64,000 nt of DNA from Planctomycetota bacterium (GTDB taxonomy: Bacteria; Planctomycetota; UBA1135): contig JAJFFB010000010.1 in NCBI GenBank assembly GCA_021776925.1, positions 1 through 64,000 on the forward strand, written 5' to 3'. Below are positions 1 through 64,000 of the stretch, piece by piece. The position numbers and the translations under genes were made by a program. How positions within the stretch are numbered: the first letter of the stretch is position 1; every line of letters begins with the position of its first letter. The notes beneath the pieces were generated by a model. The model did not search any database, had not been told where the DNA came from, and worked only from the letters and a program-made list of their open reading frames with translations.

Positions 1-725
1 TGGATCGGAATGCGGCGTTGTCCGCGGGTGATGTAAACCACCACCAGAACGGTCACGGTCCACATGGCGCCGAGGGTGACCACCAACTGGTGCGGGTTTT
101 CCGCCACCGAAAGCGTTTGCTGCATCGCCGTCGGCATGGCCGAGATGATTCCGCACATGATGATGATCGAGACGCCGTTGCCGATGCCGTGCTCGGTGAT
201 CTGTTCGCCCAGCCACATGATGAACATGGTTCCGGCGGTCAGCGCCAGGACCACGGTCAGGCTGTAGAGGAAACTCGGCTCATCGGTCATCAGGCCGAAG
301 CGCTGGTTGTAGATCACTCCGTAGAGGATGAAAATCGACTGCAGCAGACAGATCGGGATCGTGGCCAGCCGCGTGTACTGGCTGATCTTGCGCTGGCCCG
401 CGGCGCCCTCTTTGGACAGAGCCTCTAGCTGAGGCACCACCTTCACCAGCAAGCTGAAGATGATCGACGCCGAAATGTAGGGCATCACGCCCAGTGAGAA
501 CAGCGCCGCGCTGCCGATACCGGCGCCGGTGAACGCGTTCATGATGCCGAACAGTCCGCCGAGACCGGAGCCAGCGATCTTGTCCGAGGCGGTCTTGATC
601 GCTTCCAGGTTGACCCCGGGAAGGGGAATCTGGAATCCGAGACGGTAGATGAAAAGCAGCAGGAAGGTCGACCCGATGCGCTTGCGCAGCTCGGGAATTC
701 GGAAGATGGACAGTACCTGCAGCAT
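1..725 (-). CDS. secY: Preprotein translocase subunit SecY (C-terminus truncated by window edge)
   Basis: Minus-strand reading from ATG at 725 gives MLQVLSIFRIPELRKRIGSTFLLLFIYRLGFQIPLPGVN..., a typical SecY N-terminus, directly downstream of rplO. Confidence 0.95.
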   Translation of the reverse strand, partial: MLQVLSIFRIPELRKRIGSTFLLLFIYRLGFQIPLPGVNLEAIKTASDKIAGSGLGGLFGIMNAFTGAGIGSAALFSLGVMPYISASIIFSLLVKVVPQLEALSKEGAAGQRKISQYTRLATIPICLLQSIFILYGVIYNQRFGLMTDEPSFLYSLTVVLALTAGTMFIMWLGEQITEHGIGNGVSIIIMCGIISAMPTAMQQTLSVAENPHQLVVTLGAMWTVTVLVVVYITRGQRRIPI

Positions 726-735
726 GGAGGTGGAA

Positions 736-1182
736 TCAGCTGATGACTTCTGCGGTGCCGCCGGCGGCCTCGATCTTGGCCCGGGCGCTGACGGAGAACT
801 TGTGCGCGCGGATGGTCAGCTTGCGGTCAAGCTCGCCCATGCCGAGTACCTTGAGCATGTTGCCGGTGCGGCGTGACAGGCCGGCGCCGAGAACGGCGTC
901 GAGGTCGACTTCGCTGCCCTCGTCAAACTGGGCCAGAGCGTCGAGGTTGACCAGGGTGTAGTGCTTCTTGAAGCGCGCGTTGGTGAAACCGCGCTTGGGA
1001 ATACGCCGGTAGAGCGGCATCTGGCCGCCCTCGAAACCAAGGCGCGGATGATCGCCGGAGCGCGAGCGCTGGCCCTTGTGGCCGCGGCCGGCGGTCTTGC
1101 CGGTGCCGGAACCCGTGCCACGACCCACGCGTTTGCGCGGACGGTGCTTGACTCCTTTGGCTGTGACGTCGTGAATCTGCAT
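736..1182 (-). CDS. rplO: 50S ribosomal protein L15
   Basis: [43 protein letters not shown]; start overlaps rpsE stop. Confidence 0.96.
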
Positions 1183-1694
1183 CAGACTTCCACCCCGCGG
1201 AGCTCGGAGATCTGCTCCTTGGTCCGCAGCTGGGCGAGGCCGTCGAGAGTGGCCTTCACCAGGTTGATTGGATTGGTCGAGCCAAAGGACTTGGAAAGCA
1301 CGTCCTTGACACCGGCCAGTTCGAGGACCGCACGCACGGTGCCGCCGGCGATGATGCCGGTGCCGGGCGCGGCCGGAATGAGGCGCACGTGCGAGGAGCA
1401 AAACCGCCCTTCGACCTCGTGCGGAATGGTGGTGGCGACACGCGGGACCCGGATCAGATGCTTGCGGCCGTCCTTGAACGCCTTTTGCATCGCCATCGGG
1501 ATTTCCTTGGCCTTGCCGAAACCAAAACCGACCACTCCATCTTGGTTGCCGACCACGGTCAGAGCCGAGAAGGCGAAGCGCCGGCCACCCTTGACCACCT
1601 TCGCCGACCGGTTCACCTTGACGCGCTCTTCTTTGAGCTCGCCGAGGGCGTCGGTCTCGTGCCGGTCGAGGTACTGGAATTTCTGCTTGGTCAT
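1182..1694 (-). CDS. rpsE: 30S ribosomal protein S5
   Basis: [36 protein letters not shown] motif. Confidence 0.97.
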
Positions 1695-1715
1695 GCTGCT
1701 TCTCCGGGCCTGCGC

Positions 1716-2090
1716 CTAGAACTCAAGGCCCGCCTCACGAGCCGCTTCACCGAGCGCCTTGACCCGGCCGTGGTAGATGTAGTAGCCGCGATCGAATTTG
1801 ACCTGCTTGACGCCGGCTCCCTGAGCGCGCTCGGCGATGATTGCGCCCAGTGCCGTCGCCGAATCGACCTTGTTCTTGCCGCTGAGCTGCTCCTTGAGGT
1901 CGGCCTCGAGGGTGCTGGCCGAAGCCAGCGTGCGCCCTTGCTCGTCGTCGATCAGCTGCACCGAGATGTGGCGCGCGCTGCGGTAGACGCTCAGGCGCGG
2001 ACGGTCCGAGGCCGCACGCAGACGCCGGCGCACACCGAGCTTCTTGCGCGAGCGTTGTTTCCATTTCTTTTTCTGCTGGAGATGGTCCAT
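1716..2090 (-). CDS. rplR: 50S ribosomal protein L18
   Basis: [29 protein letters not shown]...[26 protein letters not shown]; start trimmed to MDHLQQ. Confidence 0.95.
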
Positions 2091-2104
2091 GCTTCGCTGT
2101 TCCT

Positions 2105-2647
2105 CTAGCCGAGGGCCTTGCCAGCCTTGCGGCGGACGTTTTCGTCCTTGTAACGGATGCCCTTGCCCTTGTAGGGCTCGGGCGGCCGGATGCGCCGGAT
2201 GTTGGCAGCGGCCTGCCCGACCTGCTGCTTGTCCGCCCCGCGCACCACGATGGAGGTGTTCGAAGAACACTCAAAACTGACGCCTTCAGGCGGGGTGCAC
2301 TCGACCAGATGGCAGAAGCCGATCTGCATCTCGATGCCCTGGCCTTTGGGCTTGACGTTCCAGCCGGTGCCGACGATTTCGAGGGTCTTTTCGTAGCCCT
2401 CGACCACGCCGGTGACCATGTTCTGGAGGTGCGCCCGCACCAGGCCGTGCAGTGCGGCGGCCTTCTGCGCGCTGCCCGCACCGCTGCGGGTGATGACGAC
2501 CTGGTCACCCTCGACTTCGAGGACGACTTCGGGGAACAGCGGAAAGCTGAGTTCCCCCTTGGGCCCCTTGACCGAGACTTCGGTCGGGGTGTGTTTGACT
2601 TCGACCCCAGATGGAATCGAGACGGGTTGTTTACCGATGCGCGACAT
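2105..2647 (-). CDS. rplF: 50S ribosomal protein L6
   Basis: [17 protein letters not shown]...[19 protein letters not shown]. Confidence 0.97.
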
Positions 2648-2663
2648 GGCTTGACCTCGGCGA

Positions 2664-3065
2664 TCAGAAAACTGTGCAGAGAACCTCGCCACCGACGCCG
2701 GATTCAGCGGCTTTACGCCCGCTCATGACGCCTTTGGATGTGGTGAGGATGGAAAGCCCCAGCCCGGAACGGACCCGCGGCGGGTGGGTGGAATCGGCGT
2801 AGACACGACGGCCGGGCTTGGAAATCCGCTGCAGCTCATGGATCGCGGGCTGTCCGTCGCGGTCGTACTTGAGGAACAGACGCAGGGTCGGGAAGCCGCG
2901 TTGGTCTTTGTCGTTTTCGATTTCGCCGAGATAGCCCTCGTCCTTCAATACCAGCGCGATGCTGGCCTTGATGCGGGATGCGGGCATGTCAACGAAGCGC
3001 TTGCGCACCTGGATGCCGTTGCGGATCCGGGTGAGCATGTCAGCGATGGGATCGGTCATGGTCAT
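2664..3065 (-). CDS. rpsH: 30S ribosomal protein S8
   Basis: MTMTDPIADMLTRIRNGIQVRKRFV...GLGLSILTTSKGVMSGRKA. Confidence 0.97.
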   Translation of the reverse strand: MTMTDPIADMLTRIRNGIQVRKRFVDMPASRIKASIALVLKDEGYLGEIENDKDQRGFPTLRLFLKYDRDGQPAIHELQRISKPGRRVYADSTHPPRVRSGLGLSILTTSKGVMSGRKAAESGVGGEVLCTVF

Positions 3066-3085
3066 GGCGATTCTCCTTTGCTGGC

Positions 3086-3391
3086 CTACCAGGAAGCCTT
3101 GCGGACACCGGGGAGCTCGCCCTTGTGGGCGAGGCGGCGGAAAACGAGGCGCGAGACCCCGAACTTGCGGTAGAAACCCTTGGGCCGCCCGGTCAACGAG
3201 CAACGGTTGTGCAGACGCACTTTGCTGGCGTCGCGCGGCATCTTGTGCAGACGCAGGTAGGCCGCCGCCTTGTCCTCGAGCGAGGCTTCAGGATCTTTGA
3301 TCACGGCGACCAGTTCGGCACGCCGCTCGGCGTGGCGTGTCACCAGTTCCTGGCGCTTCAATTCGCGGTGGATTGCGCTGGTTTTGGCCAT
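3086..3391 (-). CDS. rpsN: 30S ribosomal protein S14 (zinc-independent C- form)
   Basis: [14 protein letters not shown]...[43 protein letters not shown]. Confidence 0.96.
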
Positions 3392-3392
3392 C

Positions 3393-3944
3393 TCAGTTCT
3401 CCTGATTGGGCTGACGGAAGGGCATGCCGAATCCGGCCAGCAGGGCACGGCCTTCGGCATCGGTCTGGGCGGAGGTCACGATGGTGATGTTCATGCCCTG
3501 GGTGAATTCAACCCGGTCGAGATCGATCTCGGGAAACAGCGACTGCTCGGTCAGGCCGAGGCTGAAGTTGCCGTGTCCGTCAAACTTGTCGCGCAGGCCG
3601 CGGAAGTCGCGGATCCGCGGCAGCACCACAGCGATGAGGCGGTCGAGGAACTCGAACATGCGCACCCCGCGCAGGGTGGTCATGCAGCCGATCGGCATGC
3701 CTTCGCGCAGGCGGAAACCGGCGATCGATTGCTTGGCCTTGGTCACCACGGCCTTCTGGCCGGTGACCACGGTCAGGTCCTTGGCCGCTGATTCGACGTG
3801 CGACTTGTTCTCGACCGCGGATCCCACGCCCATCGACACGATGATCTTGCGGACCGTCGGCACCTGGTGCGGGTTGCGGTAGCTGAATTTCTCTTTCAGC
3901 TCCGGCGTGATCTCTGTTTTGTACTTCTCGATTAGGCGTGCCAT
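3393..3944 (-). CDS. rplE: 50S ribosomal protein L5
   Basis: [20 protein letters not shown]...[25 protein letters not shown]. Confidence 0.97.
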
Positions 3945-4005
3945 CTGACAGCTCCGTTCGCTCAGCTTTCCGTTCTGCTATGGGTGATTGGGTGCAGCCG
4001 GAGTT

Positions 4006-4314
4006 CTAGTCGAACTTGGTTCCGCATGGAATGCCGACGCGAACCCTGCGGCCCCCGTCTTCGACCATGCGCGTGCGGACCCCCTTGCTGGCCTTTTCGC
4101 TCCACAGCAGGACGTTGGAAACGTCCAGCGGGAACTCACGGTCAACGGTGCCACCCTGCGGGTTGGCTTGGGTTTTGGGCAGGTTCTTGATGCGGACGTT
4201 GACGCCCTCGACCAGAACCCTGCCTTCTTCTTCGAACAGGCGCAGCACCTTGCCGCGCTTGCCCTGGTGGTTGCCTGAGATCACAACCACTTCATCTCCG
4301 TTCTTGAGGTGCAT
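4006..4314 (-). CDS. rplX: 50S ribosomal protein L24
   Basis: [27 protein letters not shown]; start inferred at 4314. Confidence 0.95.
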
Positions 4315-4682
4315 CACACCACCTCCTGTGCAAGCGAGACGATTTTCATGAACTTGCGGTCGCGCAGTTCGCGCGCCACGGCACCAAAGATGCGCGTGCC
4401 GCGCGGATTGCCCTCGCCGTCGAGAATCACCACCGCGTTGCCGTCGAAGCGCACGTAGGAGCCATCTTTGCGCCGGGTGCGGTGGCGGGTGCGGACGACT
4501 ACGCCGCGCACCACGGTCCCCTGCTTCAGGTCGCTGCCCGGAATTGCTTTCTTGACCGAGGCCACGATCAGGTCGCCGAGCCCAGCAAAATGACGCTTGG
4601 ACCCGCCCAGCACCTTGATGCACATGACCTCCTTGGCGCCGCTGTTGTCGGCGACGTCGAGCCGTGTTTGCATCTGGATCAT
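4314..4682 (-). CDS. rplN: 50S ribosomal protein L14
   Basis: [30 protein letters not shown]. Confidence 0.97.
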
Positions 4683-4724
4683 TTTCTTTCTCCTGGTATT
4701 CCTGGTGTTGGTCGGCTGCCTGGA

Positions 4725-5033
4725 TCAGGCGACGGACGCCGCCTCGATGATGCGCACCAGCCGCCAGCGCTTGAGCTTGCTCAGCGGACGGGTGCCCATG
4801 ATCTCGACCTTGTCCCCGATCTTGGCCTGATTGCCTTCGTCGTGGACGTGGTATTTCTTCCGCTTGCGGATGATCTTGTGGTAAAGCGTATGGCGCGTGG
4901 TGCGCTCCACCTGGACGACGACGGTCTTGTCAGAGCCGTCGGTCACCACAACCCCCTGCAGGGACTTGCGGGTTCCCCGCTCGGCGGCGCCGCTGCTGGC
5001 GGCCGCTTCTGTCTGCTCGCTGTTCTCGCTCAT
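4725..5033 (-). CDS. rpsQ: 30S ribosomal protein S17
   Basis: RKSLQGVVVTDGSDKTVVVQVERTTRHTLYHKIIRKRKKYHVHDE. Confidence 0.95.
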   Translation of the reverse strand: MSENSEQTEAAASSGAAERGTRKSLQGVVVTDGSDKTVVVQVERTTRHTLYHKIIRKRKKYHVHDEGNQAKIGDKVEIMGTRPLSKLKRWRLVRIIEAASVA

Positions 5034-5077
5034 CTTTTTGGGTGCTCGGAATGTCCTGTGCGGGGCAATCGGGTGGT

Positions 5078-5290
5078 TCAGCGCGACTCCTGGCCGCGAA
5101 TTCCGATGTTGCGCTCCTGAAGGATGGTTTTCATCCTGGCGACGTCGCGGCGGATCACTTTGATCCGGGCAGGGTTGGCGTTGCCCTCGGTGAGAGAGCG
5201 GAAGCGCATCTCGAAGTACTCCTTCTCCAGCTGTTCGACGTCGAACTCGATTTCGCTGTCTTCTTTGCCTCGGATCTCGGCGGATTTCAT
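5078..5290 (-). CDS. rpmC: 50S ribosomal protein L29
   Basis: Position between rplP and rpsQ; EYFEMRFRSLTEGNANPARIKVIRRDVARMKTILQER. Confidence 0.92.
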   Translation of the reverse strand: MKSAEIRGKEDSEIEFDVEQLEKEYFEMRFRSLTEGNANPARIKVIRRDVARMKTILQERNIGIRGQESR

Positions 5291-5322
5291 CGCTTGACTC
5301 TCGATTGTCAGAGACCGGGGTC

Positions 5323-5829
5323 TCAGATGGGTTTGCGGGTGATCATGCGGCAGCGCACGGGCATCTTGTGCGCCACCCGGTTGAGGGCCTGGCGGGCGGT
5401 CGTCTCGTCGATGTTGCCGAGTTCGTAGAGCACGGTACCGGGCTTGACCACGGCGACCCAGCGGTCGACGTCGCCCTTGCCGTTGCCCATGCGCACTTCC
5501 AGAGGCTTGGCGGTGACCGGCTTGTGTGGGAAGATCCGGATCCAGATCTTGCCCTCACCAGAGGCGCGGCTGGCGGCGACCCGGCCGGCTTCGATGGTGC
5601 GCGCGTTGAGCCAGCACCATTCCAGCGCCTGCAGACCGTAATCGCCGAAGGAGACGCGGTTGCCACGCGTCGCCATGGCAGTGGCGGGCACCTTCTTGAC
5701 CGACTTGAAGCCGGCGCGGTGCTGGAGGCGCGCGGCCGGACCCTTGCCCTGGGCCAGACCGGAACGGTTGGTTCCTTTGATCTTGCCGCGCTGGGTCTTG
5801 CGGTACTTGGTTCGCTTGGGCATCAACAT
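5323..5829 (-). CDS. rplP: 50S ribosomal protein L16
   Basis: [29 protein letters not shown] upstream of ATG at 5829. Confidence 0.96.
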
Positions 5830-5853
5830 GATGTTTCTCCTTGTTGTGCGCTC

Positions 5854-6486
5854 CTAGAGCCGCATCCCCTCGCCACAGTAGATCCACACCTTGACGCCGA
5901 GGACGCCGTAAGTGGTGTGGGCTTCGGAAAAGCCGTAGTCACAGCGCGCGTCGAGGGTCTGCAAGGGAATCCGGCCGGTGTGCTGCTTGATCGTGCGGCT
6001 CATTTCCTTGCCGTCGATGCGCCCGCTGACCTGGATCTTCACACCCTTGGCGCCGGCGTTCATGGTGTTTTCCATGATGCGTTTGATCTGGTGCCGCGGG
6101 GACACACGGCGCTCGATCGCGCCGGCGAGGTTTTCGGCGACGGTGACCGCGTCGAGATCCCAGTGGCCGACTTCCTGGATGTCGAGCTTGATCTCCATGC
6201 CGACCATGCGCTCAAGGTCGGAGACCAGCGCATCGCGGGTGGCGTAGCCGCGCCCGATGACCTCGCCCTTGCGGGTCGCTGTAATGGTGATGCTCATGCG
6301 TTCACCGCGCTGTTGGATGTCGATCCGGGAGATCACTCCCTTGCGGAAGCGGTCCTTGATGGTCTTGCGCACCAGGAAGTCCTGCTTCAGCTTGACCCCG
6401 TAGTCGCGGCCGCGGGCGTACCAGCGTGAGCGCCACGGCTCGGTGATGCCGACACGAAAGCCGATCGGATGGATTTTCTGTCCCAT
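5854..6486 (-). CDS. rpsC: 30S ribosomal protein S3
   Basis: MGQKIHPIGFRVGITEPWRSRWYA. Confidence 0.97.
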   Translation of the reverse strand: MGQKIHPIGFRVGITEPWRSRWYARGRDYGVKLKQDFLVRKTIKDRFRKGVISRIDIQQRGERMSITITATRKGEVIGRGYATRDALVSDLERMVGMEIKLDIQEVGHWDLDAVTVAENLAGAIERRVSPRHQIKRIMENTMNAGAKGVKIQVSGRIDGKEMSRTIKQHTGRIPLQTLDARCDYGFSEAHTTYGVLGVKVWIYCGEGMRL

Positions 6487-6487
6487 T

Positions 6488-6838
6488 TCAGCCGAGCTCC
6501 TTTTCAGTGACGGCGATGCGAAGGTGTGCGGTGCGGCAACGGATGGGCATGGCCCGTCCCATGGCGCCGGGGCGGAAGCGCGGGCGGCCGTGGACGAGAG
6601 GGCCCTCGTCAACGCGGGCATCGCTCACCACCAGGTTGTTGACATCGACCGCGTCGTTCTGCGCGGCGTTGGCAATGGCGCTCTCCAGCACTTTATTGAG
6701 GAGAGAGGCCCCACGCGTCTGGTTGACACGCAGGATGTCGAGCGCGCGATTCACTCCCAAGCCGCGAATCAGGTTCGCTGCGGGGCGGGCCTTAGTGGCC
6801 GAAATGTGCGCGTATCGGTGCGAGGCACGGAATTCCAT
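6488..6838 (-). CDS. rplV: 50S ribosomal protein L22
   Basis: MEFRASHRYAHISATKARPAANLIRGLGVNRALDIL. Confidence 0.95.
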   Translation of the reverse strand: MEFRASHRYAHISATKARPAANLIRGLGVNRALDILRVNQTRGASLLNKVLESAIANAAQNDAVDVNNLVVSDARVDEGPLVHGRPRFRPGAMGRAMPIRCRTAHLRIAVTEKELG

Positions 6839-6899
6839 GGTCTGCTCCTGGCTACCTATCTAGGCAAATGTGTGCGAAGGGTCTTGAAGACACAGGGGC

Positions 6900-7163
6900 C
6901 TACTTCTTCTTGTCGTGGCCACGGAAGGTCCGGGTCGGCGAAAACTCGCCGAGACGGTGGCCGACCATGTCCTCGGTGATGAACACCTTGAGGAATTGAC
7001 GACCGTTGTGGACCATGAAGGTCATGCCGACGTACTGCGGCGAAATCTGACTGGCGCGCGCCCACGTCTTGATCGGCATGCGATCACCGGTGGCTTCGGC
7101 CTTGTCGACCTTGCGCTGCAGGCGCGGATCGATCCAGGGACCCTTCTTGAGACTGCGACCCAT
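6900..7163 (-). CDS. rpsS: 30S ribosomal protein S19
   Basis: [19 protein letters not shown]...[53 protein letters not shown]. Confidence 0.97.
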
Positions 7164-7208
7164 TGCTGGTAATTGCTAAGTGTTGTTGCGGGGTGCGGAG
7201 GGTTTGGC

Positions 7209-8039
7209 CTAGCGCGAGGCCTTCTTGCGCCGGACGATGAACTTGTTCGAGGGCTTGCGCCTGTTGCGCGTTTTCTGGCCCTTGGCGGGCTTGCCCCACG
7301 GCGAAACAGGGTGCTTGCCCATGGTGCGGCCTTCGCCGCCGCCGTGCGGGTGGGCCGCCGGGTACATGGCCACGCCGCGCACGTGCGGCCGGCGGCCGAG
7401 GTGACGGCTGCGCCCGGCCTTGCCGAGCTTGACGTTCTGGTGGTCGGAGTTACCGACCTCGCCAATGGTGGCGCGGCAGGTGACGTGGATGCGACGCAGT
7501 TCACCGCTGGGCAGGACGATCAGGGCGTAGGCACCTTCGCGCGCGGCAAGACGCGCCGAGGCACCGGCCGAGCGCGCCATCTTGGCGCCCTGGCCAGGGC
7601 GCAGCTCGATGTTGTGCAGGGTCATGCCGAGCGGAATGTTCTCGAGCTTCATCGAGCAGCCAACCTTCGGCTCGGAATCGGGCCCGGCGGTGACCACGTC
7701 GCCCTGCTTGAGTCCCTTCGGCCACAGGATATAGCGCTTTTCGCCATCCGCGTAGTGCAGCAACGCGATGTAGGCGGTGCGGTTGGGGTCGTACTCGATG
7801 TGAGCGACCTTGGCCGGCACGCTTTCCTTTTCGCGCTTGAAATCGATGATGCGGTAACGGCGCTTGGCGCCGCCGCCACGGTGCCACGCGGTGACGCGGC
7901 CGTGGTTGTTGCGCCCGCCGGTTTTCTTCAGCGGGGCCAGCAGGCTCTTCTCCGGGGTCTGCCGGGTGAGCTCGGCGCGGTCCAGCACCGAACCGCCGCG
8001 GCGGCCAGGCGAGGTCGGCTTGTAGAACTTGATGCCCAT
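7209..8039 (-). CDS. rplB: 50S ribosomal protein L2
   Basis: [20 protein letters not shown]...[22 protein letters not shown]. Confidence 0.98.
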
Positions 8040-8062
8040 GGTCTTTTCTCCTTGTGGCGGGA

Positions 8063-8353
8063 CTACAGGAGATCGATGCGGTCACCGTCTTGCAGCTGCA
8101 CGACGGCGATCTTGCGGGAGGAAGTGCGGTACCAGTTGGCACCACGACGGCGGAGTTTTCCGGGGCGCACCATGGTGTTGACCTTGGTGACCTTGACGTC
8201 GAAGACCGATTCGACCGCGCCCTTGATCTCGACCTTGTTGGCACCGCCGGCCACTTCGAAGCGGTAGGCGTTGAGGCGCTCCAGTTCGTCGGTGGTCTTT
8301 TCGGTCAGGATCGGCTTGATCAGGATCTGGTAGTTGTCGCTTGCCTGTGTCAT
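8063..8353 (-). CDS. rplW: 50S ribosomal protein L23
   Basis: [34 protein letters not shown]; start trimmed to 8353. Confidence 0.94.
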
Positions 8354-8370
8354 CGTCGTGCTCCAGAGGC

Positions 8371-9006
8371 TCAGCTGCGGCCGACGCCGCAGCGGTCGGT
8401 CAGGACTTCGAGGGCGCCGCTTTGGGCCAGCACCCACTTGTGCGCCAGCAGGTCGTAGGCATTGGCGTCGGTGGCGACGCGCACCCGCACCTGGGGGAAA
8501 TTGCGGAAGGACAGGTAGGCCGGCTGGTTGGCCTCGGCAAGGAGTACCAGCACGGAGCCTTGCGGAGCGCAGTCGGCCAGCACCTTGCGCGCCGCCTTGG
8601 CCGAGGGCGCGTCCATCGCCAGGCCGCTCAGTTCCTGCACTTCGCCGTCCTGGAGTTTGCCCTGCAACGCGCTGCGCAGAGCCACCAGCCGCTGCTTGCG
8701 CGGCAGATGGTAGTTCCAGCGCCGCGTATTGCGCGGGCCGAAGACGGTGGCGCCGCCCTTCCACAAGGGGCTGCGGCGGTCGCCGGCGCGGGCACGCCCG
8801 GTCTTCTTCTGCTTCCAGGGCTTTTTCTTGTGGCCGGCGAGTTCGCTGCGCACCTTGGTGTGCGCGTCGCCCTGGCGTCGGTTGGCCTGGTATTGGACCA
8901 CCGCTTCCTTGAGGGTGCGGTAGAGGATCTGGTCGCCGAGGTCAGCGTTGAATTCCTTCTCGCCGGTGGCGCCGCTGGCGACTTCATAGGTGGTCAGCTT
9001 GGCCAT
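8371..9006 (-). CDS. rplD: 50S ribosomal protein L4
   Basis: KVRSELAGHKKKPWKQKKTGRARAGDRRSPLWKGGATVFGP. Confidence 0.97.
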   Translation of the reverse strand: MAKLTTYEVASGATGEKEFNADLGDQILYRTLKEAVVQYQANRRQGDAHTKVRSELAGHKKKPWKQKKTGRARAGDRRSPLWKGGATVFGPRNTRRWNYHLPRKQRLVALRSALQGKLQDGEVQELSGLAMDAPSAKAARKVLADCAPQGSVLVLLAEANQPAYLSFRNFPQVRVRVATDANAYDLLAHKWVLAQSGALEVLTDRCGVGRS

Positions 9007-9008
9007 GG

Positions 9009-9674
9009 TTACTTAGCCTCCGGTTGCTCCGCCTTGGCGGCGGGGGCGGTCTTCGCGCTCTGGATCTTGATCAGGCCGTTGGGCGCCCCGGGGACACCGC
9101 CACGCACCAGGATCAGGCCGCGCTCCTCATCGACCCCTTCGACGGTCAGGTTCTTGACCGTGACCTGGGAGTCGCCGAAGTGGCGCGGCATGCCCACGCC
9201 CTTGAACACCCGCGAGGGCGAGGCGCACTGGCCGATCGAGCCAGGCTGGCGGATGTTGCGGCACCCGTGAGAAGCGACTCCGGCGGCAAAGCCGTGAGCC
9301 TTGATGGTGCCGGCGAAACCGCGACCTTTGGAGCGCCCGATGACGTCGACGACGTCGCCGATCTCGAACACCGTGGCGGTCATCTCCTGACCGACCTCGT
9401 AGCCGTCGGTGGCTTCGATGCGAAACTCACGCAGCACCCGATAGGGCTTGACGCCGGCCTTTTCGGCAGCGACCCGCTGGGGCTTGTTGACGTGCTTGTC
9501 GCGCGCCGGCACGAAACCGAGCTGGATCGCGCGGTAGCCGTCGCGTTTTTGGTCGCGCACACCGGTGATGGTGCACGGGCCAGCTTCCAGCACGGTCACC
9601 GGAACCACGGCGCCGTCTTCGCGGAAGATCTGCGACATGCCCTTTTTGCGGGCAAGGATGAATTTGTTGGTCAT
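9009..9674 (-). CDS. rplC: 50S ribosomal protein L3
   Basis: MTNKFILARKKGMSQIFREDGAVVPVTVLEAGPC. Confidence 0.97.
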   Translation of the reverse strand: MTNKFILARKKGMSQIFREDGAVVPVTVLEAGPCTITGVRDQKRDGYRAIQLGFVPARDKHVNKPQRVAAEKAGVKPYRVLREFRIEATDGYEVGQEMTATVFEIGDVVDVIGRSKGRGFAGTIKAHGFAAGVASHGCRNIRQPGSIGQCASPSRVFKGVGMPRHFGDSQVTVKNLTVEGVDEERGLILVRGGVPGAPNGLIKIQSAKTAPAAKAEQPEAK

Positions 9675-9750
9675 CTTGATGTCCCCGGTATCCAGCCGAG
9701 AAATTCGCAGCGGACCCAGCAAGGGTCATGCGGGATTTGAAGGCAGAAGT

Positions 9751-10056
<306 letters not shown>

Positions 10057-10160
10057 GAGGGTACGCAACGCGAGCCCCGCCTCCTCTATCCGCCGCGCCG
10101 AAGGCTGTTTGGCGCGGTTAGGTCCAGATTCCGCAGGGCTGTCCCGAATTCGGGCCAAGT

Positions 10161-10184
10161 ATTCTAGATGGCAGGCTCACAGCG

Positions 10185-10188
<4 letters not shown>
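10161..10188 (-). promoter_or_regulatory. Putative sigma70-type promoter for the S10 operon: TTGACG-N16-TAGAAT
   Basis: Reverse complement of attcta(10161-10166)...cgtcaa(10183-10188); about 100 nt upstream of rpsJ. Confidence 0.6.
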
Positions 10189-12266
<2,078 letters not shown>

Positions 12267-12335
12267 CCGGGGATTCTACGCAAGCCGGTGCACGCTTCGG
12301 CGCCATTCCGCGGCCAGCCGCCCGCCGGCGCAGCC

Positions 12336-12788
12336 CTACGAGGCGAGCAGGGCGGCGTTCAGGCGCAGGTATTCTTCGGCCCAGCGGTATTCGTGCAGCA
12401 GGGTGTCATCGCGCTGGCCGAGCAGCGCACACGCGGCGTGCAAAGCCTCGATGCTGGCCAGGCCGGCGGCCGGATCCTGGAACAGGTTGGAGCGCCGCGG
12501 ATAGGCGCTGGTCAGACCCGCTGGCAGGGCACGGCGGTGCAGGCGGCCGTGGACCGAACGCAGCACCCGCGGCAGATCCCGCCAAGAGGAGTCGACCAAC
12601 AGCAGCGGCCGGCCGGCGTCGGCCTGGCTCAGCGGCTCGCCCTCGGGGTGCAGCAGAGTGACCTCTCCTACCTCGACGATGTCGCCGATGGCGCAGTGGA
12701 TCCAGCGCAACTGCAGATCACTACGCTGGCGCAGCGGTGTCAGCGAACACTTGCGCGGCGACTCCTTGTTGAGTCGCAGCAGGACCAA
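12336..12788 (-). CDS. Tsr3/DTW (TDD) superfamily protein, putative rRNA/tRNA aminocarboxypropyltransferase-like; start codon uncertain (TTG 12788 proposed)
   Basis: LVLLRLNKESPRKCSLTPLR...LLHPEGEPLSQADAGRPLLLVDSSWRDLPRVLR...RRALPAGLTSAYPRRSNLFQDPAAGLASIEALHAACALLG...LLHEYRWAEEYLRLNAALL resembles Tsr3/DUF367 signatures (DCSW, LP.L.A.NP, S..EAL, L...FKWG..FL.LN). Confidence 0.65.
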   Translation of the reverse strand: MVLLRLNKESPRKCSLTPLRQRSDLQLRWIHCAIGDIVEVGEVTLLHPEGEPLSQADAGRPLLLVDSSWRDLPRVLRSVHGRLHRRALPAGLTSAYPRRSNLFQDPAAGLASIEALHAACALLGQRDDTLLHEYRWAEEYLRLNAALLAS

Positions 12789-12807
12789 TTCGATCCGCGT
12801 GGTGGGC

Positions 12808-13281
12808 TTACCAGGCGAAATGGCTGTACGCCTTGTTCGCGTCGGCCATCTTGTGCACGTTTTCCTTCCACTGCACCGACGTGCCTGTGTTGTTGCAGGC
12901 ATCGATGAACTCAGAGGAGAGACGGCGGGCCATCGGCATGCCTTTTTTCTTGCGCGCGTTGTTGATCAGCCAACGAATCGCCAAAGCCTGGGCGCGCTTG
13001 GGCGTGACCTCGCGCGGCACTTGATAGTTGGAACCACCGACGCGCTTGGAGCGCACTTCGACGCTCGGACGGACGTTTTCGAGCGCGGTGACGAAGACCT
13101 GCTCGGGGGGCACGTCGGTCAGCTTCTTCGAGGCCATTTCACAGGCGTCGTAGAAAATGTCCATGGCGACGGACTTCTTGCCGCCGTCCATGATCTGGTT
13201 GATGAACTTGGTCGCCACCATCGATCCGAAGCGCGGATCGGGCATCTGGAACTTGGCGGTGGATTTGAAGCTACGCGGCAT
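12808..13281 (-). CDS. rpsG: 30S ribosomal protein S7
   Basis: MPRSFKSTAKFQMPDPRFGSMVATKFINQIMDGGKKSVA. Confidence 0.97.
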   Translation of the reverse strand: MPRSFKSTAKFQMPDPRFGSMVATKFINQIMDGGKKSVAMDIFYDACEMASKKLTDVPPEQVFVTALENVRPSVEVRSKRVGGSNYQVPREVTPKRAQALAIRWLINNARKKKGMPMARRLSSEFIDACNNTGTSVQWKENVHKMADANKAYSHFAW

Positions 13282-13304
13282 CTTATTAGACTCTGTTAAG
13301 TGGA

Positions 13305-13673
13305 TCAGCTACGCCGGGCGCCATATTTGGAGCGGGACTGTTTGCGGTCATCGACGCCAGCACAGTCAAGAGTGCCACGGATGACGTGATAGCGCACGCC
13401 AGGCAAGTCACGCACGCGGCCGCCGCGGACCAGGACGATCGAGTGCTCCTGCAGGTTGTGGCCCTCGCCGCCGATGTAGGCGGTGACTTCCTTGCCGTTG
13501 GACAGACGCACCCGGGCCACCTTGCGCAGCGCCGAGTTCGGCTTCTTCGGGGTCATGGTCTTGACCTGGGTGCAGACGCCGCGCTTCTGCGGGCACTTGT
13601 CCAGGACAGGGCTCTTCGACTTCTTCCGGATGGGCTTGCGGCCCTTGCGGACGAGTTGGTTGATGGTTGGCAT
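13305..13673 (-). CDS. rpsL: 30S ribosomal protein S12
   Basis: [55 protein letters not shown]. Confidence 0.98.
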
Positions 13674-13719
13674 GCTAGCTATCAGAACCCAGACCGGCTG
13701 GGCGCGGAAAGGGCGTCAA

Positions 13720-13743
13720 ATTGTACGGCAATACGCGTGCGGG

Positions 13744-13747
<4 letters not shown>
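13720..13747 (-). promoter_or_regulatory. Putative sigma70-type promoter for the str operon: TTGACC-N16-TACAAT
   Basis: Reverse complement of attgta(13720-13725)...ggtcaa(13742-13747), between rpoC and rpsL. Confidence 0.65.
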
Positions 13748-18072
<4,325 letters not shown>

Positions 18073-18084
18073 CGGTTGACTCCC

Positions 18085-21858
<3,774 letters not shown>

Positions 21859-22059
21859 GGCCTGGCTTGCGGGAACGGTACACCGGGGGCCTATCAGCCC
21901 CTACCGCGCTAGGGCTGGAAAAGCCCCAGAGCGTAGCAGACAAACGCCCCTGAGACACGGAAATCCGCGTCTCGGGCACTTTGTGGACTGCTCCCGGAGC
22001 CGCCCGCAGAGGTGCGGGCAGTGCTCGGGAGTCCACACAGGGAAAGAAACAGCAACCGC

Positions 22060-22470
22060 CTAGCCGAGCTTGACGGTGGCTCCAGCTTCCTCGAGTTGCT
22101 TCTTGAGGTCTTCGGCCTCGTCCTTGCTGGCGCCTTCCTTGATCGCCTTGGGAGCGGACTCCACCAGGTCCTTGGCCTCTTTGAGACCCAGGCCTGTGAT
22201 GGCACGGACGGCTTTGATGACGTTGATCTTCTTTTCGCCGATGGCGTCGAGAATGACGTCGAAAGAGGTTTTCTCCTCAGCGGCTTCGCCACCCCCATCG
22301 CCACCACCGGCGACGGCGACAGCAACAGGTGCAGCAGCGCTTACACCCCAACGCTCTTCCATGGCTTTGACCAGATTGGCGGCCTTGCCAATGGGAAGAG
22401 CATCGAGCTTCTGGAAGAGGTCCTCGAGGTCGGAGTCTAGTTCGACCGTGGCTTGGGTCTCTTCGGACAT
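22060..22470 (-). CDS. rplL: 50S ribosomal protein L7/L12
   Basis: [49 protein letters not shown]. Confidence 0.97.
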
Positions 22471-22554
22471 GGTTCTAATCCTGGAATTCTGACGGGTTTC
22501 GCGGGAAGCGGGAAAGCGGAAGCCGATGGCTTGCAGCGCCGACGGGCACTGGAA

Positions 22555-23103
22555 TCAAGCGGCCTCCTCCTGGTCTGCCCGCGCCTGCAAGGCACGGGCG
22601 GTAGAAGCGCCGACCTCCTGAAGGAGGACAGCAAGCTGGCGGGCGGAACCCACCAGGGCGCCGCACATCATTGCGCGCAGCGTGTCGCGGTCGGGCATGC
22701 CGGCAATGCCGGCTGCCTCGGCAGCGTTCATGACGGAGCCGTCGAATAGGGCGCCGCGGTACTGGATCTTTTCCTCGTCCTTCTTGTCCTTTTTTGCCTT
22801 TTTGAAGGTCTCTTTGATCGCCTTGGCACCGCAGATCGTGGCCTCGGCATCGCCGACCAGCAGGGCCATATTGCCCGCCACCCAGGCGCTCTCGTCGAAC
22901 TCAAGGCCGGCTTCGCGGAGCGCAACCCTGACCAGGCGGCGCTTGCCAAAGACCAGATCGGCGCCGGTGGTGCGCACGTTGTTGCGCATGTTCTGGGCCT
23001 CTTCGACCGACAATCCGTCGATCGACAACAGGACCACGCCGTCCTTTTCCTTCACCAGTTCGGTGTATTCCTGGACGATCCATTTGTTGATGGTGCTGAC
23101 CAT
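22555..23103 (-). CDS. rplJ: 50S ribosomal protein L10
   Basis: Position between rplA and rplL; LSVEEAQNMRNNVRTTGADLVFGKRRLVRVAL. Confidence 0.93.
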   Translation of the reverse strand: MVSTINKWIVQEYTELVKEKDGVVLLSIDGLSVEEAQNMRNNVRTTGADLVFGKRRLVRVALREAGLEFDESAWVAGNMALLVGDAEATICGAKAIKETFKKAKKDKKDEEKIQYRGALFDGSVMNAAEAAGIAGMPDRDTLRAMMCGALVGSARQLAVLLQEVGASTARALQARADQEEAA

Positions 23104-23142
23104 GGCTGTTTGCTCCGCTTGTGAGGCTCTGGGTACGAAGAC

Positions 23143-23826
23143 CTAGTGGGAGTAGGCCACCTTCAGGCCCGGCCCCATCGTGGTGGAAACGGTGATATTC
23201 CTGAGATAGGCGCCGCGCGCCGCTGGCGGGCGCAGGGTCATGATGAAGTCGAGGAAGGCGGTGGCGTTTTCGGCCAGCTTGTGGCTGGAAAAGGACGCTT
23301 TGCCCACCGGCACGTGCACGTTGCCGCCGGAATCGACGCGGAACTCGACCTTGCCGGCCATGAACTCGGTGACCGCCTGGGCGGCGTTGGGAGTAACGGT
23401 TCCGGACTTGGGCGAGGGCATCTTGCCCTGCGGGCCCAGGGTGCGGCCGAGCTTGCCGACCACGCGCATCATCGCCGGGTGGGCGATGACGATGTCGAAG
23501 TCGGTCCAGCCGTCTTCGATTTTCTTGGCCAGTTCCTCGCCGCCAACCTCCATGGCGCCGGCTTCCTTGCAGGCGTCGGCGACCGCACCTTCGGCGAAGG
23601 CGATCACACGCACGGTTTTGCCCAGACCATGCGGCAGGCTGACCGCGCCGCGGACCATCTGGTCGGACTTGCGCGGATCGACGCCAAGGCGCACGGCGAC
23701 TTCAACGGTCTGGTCGAATTTGGTCGGACGGCCGCTCTTCAGCAGCGTGACGGCCTCTTCAAGCGGGTACACCTGAAGGGGGTCAACGCGCTCGGCGATT
23801 TCACGGTAACGACGGCTACGCTTCAT
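23143..23826 (-). CDS. rplA: 50S ribosomal protein L1
   Basis: [42 protein letters not shown]...[16 protein letters not shown]. Confidence 0.97.
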
Positions 23827-23859
23827 GGCAGGATTCCTGTGGCTCTGCTTTACGCAGGG

Positions 23860-24285
23860 TCAGCGGTTGACCTCGATGCCCATCGAACGGGCGGTTCCCT
23901 CGATGATCCGCATGGCGGCTTCCACCGACGCGGCGTTCAGGTCGGCCTGCTTGATCTCGGCGATCTCTTGCAGCTGCGCCGGCGTGACCGCACCGACGAT
24001 TTCGGAGCCGACCACTCCCGAACCCTTTTCCAGGTTGGCGGCCTTGAGCAGCAGCACCGCTGCCGGCGGAGACTTGTACTCGAGGCTGAAGCTACGGTCC
24101 TTGTAGACCGTGATCACCACCGGGATGATCATGCCGCGCTTGTCGGCGGTGGCGTCGTTGAACTGCTTGACGAACTCGCCGATCGGCACACCGTGGGCGC
24201 CCAGGGCGGGGCCGACCGGAGGTGCCGGGGTGGCGGCGCCCGCAGGGCACTGCAACTTGATTTTTGCTTTGATTTCCTTTGCCAT
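23860..24285 (-). CDS. rplK: 50S ribosomal protein L11
   Basis: [40 protein letters not shown]. Confidence 0.97.
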
Positions 24286-24356
24286 TTTGACCCTCCCACT
24301 CAGCGTGGTTCAGACGGGGGTGCCGCTGCCCGCAGGCGGCGGCGGGGCAGGCCGGT

Positions 24357-24914
24357 CTAGACCGGTTCGACCTGCCAGTGATCGATTTCGACGCTGGTGG
24401 CGCGACCGAAGATGGTAACCGAAATGTGCAGCAGGCCCTTGCCTTCGTCGACGTCTTCCACCGAACCGTCGAAACCTTCGAAGGGGCCCTCGGTGATCCG
24501 CACCAGGTCGCCGCGCTTGATGCGCACGTCCAGGCGCGGGGCGTCCTCGCTTTGCTCCATGCGCGAGAGGATTCCCTCGACTTCGTCGGGGGTCATCGGA
24601 GTGGGCTCCTTGCCGCCGCCGACGAAATCGCCGAAACCCTGGGTCTCGTGCAAGGCAAACCACACCGACTGGTCTTCCTGGTCCTCGGAGCCGGCTTCGC
24701 CAAGATCTGCCTGCAGCATCAGATAGCCGGGGTAAATTTTGCGGTTGACCACCTTCTTCTTGCCGCTTTTGATCTCGGCGATGCGCTCGACCGGAACCAG
24801 GATCTGCGGAATACGGTGCTCGAGCTTGTCGGCCTTGACCCGTTGGACCAGCCGCTCCCGCACCGAATCCTCGCGGTTCGTTGCGACGCGTACGACGTAC
24901 CAGTCCAGTGCCAT
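24357..24914 (-). CDS. nusG: Transcription termination/antitermination factor NusG
   Basis: MALDWYVVRVATNREDSVRERL...RKIYPGYLMLQADL...GDLVRITEGPFEGFDGSVEDVD (KOW). Confidence 0.95.
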   Translation of the reverse strand: MALDWYVVRVATNREDSVRERLVQRVKADKLEHRIPQILVPVERIAEIKSGKKKVVNRKIYPGYLMLQADLGEAGSEDQEDQSVWFALHETQGFGDFVGGGKEPTPMTPDEVEGILSRMEQSEDAPRLDVRIKRGDLVRITEGPFEGFDGSVEDVDEGKGLLHISVTIFGRATSVEIDHWQVEPV

Positions 24915-24948
24915 GACGATGCTTGAGCTTGGGTAGAAGAAGAGGAAC

Positions 24949-25386
24949 CTAGTCCGCCCAGAGAATGGAGCGGAAGAAGGTGCCGAGGAGGAAGTCCGCA
25001 AGAGCCAGGAAGCCCATCAGCACGATCACCGTGCTGATCACCACGACGGAGGAGTTGGAGGCCTCTTTGAAGCTCGGCCAGGTGACCTTGTTGATCTCGG
25101 ATTCGACTTCGATCAGGTGCTGGGCGGCCTTCTGCGCCGCAAGTTTCCTGATCAGCAGGTAGCTGCCGAGCAGGAAGACGGCCACTGTGATCAGCAGTGA
25201 CGGACTGAGCCTCCAGCCGAGGATCGGCACCGCCGGGAAGCCGCTGAACAGCGACTGCTGCAAGCTGCCGATGCCGTCGAGAGTGCCGCGTAGCGCCATG
25301 CAGCCGAAGAACAGCACGGCCTCGCCGCCCCAGAAGGCGATCTGGCGGGCGTTGCGGCCTTCTTCAGGCTTGTAGCGGAACAGCAT
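24949..25386 (-). CDS. secE: Preprotein translocase subunit SecE (three predicted TM segments)
   Basis: IEVESEINKVTWPSFKEASNSSVVVISTVIVLMGFLALADFLLG; between nusG and rpmG. Confidence 0.92.
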   Translation of the reverse strand: MLFRYKPEEGRNARQIAFWGGEAVLFFGCMALRGTLDGIGSLQQSLFSGFPAVPILGWRLSPSLLITVAVFLLGSYLLIRKLAAQKAAQHLIEVESEINKVTWPSFKEASNSSVVVISTVIVLMGFLALADFLLGTFFRSILWAD

Positions 25387-25416
25387 TGCGCTTGCAGTGG
25401 GTCCGGGACTGAAAAA

Positions 25417-25575
25417 TCAGAGCTTGCGCTCTTTGTGAACGGTGTGGGTGCGGCAGAATCGGCAGAATTTCTTGCGCTCGATCTTGTACTCGGCGCGCTG
25501 CCTCTTGCCAGTTGTGTAGTTCCGGTTCGCGCACTCGGTGCAAGCGAGGTAAACGTGACGTTCCTTGTTTTTCAT
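25417..25575 (-). CDS. rpmG: 50S ribosomal protein L33 (CxxC zinc form; absent from the supplied ORF track because shorter than 60 aa)
   Basis: Manual translation MKNKERHVYLACTECANRNYTTGKRQRAEYKIERKKFCRFCRTHTVHKERKL*. Confidence 0.96.
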   Translation of the reverse strand: MKNKERHVYLACTECANRNYTTGKRQRAEYKIERKKFCRFCRTHTVHKERKL

Positions 25576-25620
25576 GGCCGGAAGGTTGAGGCAGTTTGGG
25601 CAGGAGCGTAATGCGGTGGA

Positions 25621-25653
25621 GCCGTAGGGAGCCCGCGTTGGGCTCCCTACGGC
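25621..25653 (-). terminator. Perfect 14-bp stem, 5-nt loop hairpin between tuf and rpmG
   Basis: GCCGTAGGGAGCCC-GCGTT-GGGCTCCCTACGGC; no clear U-tract, so may be a processing or attenuation element. Confidence 0.6.
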
Positions 25654-25663
25654 CTGGCCGCGA

Positions 25664-26869
25664 TCAGGCGAGGATCTTGGCGACCACGCCGGCGCCGACG
25701 GTGCGCCCGCCTTCGCGGATTGCGAAGCGCAGCTGCTCGTCCATGGCGATCGGGGTGAGCAGCTCGACGATCATCTTGACGTTGTCACCAGGCATGACCA
25801 TCTCGACGCCCTCGGGCAGCTCGATGTTGCCGGTCACGTCGGTGGTGCGGAAGTAGAACTGCGGCCGGTAGCCGGTGAAGAACGGCTTGTGGCGGCCGCC
25901 CTCGCTCTTGTTGAGGATGTAGACCTCGGCCTCGAACTTGGTGTGCGGGGTGATCGACCCCGGCTTGGCCAGGACCTGACCGCGCTCGACCTCGTCCTTC
26001 TTGACGCCGCGCAGGAGCACGCCGACGTTGTCGCCGGCCTGGCCTTCGTTGAGGGTCTTCTGGAACATCTCGACCCCGGTGCAGGTGGTCTTCTTGGTCT
26101 CTTTGATGCCGACGATTTCGATCTCTTCGCCCATCTTGACGATGCCGGTCTCGATGCGGCCGGTCACCACGGTGCCGCGGCCCTCGATCGAGAACACGTC
26201 TTCGACCGGCATCAGGTAGTCCTTGTCGATTTCGCGCTTGGGCTGCGGGATGTAGTCGTCGACCGCGGCCATCAGCTCCTTGAGGCAGGTGAAGCGGTCA
26301 TCCTCGATGTCCGCGCCTTCGGTGACGGCTTCGAGCGCCTTCAGCGCCGAGCCCTGGATCACCGGAAGGTCATCGCCGGGGAAGTCGTACTCGGAGAGCA
26401 GCTCGCGGATCTCCATTTCGACCAGCTCGATCAGCTCTTCGTCGTCGACCGCGTCGCACTTGTTCATGAACACGACCATGGCCGGCACGTTGACCTGCTT
26501 GGCCAGCAGGATGTGCTCCTTGGTCTGCGGCATCGGGCCGTCGGTCGCGGCGACCACCAGGATCGCGCCGTCCATCTGGGCGGCACCGGTGATCATGTTC
26601 TTGACGTAGTCCGCGTGCCCCGGGCAGTCGACGTGGGCGTAGTGACGGTTTTCGGTTTCGTACTCGACGTGGGCGGTCGAGATCGTGATGCCTCGGGCTT
26701 TTTCCTCGGGCGCCTTGTCGATCTGGTCGAAGGCCATCGCGGTCGAACCAGTGATCGAGGCGAGGTACCCGGTGATGGCCGCGGTGAGCGTGGTCTTGCC
26801 ATGGTCGACGTGACCAATGGTGCCGACGTTCACGTGCGGTTTGGTGCGTTCAAAGACTTCCTTTGCCAT
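25664..26869 (-). CDS. tuf: Elongation factor Tu
   Basis: [33 protein letters not shown]; trimmed from the extended ORF. Confidence 0.99.
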
Positions 26870-27006
26870 TGGTCTATCCCCCTTGCGGGGCTTCCGGATC
26901 AGGCTGGGTCGAGCAGGTGGTTTGTAGGTGATGCCGGCTTGCCGGCGGCCCCGGCGTGTGCGCGGAGCATGGAGAGGGTTGGTGGACACGGGTCCACGGC
27001 GATCGC

Positions 27007-27081
<75 letters not shown>

Positions 27082-27113
27082 GGGCTCCGCAGCGGCGGAA
27101 CCAGGGATCGAAT

Positions 27114-27187
27114 TGGAGCGGGTGATGGGAATCGAACCCACGTGACCAGCTTGGAAGGCTGGGGCTCTACCATTGAGCTACACCCGC
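27114..27187 (-). tRNA. tRNA-Gly(TCC)
   Basis: GCGGGTGTAGCTCAATGGTAGAGCCCCAGCCTTCCAAGCTGGTCACGTGGGTTCGATTCCCATCACCCGCTCCA. Confidence 0.96.
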
Positions 27188-27239
27188 AGAGGAAAGAACG
27201 CGACGAAAGGGACGCGAAGCGGCTTCGCGTTGAGTGAAC

Positions 27240-27324
27240 TGGTGGGGAGAAGAGGATTCGAACCTCTGAAGGCTGAGCCAACGGATTTACAGTCCGTTCC
27301 GTTTGGCCACTTCGGTATCTCCCC
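27240..27324 (-). tRNA. tRNA-Tyr(GTA)
   Basis: Class II tRNA, GGGGAGATACCGAAGTGGCCAAACGGAACGGACTGTAAATCCGTTGGC...TTCTCCCCACCA. Confidence 0.96.
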
Positions 27325-27395
27325 GGGAAGCCGGCTGGCTTCACGGCGACCATCACAGCGCCAAAGAACCGTTCCCCCTCCCTGCCCCCTGAGAA

Positions 27396-27471
27396 TGGAG
27401 CTAGCGAAGGGACTCGAACCCTTGACCGTCCGCTTACAAGGCGGAAGCTCTACCAACTGAGCTACGCTAGC
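27396..27471 (-). tRNA. tRNA-Thr(TGT)
   Basis: GCTAGCGTAGCTCAGTTGGTAGAGCTTCCGCCTTGTAAGCGGACGGTCAAGGGTTCGAGTCCCTTCGCTAGCTCCA. Confidence 0.96.
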
Positions 27472-27500
27472 CCGAAGCGCGGGCAAGAAATGGGCAGGAC

Positions 27501-27528
27501 AGTTTAAAGATCCCCCATCCAGAGTCAA
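27501..27528 (-). promoter_or_regulatory. Putative promoter of the tRNA-tuf operon: TTGACT-N16-TAAACT
   Basis: Reverse complement of agttta(27501-27506) and agtcaa(27523-27528), about 30 nt upstream of tRNA-Thr(TGT). Confidence 0.6.
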
Positions 27529-27558
27529 CCAGAGGGCTTGGGAAAATTGCCCGATTTC

Positions 27559-28680
27559 CTAGCCGCGGCCGGAAATATCGTCGGGCCAGTCGGCCGGCGA
27601 CTCGGTGCGGCCGAGTGCAGCATAGCGCTGGCGCATTTCAGCCAGAGTGAAACCGCCGAGGCGCGCGCGCAGCGCCGAGGCCGCCGTCAGGCAGCACACC
27701 GCCTGGCCCACCACCGCCGCCGCCTCGACGCTGCAAACGTCGCTTCGCTCGTAGGTTGCGCGGGTGTCGCCGGAATGGGCCAGATCGACCGAAGGGGCGC
27801 CATGGCGCAGCGTCGGGATCGGTTTCATGACCGCGCGCAGGATCACGCTCTGGCCGTTGCTGAGGCCGCCCTCGACGCCCCCACAGCGGTTGCTCAGGCG
27901 CTCCAGCCCGGCCCAGCCGGACCCCTGGCGGATGCCGTCGTGGTACTCGCTGCCGGGCACGCCGGCGCCGCCGAAGCCGAGGCCGATTTCGACCCCCTTG
28001 ATCGCCGGAATCGAGGCCAGAGCCGCCAGAAAACGAGCATCGAGCCGGTCGACCGGCTGTTCCAGCCCGCCGAGGCCCGGCGGCAGGCCGTCGATCACCA
28101 CCTCGAATACCCCGCCCAGCGAGTCGCCGCGCTCGCGCGCTGCGGTGATGGCCTCGGCCCAGCACTCCGCGCCGCGGCCGTCGTCGGCCACCCCGCCGAC
28201 CTCGAGCACGCGGCCGCCAACCTCGATGTCGAACACCCCGAGGAGCTGGCGCGCGACCTCACCCAGTGCGGTGCGCGCCGCGGTCTCGCGGGCGCTGGCA
28301 CGTTCCAGCACCGCGCGCACGTCGCGGCAGCGTGAGCGCAGCACCCCGGCGAGGTCGGCGTGACCGGGGCGCGGCGCTTTCAGGTTGGGCAGCTCGTCGA
28401 TGCGGGTATCGCTATTGCCCACCGACAGCGCCAGCGGACTGCCCAGAGTGACCCCCTTCTTGAGCCCCGCCAGCACCTCGAGGTGGTCCTTTTCGAATCC
28501 GGCGCGCAGTCCGCGACCGGCGCCTTCCCAGCGCTTGCGCATGCCGCTACGCAGCGCCTCGAAGTCGAGCGGCAGACCCGCTGGCAGGCCCTCAAGCAGC
28601 GCCACCAGGCACGGCCCGTGGGACTCACCTGCGGTGCTCCAGCGCAGGCCGTCGGCGGCAGGACTCAGGGAATGGCTCAT
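27559..28680 (-). CDS. aroC: Chorismate synthase
   Basis: LRWSTAGESHGPCLVALLEGLPAGLPLD...VTLGSPLALSVGNSD; start MSHSLSP at 28680. Confidence 0.96.
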   Translation of the reverse strand: MSHSLSPAADGLRWSTAGESHGPCLVALLEGLPAGLPLDFEALRSGMRKRWEGAGRGLRAGFEKDHLEVLAGLKKGVTLGSPLALSVGNSDTRIDELPNLKAPRPGHADLAGVLRSRCRDVRAVLERASARETAARTALGEVARQLLGVFDIEVGGRVLEVGGVADDGRGAECWAEAITAARERGDSLGGVFEVVIDGLPPGLGGLEQPVDRLDARFLAALASIPAIKGVEIGLGFGGAGVPGSEYHDGIRQGSGWAGLERLSNRCGGVEGGLSNGQSVILRAVMKPIPTLRHGAPSVDLAHSGDTRATYERSDVCSVEAAAVVGQAVCCLTAASALRARLGGFTLAEMRQRYAALGRTESPADWPDDISGRG

Positions 28681-28712
28681 CAGAGGATTCTGGAAGGGAA
28701 AGGGCGCACGCC

Positions 28713-29093
28713 TCAGCCGGCACCCAATTGCTTGAGGCGCTCCACCAGCTGGTCGACCGCGAAAGGTTTGGCCAGGACCCCGGCGAAACCGGGGCAGGCG
28801 TGCAGAGCATCGAGGGCCGGATCGTCGGGGGTGCCGGTCAACATCAGGAAGGGGCGTAACAGGCCGAGGCCCTGCCAGCGCTGCACCAGGGTGACGCCCG
28901 AGTGGCCGCCGCCGAGGTTCAGGTCGAGCAGCATCTGGTCGGCGTGGCCTGCGCGCAGGTGCTGCTCGGCCTCTTCGGCGGTGGCCGCCGCCAGCGGTTG
29001 CAAACCCCCCTGGCGCAAAGCCAGCACCAGCATTTCGCGCATCGCGCGATCGTTGTCGAGGATCAGGACTTGGCTCATCGCCGGCGGCATCAC
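28713..29093 (-). CDS. Receiver-only response regulator
   Basis: VLILDNDRAMREML...MLLDLNLGG...FLMLTGTP...LAKPF: Asp, Thr and Lys receiver signature. Confidence 0.88.
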   Translation of the reverse strand: MMPPAMSQVLILDNDRAMREMLVLALRQGGLQPLAAATAEEAEQHLRAGHADQMLLDLNLGGGHSGVTLVQRWQGLGLLRPFLMLTGTPDDPALDALHACPGFAGVLAKPFAVDQLVERLKQLGAG

Positions 29094-31249
29094 GGGTCGT
29101 CCCCAGGCGGGGGCTCGACCCAGGTGATTTCACGCCACGGCAGCTCGATGGACAAGTTGCCGCCACGCAGCTTCAGAGTCTGACGCTGGCGCAGGATCTT
29201 TTCCACTCGCAGGCGGTCGCGCAGCCGCGGCACGTAGACCACGTCGCCCTTCTTCAGCCCTTTGAGGAAGTCCTCCCAGCGCCGCCCGAGCTCGCTGGCC
29301 TCGATCTGCTGTTGCAGATCGGCGAGAAAGGCGCGCAGACGGTCCTGTTCCGCCCGCGCCAGGCCCGCAGCCAGGCTGGCGGCGTGCTCGTGGATGCGGC
29401 CGAGGAGGCCGCGGCGCAGCTGCAGGAAGGCCTCCTCGGCTTCGTTCTCGCGCAGCGTGGCGCGGTGGCGCGACAACTCCTCGTCCTCCTCGACCCGTCG
29501 GCGGCTCTGCCGCGCCTGTTGTTCGTGGGCCTCGGCGCGCTCGCGCAGCACCTCGGCGTCGCGGCGCACCCGGCCGACGTGCACCAGCAGGTCCTCGGCG
29601 CCGTCGCCGCGCCGCGCCAGCGCACGCGCGCGGTCGAGCAGCCCGTCGGGCAGCGGGAAGTGCTCGGCGACCTCGATCGCGTGGGATGCGCCGGGCACCC
29701 CCACCATCAGGCGGAAGCTGGGTGCAAGGGTGGCGGGATCGAATTCCATCGACGCGTTCTCGGCGCGGCCGACGTCGAGCGAGAACAGCTTCAACTGGCC
29801 GAGGTGGGTATTGGCGATGGTCAGCGCGCCCCGCGCGAGGAGGTGTTCGAGCACCGCCTGGCCGATCGCCGCGCCCTCTTCCGGGTCGGTGCCGGTGCCG
29901 AGTTCATCGAGCAGCACCAGGGTGCCGGGCTGCACCGCCGCCAGGATCTGGACGATGCGCTGCAGGTGGCCGCTGAAGGTGGACAGGCTGCTTTCCAGCG
30001 ACTGCTGGTCGCCGATGTCGGCCATCAGACCGCTCAATAGCGGCAGCTGCGATCCCTCGCCGGCGCTCACCGGCAGACCGCAACAGGCCAGCGCGGCGAG
30101 CAGCCCGACGGTTTTCAGGACCACGGTCTTGCCGCCGGTGTTGGGCCCGGTGACCACCAGCAGGTCGTAGTCCTCGCCCAGCGCCAGGCTCAGGCTTTCG
30201 GTCGCCGCAGCGCCGAGCTGACGCAGCAGCAGCGGGTGGCGTGCCGCGCGCAGCTTGAGGCGGCCGTGCAGCAGTTCCGGGTAGACCGCGTCGGTCTCGG
30301 CGGCCCAGCGGGCGCAGGCGAAGGCCAGATCGGCGTGGGCCAGCAGCCGCTCGCCGAGAATCAGGTCGTGGCGCTGGTCGAGCACCGCGCGGGTCAGTGC
30401 GGTCAGCACCTCTTCCTCGAGGCGCCGCTCGAGGGCGCGCGCCTCGCTGATCTGGTTGGAGAGCTCGAGGATTTCGCCGGGTTCGATGAACAGCGTGTCG
30501 CCGCTGTGCGAACGATCGTGCACCACGCCGCGCGCGCGGCCGGCCTCGGTGGCCTTGACCGCGAGCAGCAGGCGGTCGCCACGCTGTACCGGCAGGCGCT
30601 GGCGCAGGGCCCCGCGACGGTGCAGCTGCACCGCAAGTTCCTCGATGCGGCGTGCGCGGCGCTCGCTGACCCGGCGCACGGTCTTGCGCACCCCGCCGAG
30701 CTGCGCATGCGCCTGGTCGAGGATCTCCCCGCGGCGACCGAGGCTGGCGCGCAGCTGCTCGCGTAGCGCGCGGCAGTCGGGTGCGGCCAGCAGCGCGCGC
30801 GCCAGTTCTGGCCACTGCGGATGCGCCGCCGCCCATCCGGCCAGCAGGCGCACCAGGTCGAGGTGGTCGGCCAGCGCCAGCAGTTCCTCGCCCTCGAGCA
30901 GGCGCTTGGCGGCCCAGGCGGCGAGATCCTCGACGTCGGCGCTGCCGGCGAAGCCGGGCATTTCTTCGGCGCGCAGCGCATTGAGAGCCTCCTGGCCGCG
31001 GCGGCGGCGCTGCTCGCGCGCTTCCGGGTCCATGTGCGGCGTGGCCTCCAGCAGGCGGCGGCGGCCGCGCGGGGTCGAAGCCTTGTGCGCCATCCATCCC
31101 AGGACCTCGAGCAGGTCCAGCGCCTCGAGCGCGTCCGCCGGGAAACTGGGCGGCAGATCGCTGTCAGCGCTGGCGTCGGCCTTCGACGGCGGATCGCCCG
31201 GCGGTTCCGCCGTGGGTTCGGGCGGCGGCGCGGAAGAGGAACGGGACAT
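29090..31249 (-). CDS. mutS2: MutS2 family ATPase lacking a C-terminal Smr domain
   Basis: LLVVTGPNTGGKTVVLKTVGLLAALA...STFSGHLQRIVQIL...VLLDELGTGTDPEEGAAIGQAVLEHL; ends after the KOW-like segment. Confidence 0.93.
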   Translation of the reverse strand: MSRSSSAPPPEPTAEPPGDPPSKADASADSDLPPSFPADALEALDLLEVLGWMAHKASTPRGRRRLLEATPHMDPEAREQRRRRGQEALNALRAEEMPGFAGSADVEDLAAWAAKRLLEGEELLALADHLDLVRLLAGWAAAHPQWPELARALLAAPDCRALREQLRASLGRRGEILDQAHAQLGGVRKTVRRVSERRARRIEELAVQLHRRGALRQRLPVQRGDRLLLAVKATEAGRARGVVHDRSHSGDTLFIEPGEILELSNQISEARALERRLEEEVLTALTRAVLDQRHDLILGERLLAHADLAFACARWAAETDAVYPELLHGRLKLRAARHPLLLRQLGAAATESLSLALGEDYDLLVVTGPNTGGKTVVLKTVGLLAALACCGLPVSAGEGSQLPLLSGLMADIGDQQSLESSLSTFSGHLQRIVQILAAVQPGTLVLLDELGTGTDPEEGAAIGQAVLEHLLARGALTIANTHLGQLKLFSLDVGRAENASMEFDPATLAPSFRLMVGVPGASHAIEVAEHFPLPDGLLDRARALARRGDGAEDLLVHVGRVRRDAEVLRERAEAHEQQARQSRRRVEEDEELSRHRATLRENEAEEAFLQLRRGLLGRIHEHAASLAAGLARAEQDRLRAFLADLQQQIEASELGRRWEDFLKGLKKGDVVYVPRLRDRLRVEKILRQRQTLKLRGGNLSIELPWREITWVEPPPGDDP

Positions 31250-31299
31250 GAGGACGCGACTGGGAATCCGACGCTGCGGCAGCCTAGAATCTCCTCTCC

Positions 31300-32715
31300 A
31301 TGGACGCATCCCTGAAAAGCAGGATCCGCCCCTCCGAGGTGCTGGACGACATCATCCAGGGCATCGGCGGAACCCCGCTGGTGCGCCTGCCGCGCGCTTT
31401 CGACCCGACGGTGGATTGCGCGGTCCTGCTCAAGATCGAGGCGCTGAATCCGACCGGGTGCGTCAAGTCGCGCATCGCCGCCCTGATGGTCGAACGCGCC
31501 GAGGCCAGCGGTGAATTGCGCCCCGGCAGCACCATCATCGAATGCACCTCGGGCAACACCGGCGTCGGCCTGTGCCTGGTCGCAGCGGTCAAGGGCTACC
31601 GCGCGATCATGGTCATGCCCGACAAGATGAGCCAGGAAAAGGTCGACATGCTCAAGGCGTATGGCGCCGAGGTGGTGCTGACGCCGTCCGACCTCGGCCC
31701 CGAGCATCCGCAGCACTATTTGAATGTGGCCGAGCGCCTGACCGCGTCGACGCCGGGCGCCTGGCACTCGAACCAGTTCTGCAATCCGGCCAATCCCGAC
31801 GCCCACTTCCACACCACCGGCCCCGAGATCTGGCAGGCCTGCGACGGCCGCGTCGATCTCTTTGTCGGCGGGTGCGGAACCGGCGGCACGGTGCACGGCA
31901 CGGCGCGTTTCCTCAAACAGCAGGATCCCGCGGTTCGGATTCTTGCGGTCGACCCGCCTGGATCGGTCTACGCCCACTATTGGGCCACCGGCGAGCTGCC
32001 GCCGACCGGCAGCTACGCGGTCGAGGGGGTTGGCGACGACATGATTCCGGATACCTGGAACCGTGAGCTGATCGACGCCTACGAAGTGGTCGAGGACCGC
32101 GACTCCTTCGCCATGACGCGGCGCCTGGCCGCCGAGGCCGGCCTCTTCGTCGGCGGTTCTTCGGGTATGGCGCTGTGCGCCGCTCTGCGCCACGCGCGCC
32201 AGCTGCCGGAGAGCGCTCGCGTGGTGGTGCTGCTGCCCGACTCGGGCAACCGTTACCTGTCCAAGGTCTACTCTGACGACTGGCTCGCCGATGGCGGCTT
32301 CACCGACGGCAGCCCGCGCGCCACTGCCACCATCGCCGCTCTGGCGCGCACCCGCGCGCGCGCCGTGGTCGGCGTCGACGAGGATCTTGCGATCGCGCAC
32401 AAGCACCGCAGCGAACGCAACGTGCATCCGCTGCCGGTGGTCGTCGGCGACTGTTTCGATCCCGCGGCCGAGGTCGTTGGCATCCTCGACGAGGAGCGCC
32501 TGCGCCGGCATCTGGTCGAAGGCACCGATCTTGCTGGTATGCGCGTCGGCAAGTGCATGGCGCCACCGCCGCCGGTGCTGGGTCCGGAACAGCCGTGGCA
32601 GGACCTCAGCGACGCGCTCGACGAGTATCCTGCGGTGCTGCTGCGTGACGCCACCGGCCTGGTCGGCTTCACCCGCGCCGACCTGCTGCGCAGCCTCCCC
32701 CGCCTGCGCCCCTGA
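31300..32715 (+). CDS. Cystathionine beta-synthase-like PLP enzyme with C-terminal CBS domains
   Basis: IGGTPLVRLPRAF...EALNPTGCVKSRIAALMVERAE...IIECTSGNTGVGL...GGCGTGGTVHG. Confidence 0.92.
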   Translation: MDASLKSRIRPSEVLDDIIQGIGGTPLVRLPRAFDPTVDCAVLLKIEALNPTGCVKSRIAALMVERAEASGELRPGSTIIECTSGNTGVGLCLVAAVKGYRAIMVMPDKMSQEKVDMLKAYGAEVVLTPSDLGPEHPQHYLNVAERLTASTPGAWHSNQFCNPANPDAHFHTTGPEIWQACDGRVDLFVGGCGTGGTVHGTARFLKQQDPAVRILAVDPPGSVYAHYWATGELPPTGSYAVEGVGDDMIPDTWNRELIDAYEVVEDRDSFAMTRRLAAEAGLFVGGSSGMALCAALRHARQLPESARVVVLLPDSGNRYLSKVYSDDWLADGGFTDGSPRATATIAALARTRARAVVGVDEDLAIAHKHRSERNVHPLPVVVGDCFDPAAEVVGILDEERLRRHLVEGTDLAGMRVGKCMAPPPPVLGPEQPWQDLSDALDEYPAVLLRDATGLVGFTRADLLRSLPRLRP

Positions 32716-32774
32716 ACGCCGCGGATCTGATCGAGCGACGACCGCCCCCCAAGGCCTGAACCCCTGAAGACAAA

Positions 32775-33929
32775 ATGAAGCATCCCCATGGACCCGGTAC
32801 GCGCGCGGTGCACGCCGGCTGGCAGCCCGAGGAAAAGACCGGCGCGGTCATGCCGCCGATCTACATGACCAGCACCTACGTGCAGGACGCGCCCGGACAA
32901 CCACGCGAGGGCTTCGAGTACAGCCGCACGCAGAACATCACCCGCTTCGCGCTGCAGGACGCGCTGGCCGACTTGGAAGGTGGCGCCTGCGCCTTCACCA
33001 TGACCTCGGGCATGGCCGCGATCCACACCCTGCTGCTGACCCTGAAGCCGGGCGACCGGGTGGTCGCGGGTTGCGATCTTTATGGCGGAACGCATCGGCT
33101 TTTCACCCGCATCGAGGCGCGTTTTGGGCTGCAATTCGATTTCATCGACACCGCCGATGAAGCGGCGTTGGCAGCACTTCCGGCCGACACCCGTCTGCTC
33201 TATCTGGAAACGCCGAGCAATCCGCTGCTGTCGATCACGCCGTTGGAACAGGCGATTGCAGCCGCCGCGCGGGTCGGGGCCGAGGTCGCGGTCGACAACA
33301 CCTTCGCCACGCCGATGCTGCAGCAGCCGCTGCGCCTCGGGGCCGATTACGTGATCCACTCGACCACCAAATACGTCTCCGGCCACAGCGACGTCGTTGG
33401 CGGTGCGCTGGTCGCGCGCGACGAAGCACGCAAGGAGGACCTGTGGTTCCACCAGAACTCGGCCGGCACGGTCAACTCCCCCTTCGACGCCTTCCTCACC
33501 CTGCGCGGCCTGCGCACGCTGCATCTGCGCATGCAGCGTCATTGCGAGAACGCGCGTCTGCTCGCCGATTTCCTCACCGCGCACGACAAGGTCGAACGGG
33601 TGATCTTCCCCGGCCTGCCCAGCCACCCCGGTCACGCCATCGCGCGCGAGCAGATGAGCGACTTCGGCGGCATGGTGTGTTTCGAGTTGCCCGGCGGCGT
33701 CCCACAAGCCACCGCGTTGGTGCAGGCGACCGAGCTCTTCGCCCTGGCCGAATCGCTCGGCGGCGTCGAATCGCTGATCGAACTGCCGGTGCCGATGACC
33801 CACGCCTCGGTGCCGGCCGAACACCGCCGCGCCATCGGCATCAACGACGGCCTGGTACGCCTGTCGGTCGGCGTCGAAGACGGCGAAGACCTGCGCCGCG
33901 ACCTCGAGTCCGCCCTGGCGTCGGTCTGA
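32775..33929 (+). CDS. Cystathionine gamma-lyase/gamma-synthase family PLP enzyme
   Basis: TRAVHAGWQPEEKTGAVMPPIYMTSTYVQ...YSRTQN...IHSTTKYVSGHSDVVGGALV. Confidence 0.93.
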   Translation: MKHPHGPGTRAVHAGWQPEEKTGAVMPPIYMTSTYVQDAPGQPREGFEYSRTQNITRFALQDALADLEGGACAFTMTSGMAAIHTLLLTLKPGDRVVAGCDLYGGTHRLFTRIEARFGLQFDFIDTADEAALAALPADTRLLYLETPSNPLLSITPLEQAIAAAARVGAEVAVDNTFATPMLQQPLRLGADYVIHSTTKYVSGHSDVVGGALVARDEARKEDLWFHQNSAGTVNSPFDAFLTLRGLRTLHLRMQRHCENARLLADFLTAHDKVERVIFPGLPSHPGHAIAREQMSDFGGMVCFELPGGVPQATALVQATELFALAESLGGVESLIELPVPMTHASVPAEHRRAIGINDGLVRLSVGVEDGEDLRRDLESALASV

Positions 33930-33996
33930 TCCAATCGGAAATGGTTTTAGTCTGATCCGACGCGCGGGCCTTCTTGCCTGAATCAAAATCGCCGGC

Positions 33997-34458
33997 TCAG
34001 TCTGGCGTCGGGTGGCGCGCCCAGCGTCGATCCAGTTGATCGAGAAGGAAATGTTGGCCCACCAATAGTACGGAGGCCAAGGCCCACCATCCGAGCGCCT
34101 CCATGAGGGCCTTCATGCAATGGTAGCCGGCGCCCAAGGCCCAGAAATTGAGGTCCCAGAACCGAACCAGGCCCAGCAGCGCACCCACCGTGCACCAACT
34201 CCAGGCGATCACTGGGACCGAAATCGGAACCAGCAACAACAGCGTCCACGGCCTCAGGCGAGCGAAGCGCCGCCCATAGCAAAACAGCCCCATGCTGACC
34301 AGCCCGCCAGCCAGGCAACCCTGAACGATTTCGAATCCGTCCAGGATCCCTGCCAGCGGCGAGCAGGCAATGAGGCCCCCAGCCCACAAAACCCCGAGCA
34401 CAGCGGCAACCGCATCGATCATCCTGGATCTGAGGCGACCTTCCGGGCTCCTATTCAC
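33997..34458 (-). CDS. Hypothetical multi-TM membrane protein
   Basis: Several hydrophobic segments (VLGVLWAGGLIACSPLAGIL, LLLLVPISVPVIAWSWCTVGALLGL, LGWWALASVLLVGQHFLL). Confidence 0.5.
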   Translation of the reverse strand: MNRSPEGRLRSRMIDAVAAVLGVLWAGGLIACSPLAGILDGFEIVQGCLAGGLVSMGLFCYGRRFARLRPWTLLLLVPISVPVIAWSWCTVGALLGLVRFWDLNFWALGAGYHCMKALMEALGWWALASVLLVGQHFLLDQLDRRWARHPTPD

Positions 34459-34555
34459 GGCGACCAGGGTACTCCCGGTGCAAGCGAGTCATTTCCAGAG
34501 CGGAGTGGTTCCAATCTCGTGCAGCTAGGCTCACCTCAACAGAAACGATTTTTAA

Positions 34556-34584
34556 TTGCAGGAAAAACCACTGTATTGTATTAT
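34556..34584 (+). promoter_or_regulatory. Near-consensus promoter TTGCAG-N17-TATTAT upstream of the AbiE-like pair
   Basis: AT-rich stretch in a GC-rich genome; -10 box ends 10 nt before ATG 34595. Confidence 0.7.
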
Positions 34585-34594
34585 TTCAAGCATT

Positions 34595-35194
34595 ATGAAA
34601 ACCCTACAGGACCTCCGGCTCCTGAGCGGGCTCAGCCTGGCTCAGGGTGGGGTTTTTAGCACCGCAGACCTGAGAACCGCCCTCGCCGACCCGCATCCAG
34701 CTGCCTTTGGCCGCAGGGTACGCTACCTCATCGAGCAGGAGGTGTTGTTCCGCTTTACCCGCGGCTTTTACGTTTTGGCGGATTTCGAACTGCCGGTCCT
34801 TAGCCAGCGCATCGCCCGCGACGCGGTGATCAGCCTGGAGTCGGTCCTGGCCGCGGACCTGGTCATCGGCACCGACCCCAAACGGCGCCTGGTGGCGACC
34901 CGAAGTGGGCGGCCCGGCCTCTATTCCGGCTTGGGTTACGAGATCGAACATCTCAGCCTTGCCCCGCACTTGTCCTTCGGCTTCAGGATTGTGGACGGCA
35001 TCCGCTACGCGGAGCGGGAAAAAGCCGTACTCGACGTTCTCTATTTCCACTTACGTGGAAGGCGCGCGGCCTTCGACCTCTATTCCGACCTCAATCTGCA
35101 CAAACTGGATTTGGACCGCGCCCACGCTTTCCTGCAACGTTACCGCAACCCCAAGTTCGTCACCTTTGCCGAGCGAGTCCTCGGCCTGTCATGA
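34595..35194 (+). CDS. AbiEi-like type IV antitoxin / transcriptional regulator
   Basis: N-terminal winged-helix-like GGVFSTADLRTAL...RRVRYLIEQEVLFRFTRGFYVLADFE; overlaps downstream nucleotidyltransferase by 4 bp. Confidence 0.8.
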   Translation: MKTLQDLRLLSGLSLAQGGVFSTADLRTALADPHPAAFGRRVRYLIEQEVLFRFTRGFYVLADFELPVLSQRIARDAVISLESVLAADLVIGTDPKRRLVATRSGRPGLYSGLGYEIEHLSLAPHLSFGFRIVDGIRYAEREKAVLDVLYFHLRGRRAAFDLYSDLNLHKLDLDRAHAFLQRYRNPKFVTFAERVLGLS

Positions 35195-35943
35195 CCGATC
35201 CGATTCCAAGGCCCGCCACGACCGAAGCCGTTTTCCTCTGGATCATGCACCGCTTCGCCGAGGTCTTTAGCGACCACGCAATCCTCAAGGGCGGCATGGC
35301 GATGCGCCTGATGGACAGTCCGCGATCGACCACGGACATCGATTATGTTTTTGTCCCATACGCCTCCAAAAAGGACATCCAAAACAAGATCGGACAAGTC
35401 CTCGCCGAGATCGAAGGCGCCGACGTACGCCTGGAACTGCACTCCAAGAAGCTGCGCGCCGAGATCACGATCGATCAGGCGGCGATTCAATTGGAAGCCA
35501 ATGTGGCCCAGGTGTGTAACGGGATACCCATGTCGACCGGTGGCTTTGCCCGCAGTCTCGGCCAGCCACCCCGAATCGTACGCATCATGAGTCTGGACTG
35601 GGCCCTTGCCCACAAACTCGCGGCCTGGAACGAACGGCGCCTGCTGCGTGACCTCTACGATTGCTACTTCTATTCCGCTCGCCTTGGTGAAACGCCGGCC
35701 GACGAAGTGCTCGATTCCCGCCTGGCCCGAGTGGAGTCCAGGATTCCTCGACTCGCGCGACTCAAATGCATGAGCCGGACCGAACTCGCAACCGAACTTC
35801 GTGCCGAGGCCAGCGCGCTCACTCAAGAACGTTTGCACACCGAATTGGGCGCTTTGCTTCCTGCGGAGGAGCTTGCCGGCTTGGCGGCGCGGATCAAGGC
35901 TGCGGTAGTCAGGATCGCAGAGAGACTGGAATCAGGTCTTTGA
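35191..35943 (+). CDS. AbiEii/AbiGii-family nucleotidyltransferase toxin
   Basis: ILKGGMAMRLMDSPRSTTDIDYVF and LAHKLAAWNERRLLRDLYDCYF motifs. Confidence 0.87.
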   Translation: MTDPIPRPATTEAVFLWIMHRFAEVFSDHAILKGGMAMRLMDSPRSTTDIDYVFVPYASKKDIQNKIGQVLAEIEGADVRLELHSKKLRAEITIDQAAIQLEANVAQVCNGIPMSTGGFARSLGQPPRIVRIMSLDWALAHKLAAWNERRLLRDLYDCYFYSARLGETPADEVLDSRLARVESRIPRLARLKCMSRTELATELRAEASALTQERLHTELGALLPAEELAGLAARIKAAVVRIAERLESGL

Positions 35944-36057
35944 CGCCAGAATATGCGGAGTTGGTCGCGCAGGGGCGGAATGACTTTGTCCACATCTGTT
36001 AGCAACCGCTCAGCCTTGCCAGGCTGGCAACGCGGAAGCCAGAGGAATCGGTTGGAT

Positions 36058-37014
36058 TCAGTGCCAGAGGAGATCTTGGTATCGTTCGGCGGTCTGGGCT
36101 TGTTCAGCATTGCCGCTGTGGACCAGGATTTTTACCTGACCGGTGACCGCTTCGCCACGTTTCAGGCGGAAGGGTATGCCGCTGAGTTCATCCGGGCGAC
36201 GGGGGCCGAAGGTGCCGTACTCACGGGTCAGCCATTTGCGCGCCTTGCCGTCATCCGGTGTGAAAACCGTCAAGCCTTCGGTAAGGCCTTGGACGGTGTT
36301 CGAATAATCGACCCACAACGCATGCTTTTCGTTGGTGGCCTCCTGACCCCGCCGACCCTGGTCATCAACGATGGTCCCGCCTTGCTCACCGCTGAACGAC
36401 GGATCCATGCGTAGATAGGGCCAGGCGTAGTGCACCCAGTCGCTATGGAATTTCACTTCTCCGTATTCAGCGCGTAGCTCCCAGGCCAAGTTCAGCATGT
36501 ACTCGGAATTCCCGAGATCCAGGAGTTCGAACGTCCAGCTCTGCGCGAGCACCGGGTTGCCGCCGGCGATCCAGGTCAGTTCGGCCCTGGCGGTGCCGAC
36601 ACCCTTGCCGCTGGAGATCGAGGAGAAACTGTCGTGGCGAATGAAACTGTGGTGCCCTAGTTGCGGCTGTTCCGCGTCGTGCAGGTTTTTCCATTGGTGA
36701 TAGAAATCGGTGATCGGCCCATCTTCCAATTGCACCCTGTCCACGATCCACAACGAACGGTGATGAGGAAAGGGCTGTGGATGCTGGACCAGCAAGGACT
36801 TTCCGGATGGGCTGCGCAGCGGCCAGATGTGGGGAATGGCCAGCCGTTGATTGAACTGATAAACGCAGGCCTCGCGCCCACCGATCGAAAAGCTCAAGGT
36901 GGCGGCCTGAGGATCCTCGATAACGCTGACCTCGCTGCGATCGAGGGCGCCTGGTGCGGCGCAGCCGACCACTCCGAACAAGACCAGAGTGCCCAGGAAG
37001 GGGCTTCGGATCAC
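36058..37014 (-). CDS. PmoA/DUF6807-like exported lipoprotein
   Basis: GTG start at 37014 overlapping upstream stop (GTGA); lipobox-like LVLFGVVGC; HHRSLWIVDRVQ...DFYHQWKNLHD. Confidence 0.75.
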   Translation of the reverse strand: MIRSPFLGTLVLFGVVGCAAPGALDRSEVSVIEDPQAATLSFSIGGREACVYQFNQRLAIPHIWPLRSPSGKSLLVQHPQPFPHHRSLWIVDRVQLEDGPITDFYHQWKNLHDAEQPQLGHHSFIRHDSFSSISSGKGVGTARAELTWIAGGNPVLAQSWTFELLDLGNSEYMLNLAWELRAEYGEVKFHSDWVHYAWPYLRMDPSFSGEQGGTIVDDQGRRGQEATNEKHALWVDYSNTVQGLTEGLTVFTPDDGKARKWLTREYGTFGPRRPDELSGIPFRLKRGEAVTGQVKILVHSGNAEQAQTAERYQDLLWH

Positions 37015-38333
37015 AGTTCCCACGGTGAACGGCGCTGGAAATCCAACAGAGCGTTGGCTTCGTGATCCCCGGGGAAGGTCTCGGTCACCGGATCCCACTT
37101 GAGCTTGCGCTCCAGTTTCATGGCGATATGGGTGATCACACAGAGGCTGTTCGAGCGATGGCCGACTTCCACCGGACAGATAGGCTCCTTGCGGCTGCGC
37201 ACACATTCAAGGAAGTTGCGGTAATGATCGTTGCTGACGTAGAGCTGTGTCTCGTCGGCGCCGATCTGTTCCCGCAGAATGGAAGCAGGACCTGCCTCAA
37301 TTCCTCCGCGACGAACGAACAACCAGCCTTCACTGCCCAGGAAAGTCACTCCGGCTTGGGGGTCGGTGCGCTGAATCAACTGCACACCATCGGCCCAGCG
37401 CCCCTGAGCTTGGAAGCTGGTATGCACGTCGAACAAACCTCTTTGCGGGAAGTCCGCCTTGGCCTGGATTTCGGTAAGGCCCGAATCCCGGTCGCTGCCG
37501 TGCGCCCATTGAGCGATGTCGTTCATGTGCGAACCCCAGCCGGTGATCATGCCTCGTGTGTAGCCCTCGCGCTGCAGCCAACCCGGCCGCCCATAACCCT
37601 GGCGCGGATGAACCCCCTGTTCGGCGTAGGCACGCACCGCGGTCGGGCCCATCCAAAGATCGTGGTCGAAGTCATCGGGTTTGGCGGCTGCGGTGGTGTC
37701 GGCACGGCCGTGGTCTGGCGGCAACCACACCTCGATTCTCTTCAATTTGCCCAAGCGTCCATTGCGCACCAACTCGACCGCCTGGCGGAATCGGGCGTCC
37801 GAACGCTGCTGCGATCCGGTCTGCAGGATGACTCCGTTGGCACGTACCGCCTGCACCAGTTTCTGGCCTTCGGCGATGGTCAGGGTGATGGGCTTTTGGA
37901 TGTAGATGTCCTTTTTCGCCTTGGCAGCGGCCACCCCATTTCCGGCGTGCCAGAAATCGGGGGTCGAAATGGTGACCGCATCGATGTCCTCACGGGCCAG
38001 CAAACGGCGGAAATCGGAGTAGGCGTCGACCTCGATCGCAGGTCCGCCTGGGAGCTTGTCGGCATAGCGCTTTTCCACGTCGGCTTTGGCGAAAGCGGCA
38101 CGCTGACCATCGGGGTCGCATACCGCGACGATGCGGGCGTTCAGGTCTTGCGCCAGGCCGCGGGACAAGAGGCTGCGCATATCCCCCAGGCCCATGCGGC
38201 CGACACCGATGCAGCCGATGCGCACCGCGTTGTTGGGGCTGGCGAAGGAAGGCAACCGGCCGGGCCAGCTCAGTGGAGCAATCGCCGCAGCCCCGTACTT
38301 CAAAGCGGTTCGTCGGGAAATGGAGTGGTTCAT
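37011..38333 (-). CDS. Gfo/Idh/MocA family oxidoreductase with Tat-like signal
   Basis: MNHSISRRTALKYGAAAIAPL...VRIGCIGVGRMGLGDMRSLL...DAVTISTPDFWHAGNGVAAAKAKKDIYIQKPITLT. Confidence 0.92.
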   Translation of the reverse strand: MNHSISRRTALKYGAAAIAPLSWPGRLPSFASPNNAVRIGCIGVGRMGLGDMRSLLSRGLAQDLNARIVAVCDPDGQRAAFAKADVEKRYADKLPGGPAIEVDAYSDFRRLLAREDIDAVTISTPDFWHAGNGVAAAKAKKDIYIQKPITLTIAEGQKLVQAVRANGVILQTGSQQRSDARFRQAVELVRNGRLGKLKRIEVWLPPDHGRADTTAAAKPDDFDHDLWMGPTAVRAYAEQGVHPRQGYGRPGWLQREGYTRGMITGWGSHMNDIAQWAHGSDRDSGLTEIQAKADFPQRGLFDVHTSFQAQGRWADGVQLIQRTDPQAGVTFLGSEGWLFVRRGGIEAGPASILREQIGADETQLYVSNDHYRNFLECVRSRKEPICPVEVGHRSNSLCVITHIAMKLERKLKWDPVTETFPGDHEANALLDFQRRSPWEL

Positions 38334-40477
38334 GGGGAAGAAGCTTTCAGTTGTTGCAGGGTCTGCGAACCCCAGCGACCCGGGTGGATGAAAACCCGGT
38401 AGCGCAGCCGGAAACTCTGGCCGCGGCTCATTTCGGTGGCACCGTAGCACAGGACCGCCGGGGTGAAGAAACTCATTTCCTCCGAGCGGATGACGTACCA
38501 CGGACTCGGAGCATTGAGGTTCTGCGGGTGCGCGCTCACCGCGATCCCGACCTCCTTGCCGTCCAGGAATCCGCTGTAGTCAAGGGCGGAATGACGACCG
38601 CGATAGCGGTTTTGCGGGTTGAAGGAAACCGGGCCAGCGTTGCTCGCGGCGGAACGCTGGGAAAAATTCTGCAGGCGCAGGGAAAGCCCCGCATAGCCGC
38701 CATAAGCCTGGCCACCGGCTTCACCCGGCAAGGGAGTGCGGTCGAGCACGACTGTTTCGGCCAAGGCGGTGAAGTCGGCCTGCCAGTCAATCACGTAGGA
38801 ACCGTCGGCTTTGGGAGGGCCGACCTCGATCACACGGCGTTCGCTGAGCACCGCGTCGCCATCGGCGGGTGCGTACAGCAGGTCCATTTGCACCCGCGCA
38901 CCGAAGTCCGGCCGCGCTTGCACCACAACCTGGCGCCAACGGGTGCGGCCGATCGGATGATCCGAACCAGCAGCGTTCTCCCAATAGTTCACCCCGTTGA
39001 TGTACTTCCAGCAGAACCACAGGCCGTGGTGCCACGGGTGGTCGGCCGGCGCGTCGCGAGTCAGGGCGGGCGACCCAGGAAGGGCGAGCGGATGGAAGTA
39101 GCTATGCGCGTTCTCAGGATCCAGATGGAGTTGCCAGAGTTCCTTTCCCAGTGCCCAAAGAGCAAGGGACTTTCCAGGCACCTGGCGCCATTCCAGTCGC
39201 AGTGGCTGGGCCTCGGTGGTTGCATGTCGAGGCGGTTTTGCGGCTTCGGCAGCGGTTCTCGCGACCAGGTCGGCGAGCTTGTCTTCGTCGATCTTCACCC
39301 CGAGACCTGGGCCGCTGGGGGGCACCATGGTGCCATTTCGAACCTCCAAGGGCTGCTGGAGCAGACTCTCGGTCAGGAATTGCGGCCCATTCAGAGCGGC
39401 GGGTCGTTGCAAGCCGTAGGCGCCGTACAGCAGCAGCGTCGCAGCCAGGGAGACATCGGGATCGGTCAAACCACTGCCCAGCCACATCAACCCCTGTTGT
39501 TCCAGCAGCTCGATCTGTCGACGGGCGGAAAGCAGGCCGCCACAACGTGAGGGTTTCATCGCCACCCCGTCCAACATGCCCAGGCGGATGAACTCCTGGA
39601 GTTCGACCGGCGAAACGATGCCTTCGTCCATCAGGATCGGCAACGCCCCTTGCTGTTTGAGGGCTTGGTAACCCTGGATGCGATTGGGCTTGAGCGGTGC
39701 CTCAAGGACGTCGACCCCGGCATCGGCAAGTTTGGGGGCGATCGCCAGGGCGACCTCGGTCGAGTAACCCCCGTTGGCGTCGGCCCACAAGAAGGCCTCA
39801 GGAGCCAGTGCGCGCACCTGTTGAGCCACGGCCAGATCGACCTCGGGGTCAGGTGCCACCTTGAGATTGAAATCGCGATAGCCCCGAGCGAGCCCCGCTT
39901 CCACCAGAGCTGCCGTTTCGTCGGGGGTACGCGGATTGACGGTCCACGACAGATGCAGTGGATTGTCCGCGGTGCGCCCCCAGAGTTTCGCCACCGATTT
40001 GTCGGCAATCTTGCCCGCCAGGTCATGCAGGGCCAGGTCGATGCCGGCTCGCGCAATCGGCATACCAATGGAAAAACCGCTGGCGACCGTCCCGCTCATG
40101 AGCTTGTGCGCGCCCTGAAGGTCAAGTGGATCGCTTCCCAGCAGAACCGGCGCAAAATACTCACGCAAAACCAGGGCAACGGTTTCGAGGGTTTCATAGC
40201 TCCAGCGGGCGATGGGGACACTCTGGCCCCAACCGACCAGCCCATCCTGGGTGGTCATCTTCACCAGCACCGCAGCTCGGCCTTTGGCTCCGTGCGGGCC
40301 AGTGAAAAATTTGAAGTGACCGGCCATGGCGTAGCGGAGGGCATACACCTCAATCCGCTCGATGCGGGAACTCCTGCCCGCTGCCCACAGATGGCTGGGG
40401 GCCCATAGCGCAGGCAAACCGATGACTCCGCAGAGTCGCAAAAAGCCGCGGCGGCTTGAGGGGGAGCTTTCAAACAT
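38330..40477 (-). CDS. Exported enolase-superfamily (mandelate racemase/MLE-like) domain fused to a PmoA/DUF6807-like domain
   Basis: SSRRGFLRLCG Tat-like signal; WADANGGY, LEAPL, LMDEG metal-ligand motifs; C-terminal DHPWHHGLWFCWKYINGVNYWE...SGFLDGKEVGIAVSAHPQN typical of PmoA. Confidence 0.85.
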   Translation of the reverse strand: MFESSPSSRRGFLRLCGVIGLPALWAPSHLWAAGRSSRIERIEVYALRYAMAGHFKFFTGPHGAKGRAAVLVKMTTQDGLVGWGQSVPIARWSYETLETVALVLREYFAPVLLGSDPLDLQGAHKLMSGTVASGFSIGMPIARAGIDLALHDLAGKIADKSVAKLWGRTADNPLHLSWTVNPRTPDETAALVEAGLARGYRDFNLKVAPDPEVDLAVAQQVRALAPEAFLWADANGGYSTEVALAIAPKLADAGVDVLEAPLKPNRIQGYQALKQQGALPILMDEGIVSPVELQEFIRLGMLDGVAMKPSRCGGLLSARRQIELLEQQGLMWLGSGLTDPDVSLAATLLLYGAYGLQRPAALNGPQFLTESLLQQPLEVRNGTMVPPSGPGLGVKIDEDKLADLVARTAAEAAKPPRHATTEAQPLRLEWRQVPGKSLALWALGKELWQLHLDPENAHSYFHPLALPGSPALTRDAPADHPWHHGLWFCWKYINGVNYWENAAGSDHPIGRTRWRQVVVQARPDFGARVQMDLLYAPADGDAVLSERRVIEVGPPKADGSYVIDWQADFTALAETVVLDRTPLPGEAGGQAYGGYAGLSLRLQNFSQRSAASNAGPVSFNPQNRYRGRHSALDYSGFLDGKEVGIAVSAHPQNLNAPSPWYVIRSEEMSFFTPAVLCYGATEMSRGQSFRLRYRVFIHPGRWGSQTLQQLKASSP

Positions 40478-40716
40478 GAAGCGAAGGGGGTCCTGTCGTT
40501 CGATTTCCAATTCCATGGTAGTGGGTGGAAACCGCGGCGCAAATGGGCAGCGAATGGGGTGCCGGTCCGATGACTCTCGAGAATGGAATCCTCAGGTTGG
40601 CAATCCATGGAATTGAGGGCAATGCGATGGTGTGTCCTGGCCAGGAGGCCGATGCCGTCCGTTGCGCACGACCTCGATCAAACCTGGAACCCCTTCCCCC
40701 CCCTCAGCCATCCACA

Positions 40717-43125
40717 ATGACTTTCTCGGCAGCATGGATCCTTCTTGCACTGGCCCCTGGGCTACAGGGCGACCCGGCCAAAGACCTGCGCAGCAAGGAC
40801 CACGCCGTCCGCCTGCAGGCCATCGAAGCGCTGACTGCAGCGCAGCCTGAAGGCGCCACCAAACTGCTGATCGCCACGCTGAAGGACCCTGATTGGGAAG
40901 TGCAGGAGGCCGCGTTGACCGCGCTCGGCAAGGTCGGCGGCAAGGGCGCCGACAAGAAGCTGCTCAACCTGGCTCTGCATGCCCCCTCGGCGCGCCACCG
41001 CAGCAGCGCGGCCCAAGCTCTGGCCGAGGCCTTCGGCGCCGCGGGCTGGGTCGCCTTGGACAAGAAGCTCGGCGGCAAGACCGCGCTGGCCGCCGCCGAG
41101 GCGGCGGCCGCCTTTGCGGCATGGAACGGGCGAATTGAATTGGACGGGTTGGAGAAACTGCTGCGCTCCAAGGAGACCGCAGTGCGGCGCGCCGCAGCCA
41201 CCGCACTGGTAGTCCTGGATGCCGAGCGCACAGCGCGCCTCAAGGCTCTATGGCCGGACGCCGGTGTCTGGTCACGCTGCGAAATGCTGGACGCCCTGAG
41301 CGGCTGCGGCGATGCCGCGCTGGTGCCGGTGGCCCTGGATCTGCTCCGCGACAGCGACATTCCCGACGTGGTGGAACGCCGTGCGCGCAAGCTGCTGACT
41401 TCGCTCGGGACGGTGAGCGGCAAGGCGGTTATGGCCGCGGTCCGCCAGGGTGGCGGCGAACACGGGCAGGCCGCGCGCGTGCGGCTGCTCGCCGATCTGG
41501 TCGACGCCGGGTCGATCCAGCCCGCGGACGCGCTCGGTCCTTTGTTCAGCGCGGCCCAGACCTCGGCGCCCCCGGCGCGCGCGGCCATCGCCGGCGCCCT
41601 GATCTCCATTTGCCGCGCAGGGACGAACGCGGAGCAAAGCGCGGCCGCGGAATGGCTGGCGCAGCAGGTGCGCGCCGAAACTGACCGCGCCGCGCGCGGC
41701 ACCGCGCTGCGCAGCCTGGCCGAGGTACGCAAGCTTGCGGTGAAAGCGGCCGCCGACCAGGGAGCGGGTGTCAACGTCAACCAACCCGCTGACCAGGAAG
41801 CGGGTGTGGACGTCAATCAGGCAGACCAGGAGGCCGATGCGCAGACCATCGCGATGCAGGGACTGATCCATGCGCTTTTGCACGATCCATCCCCGCGCAA
41901 CCGCGAAGACGCCGCGGTGGCTTTGGCGATCAAGGGGCAGCCGTCGGCGGTCGAAGCCCTGCTTGAGGGAATCCAGGACCAGAGTCCGTGGGTGCAGGTG
42001 GTCGCCGCGGTGTCGCTGGGCATGACCCGCAACGCGCGCGCGGTCGAGGCGCTGGCCGAAATGACGCGTGCGGAAGACTGGCGCCTGCGCGGCGCCGCAG
42101 TGATTGGTCTGCAACGCACCTATCTCAAGGCAGCGGTGCCGCCGATCATCCTGGCGTTGGAAGATGCCGACCCTACGGTACGCCGAACTGCGCACGAAAC
42201 CCTGATCCGCATCGCCAAGCAGAACCGCGAAGCCGAGGTCGAGCCGTGGCAGCAATGGTGGGCGCAGGTCGAACGCTCGATCCAGCTGTTCGATCCGCAG
42301 GAACTCGAAGCGCGGCGCAAGAAGTACGGCTACGGCGGCCCCGCCGACCGCGACACCGGCACGCTCTTCGACGGCTTCGACGTGGTCGTCCTGCTGAGTC
42401 GCGGCGACCACATCGAGCACGTGCTCGACAAACTCGGCGTCCACCACCGCACCACCGCCTACGGCCAGCTGCCTGAGACCGAACTGCACCCGCACGCGGT
42501 GTGCGTGGTCAACTGCACCGGCGAGATCGACGCCAGCGACGTCCGCCGCCTGGGCTGGTTCGTGCGTACCGGCGGCTCCCTGCTCGGATCGTGCTGGACG
42601 CTGTCGATGACGATCCAGCGCGTCTTCCCCGGCGTGTTGCGCAAGCTGCCGACCCAGGGCGAGGTCATGGACGACGTGCTCGCCGCCCCGTGTGAGGTCG
42701 ACAGCCCCTACCTGCGCGGGGTCTTCCCGCCCGGCTGCGAGCCAAGGTACGCGCTGGTCGGCGCGCACCTGATCGAGGTGCTCGACTATGAGCGCAGCGA
42801 GGTGCTGGTCGACAGTCCCGAGTGCGCCGAGAACTGGGGCGAGGGCAACCTGGCGGCGTGGTTCCCGGCCGGCCACGGCATCATTCTCGATTCGGTCAAC
42901 CACTTCGAAGAACAGGGGTTGCTGCACGCGACCCATCTGAAGAAGCGCGAGGATCGTCAGGCTTATGCCATCGACCACCTCGGCCTGCGCTACGACCAGT
43001 TACGCGAGATCGCCAAAGAGAAGTTCTGGAACAAGACTTCGCAGGCGGCCAGGGAAGTGCTCGACCTGTCGGTGTTCCGCATCCTCACCAACTTCGTGCG
43101 CGAAAAGCGCATTGCCGCGAACTAG
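40717..43125 (+). CDS. Exported HEAT-repeat protein with C-terminal glutamine-amidotransferase-like domain
   Basis: Repeated HEAT units (LLIATLKDPDWEVQEAALTALGKVGG; LLEGIQDQSPWVQVVAAVSLGMT); C-terminal FDGFDVVVLLSRGDHIEHVLD...RTGGSLLGSCWTLS. Confidence 0.75.
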   Translation: MTFSAAWILLALAPGLQGDPAKDLRSKDHAVRLQAIEALTAAQPEGATKLLIATLKDPDWEVQEAALTALGKVGGKGADKKLLNLALHAPSARHRSSAAQALAEAFGAAGWVALDKKLGGKTALAAAEAAAAFAAWNGRIELDGLEKLLRSKETAVRRAAATALVVLDAERTARLKALWPDAGVWSRCEMLDALSGCGDAALVPVALDLLRDSDIPDVVERRARKLLTSLGTVSGKAVMAAVRQGGGEHGQAARVRLLADLVDAGSIQPADALGPLFSAAQTSAPPARAAIAGALISICRAGTNAEQSAAAEWLAQQVRAETDRAARGTALRSLAEVRKLAVKAAADQGAGVNVNQPADQEAGVDVNQADQEADAQTIAMQGLIHALLHDPSPRNREDAAVALAIKGQPSAVEALLEGIQDQSPWVQVVAAVSLGMTRNARAVEALAEMTRAEDWRLRGAAVIGLQRTYLKAAVPPIILALEDADPTVRRTAHETLIRIAKQNREAEVEPWQQWWAQVERSIQLFDPQELEARRKKYGYGGPADRDTGTLFDGFDVVVLLSRGDHIEHVLDKLGVHHRTTAYGQLPETELHPHAVCVVNCTGEIDASDVRRLGWFVRTGGSLLGSCWTLSMTIQRVFPGVLRKLPTQGEVMDDVLAAPCEVDSPYLRGVFPPGCEPRYALVGAHLIEVLDYERSEVLVDSPECAENWGEGNLAAWFPAGHGIILDSVNHFEEQGLLHATHLKKREDRQAYAIDHLGLRYDQLREIAKEKFWNKTSQAAREVLDLSVFRILTNFVREKRIAAN

Positions 43126-43496
43126 TCGGCGGCGGGCCAGCTCGGCGCGGAGTCGTTGCTGGACGGGGTCGCGGGTTTGGTTGCGGCAGCGCCGGGGCCG
43201 CCCTCGACGCGTTTCTTGAGCACGTTTCCGACCTTGAACTTGACCACCCGTTTGGGCGGCACGGTGACCTTTTGCAGAGTCTTCGGATTCTGCGCGATAC
43301 GACCGGGGCGCGAGCGCACGTCGAAGACACCGAACTTGCGGAACTCCAGCCGATTGCCGCGAACCAGTTCGCCAGCGACCTCGTCGAGGAAGCGTTGAAT
43401 AATGTCTCTGACCAGGACCTTGGTCTGTCCGGTCTGGTCGGCAATCCTCTGCACCAGCTCACGTTTGGTGACGGTTTCGGATCTGGGGGTTTCCAT
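43122..43496 (-). CDS. HU/IHF family DNA-binding protein
   Basis: TKRELVQRIADQTGQTKVLVRDIIQRFLDEVAGELVRGNRLEFRKFGVFDVRSRPGRIAQNPKT. Confidence 0.92.
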   Translation of the reverse strand: METPRSETVTKRELVQRIADQTGQTKVLVRDIIQRFLDEVAGELVRGNRLEFRKFGVFDVRSRPGRIAQNPKTLQKVTVPPKRVVKFKVGNVLKKRVEGGPGAAATKPATPSSNDSAPSWPAAD

Positions 43497-43579
43497 GCTG
43501 GGCTCCGCTCTGGTCCGGCTCGGCGCCGGGTTGTACATGCTTGCAGGCAGGGAACTTGGGACCAATGGCCCACGCTTCC

Positions 43580-44029
43580 TCAATGCTCATAGCCTACCTC
43601 AAGAATGTAGCTGGCGGGCCCGTGGTTTCTCAAATCCAACCACATCTCGGCGCCAAAAACTCCTTCCTGCACAGGGACTTGCAGCCGCCGCAGGGCGTCG
43701 GCGAAGACCGAAACAAGCTTTTTTGCTTGTTCGGGCGCCAGGGCCCGGTCGAATCCGGGGCGATTGCCCTTGTTGGTCTGGGCCGCCAGGGTGAATTGCG
43801 GGACCACTAGGACTGCGCCCCCGACCGCACGCACGTCCAGATTGGTGCGTCCGTCGGCGTCGGCGAAGACGCGATAGCGCGCCACTTTTTCGGCCAGGCG
43901 CAACGCCTCGCCTTCGCCATCGTCGCGTAGGCAGCCAAGCAGCACCACCAGACCGGTCTCGATCGCGCCGGAAACCCCGGCAGCGGTGCGCACCGAGGCG
44001 TGGTCCACGCGCTGCAGCAACGCGATCAT
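43580..44029 (-). CDS. dtd: D-aminoacyl-tRNA deacylase
   Basis: MIALLQRVDHASVRTAAG...GGAVLVVPQFTLAAQTNKGNRPGFDRA...FGAEMWLDLRNHGPASYILE. Confidence 0.95.
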   Translation of the reverse strand: MIALLQRVDHASVRTAAGVSGAIETGLVVLLGCLRDDGEGEALRLAEKVARYRVFADADGRTNLDVRAVGGAVLVVPQFTLAAQTNKGNRPGFDRALAPEQAKKLVSVFADALRRLQVPVQEGVFGAEMWLDLRNHGPASYILEVGYEH

Positions 44030-45111
44030 CGCGGACCAGGGGGCGGGCCGGACCCCGCGTTCGGTCGCGGGCCGGACCCCGCGTTCGGTCGCGAGCCGGA
44101 CCCCGGGGTCGGCGGCGGACTGGGCTGAGGGTTGCGCAGCTGCCGCAACCACGATTCGGCCTGCAGGCGGCGCCGGTAGCTGCTCGCCTCACTGGCCGCA
44201 TCGAGGAGCAAGAAGCGCTCCAATTCGTCGATCGCCACCTCGGGCCAGTGGAGATGGTCGCGCGCCAGAATCCCGCGGTTGAAACACACGCGCGCATCCT
44301 GCGGGTGGGCTTCGGCCAGGCGTTCCAGCTCGGCCCACGCCTCCACCGCGCGGCCCAGGTCGGCGAGCGCTGTGGAGCGGAACAAACCGGCCTCGAGTCC
44401 TTGAGCACCGGCGCGGTCGAGATGCAGCAGCGCGCCCTCGGCCTGGCCGTCGGCGAGCAAGGCGCTCAGATTGGCAAAAAGCACACGGCTCTCATCCTGG
44501 AAGGACGACCACGGTTCGCGTTGCACGGCGCGCAGGGCGAGATCGGTGCGGCCGTAGTCGGGGGCGATATCGGCCAGCAGGCGCCAGCCCTCGGCCAGGC
44601 CTGGATCGTCCTGGAGCAGGTTCAGCAGCCTGACCAGTGGCTCGTCGTCGCCGACCTGCTGCCCCTCCAGGCGGATGCGGTCGACCTCGGCCTGGTGCAG
44701 GCCGGGATCACGGCGCAAGGCCTGTTCGATCAGGGTCAGGGCCAGCGCGGTGGTCGGCGCCACGCGGCTGTAGAGGTAGGCCGACAAGGCATCGCCACCA
44801 GCCTGGTGGCGCAGACGATAGGTCAAACGCACTTCGTCGGCAGGGCGCTCGATCAGCATCAGATCCTGGCGCAGGACTTCCATGCGCACCCCGGGTTGCG
44901 GCAGCGCACGGAAATAATCTTCCAGCGCGGTCCAGCCTTGCTCGCTCCACAGAACGTAAGCCCGTTCCAGACTCTCCCATTGCGCCGCTTCGTCGGCACG
45001 CGCCTGGGCGACCTCGGCCGCCGAAGGGGCGGTCGCGTCACGGCTGAGCAGGCCGCAGCCGCCCACGGCCAAAGCGCCCACGGTGAAAGCTACCAGCAGC
45101 CGACTGGCCAT
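44026..45111 (-). CDS. TPR-like lipoprotein
   Basis: MASRLLVAFTVGALAVGGCGLLS lipoprotein signal; helical repeat composition; Pro/Gly repeat tail. Confidence 0.65.
   Translation of the reverse strand: MASRLLVAFTVGALAVGGCGLLSRDATAPSAAEVAQARADEAAQWESLERAYVLWSEQGWTALEDYFRALPQPGVRMEVLRQDLMLIERPADEVRLTYRLRHQAGGDALSAYLYSRVAPTTALALTLIEQALRRDPGLHQAEVDRIRLEGQQVGDDEPLVRLLNLLQDDPGLAEGWRLLADIAPDYGRTDLALRAVQREPWSSFQDESRVLFANLSALLADGQAEGALLHLDRAGAQGLEAGLFRSTALADLGRAVEAWAELERLAEAHPQDARVCFNRGILARDHLHWPEVAIDELERFLLLDAASEASSYRRRLQAESWLRQLRNPQPSPPPTPGSGSRPNAGSGPRPNAGSGPPPGPR
44045..44116. repeat. 24-bp tandem repeat, two exact copies plus one degenerate
   Basis: gggccggaccccgcgttcggtcgc x2 then gagccggaccccggggtcggcggc. 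Confidence 0.85.
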
Positions 45112-45312
45112 AGGCCGACCGATCGGCGGACGATCGCCCAGGTGGCGACGCGCGAGCCAGCGCCGGGCTGGCGGGCGGGACCGCCGCTCAAGCGGGTCAC
45201 GGCACAGGGAATCAGGCGGAGAAAGCACGGGCCGGAGGCAAAGGAGGCCGCGGCCAGCATAGCTGCGGCCCATTCCCTACGGCGCAAGGCGCGACGGGCA
45301 TAGAATTTGCGC

Positions 45313-46890
45313 ATGTCCGTAGTCCGCCCCGCCGTTCTGCTGCTGCTGGCGTGGGCGGGCGCCTGCGCGTCGCCGTCGAGTGACATCGATCTGGCACCGC
45401 TGTATCAGCGCACCACGGCCCCGGATTATCAGCGCGTCGAGATGCTCGGCGGCCTGGCCCGCTACGAAGAAGACGCCGGGCGCACGCTGTGGGCGCTGAA
45501 CCCACTGCTGTGGCGCGAGCGCCGGCCCGACGGCCGCGTGCAGGCGGACTACTTTATGTTGCTCGGGCGCTACGAGTTCATGCCCGAGCGCAACCGCACA
45601 TGGACGCGGCTGGTGCCTTTTCTGTGGTACCGCAGCGAACGCCGCCCCGACGGTGTGCAGGACACCGATTGGGCCTTGCTGCCCTTTTTTCTCGGCGGCA
45701 GTTCCAGCGACGGCAAGGAGGATTCCTTCGCCTTCTTTCCCTTTTACGGTCACCTGCGCGACTGGCTGACCTTCGAGGACGCACGCTTCTTCCTCTTCCC
45801 GCTGTGGGCAAAAACGCGCAAGCCCGGCGGGACCGAGAGCACCCACTGGCTGTGGCCCTTCTTCGGCCGCAGCAGCGGGCGCGGCCAGGGCTGGCATTTG
45901 TGGCCCTTCTACGGCGAGTTCGAGGTACCCGGCCGCCAGCGCCGCAGCTATCTGCTGTGGCCCTTCTGGCAGGAGTCCGAGACCGACCTGCACAAACCCA
46001 ACCCACGGCGCAGCTGGTTTCTATTCCCCTTGTACGGCAAGACCGAGCAAGGAGATTTTGAAGCCGTCACCTTTTTGTGGCCGTTCTTCGGCCGCTCCAG
46101 CAGGCCGTCAACCGAGTATTCCAGCTGGCAGTTGTGGCCACTGCTGAAATTTGAAAGCGGCGGGCATGACCTTCAAGGGCAGCCTTTGTTGCGCCGCCTG
46201 GCGCGTTTCCTGCCCTTTTACCTCCATTTCGAGGACCAGCACACCGAGTTCACCTCGTGGGTGTGGCCGTTCTTCTGGCGCCGCCACGATGAGTATGGCG
46301 GCCAGGTTACCGACGGCACCTACGCGGTGCCGCTGTGGTGGCATCTGCGCACCAAGCGCTATCAGGACGTCGATGGCGACGGCCAGCCGGAAGAGGTCGG
46401 CGAAGAAGTGCTGACCCAGTCCTGGCCGCTGTTCGCCAAACAGGATTACTCCGACGGGCGCCGGCACTTCGAGACGCCCTATCTGGGCAAGGTCATCGCG
46501 CGCAACCTGACCAACCCGCTGGCCCTGTGGCAGAGTCACCAGCGCGAGGCCGGCAGCGACGCCACCAAGGTGGAAAGGGCCTTTCTCGGGCTATACCATT
46601 CGGTTCGTTCCGGCGGCCACCACCGCTGGTCGGTGCCCGTAGTCGGCGGCGTCTGGACCGAGCCCGATGGCACCCGCCACCATTCCTGGTTGTTCGGCCT
46701 GCTGCGCTGGCGCAGCGGCTCCGGCGGCGGCCTGGAACGGCCCGCCTTTCCCGGTCCCGGCTGGCCGGACCTGCACCGCATGAACCGGCCTCTGCAACCC
46801 ACCGACGATCTGCCGCTCCTGAATCCGGCACCGGCCCACCAGCCGGAGCTTGCCGATCTAGTCGAAGAACCACAGGACGGCGGCCGATGA
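45313..46890 (+). CDS. Hypothetical lipoprotein with about 14 aromatic [LF]-[WF]-P-[FL]-[FYW] repeats
   Basis: LVPFLW, LLPFFL, FFPFYG, LFPLWA, LWPFFG, LWPFYG, LWPFWQ, LFPLYG, LWPFFG, LWPLLK, FLPFYL, VWPFFW; lipoprotein-like N-terminus. Confidence 0.75.
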   Translation: MSVVRPAVLLLLAWAGACASPSSDIDLAPLYQRTTAPDYQRVEMLGGLARYEEDAGRTLWALNPLLWRERRPDGRVQADYFMLLGRYEFMPERNRTWTRLVPFLWYRSERRPDGVQDTDWALLPFFLGGSSSDGKEDSFAFFPFYGHLRDWLTFEDARFFLFPLWAKTRKPGGTESTHWLWPFFGRSSGRGQGWHLWPFYGEFEVPGRQRRSYLLWPFWQESETDLHKPNPRRSWFLFPLYGKTEQGDFEAVTFLWPFFGRSSRPSTEYSSWQLWPLLKFESGGHDLQGQPLLRRLARFLPFYLHFEDQHTEFTSWVWPFFWRRHDEYGGQVTDGTYAVPLWWHLRTKRYQDVDGDGQPEEVGEEVLTQSWPLFAKQDYSDGRRHFETPYLGKVIARNLTNPLALWQSHQREAGSDATKVERAFLGLYHSVRSGGHHRWSVPVVGGVWTEPDGTRHHSWLFGLLRWRSGSGGGLERPAFPGPGWPDLHRMNRPLQPTDDLPLLNPAPAHQPELADLVEEPQDGGR

Positions 46891-47684
46891 ACCCGATCAC
46901 GCGCATCGGCCGTGTGACCCTGCGCCCGGTGGTCGAGCGCGCCGGCTTCACCGTCGCCCTCGGCCTGCAGGCGCTGATGCTGTTCCATCACGCCGGCAAA
47001 CGCCGCCGCTCGCTGCTGCAAGAGATGTACACCGTCGGCGTCAAGACGCTGCATGTGGTGGTCTTCGTCGGTTTCTTCATCGGCATGATCGTGGCGCTGC
47101 AGGTCGGACTGCAGCTCGCCACCTTCAGCCAGCAGGAGAGCATCGGCCTGCTGGTGGCGCCAATGATGGCAGTAGAGATGAGCCCGCTGATCACCGCGAT
47201 CCTGCTCGCCGCCAGCGTCGGCAGCGCGATGGCGGCAGAGCTCGGCACCATGAAGGTGCAGGAGGAACTGACCGCGCTCGAAGTGCTGTCGGTCAACACG
47301 GTCAGTTATCTGGTGGTGCCGCGGGTGCTCGCGCTGACCATCATGTCGCCGATCCTGGCGGTGCTCGCCACCTGGGTCGGCACGCTCGGCGGCGGGGTCA
47401 TCGCGGTGACCCAGCTCGGCCTCTCTTTCGAGGGCTACATCCACAACTCGATCGAATCGATGCGCGTGCTCGGCGAGACCGTGCCGCTGCCCAAATACCT
47501 CTACGACGGTCTGCTCAAGTCGACCCTGTTCGGTTTCGTCATCGCCGTGATCGGCTGCGCCAGCGGCATGACCGCGAGCAACGGCGCCAGCGGAGTCGGC
47601 CGCACCACGCGCACCGCGGTGCGTGATTCGATCATCCTGGTGATCGTGCTCGACTTCTACCTCGGCAAGGTGCTGCTCGGATGA
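46887..47684 (+). CDS. mlaE: MlaE-family ABC transporter permease
   Basis: FFIGMIVALQVGLQLATFSQQESIGLLVAPMMAVEMSPLITAILLAASVGSAMAAELGTMKVQEELTALEVL. Confidence 0.93.
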   Translation: MNPITRIGRVTLRPVVERAGFTVALGLQALMLFHHAGKRRRSLLQEMYTVGVKTLHVVVFVGFFIGMIVALQVGLQLATFSQQESIGLLVAPMMAVEMSPLITAILLAASVGSAMAAELGTMKVQEELTALEVLSVNTVSYLVVPRVLALTIMSPILAVLATWVGTLGGGVIAVTQLGLSFEGYIHNSIESMRVLGETVPLPKYLYDGLLKSTLFGFVIAVIGCASGMTASNGASGVGRTTRTAVRDSIILVIVLDFYLGKVLLG

Positions 47685-48421
47685 GTCCCGATCCGATCAT
47701 CCGCCTGACCGACGTACACCGTAGTTTCGGCACCCAGGAGGTCCTGCGCGGCCTCAGCTTTGACGTCCACGAAGGCGAGTCGCTGGTCATCATGGGCCCC
47801 TCAGGGGCCGGTAAATCGGTGATCCTGAAGCACGTCATCGGCCTGCTGCGGCCCGATCGCGGTGAGGTCCTGGTCGAGGGCAAGCCGGTTCCGCGGCTCA
47901 AGGTGCGTGAACTGCGCGAGCTGCGCCGCGACATGGGCTACCTTTTCCAGCACGCGGCCCTGGTCAACTGGCTGTCGGTGTACGACAATGTGGCGCTGCC
48001 CCTGCGCGAGACCACGCGTCGTTCCGAAGCCGAGATCCGCAAAAAGGTCGAGCACACCCTCGAACTGGTGCGCATGGGCGAAGCTCGGGAGAAATTCCCG
48101 TCCGAGATCAGCGGCGGCATGCAGAAGCGCGTCGGACTGGCGCGCGCACTGGTCACCGACCCGCGCATCATTCTTTACGACGAACCCGAAGCGGGCCTCG
48201 ATCCCGAGATGTCCAACAGCGTCAGCCGCATGATGCTGCGCCTGCGCCACGAACTCAACACCACCTCCTTGACCGTCACCCACAGCTGGCCGTGCGCCTC
48301 GATGGTCGGCGACCGCATCGCCCTGTTCGAGCAGGGCCGTTTCCTCATCGATGCGCCACCCGCCGAGGTCCTTGCCTCGGACATCCCGCGGGTGCGCTCC
48401 TTCTTCGACGTGCAGAAATAA
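47681..48421 (+). CDS. mlaF: MlaF-family ABC transporter ATP-binding protein
   Basis: IMGPSGAGKSVILKHVIGLLRPD...EISGGMQKRVGLARALVTDPRIILYDEPEAGLDPE. Confidence 0.94.
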   Translation: MSPDPIIRLTDVHRSFGTQEVLRGLSFDVHEGESLVIMGPSGAGKSVILKHVIGLLRPDRGEVLVEGKPVPRLKVRELRELRRDMGYLFQHAALVNWLSVYDNVALPLRETTRRSEAEIRKKVEHTLELVRMGEAREKFPSEISGGMQKRVGLARALVTDPRIILYDEPEAGLDPEMSNSVSRMMLRLRHELNTTSLTVTHSWPCASMVGDRIALFEQGRFLIDAPPAEVLASDIPRVRSFFDVQK

Positions 48422-48426
48422 GCGCC

Positions 48427-49539
48427 ATGGAACAGAACTCTACTCGTCGCGACTTCCTCCTCGGCATGGTCTTCTTCGGAGCCCTGACCATGCTCCTTTA
48501 TTACACCATCGTGCTGACCGGCTTTTCGCTCGACGACAAGTTCTTCCTCAACGCCAGTTTCGCCAACGCCAGCGGCCTCAAGGAGGGCGACGCGGTGCTC
48601 ATCGCCGGCCGCCCCACCGGCAAGGTACGCGAGGTCAGCTACCATGACGGCAGTCCCGACGCCGAACGCATCGGCGTGCGCATGGAATTCAATGAGCCGG
48701 TGACCCTGCACCAGGGCTACGGCCTGCGCATCTCCGAGTTCACCGTACTCGGCGGGCGCGTGGTCGAGATCGATCCGGGACCGGCCGAAGCGGCGGTGAT
48801 CCCGCTCGACACGCCGTTGTTCGGCGTGGTCGGCACCTCGGCGATCGCCGCGCTGGGCGAATTGGTGGCCGAGAACCGCGACCGGGTCAACATCATCATC
48901 GGCAACCTCGAGACCGCCTCCACCGCGCTGGCCGAGGGCCGCGGGCCGCTCGGCGCGCTGATCAACAGCGCAGAAATGCGCACCCAGCTCGAGGACTTCC
49001 TCGACACCGCCGGTGGCCTCGCCGCCGACATCCGCCAGGGCAAGGGCATTTTCGGCCTGCTCGCCACCGACGAGGAAGCGCGCAGCCGCCTGCAGGAAAC
49101 CCTGCGTTATCTGGAGTCCTCGGCGCGCGACCTGGAAGAGATCAGTCGCATGATTGCCAGTGGCGAGGGCCTGCTCGGCGCCGCCATCCACGACCAGGCG
49201 CTGCAGGCCGACGCGATGGCTACGGTCAGCGACCTGCGCACCGCCGCCGCCGAACTGCGCACCATGCTCAGCGAAGCCAACCAGGGCCGCGGACTCTTTG
49301 GTGAACTGCTCACCAATCCGACCCTCGCCGCCGACGCCGCGTCTTTCCTCGCCAATCTCAACCACGTCAGCGAACGGCTGGTCGACGGCCAGGGCACGGT
49401 CGGCAAGCTGCTCACCGAGGAACTCGCCTATGACGAACTGATCAAGGCGCTGCAACTGCTGACCGGGTCCTTGGAAGACGTACGCGAGGCCCAGCCGGTC
49501 AGTTCCTTCGTCGGCATGCTGTTCGGCAACGGTTTCTAG
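48427..49539 (+). CDS. mlaD: MlaD/MCE-domain protein
   Basis: N-terminal [25 protein letters not shown]...[17 protein letters not shown]; long helical C-terminal region. Confidence 0.9.
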
Positions 49540-49545
49540 CTCCTC

Positions 49546-51378
<1,833 letters not shown>

Positions 51379-51388
51379 GCCGCACCGC

Positions 51389-52108
51389 ATGATTCGAGCC
51401 CTGTTCCGCCCGCTGCATCTAGGCCGCCTGTTCGGCGTGCCGGTGCGCGGGCTGCCGGTGGTGTTCCTGATCATGATCCTGCTGGTGGTCAGCATCGCCG
51501 GCCGCAATGGCAGCGTCGCCGCTGGCCAGGTGATCGGCCTGCTCGGCCTGCTGACGCTGTCGCTGCTGGTGCACGAACTGGCCCACGCCCTGACCGCAAA
51601 GCGTTGCGGCCTCTACGTCCAGGACATCCTGATCGGCCCGCTCGGCGGCGTGGCCCGGGTGGAGAACGCCGCCGACCGTCCGCTGACCGAAGCGCTGGTC
51701 GCCGCCGCCGGCCCGCTCGCCAACCTATTGCTGGCGGCGCTCTTCGTCCTGATCCCAGGTGGGGTCGGCGACGCCGGTGTGTGGATCAACCTGGTCCTCG
51801 GCCTGGGCAATCTGCTACCGGCCTTTCCGCTCGACGGCGGCCGCGTGCTGCGCGCCTGGCTGGCGCGCCACTCGCCGCTGGTCGACGCCACCCGCGCCGC
51901 GGTGGCGTGGGCCAACTGGGTCATGGTGCTCGGCCTCATCGCCTGCACCTGGTACGGCCTGTTCCTGGTCGGACTGGTGGTCATGGTCTATCTCTACGCC
52001 GCCGGGCGCACCGAACTGCTGCAGGCGATGCTGCGCGAAGGCACCGACGCCACCCTGACGCCCGGCCAGGTGCTGATGCGTGCCTGGCGCGGCGCCGACG
52101 ACTGCTAG
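51389..52108 (+). CDS. M50 family (site-2 protease-like) metalloprotease
   Basis: HELAH zinc motif and NLLPAFPLDGGRVLRA. Confidence 0.93.
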   Translation: MIRALFRPLHLGRLFGVPVRGLPVVFLIMILLVVSIAGRNGSVAAGQVIGLLGLLTLSLLVHELAHALTAKRCGLYVQDILIGPLGGVARVENAADRPLTEALVAAAGPLANLLLAALFVLIPGGVGDAGVWINLVLGLGNLLPAFPLDGGRVLRAWLARHSPLVDATRAAVAWANWVMVLGLIACTWYGLFLVGLVVMVYLYAAGRTELLQAMLREGTDATLTPGQVLMRAWRGADDC

Positions 52109-52117
52109 AATCCGGGC

Positions 52118-53011
52118 ATGCGCCGCATCCCTTGGTTCGCTTCCGTGCTGATCTGGTCCCTGCTTGCCGCTGCCGCAAGTGCCCAGGACGACCCCCGTGA
52201 ACGCGGCAAGGAAAAGGCCCACCAGCGCACTCAGGAAACGCGCGTGCTGGTTCCTGCCGACCGCCACAAGGAAGACGAGGTCAAGGCGCCGATGGTCCAC
52301 CAGCCGCAGCACGGCAATCCGGGCTTTCAGGCCAGCGGCCCCGCCCAGGCGCCCGACGATCCCTTGCAGCCGCGGCCGCTGCAGGAACGCGCGCAGCAGC
52401 CCTTCGTGCGCGACCGTGCTCTATTGCAAGTCAACGACGGCACCCTGCGCGCCTCGGAACTGAACGAGATGGTCGCCCATTTCCAGGTCTACCGTCAGGC
52501 CGTGCTCGACATGCACCTGCGCCAGGCGGTCAACACCTTGCTGCCGCGCGCGGTCTTTGCGGCGCGTTACCGCCAGGACATCCCCGCCATGCGGCAGCGC
52601 ATCGACGAGGCCCTGGCCAAGATCAAGGGCGGCGCCTCCTGGGCCGACGTGGCCAGGGAATACAGCGATGACACCGAAGCTGAGAATCCGGAGGGGCGTT
52701 ACACCTTCGCCCGTGAACGCGCGGTGCAGCCCTTCGACCGCCACGCCCACAGCGGCATGGTTGGCCATATTCAAGGTCCCTTCCTGACCGTCTACGGCTT
52801 CCATTTCCTCGAGGTCCTGGCTTACCACCGCGGCGCCACCCCCGCCGACGACACCAGCGAGGTGCGTCATATTCTGGTCATGTTCCCTGACTTGAAGCAG
52901 CGTTCCGAGGCTGGCGAAGACATCCGCGCGTTCATCAAGGAACAGGTCAAGCAGGCCAAAATCAGCGCGCTTGAGCCCGCCGTCGTCAATCTGGTGCCGC
53001 GGGGCGACTAG
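52118..53011 (+). CDS. Secreted parvulin-like peptidylprolyl isomerase
   Basis: Signal-like MRRIPWFASVLIWSLLAAAASAQ; IKGGASWADVAREYSDDTEAENPEGRYTFARERAVQPFDR...GFHFLEVLAY. Confidence 0.75.
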   Translation: MRRIPWFASVLIWSLLAAAASAQDDPRERGKEKAHQRTQETRVLVPADRHKEDEVKAPMVHQPQHGNPGFQASGPAQAPDDPLQPRPLQERAQQPFVRDRALLQVNDGTLRASELNEMVAHFQVYRQAVLDMHLRQAVNTLLPRAVFAARYRQDIPAMRQRIDEALAKIKGGASWADVAREYSDDTEAENPEGRYTFARERAVQPFDRHAHSGMVGHIQGPFLTVYGFHFLEVLAYHRGATPADDTSEVRHILVMFPDLKQRSEAGEDIRAFIKEQVKQAKISALEPAVVNLVPRGD

Positions 53012-53525
53012 CGGCCGGCGGATCCAGGCGCAGCATGATCTCGCCGGCGGCCACCGCCTGGCCAGGGCTGACTTCGACTGTACTCACCACGCCGACGTGT
53101 TCGGCGCACACCTCGTTCTGCATTTTCATCGCCTCGAGCACCAGCAGCGGCTGGCCAGCGCTGACCGCTTCGCCTGCAGTCACGCTTACGCGGACAACGA
53201 TTCCGGGCATCGAGGCTTTGACGGTCTCGGCGCGCGGACGCGTTGAGGCGAGCGCCCCGGCTGCCTGTTCACGCTCGTCGGTGGCCTGGATTACGAAGCA
53301 CTCCCCGCCGAGGGTGACCAGCAGGTGCTGGTCGTCGCGCTGCTCGATGGCGGCGGCAAAGCTGCGATCGTCGAGGCAGGCGGCGTACTGGCCCTGGCGG
53401 TCGACGTCGACCAGGTCGGCGCGCAAGTTGCGGCCGTCGACGCGCAGGCGGAAGGTACTCGGCGGATCGTGTTCGACCTCGACCTCGAGGCGGCGGCCGC
53501 TGCTGCTGCGCAGGAAGTACTTCAC
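52986..53525 (-). CDS. Biotin carboxyl carrier protein
   Basis: Biotinylation motif VLEAMKMQNEV. Confidence 0.93.
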   Translation of the reverse strand: MKYFLRSSSGRRLEVEVEHDPPSTFRLRVDGRNLRADLVDVDRQGQYAACLDDRSFAAAIEQRDDQHLLVTLGGECFVIQATDEREQAAGALASTRPRAETVKASMPGIVVRVSVTAGEAVSAGQPLLVLEAMKMQNEVCAEHVGVVSTVEVSPGQAVAAGEIMLRLDPPAASRPAAPD

Positions 53526-55042
53526 CGACTGGTCCTCCCGCCGAGCAGGTTACGGCGATGAACCTGAACCCATGGGGCCAGCCCGTCGCCGGCGTCGCTG
53601 CGCTCCACGCGGACCACGCCGCGGTGGGTGCGGTGCATCGCCGCGACCAGCATCGCGATCTCTTCGAGGTCGTCGGGCACGTCGCGCGCCGGAGTCTCGC
53701 CGTTTTTCTGGAAGCGCTCAAGGAATCCGGTGTCGTAGCGGCCCTCGCGGAAGGCCTCGGTCTGCAATACGGTGAGCGCCAGCCCGGCACTGGTGGCGAC
53801 GCCGCCGACGTGGAGTTCCTTCAGCACCCGCATCATGCGTCGGCGCGCCTGTTCGCGGTTCGAGCCGTGCACGATCAGCTTGGCCAGCATCGAGTCGTAG
53901 TAGGGGGTGACCTCCATGCCCTGGTAGACCGCCGAATCTACGCGCACCCCAGGGCCACCCGGCAGGCGCAGATTGTGGATCGTGCCGAGCGAGGGCATGA
54001 AGTCTTTTTGCGGATCTTCGGCGTTGAGCCGCACCTCGATAGAGTGGCCGCGCGGCTGCATGCCCGCCGCGAGGCGCAGTTCTTCGCCGCCGGCGACGCG
54101 GATCATCTGTTCCACCAGGTCGACGGCGAACACCTCTTCGGTCACCGGGTGTTCGACCTGCAAGCGCGTGTTCATTTCAAGGAAGTAGAACTCGCCGTCG
54201 ACATAGAGAAATTCGACCGTGCCGGCGCTGAAATAATCGACCGCGCGCGCCGCATCGACCGCCGCGGCGTACATGCGCTCGCGGGTGTCGGCGGGAATTC
54301 CCACCGCCGGCGCTTCCTCGATCAGCTTCTGGTGGCGGCGCTGGATCGAGCACTCACGCTCGCCGAGCGCGATCAGGTTGCCGTGGCGGTCGCCGAGCAC
54401 CTGCACTTCGATATGCCGCGGCTGCTCGAGGAATTTCTCCAGGTACATGCGGCCGTCGCCGAAGGCGCGCTGCGCCTCGCCGCTGGCGGTGGTGAAGGCG
54501 CCGTCCATCTCGGCCGCCTCACGCACCACGCGGATGCCTTTGCCGCCCCCCCCCGCCGAGGCCTTGAGCATGACCGGATAGCCGATTCCCTCGGCCGCCG
54601 CCTGCGCCGTGGCGGCGTCGGCGGCGGCTTCGGTGCTGCCCGGCACCACCGGCACGCCGGCCGCCACCATCGCCTGACGCGAAGCGAGTTTGTCGCCCAT
54701 GATGGCCATCGCGCCGGCCGGTGGGCCGACGAAGACCAGACCGGCGGCGGCGACCGCGGCGACGAATTCCGGGTTTTCGGCGAGGAAGCCAAAACCCGGA
54801 TGGATCGCATCGGCACCGCATTGCTGCGCGATCTCGATGATGCGATCGCCGCGCAGATAGGAATCGGCCGGCGCCGGATCGCCGAGCAGGTAGCTTTCGC
54901 TGGCGAAGCGCACGTGCAGGGCTTCGCGGTCGGCGCTCGAATAGACCGCCACGGTTTCGATGCCCATCTCACGGCAGGTGCGCTGGATGCGCAGGGCGAT
55001 TTCGCCACGGTTGGCGATCAGGAGCTTGCGGATCGGAGCCAT
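53522..55042 (-). CDS. Biotin carboxylase (acyl-CoA carboxylase alpha subunit)
   Basis: KLLIANRGEIALRIQRTCREMGI...ASAGGGGKGIRVV...FLEMNTRLQVEHPVTE. Confidence 0.95.
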   Translation of the reverse strand: MAPIRKLLIANRGEIALRIQRTCREMGIETVAVYSSADREALHVRFASESYLLGDPAPADSYLRGDRIIEIAQQCGADAIHPGFGFLAENPEFVAAVAAAGLVFVGPPAGAMAIMGDKLASRQAMVAAGVPVVPGSTEAAADAATAQAAAEGIGYPVMLKASAGGGGKGIRVVREAAEMDGAFTTASGEAQRAFGDGRMYLEKFLEQPRHIEVQVLGDRHGNLIALGERECSIQRRHQKLIEEAPAVGIPADTRERMYAAAVDAARAVDYFSAGTVEFLYVDGEFYFLEMNTRLQVEHPVTEEVFAVDLVEQMIRVAGGEELRLAAGMQPRGHSIEVRLNAEDPQKDFMPSLGTIHNLRLPGGPGVRVDSAVYQGMEVTPYYDSMLAKLIVHGSNREQARRRMMRVLKELHVGGVATSAGLALTVLQTEAFREGRYDTGFLERFQKNGETPARDVPDDLEEIAMLVAAMHRTHRGVVRVERSDAGDGLAPWVQVHRRNLLGGRTSR

Positions 55043-55044
55043 CT

Positions 55045-56592
<1,548 letters not shown>

Positions 56593-56621
56593 GTCGGGTA
56601 GGGAAGGGGAGGCGGGAGGCT

Positions 56622-57059
56622 TCAATCGGCCAGGGTGCGCTGCCACGGGCCCTCGCCGCCTTGCACCAGTTCGGTCAGCACGCCGCCGCTGGAACTCGGA
56701 TGCAGAAAAGCGATGCGCGTGCCGTGGGCACCACTGCGCGGTTCGGCGTCGATCACCCGGGCACCGCTGGCGCGGACCTGATGCACGGCTTGGTCGCAGT
56801 CATCGACCGCCAGGGCCAGGTGGTGCAGGCCGGGGCCGCGCCGCTCAAGGAATGCGGCCACCGGAGAAGCGGCGTCGAGCGGACACACCAGTTCGACGCG
56901 GGTGTCGCCGGCGTACATCATCTGGATCTCGACGCCCTGATCGGCGACGGTTTCGCGGGCCCCGGCGCGCAGGCCGAGCACGTCGCGCCACAGGCTGGTG
57001 GCCTGATCCAGGTCTTGAACCGCGATCGCGATGTGGTCTACGCCGACAACCCGTGACAT
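56622..57059 (-). CDS. mce: Methylmalonyl-CoA epimerase
   Basis: VVGVDHIAIAVQDLDQATSLWRDVLGL...GPGLHHLALAVDD...GAHGTRIAFLHPSSSGGVLTELVQ. Confidence 0.93.
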   Translation of the reverse strand: MSRVVGVDHIAIAVQDLDQATSLWRDVLGLRAGARETVADQGVEIQMMYAGDTRVELVCPLDAASPVAAFLERRGPGLHHLALAVDDCDQAVHQVRASGARVIDAEPRSGAHGTRIAFLHPSSSGGVLTELVQGGEGPWQRTLAD

Positions 57060-57083
57060 GGCGGGATTATAGGATCGCCCACC

Positions 57084-57527
57084 ATGCGCCTCGATCCGCC
57101 CCGCGTTCCCGCTTCCGCAGCGATGCGGTTCACCGCTGAACTAACCACCCGCTGGTCCGACGTCGACGTCCAGGGAGTGCTCAACAACGCGGTCTTTCTG
57201 TCGCTGATGGAAGAAGCCCGCTACCGCTACTTCGACCACCTCGGACTGATCGGTCCCGGGCGCCACTTCGCCTTCGTCCTGCTGCAGTGCGACGTACGCT
57301 TCCTGCAGCCCGGCAGCGGGCCCGAGGCGGTCCGGGTCGAGGTCGCCACCACCCATCTGGGCGGGCGTTCGCTACACCAGGCCTACCGCGTGCGCGCAGC
57401 CGCTGGCGCGGTGTGGGCCGAAGCCGTCGCCTTGATGGTGATGTGGGACGGCAGCTCCCAATCCAGCACGCCGATGCCGGCGGCCTTCCGTGACCGCGTT
57501 GCTGCCTGGGAAGGGCTCGAACCCTGA
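57084..57527 (+). CDS. Acyl-CoA thioesterase (4HBT hotdog fold)
   Basis: TRWSDVDVQGVLNNAVFLSLMEEARYRYF. Confidence 0.88.
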   Translation: MRLDPPRVPASAAMRFTAELTTRWSDVDVQGVLNNAVFLSLMEEARYRYFDHLGLIGPGRHFAFVLLQCDVRFLQPGSGPEAVRVEVATTHLGGRSLHQAYRVRAAAGAVWAEAVALMVMWDGSSQSSTPMPAAFRDRVAAWEGLEP

Positions 57528-57601
57528 CCCGCTGCCGCGACCGAACCGTGCCTCTGATAGGGTGGGACGGAAACCCAATCCCCTCCCATCACCCATCCCC
57601 G

Positions 57602-59194
57602 ATGAACATTCAGCTTTCTCGCCTTCTCGCCGCCGGTGCACTCGTCGGCAGCCTTCACGCCCAGGGCAACGCCACCGCCGACCTGCACGTGGTCGGTGAC
57701 ACGCTCGGCAGCCCGGCCACCGCCTACGCCAGCGGCATGGTGCCCAACACCACCACCTACCTGCTGCCGTCGACCGATCTGTCCGGCAGCAACTACCTGG
57801 TCGGACTGTCCGGCGATCCCGATGACTTCCTCACCATCGGCCTCGGCCTGGCCCAGGGCGGCACCTTCTTCACCAAGAACTCAAACGGCGCCGGTGACGC
57901 CAACTTCGCGTTGGTGATTCCCAACAACGCCGCCTTCCTCGATATGCCGTTCTATCTGCAGGCCTTCAGCGCCATCAGCGGCACCGAGTTCGACGCCTTC
58001 ACCAACTACACCAAGGTCACCCTCAACCAATCCGGCCGCTGGCAAGGCCTGGACAGCGCCCCCATCCCGGTGGCCAACCTCGCCTTCGTGCCCAACGGCT
58101 GGGATTCGCAGGGCGGCATCTCCAGCGTATTCGTCTCTGGCGGCGGGCCCTTCCTGCTCACCGACGAGACCACCCCCTATCCGACCGAGAACCGCGCCTG
58201 GACTTACGACACCATCAAGGAACAGTTCACACTTCTCAGCGGAACGATGAGTGATGACCGCGCCTTCCACAACATGGTGCGGCTGAACGACGGACGCATC
58301 ATGGTGATCGGCGGCATCCAGGGCCCCTTCGGCAATAATCCCTACTTCACCAAGGTGCTGAAGAGCTGCGAGATCTACGACCCTGCCACCGGAGCCTGGA
58401 CCACCGTCGCACCGATGGGCCAGTTCCGCGCCGGATCGACCGCCTCGGTGATGGCCGACGGACGCGTGTTCGTCGCCGGCGGCACCAAGGGCAACGGCAA
58501 CAACGAGCTGTTCAGCGTCGATGACATCCTTACCACCTCGTTGCGCACCACCGAGATCTACAACCCGGCCACCAACTCGTGGTCGGCGGGACCGAACATG
58601 TTCGAGCCTAAAGCGGGCGCCATCTCGACCACTCTCAACAACGGCGAGATCATGATCGCCGGCGGCATCACCTTCGAGATCATCTTTTTCATTCCGATCC
58701 CGGGTTTCTCCGACACCGCCATGTTCTACAACCCGGCGAGCAACTCCTTCCGCAGCAACACCATGCGGGACGGGCGCGCGCTCGGGGCGGTCACCAAGCT
58801 GAACAACGGCAAGGTGCTCCTCGCCGGCGGCGGCGGCGGCGACATCTTCAACATCGGCCCGATCAACCAGGTCGAGATCTACGATCCGGCGGCCAACACC
58901 TTCACCCGCGTGCCGAGCCTCAGTCACGCTTCGGCCTTCGCCGGCGCCGGCACGCTGCCCGACGGTCGCGCCATCATCGTCGGCGGCGCCACCGGCGACC
59001 TCGACGATCCGATTCCCACCGCCGACGTGTGGATCTACGATCCGGTCGCCAACACCACCACCCTGATCGCGCCGATGGCGGCGAGCCACGGCGGACACGT
59101 CACCATCGTTTCGGGCACCGGCAACGTCGTCGCCCTCGGCGGCGAGAGCAATAGCGGCAGCGCCACCACCGCGTCGGAGTCCTACACCTGGTAA
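57602..59194 (+). CDS. Secreted kelch-repeat protein
   Basis: Repeats RFAVVGG-type: DGRIMVIGGIQG...YDPATGAWTTVAPM; DGRVFVAGGTKG...YNPATNSWSAGPNM; NGKVLLAGGGGG; DGRAIIVGGATG. Confidence 0.88.
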   Translation: MNIQLSRLLAAGALVGSLHAQGNATADLHVVGDTLGSPATAYASGMVPNTTTYLLPSTDLSGSNYLVGLSGDPDDFLTIGLGLAQGGTFFTKNSNGAGDANFALVIPNNAAFLDMPFYLQAFSAISGTEFDAFTNYTKVTLNQSGRWQGLDSAPIPVANLAFVPNGWDSQGGISSVFVSGGGPFLLTDETTPYPTENRAWTYDTIKEQFTLLSGTMSDDRAFHNMVRLNDGRIMVIGGIQGPFGNNPYFTKVLKSCEIYDPATGAWTTVAPMGQFRAGSTASVMADGRVFVAGGTKGNGNNELFSVDDILTTSLRTTEIYNPATNSWSAGPNMFEPKAGAISTTLNNGEIMIAGGITFEIIFFIPIPGFSDTAMFYNPASNSFRSNTMRDGRALGAVTKLNNGKVLLAGGGGGDIFNIGPINQVEIYDPAANTFTRVPSLSHASAFAGAGTLPDGRAIIVGGATGDLDDPIPTADVWIYDPVANTTTLIAPMAASHGGHVTIVSGTGNVVALGGESNSGSATTASESYTW

Positions 59195-59254
59195 GGGGTT
59201 CGTGCCGCGGGACTCTGCGCGGGGTAGGCCCGCGCAGAGCTGCATCAGGCGGGA

Positions 59255-60835
59255 CTACCAGTTGATCGACCAGCCGAACATCACCGCATAATTGCTCTGC
59301 CGGTAGGAGTCGAAAGAAAGGTCGGAGAGAAGCGCGTTCTCTCCGGCCCTTTTCGTATCCGGCAGCGCGACCACCGCGCCCAGATGCCACACCCCCCCCA
59401 GCGGGGCAGCGCGCAACGACACGCCGGCGCCGACATGCCAGGTGTTGAACGGCGCCAGGCCGCCGACGATCGACCCGCCGACCGGGTCGGTGGCCCAGCC
59501 GAGACCGACCCGGCTGACCGCTTCATAGCCCTCGGTGACGCTGCCGCGCGCCGCGATCTGGCGCCGCGCCCACGCCCCTGGTGCCCAGCGCCAGTCGTGC
59601 TCCCAGCCGATCGACAACGACCAGGCGTCGTCCCAGGTGTTGTCGAGGTCGATCTGGGTGTCGCCGTCGCCGCCGACCATGTCGTTGAAATCAGAGTTGG
59701 TGCCGTTGGTCAGCTCGGAGGTCCAGCCGTCGAAGGAGCGTGACCACTGCGTCCAGATCGCCTGTACGTGCATGCGGTCGCGCTCGCCGAAGGGGTGCAT
59801 CGAAGCCACGCCGAACTGCTGCGGGAAACGGATGTCGCGGATGCGCAGGTCATAGCTGCCGTCGGTCTGCGCGTCGGCGCCGAAGACGCTGTCCGAGCGC
59901 ATGATGTCGCCGAGTTCCGAATCGACGTCGATGTCGACGCTGCCGTCGAGATCGGTGGAGGTCGACTGCGGCCGGTACCACATGCCCACAGTGGTGCCGC
60001 GCTCCGAGCGCCACGCCGCGCCGAGGCGCAGGAAGATCGATGTGTCGGCGGTGGCGCTGGCCGAGTAATCGACCTGGAAGTCCTCGAGTTCACGGCCGCC
60101 GAGGATGCCGAGGGTCTTCAACACCTCTCCCCAGGTGGAACCGAGGCCGCCGAGGACCGGCGGCGGCGCGCCGGCGAGGTCGTCGAGGGAAAAATCGTAG
60201 GCGCCGGCGAGGTCCATTTCGGTCGACCGGATCGACGCGCCGATGCCGAACACCAGCCCGCGCGTGGCCTGCCAGGAAAGACTCGGATCGAGCGACACCT
60301 GCTGCAATTCGTTGGTGAATTGGACCGTCTTGGTGCGCGGCACGATGGTCCCGGACCCGGGCGGGTCCTCGTCGGCGGCGATGTTCAAATCGGTCAGCCG
60401 GTCGAAACTGAGCGAGCCACCGGCGGTGGGCATCACCATCAAGGTGGCCGCCCAACCGTCGGCGAAGGAAGTACCGACGCCGAACCAGGGGCCGAGGCCG
60501 AGGTGGTCGTCGCCGGCGAAGCGGCTACCGTTCAGCGACTCGGCGATGACCGGGTTGTTGATCCCGCGCAGAGAAAATTCGAAGCGCCCGCTAGAGGCAC
60601 CCCCCAGCACGAAACCGGCCATGGCCGGATTGTGCGAAGCCTCGGCGAGGTCCCGCCCCCCGGCCAGTCCGGCGCCGGCGAGAGCCGCCATACGCGGGGA
60701 ATCACCGGTAACTTCACCACCCTGTTGTGCGCTCAACCGACTCGAAACCAACAGCACGGCGGGCACCCAGTGGGCGGCACGTGAGAGGCGCAAGCGGTGA
60801 CGGCGGAAACTGAGGGGGAGAAGCGTGGCGTTCAT
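59255..60835 (-). CDS. FadL/OmpP1-like outer-membrane transport protein
   Basis: N-terminal DSPRMAALAGAGLAGGRDLAEASHNPAMA, amphipathic strands, C-terminal aromatic residue (SINW). Confidence 0.72.
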   Translation of the reverse strand: MNATLLPLSFRRHRLRLSRAAHWVPAVLLVSSRLSAQQGGEVTGDSPRMAALAGAGLAGGRDLAEASHNPAMAGFVLGGASSGRFEFSLRGINNPVIAESLNGSRFAGDDHLGLGPWFGVGTSFADGWAATLMVMPTAGGSLSFDRLTDLNIAADEDPPGSGTIVPRTKTVQFTNELQQVSLDPSLSWQATRGLVFGIGASIRSTEMDLAGAYDFSLDDLAGAPPPVLGGLGSTWGEVLKTLGILGGRELEDFQVDYSASATADTSIFLRLGAAWRSERGTTVGMWYRPQSTSTDLDGSVDIDVDSELGDIMRSDSVFGADAQTDGSYDLRIRDIRFPQQFGVASMHPFGERDRMHVQAIWTQWSRSFDGWTSELTNGTNSDFNDMVGGDGDTQIDLDNTWDDAWSLSIGWEHDWRWAPGAWARRQIAARGSVTEGYEAVSRVGLGWATDPVGGSIVGGLAPFNTWHVGAGVSLRAAPLGGVWHLGAVVALPDTKRAGENALLSDLSFDSYRQSNYAVMFGWSINW

Positions 60836-61824
60836 GCGGGGGAGGAAGCGGGGGGTGCCGCCTGCGCCAGGAAGTCGGCGAGAGCGGAGAGATCAGGAGC
60901 GGGTTCGGCGTAGAAGGTCAGGACCTCTCCGCTCGCCGGATGCTCGAAGCGCAGGGCATGGGCGTGCAACAAGGTGCGCTCGACCGGGGGATGGCCTGCG
61001 GGGAGCATTCCCAGACCATAATTGCGCGCGCGGTAATGCGGGTCGCCGACGACCGGGTGGTCGATCGAACGCAGGTGCGCGCGGATCTGGTGTTTGCGCC
61101 CGGTGCGCGGACGCACGCGCAGGTAGGCGAAGCCGCGATAACGGTGCAGGACCTGCCAGAAGGTCGCTGCGTCGCGGCTGCCGGACTCAAACGAACGCGT
61201 GATGCGCACCCGTTGCGGCCGGCGTGGATCGGCCATCAGGCGCTTCTCGATCCAGTCGGACTCAAAGCGCGGTTCGCCATAAACCATGGTGTGGTACTCC
61301 TTGGCGACGCTGCGGTCGGCGAATTGGGCCATCAACTCTTCGAAGGCGGGCACCGTCAGTCCCGCCACGCACACCCCGCTGGTGTCGCGGTCAAGGCGGT
61401 GCACCACCCCCGGGCGCTCGGCCCCTTGGCCGATCGGCAGCCCCGGACCGAAGCGCTCCGCCAGCCACGAAGCCACCGTGGGCTGGGTATCCCCCGGCGA
61501 GGTGCCGTGCATGACCAGGCCGGCGGGTTTGTCCAGCACCGCCAGGTGCTCATCCTGGTAGAGCACGGTCGGTTCCAATGGCGAGCCCGGTTCCGGCACC
61601 AGCATCTGGGGGGGCTGGAGCTCGAGATCCTGGCCGGCTTCGACCAGCGCGCCGGGCTGCACCACCACCCGTCCGTCGACCGACAGGCGGCCATCACGGA
61701 TCCATGTTCCCAGGCGGGAACGAGATATACCCGTTGGCAGGATTTCCAGCGCGACCAGGTCAAGTCGCTGGCCGGAATGTGCTGCGGGAACGGTGGCGCG
61801 CTGCGTAGCAGGATTGTGTGGCAT
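60832..61824 (-). CDS. rluD: RluD-family 23S rRNA pseudouridine synthase
   Basis: S4 domain, GVVHRLDRDTSGVCVAGLT, RPRTGRKHQIRAHL; MPHNPATQ start. Confidence 0.92.
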   Translation of the reverse strand: MPHNPATQRATVPAAHSGQRLDLVALEILPTGISRSRLGTWIRDGRLSVDGRVVVQPGALVEAGQDLELQPPQMLVPEPGSPLEPTVLYQDEHLAVLDKPAGLVMHGTSPGDTQPTVASWLAERFGPGLPIGQGAERPGVVHRLDRDTSGVCVAGLTVPAFEELMAQFADRSVAKEYHTMVYGEPRFESDWIEKRLMADPRRPQRVRITRSFESGSRDAATFWQVLHRYRGFAYLRVRPRTGRKHQIRAHLRSIDHPVVGDPHYRARNYGLGMLPAGHPPVERTLLHAHALRFEHPASGEVLTFYAEPAPDLSALADFLAQAAPPASSPA

Positions 61825-61965
61825 CTTGAAGAAACCAGAGGGCGGCAACAGTCTAGTGAAACCGGCGATTCGAATGCCCGCATGGGCCGCCCAATTGGCT
61901 GGCTGCAGCGCCTTCGGCTAAGCTGTCCGGCCCTTTTGTCCCCGACGACCTCCGTTGAATCCCGC

Positions 61966-63726
61966 ATGCTGACGACCGCCCTCCTGTTGATGGCCCCAAT
62001 GCAGGCCGCCAGCCAAGACGCAATGCCTGGCCTGGTTCCGGTTCATGCCGGCAAAACCCGCCTGGGTGCCCGCGAAGAGCACACCCGTGCCCTGATCGCC
62101 TCCAAGCCCAACGATGCCCAGGGCCTCGGCTCCTGGGTCGGCAACGCCACTCCGGTGGTCCCGGCCTTCTATATCTCGCCGACCGAGGTCACCAACGAGA
62201 TGTACCTGCGCTTCGTCGAAGACACCGGGGCCATGCCACCGGCGTCCTGGGCCCAGATCGACCGTGAACTGCGCCTGGAAATCATCCGCGCACTGCAGGC
62301 CGAAACCGCCGGCGCCAAGTTTGACGACCACCAGCGCGGAATCTGGTGGGAAGAAAATTGGGGCCTGGGCAAGGTCGAATGGTCGGTGCCTCCGGACCAG
62401 AAACTGATGCCGGTCGGTTACATCAGCTATCTCGACGCGGTCGAGTACTGCGTCTGGGCCGGGCTGCGTCTGCCCACCGAAATCGAATGGGTGCGCTCCG
62501 CCCGCAGCGACCAGATGGATTTCGAATTCCCCTTCGGTGAGGAATTCGACGAGACCAAGGTAGCCTTCGAAGCCACCAAGCCACGCGGACTCGGCTACAA
62601 GGCACTTCCGGTGGCCGCACTCGACAACGCCTCACCCTTTGGCTGTGTCGACATGGTCGGCAACATGTGGGAGTGGACCGACAGCGGATTCAGCCGCCTG
62701 TCCGGTTTCGCTTCCTTCGAAGTCGAGACCAAAGTCGGCCGTCTGCCGATCTCGCCCACTTTCGACGCCAGCCTGAAGGTCATCAAGGGCGGCTCCTACA
62801 CCAATCCCGATTTCGTCTGCTCGATCGATTCGCGCACCGGGATCCAGAAGGACTTCCGCGCGTCGATCCTCGGATTCCGCGTTGCCAGCAGCACGCAGCC
62901 GGTGTGGAACGCAGCCCACTACGCTATCCACAAGGTCAGCGGCAACGTCCTCAAGGGCATGCCCGAACGCCGCCTCGACGTCGACCGCGTGATCGGTTTT
63001 GAAAAGCGCGAGGTGGTTCCAGATTCCGAACTGACGGGCAGCCGTGCGGCCCCCGCAGATCCGCTGCCGGCCTCGAAGATCCCCGCAGACTACCGTGTCT
63101 TCAAACGCTACCAGTGCGTCGGCATCATCCCCATCCGCGAACTCGAGATCCGCAAGGGCCGCCTGGCCAAAGAGGTCGAAGAAGAGGGCCTGTTCCCGGT
63201 CGGCGTGCTGCACACCACCGTCGCCATGGAAAAGGCCAACTTGTTGCCCGGCACCTACGCGCTGATGTACATCCCGCCGCTCGAGGCCGAAACCATTCTC
63301 GACCTGGGCGCCAACGTACCGCCGAACAAGATGCCCAAGAAGTACGAGCCCAAAGAACCCAAGGGCGATGAAGTGCCGATCAAGGACTTGTGGGGCGTTT
63401 CCATCGAAGGCCTCACCCTCGAACCCGACAGCGAATACCTGCTGGCGGTGACCCAGGAAACCCCGAGCAGCGACCCGGTCGGCGTCGGCTTGTTCGACCT
63501 GGTGCGTTCACCCAAGTTCGGCCGCGCCAAGAGCGCCAAACACGAGGTCACCCTCAACCTCAACAAGGACCGCCTCGGCCTGATCTTCTCGATCCCGGTC
63601 CCCGAAACCCGCGACGCCTGGACCTTCCACGTCGCTCTGCACCCGCGCGACAAAGATGGTGGTTTGGTGCGCAAGAGCGCCTGGGATGGGGATTACTTCC
63701 GAGTGGTTGAGATTGTCGAGGATTGA
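61966..63726 (+). CDS. Exported formylglycine-generating-enzyme/SUMF1-like protein with long C-terminal extension
   Basis: ISPTEVTNEMYLRFVEDTG...YCVWAGLRLPTEIEWVRSAR...FGCVDMVGNMWEWTDSG; start at MLTTALLL rather than the 928-aa ORF. Confidence 0.85.
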   Translation: MLTTALLLMAPMQAASQDAMPGLVPVHAGKTRLGAREEHTRALIASKPNDAQGLGSWVGNATPVVPAFYISPTEVTNEMYLRFVEDTGAMPPASWAQIDRELRLEIIRALQAETAGAKFDDHQRGIWWEENWGLGKVEWSVPPDQKLMPVGYISYLDAVEYCVWAGLRLPTEIEWVRSARSDQMDFEFPFGEEFDETKVAFEATKPRGLGYKALPVAALDNASPFGCVDMVGNMWEWTDSGFSRLSGFASFEVETKVGRLPISPTFDASLKVIKGGSYTNPDFVCSIDSRTGIQKDFRASILGFRVASSTQPVWNAAHYAIHKVSGNVLKGMPERRLDVDRVIGFEKREVVPDSELTGSRAAPADPLPASKIPADYRVFKRYQCVGIIPIRELEIRKGRLAKEVEEEGLFPVGVLHTTVAMEKANLLPGTYALMYIPPLEAETILDLGANVPPNKMPKKYEPKEPKGDEVPIKDLWGVSIEGLTLEPDSEYLLAVTQETPSSDPVGVGLFDLVRSPKFGRAKSAKHEVTLNLNKDRLGLIFSIPVPETRDAWTFHVALHPRDKDGGLVRKSAWDGDYFRVVEIVED

Positions 63727-63758
63727 GTCGAATCGTTGAGTCGGATTGGGTTGTTCCT

Positions 63759-63840
63759 GGGCTTGCGGGGGGTGCTCTTGGCCGCTTAGACGGCGGCCTG
63801 CGGCCGCCGATGCGCGTCCAAAAGCACCCCCCGCAAGCCC
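63759..63840. repeat. Nested inverted repeat (23-bp outer arms with one mismatch, 8-bp inner stem)
   Basis: gggcttgcggggggtgctcttgg ... ccaaaagcaccccccgcaagccc enclosing cggcggcc-tgc-ggccgccg. Confidence 0.9.
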
Positions 63841-63864
63841 GAGCCACACCCACCTATTTTTGGG

Positions 63865-63980
63865 GGCGTTCCGTTATTGAGGACTTGAGTGTGGGAGAGG
63901 AGATGGCGTTCCGTCTTTGAGGGCTTGAGTGGGAGGGGAGATGGCGTTCCGCCTTGGAGGGCGGAATTGAATATGGAGGA
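63865..63980. repeat. Degenerate tandem repeat, three units of about 38-40 bp
   Basis: ggcgttccgtyttgaggrcttgagtg..ggagaggagat units beginning at 63865, 63905 and 63943. Confidence 0.8.
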
Positions 63981-64000
63981 ATAACATTTTTCCTGCCGGC

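What the first reader, a model, noticed from the sequence alone, without database searches (positions are those of the whole stretch)
12336..12808. Tsr3/DTW (TDD)-superfamily ORF embedded in the str operon between rpsG and fusA
Seen: a minus-strand ORF fills the rpsG-fusA gap and carries KESPRKCSLTPLR, LSQADAGRPLLLVDSSW, RRALPAGLTSAYPRRS, GLASIEALHAACALLG and LLHEYRWAEEYLRLNAALL. Established: Tsr3 (DUF367) installs the acp group on the hypermodified small-subunit rRNA base in eukaryotes and archaea (equivalent to E. coli 16S position 966); DTW proteins (TapT) make acp3U in tRNA. Inference: this could be a bacterial rRNA acp-transferase co-transcribed with ribosomal proteins, possibly modifying the helix-31 loop that bacteria usually methylate with RsmD/RsmB.
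Basis: partly seen in the sequence, partly recalled or inferred. Interest (0 to 1): 0.72.

Follow-up and report, generated by a model that had tools for sequence, protein, structure and literature searches.

The report
Tsr3-type RNA-modification gene in str operon
The small gene squeezed between two core ribosome genes in this planctomycete bacterium really is a bacterial cousin of Tsr3, the enzyme that adds a large amino-acid-like group to ribosomal RNA in archaea and eukaryotes, but the base that Tsr3 normally modifies does not exist in this bacterium's ribosome, so what it modifies is an open and testable question.

Summary
The minus-strand ORF ending at 12336 codes for a ~150-residue protein under purifying selection. 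It belongs to the TDD/SPOUT superfamily and is closest to Tsr3: Pfam Ribo_biogen_C is above cut-off, a profile hits the PDB Tsr3 5apg at E 1.8e-12, and the AlphaFold2 model's only significant Foldseek hits are Tsr3 structures. The organism is a planctomycete. The family's own profile finds the gene in 59 of 61 relatives and in 93 of 294 planctomycete genomes. In 50 of 80 public loci it lies exactly between rpsG and fusA on the same strand.

The site inference fails. The genome's 16S, and all other family-bearing 16S genes readable at h31, have G at E. coli position 966, and an RsmD-like methyltransferase is present in all 61 relatives. So 966 cannot be its substrate. No other rRNA uridine separates carriers from non-carriers. 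The gene is not a stand-in for the tRNA enzyme TapT, because the two co-occur.

This is probably the 'pc1599' family named by Burroughs and Aravind in 2014, whose function I found tested nowhere. Best reading: a SAM-dependent aminocarboxypropyl transferase acting on a uridine other than 966, most likely in the small subunit. The chemistry is well supported; the target is not.

The parts
12336..12788 (-). Tsr3-type (TDD/SPOUT) protein, probable CDS from TTG 12788 to stop 12336-12338; start codon uncertain (frame open to 12965)
12582..12593 (-). codons for the D-S-S-W catalytic/SAM-binding motif (D-X-S/T-W of the superfamily); coordinates approximate to within a codon or two
   Evidence: D and W invariant in 44 sequences; role taken from PMC7026641
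12808..13281 (-). rpsG (uS7), immediately upstream, stop codon just ahead of the Tsr3-type frame
13305..13673 (-). rpsL (uS12)
10185..12266 (-). fusA, a divergent EF-G that lacks both conserved domain IV loop motifs
9751..10158 (-). rpsJ (uS10), next gene downstream

Best explanation
The ORF encodes a planctomycete Tsr3-type aminocarboxypropyl (acp) transferase, most likely of the pc1599 family. Inferred mechanism: the SPOUT-like fold binds SAM in the Tsr3 manner, with the conserved W of DxSW placing the acp side chain in the active site. The conserved D deprotonates N3 of a uridine in RNA, and the acp group is transferred with release of 5'-methylthioadenosine, giving acp3U. The substrate cannot be 16S position 966, which is G here. 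The position in the rpsL-rpsG-X-fusA-rpsJ operon makes a uridine of ribosomal RNA, probably of the small subunit during assembly, the leading candidate. Shown: family, fold, conserved motif, conserved operon position, absence of U966. Inferred: acp chemistry. Weakly inferred: rRNA as target.
For: Profile and fold place it with Tsr3 (Foldseek 5apg E 2.1e-8, TapT 9kz5 only 0.057; model pLDDT 90). D and W invariant across 44 sequences. Same-strand position between rpsG and fusA kept in 50 of 80 public loci although many of these proteins are only ~45-70% identical. Small, no zinc-finger N-terminal extension, unlike TapT. Found together with TapT-type genes rather than instead of them (27 of 93 carriers against 33 of 201 non-carriers, counted by hand), so it is not a stand-in for TapT.
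Against: NCBIfam Tsr3/DUF367 equivalog cut-offs are far from met (42.7 vs 152; 25.9 vs 300 bits). The canonical Tsr3 target is absent. No rRNA column is U in carriers and non-U in non-carriers. Outside the home order the gene has no ribosomal neighbours, so the operon link could be local. No enzymatic evidence exists for this family.
Confidence: 0.5

Rival explanations
1. It is a tRNA acp transferase (acp3U47 or acp3U20) with a Tsr3-like core, i.e. a different enzyme doing TapT-like work.
For: The bacterial TDD member tested in the papers read acts on tRNA (PMC7026641, PMC6895100). This genome and the 25 others of its family lack a DTW/TapT gene, and a tRNA-Ile in the rRNA operon keeps the G46-U47-C48 context.
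Against: TapT and this family co-occur in 27 genomes, so it is not a simple substitute. It lacks the N-terminal zinc-binding region that TapT uses. The fold is nearer Tsr3 than TapT. The operon position points to the ribosome.
Confidence: 0.25
2. It modifies helix 31 of 16S rRNA at position 966 as Tsr3 does.
For: Closest characterised relatives do this.
Against: Position 966 is G in this genome and in all family-bearing 16S genes readable at h31; in G007, G013, G042 and G056 the 16S and the gene lie on one contig and in G263 on one complete chromosome, so mis-binning is not the reason. RsmD-like protein in 61 of 61 relatives. The h31 loop of this genome has no U at all.
Confidence: 0.02
3. It modifies a 23S rRNA uridine, for instance near N3-modified sites such as Psi1915 of helix 69, perhaps where RlmH is missing.
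For: acp goes to N3. RsmE (m3U1498) is present in a carrier, so the 16S N3 site is already taken. No RlmH was seen in 1.69 Mb of about 2.3 Mb of carrier G020.
Against: The RlmH absence is inconclusive: 73% coverage, a single E. coli query, and RsfS, a commonly conserved gene, was not found either. Its operon neighbour is a small-subunit gene.
Confidence: 0.13
4. It acts on a protein, for example an acp-type modification of the neighbouring divergent EF-G or uS7, or it has lost activity and serves as an assembly factor.
For: Conserved adjacency to rpsG and fusA; the EF-G is unusual in domain IV; acp transfer to a protein is known from diphthamide (named in PMC6895100).
Against: Every superfamily member characterised in the papers read modifies RNA; catalytic D and W are invariant, so loss of activity is unlikely. 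The gene also exists where it is not next to fusA.
Confidence: 0.05

Closest known systems
pc1599 family of the TDD superfamily (Burroughs and Aravind 2014, PMC4275035)
   Same: Planctomycete/PVC distribution, TDD domain recovered by searches from archaeal TSR3, no DTW annotation
   Different: That paper predicted an RNase and does not, in the passages read, report the rpsG-fusA position or any target
Tsr3 (archaeal and eukaryotic SSU rRNA acp transferase; PDB 5apg, 5ap8)
   Same: Core fold, D-x-S-W motif, matching N-terminal hydroxyl residue (S for T19), R-x-LP, A-x-P and L-S/A-xEA motifs, length like the archaeal core
   Different: Bacterial; 20-27% identity in structure alignment; below Tsr3 equivalog cut-offs; the target base U966 is absent
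TapT / YfiP (DTW, DTWD2 type; PDB 9kz5)
   Same: Superfamily, inferred SAM-acp chemistry
   Different: No CxxC...CxC N-terminal region; weak fold match (E 0.057); only 3 of 28 family members touch the DTW profile; co-occurs with TapT-type genes

Membership tests
TDD superfamily (SPOUT-like acp transferases) | D/E-X-S/T-W motif | tested here: met
   DSSW in the window protein; D and W invariant in 44 sequences
TDD superfamily (SPOUT-like acp transferases) | Tsr3/TapT-type fold | tested here: met
   AF2 model pLDDT 90; the only Foldseek hits with E below 0.001 are four Tsr3 chains, TapT at rank 6
TDD superfamily (SPOUT-like acp transferases) | SAM-dependent acp transfer to uridine N3 | not testable with these tools
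   needs enzyme assay or MS
Tsr3 (16S/18S position-966-equivalent enzyme) | Pfam Ribo_biogen_C above gathering score | tested here: met
   34.9 bits vs 29.9; all 28 members of A2 match at E <= 0.01
Tsr3 (16S/18S position-966-equivalent enzyme) | NCBIfam Tsr3/DUF367 equivalog cut-off | tested here: not met
   42.7 vs 152 and 25.9 vs 300 bits
Tsr3 (16S/18S position-966-equivalent enzyme) | Uridine at the SSU helix-31 target position | tested here: not met
   G966 in own genome and in all carriers readable at h31
pc1599 family | TDD domain protein of PVC bacteria distinct from DTW | tested here: met
   Planctomycetota-wide plus Opitutia MAGs, few DTW hits
pc1599 family | Direct sequence similarity to pc1599 or the Planctomyces brasiliensis protein | not tested
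   those sequences are not in the collections used
TapT / DTWD2 | DTW profile above cut-off | tested here: not met
   no DTW hit for the window protein or its genome
TapT / DTWD2 | N-terminal CxxC...CxC zinc region | tested here: not met
   absent; defined in PMC7026641

The most novel reading that the evidence does not exclude
A Tsr3-type enzyme was retargeted in Planctomycetota to a different ribosomal RNA uridine, so that bacterial ribosomes carry an acp-modified uridine at a site not known to be acp-modified in any domain, with the gene fixed in the str operon for co-assembly with uS7.
Probability: 0.4. Interest if true: 0.75.

Novelty: new member of a known kind. Interest (0 to 1): 0.5.

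Why it matters
acp-modified rRNA is known from eukaryotes and archaea; E. coli rRNA has none (PMC7026641). A Tsr3-type enzyme kept in the ribosomal protein operon of a bacterial order whose ribosome lacks the Tsr3 target base makes a sharp question: what is modified, and does Tsr3 in archaea and eukaryotes descend from an enzyme with another site? Cultured planctomycetes that carry the gene (the Poly30 strain, Candidatus Uabimicrobium) make the answer a single LC-MS/MS experiment away.

Tried and rejected
1) Presence/absence by Pfam alone suggested that one related family (f5) lacks the gene and has TapT instead; the family's own profile found it in 59 of 61 genomes, so that complementarity was an artefact of low Pfam sensitivity. 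2) rRNA-wide comparison of carriers and non-carriers (59 16S, 62 23S): 140 16S and 222 23S columns are U in nearly all carriers, none is U in carriers only, so no target could be named; lineages are few and related. 3) Gene neighbours outside the home order: no consistent partner. 4) RsmE/RlmH test in 1.69 Mb of G020: RsmE present, RlmH not seen but inconclusive because RsfS was not seen either. 5) Viral contigs: no relatives. 6) The first 16S pattern search failed because I set the gap too short; the Rfam SSU search gave no usable answer. 7) The 2016 Tsr3 structure paper is not held, so RNA-binding residues could not be compared from the source.

Full report
What is there. Relatives begin about eight residues before the RLNKES motif; at that place this genome has ACG, so the true start is uncertain and TTG at 12788 (150 residues) is my best guess. 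Codon position 3 is much less conserved than positions 1 and 2 against relatives, so the frame is translated and constrained.

What family. Pfam Ribo_biogen_C matches at 34.9 bits (cut-off 29.9). The NCBIfam DUF367 model matches at E 5e-11, but well below its equivalog cut-off. The single sequence finds Tsr3 of Vulcanisaeta (5apg) in the PDB at E 3e-4; a profile of 28 relatives finds it at 1.8e-12 and Sulfolobus Tsr3 (5ap8) at 9e-6. An AlphaFold2 model from 44 aligned sequences (pLDDT 90, pTM 0.87) has only Tsr3 structures among its significant Foldseek hits; E. coli TapT comes sixth at E 0.057. The D and W of the D-x-S/T-W motif, to which catalysis and the special SAM binding are ascribed (PMC7026641), are invariant. 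TapT's N-terminal cysteine region is missing.

Where it occurs. Public relatives are almost all Planctomycetota, with a few Opitutia MAGs, the complete genome of planctomycete Poly30 and Candidatus Uabimicrobium amorphum. Pfam alone found the gene in 37 of 61 relatives; the family's own profile found it in 59 of 61 and in 93 of 294 genomes of the phylum, including 53 of its own order. Burroughs and Aravind (2014, PMC4275035) already named a PVC-wide TDD family, pc1599, found from archaeal TSR3 through a Planctomyces brasiliensis protein. The present gene very probably belongs there, although I could not align it with pc1599 itself. I found no paper that tests the function of that family.

Where it sits. 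Of 80 public loci, 50 have rpsG directly upstream and fusA directly downstream on the same strand, eleven more keep one of the two neighbours (five of these lack sequence on the other side) and 18 have neither adjacent; the last is cut off downstream. Because proteins in these loci are often only 45-70% identical, the order has been kept for long. Outside the home order the neighbours vary and are not ribosomal.

The helix-31 idea. The genome's own 16S gene reads TTCGAAGCAACGCGAA at helix 31, i.e. G966-C967 and no uridine in the loop. All family-bearing 16S genes readable at the site have G966, as do the non-carriers (one row, G110, was misaligned and left out). In G007, G013, G042 and G056 the 16S gene and the Tsr3-type gene are on the same contig and in G263 on one complete chromosome, so this is not a binning artefact. 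An RsmD-family protein is present in all 61 genomes. The specific inference of acp at 966 is therefore refuted, while the general one, an acp transferase for some RNA uridine, stands.

Which target. I compared 16S and 23S of carriers and non-carriers. No column is U in carriers and something else in non-carriers, so either the target uridine is universal or it is not in rRNA. TapT-type DTW genes occur in 27 of 93 carriers and 33 of 201 non-carriers (counted by hand; weak cross-hits to the Tsr3-type gene itself left out), so the family does not replace TapT. Known N3-modified rRNA uridines in bacteria are U1498 (RsmE) and Psi1915 (RlmH). RsmE is present in carrier G020; RlmH was not seen in 73% of that genome, but a commonly conserved control gene (RsfS) was not seen either.

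Mechanism proposed. Shown by sequence and model: fold, motif, conservation, location. Inferred from characterised relatives: SAM binding with the acp arm in the active site, D as base, product acp3U plus methylthioadenosine. Weakly inferred from the operon: the RNA is ribosomal and the step belongs to 30S assembly. I put the acp chemistry at about 0.8 and rRNA as substrate at about 0.5.

Novelty and interest. As a protein family this is a new member of a known kind. What is new here, as far as I could find, is the long-conserved str-operon position and the demonstration that the ribosome of these bacteria has no Tsr3 target base, which turns an annotation into a precise experiment.

Noticed in passing
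window 10185-12266 (-): The str-operon EF-G is divergent (39% identity to E. coli EF-G over the aligned part) and lacks both domain IV loop motifs (SGGRGQYGHV and HDVDSS) of E. coli EF-G; the same is true of the str-operon EF-G in the relatives examined. Possibly the recycling-type spdEFG2 of planctomycetes (PMC3150367), with a translocating EF-G elsewhere.
   Followed up: partly
L012:1290-1380 (genome G011): A perfect G+C-rich hairpin followed by a T run sits between rpsG and the start of the Tsr3-type gene, like an intrinsic terminator inside the operon; not present in the short gap of the window.
   Followed up: no
L079:10001-10438: The Tsr3-type gene lies between rpsG and fusA but on the opposite strand, an in-place inversion.
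   Followed up: no
L020 / L049 (genome G019): Here the Tsr3-type gene is followed directly by rpsJ, with fusA gone from the operon.
   Followed up: no
L238 (genome G081): A carrier with an unusual helix 31 sequence (TTTGATGATACGCGGAG), still G966 but C967 replaced by A.
   Followed up: no
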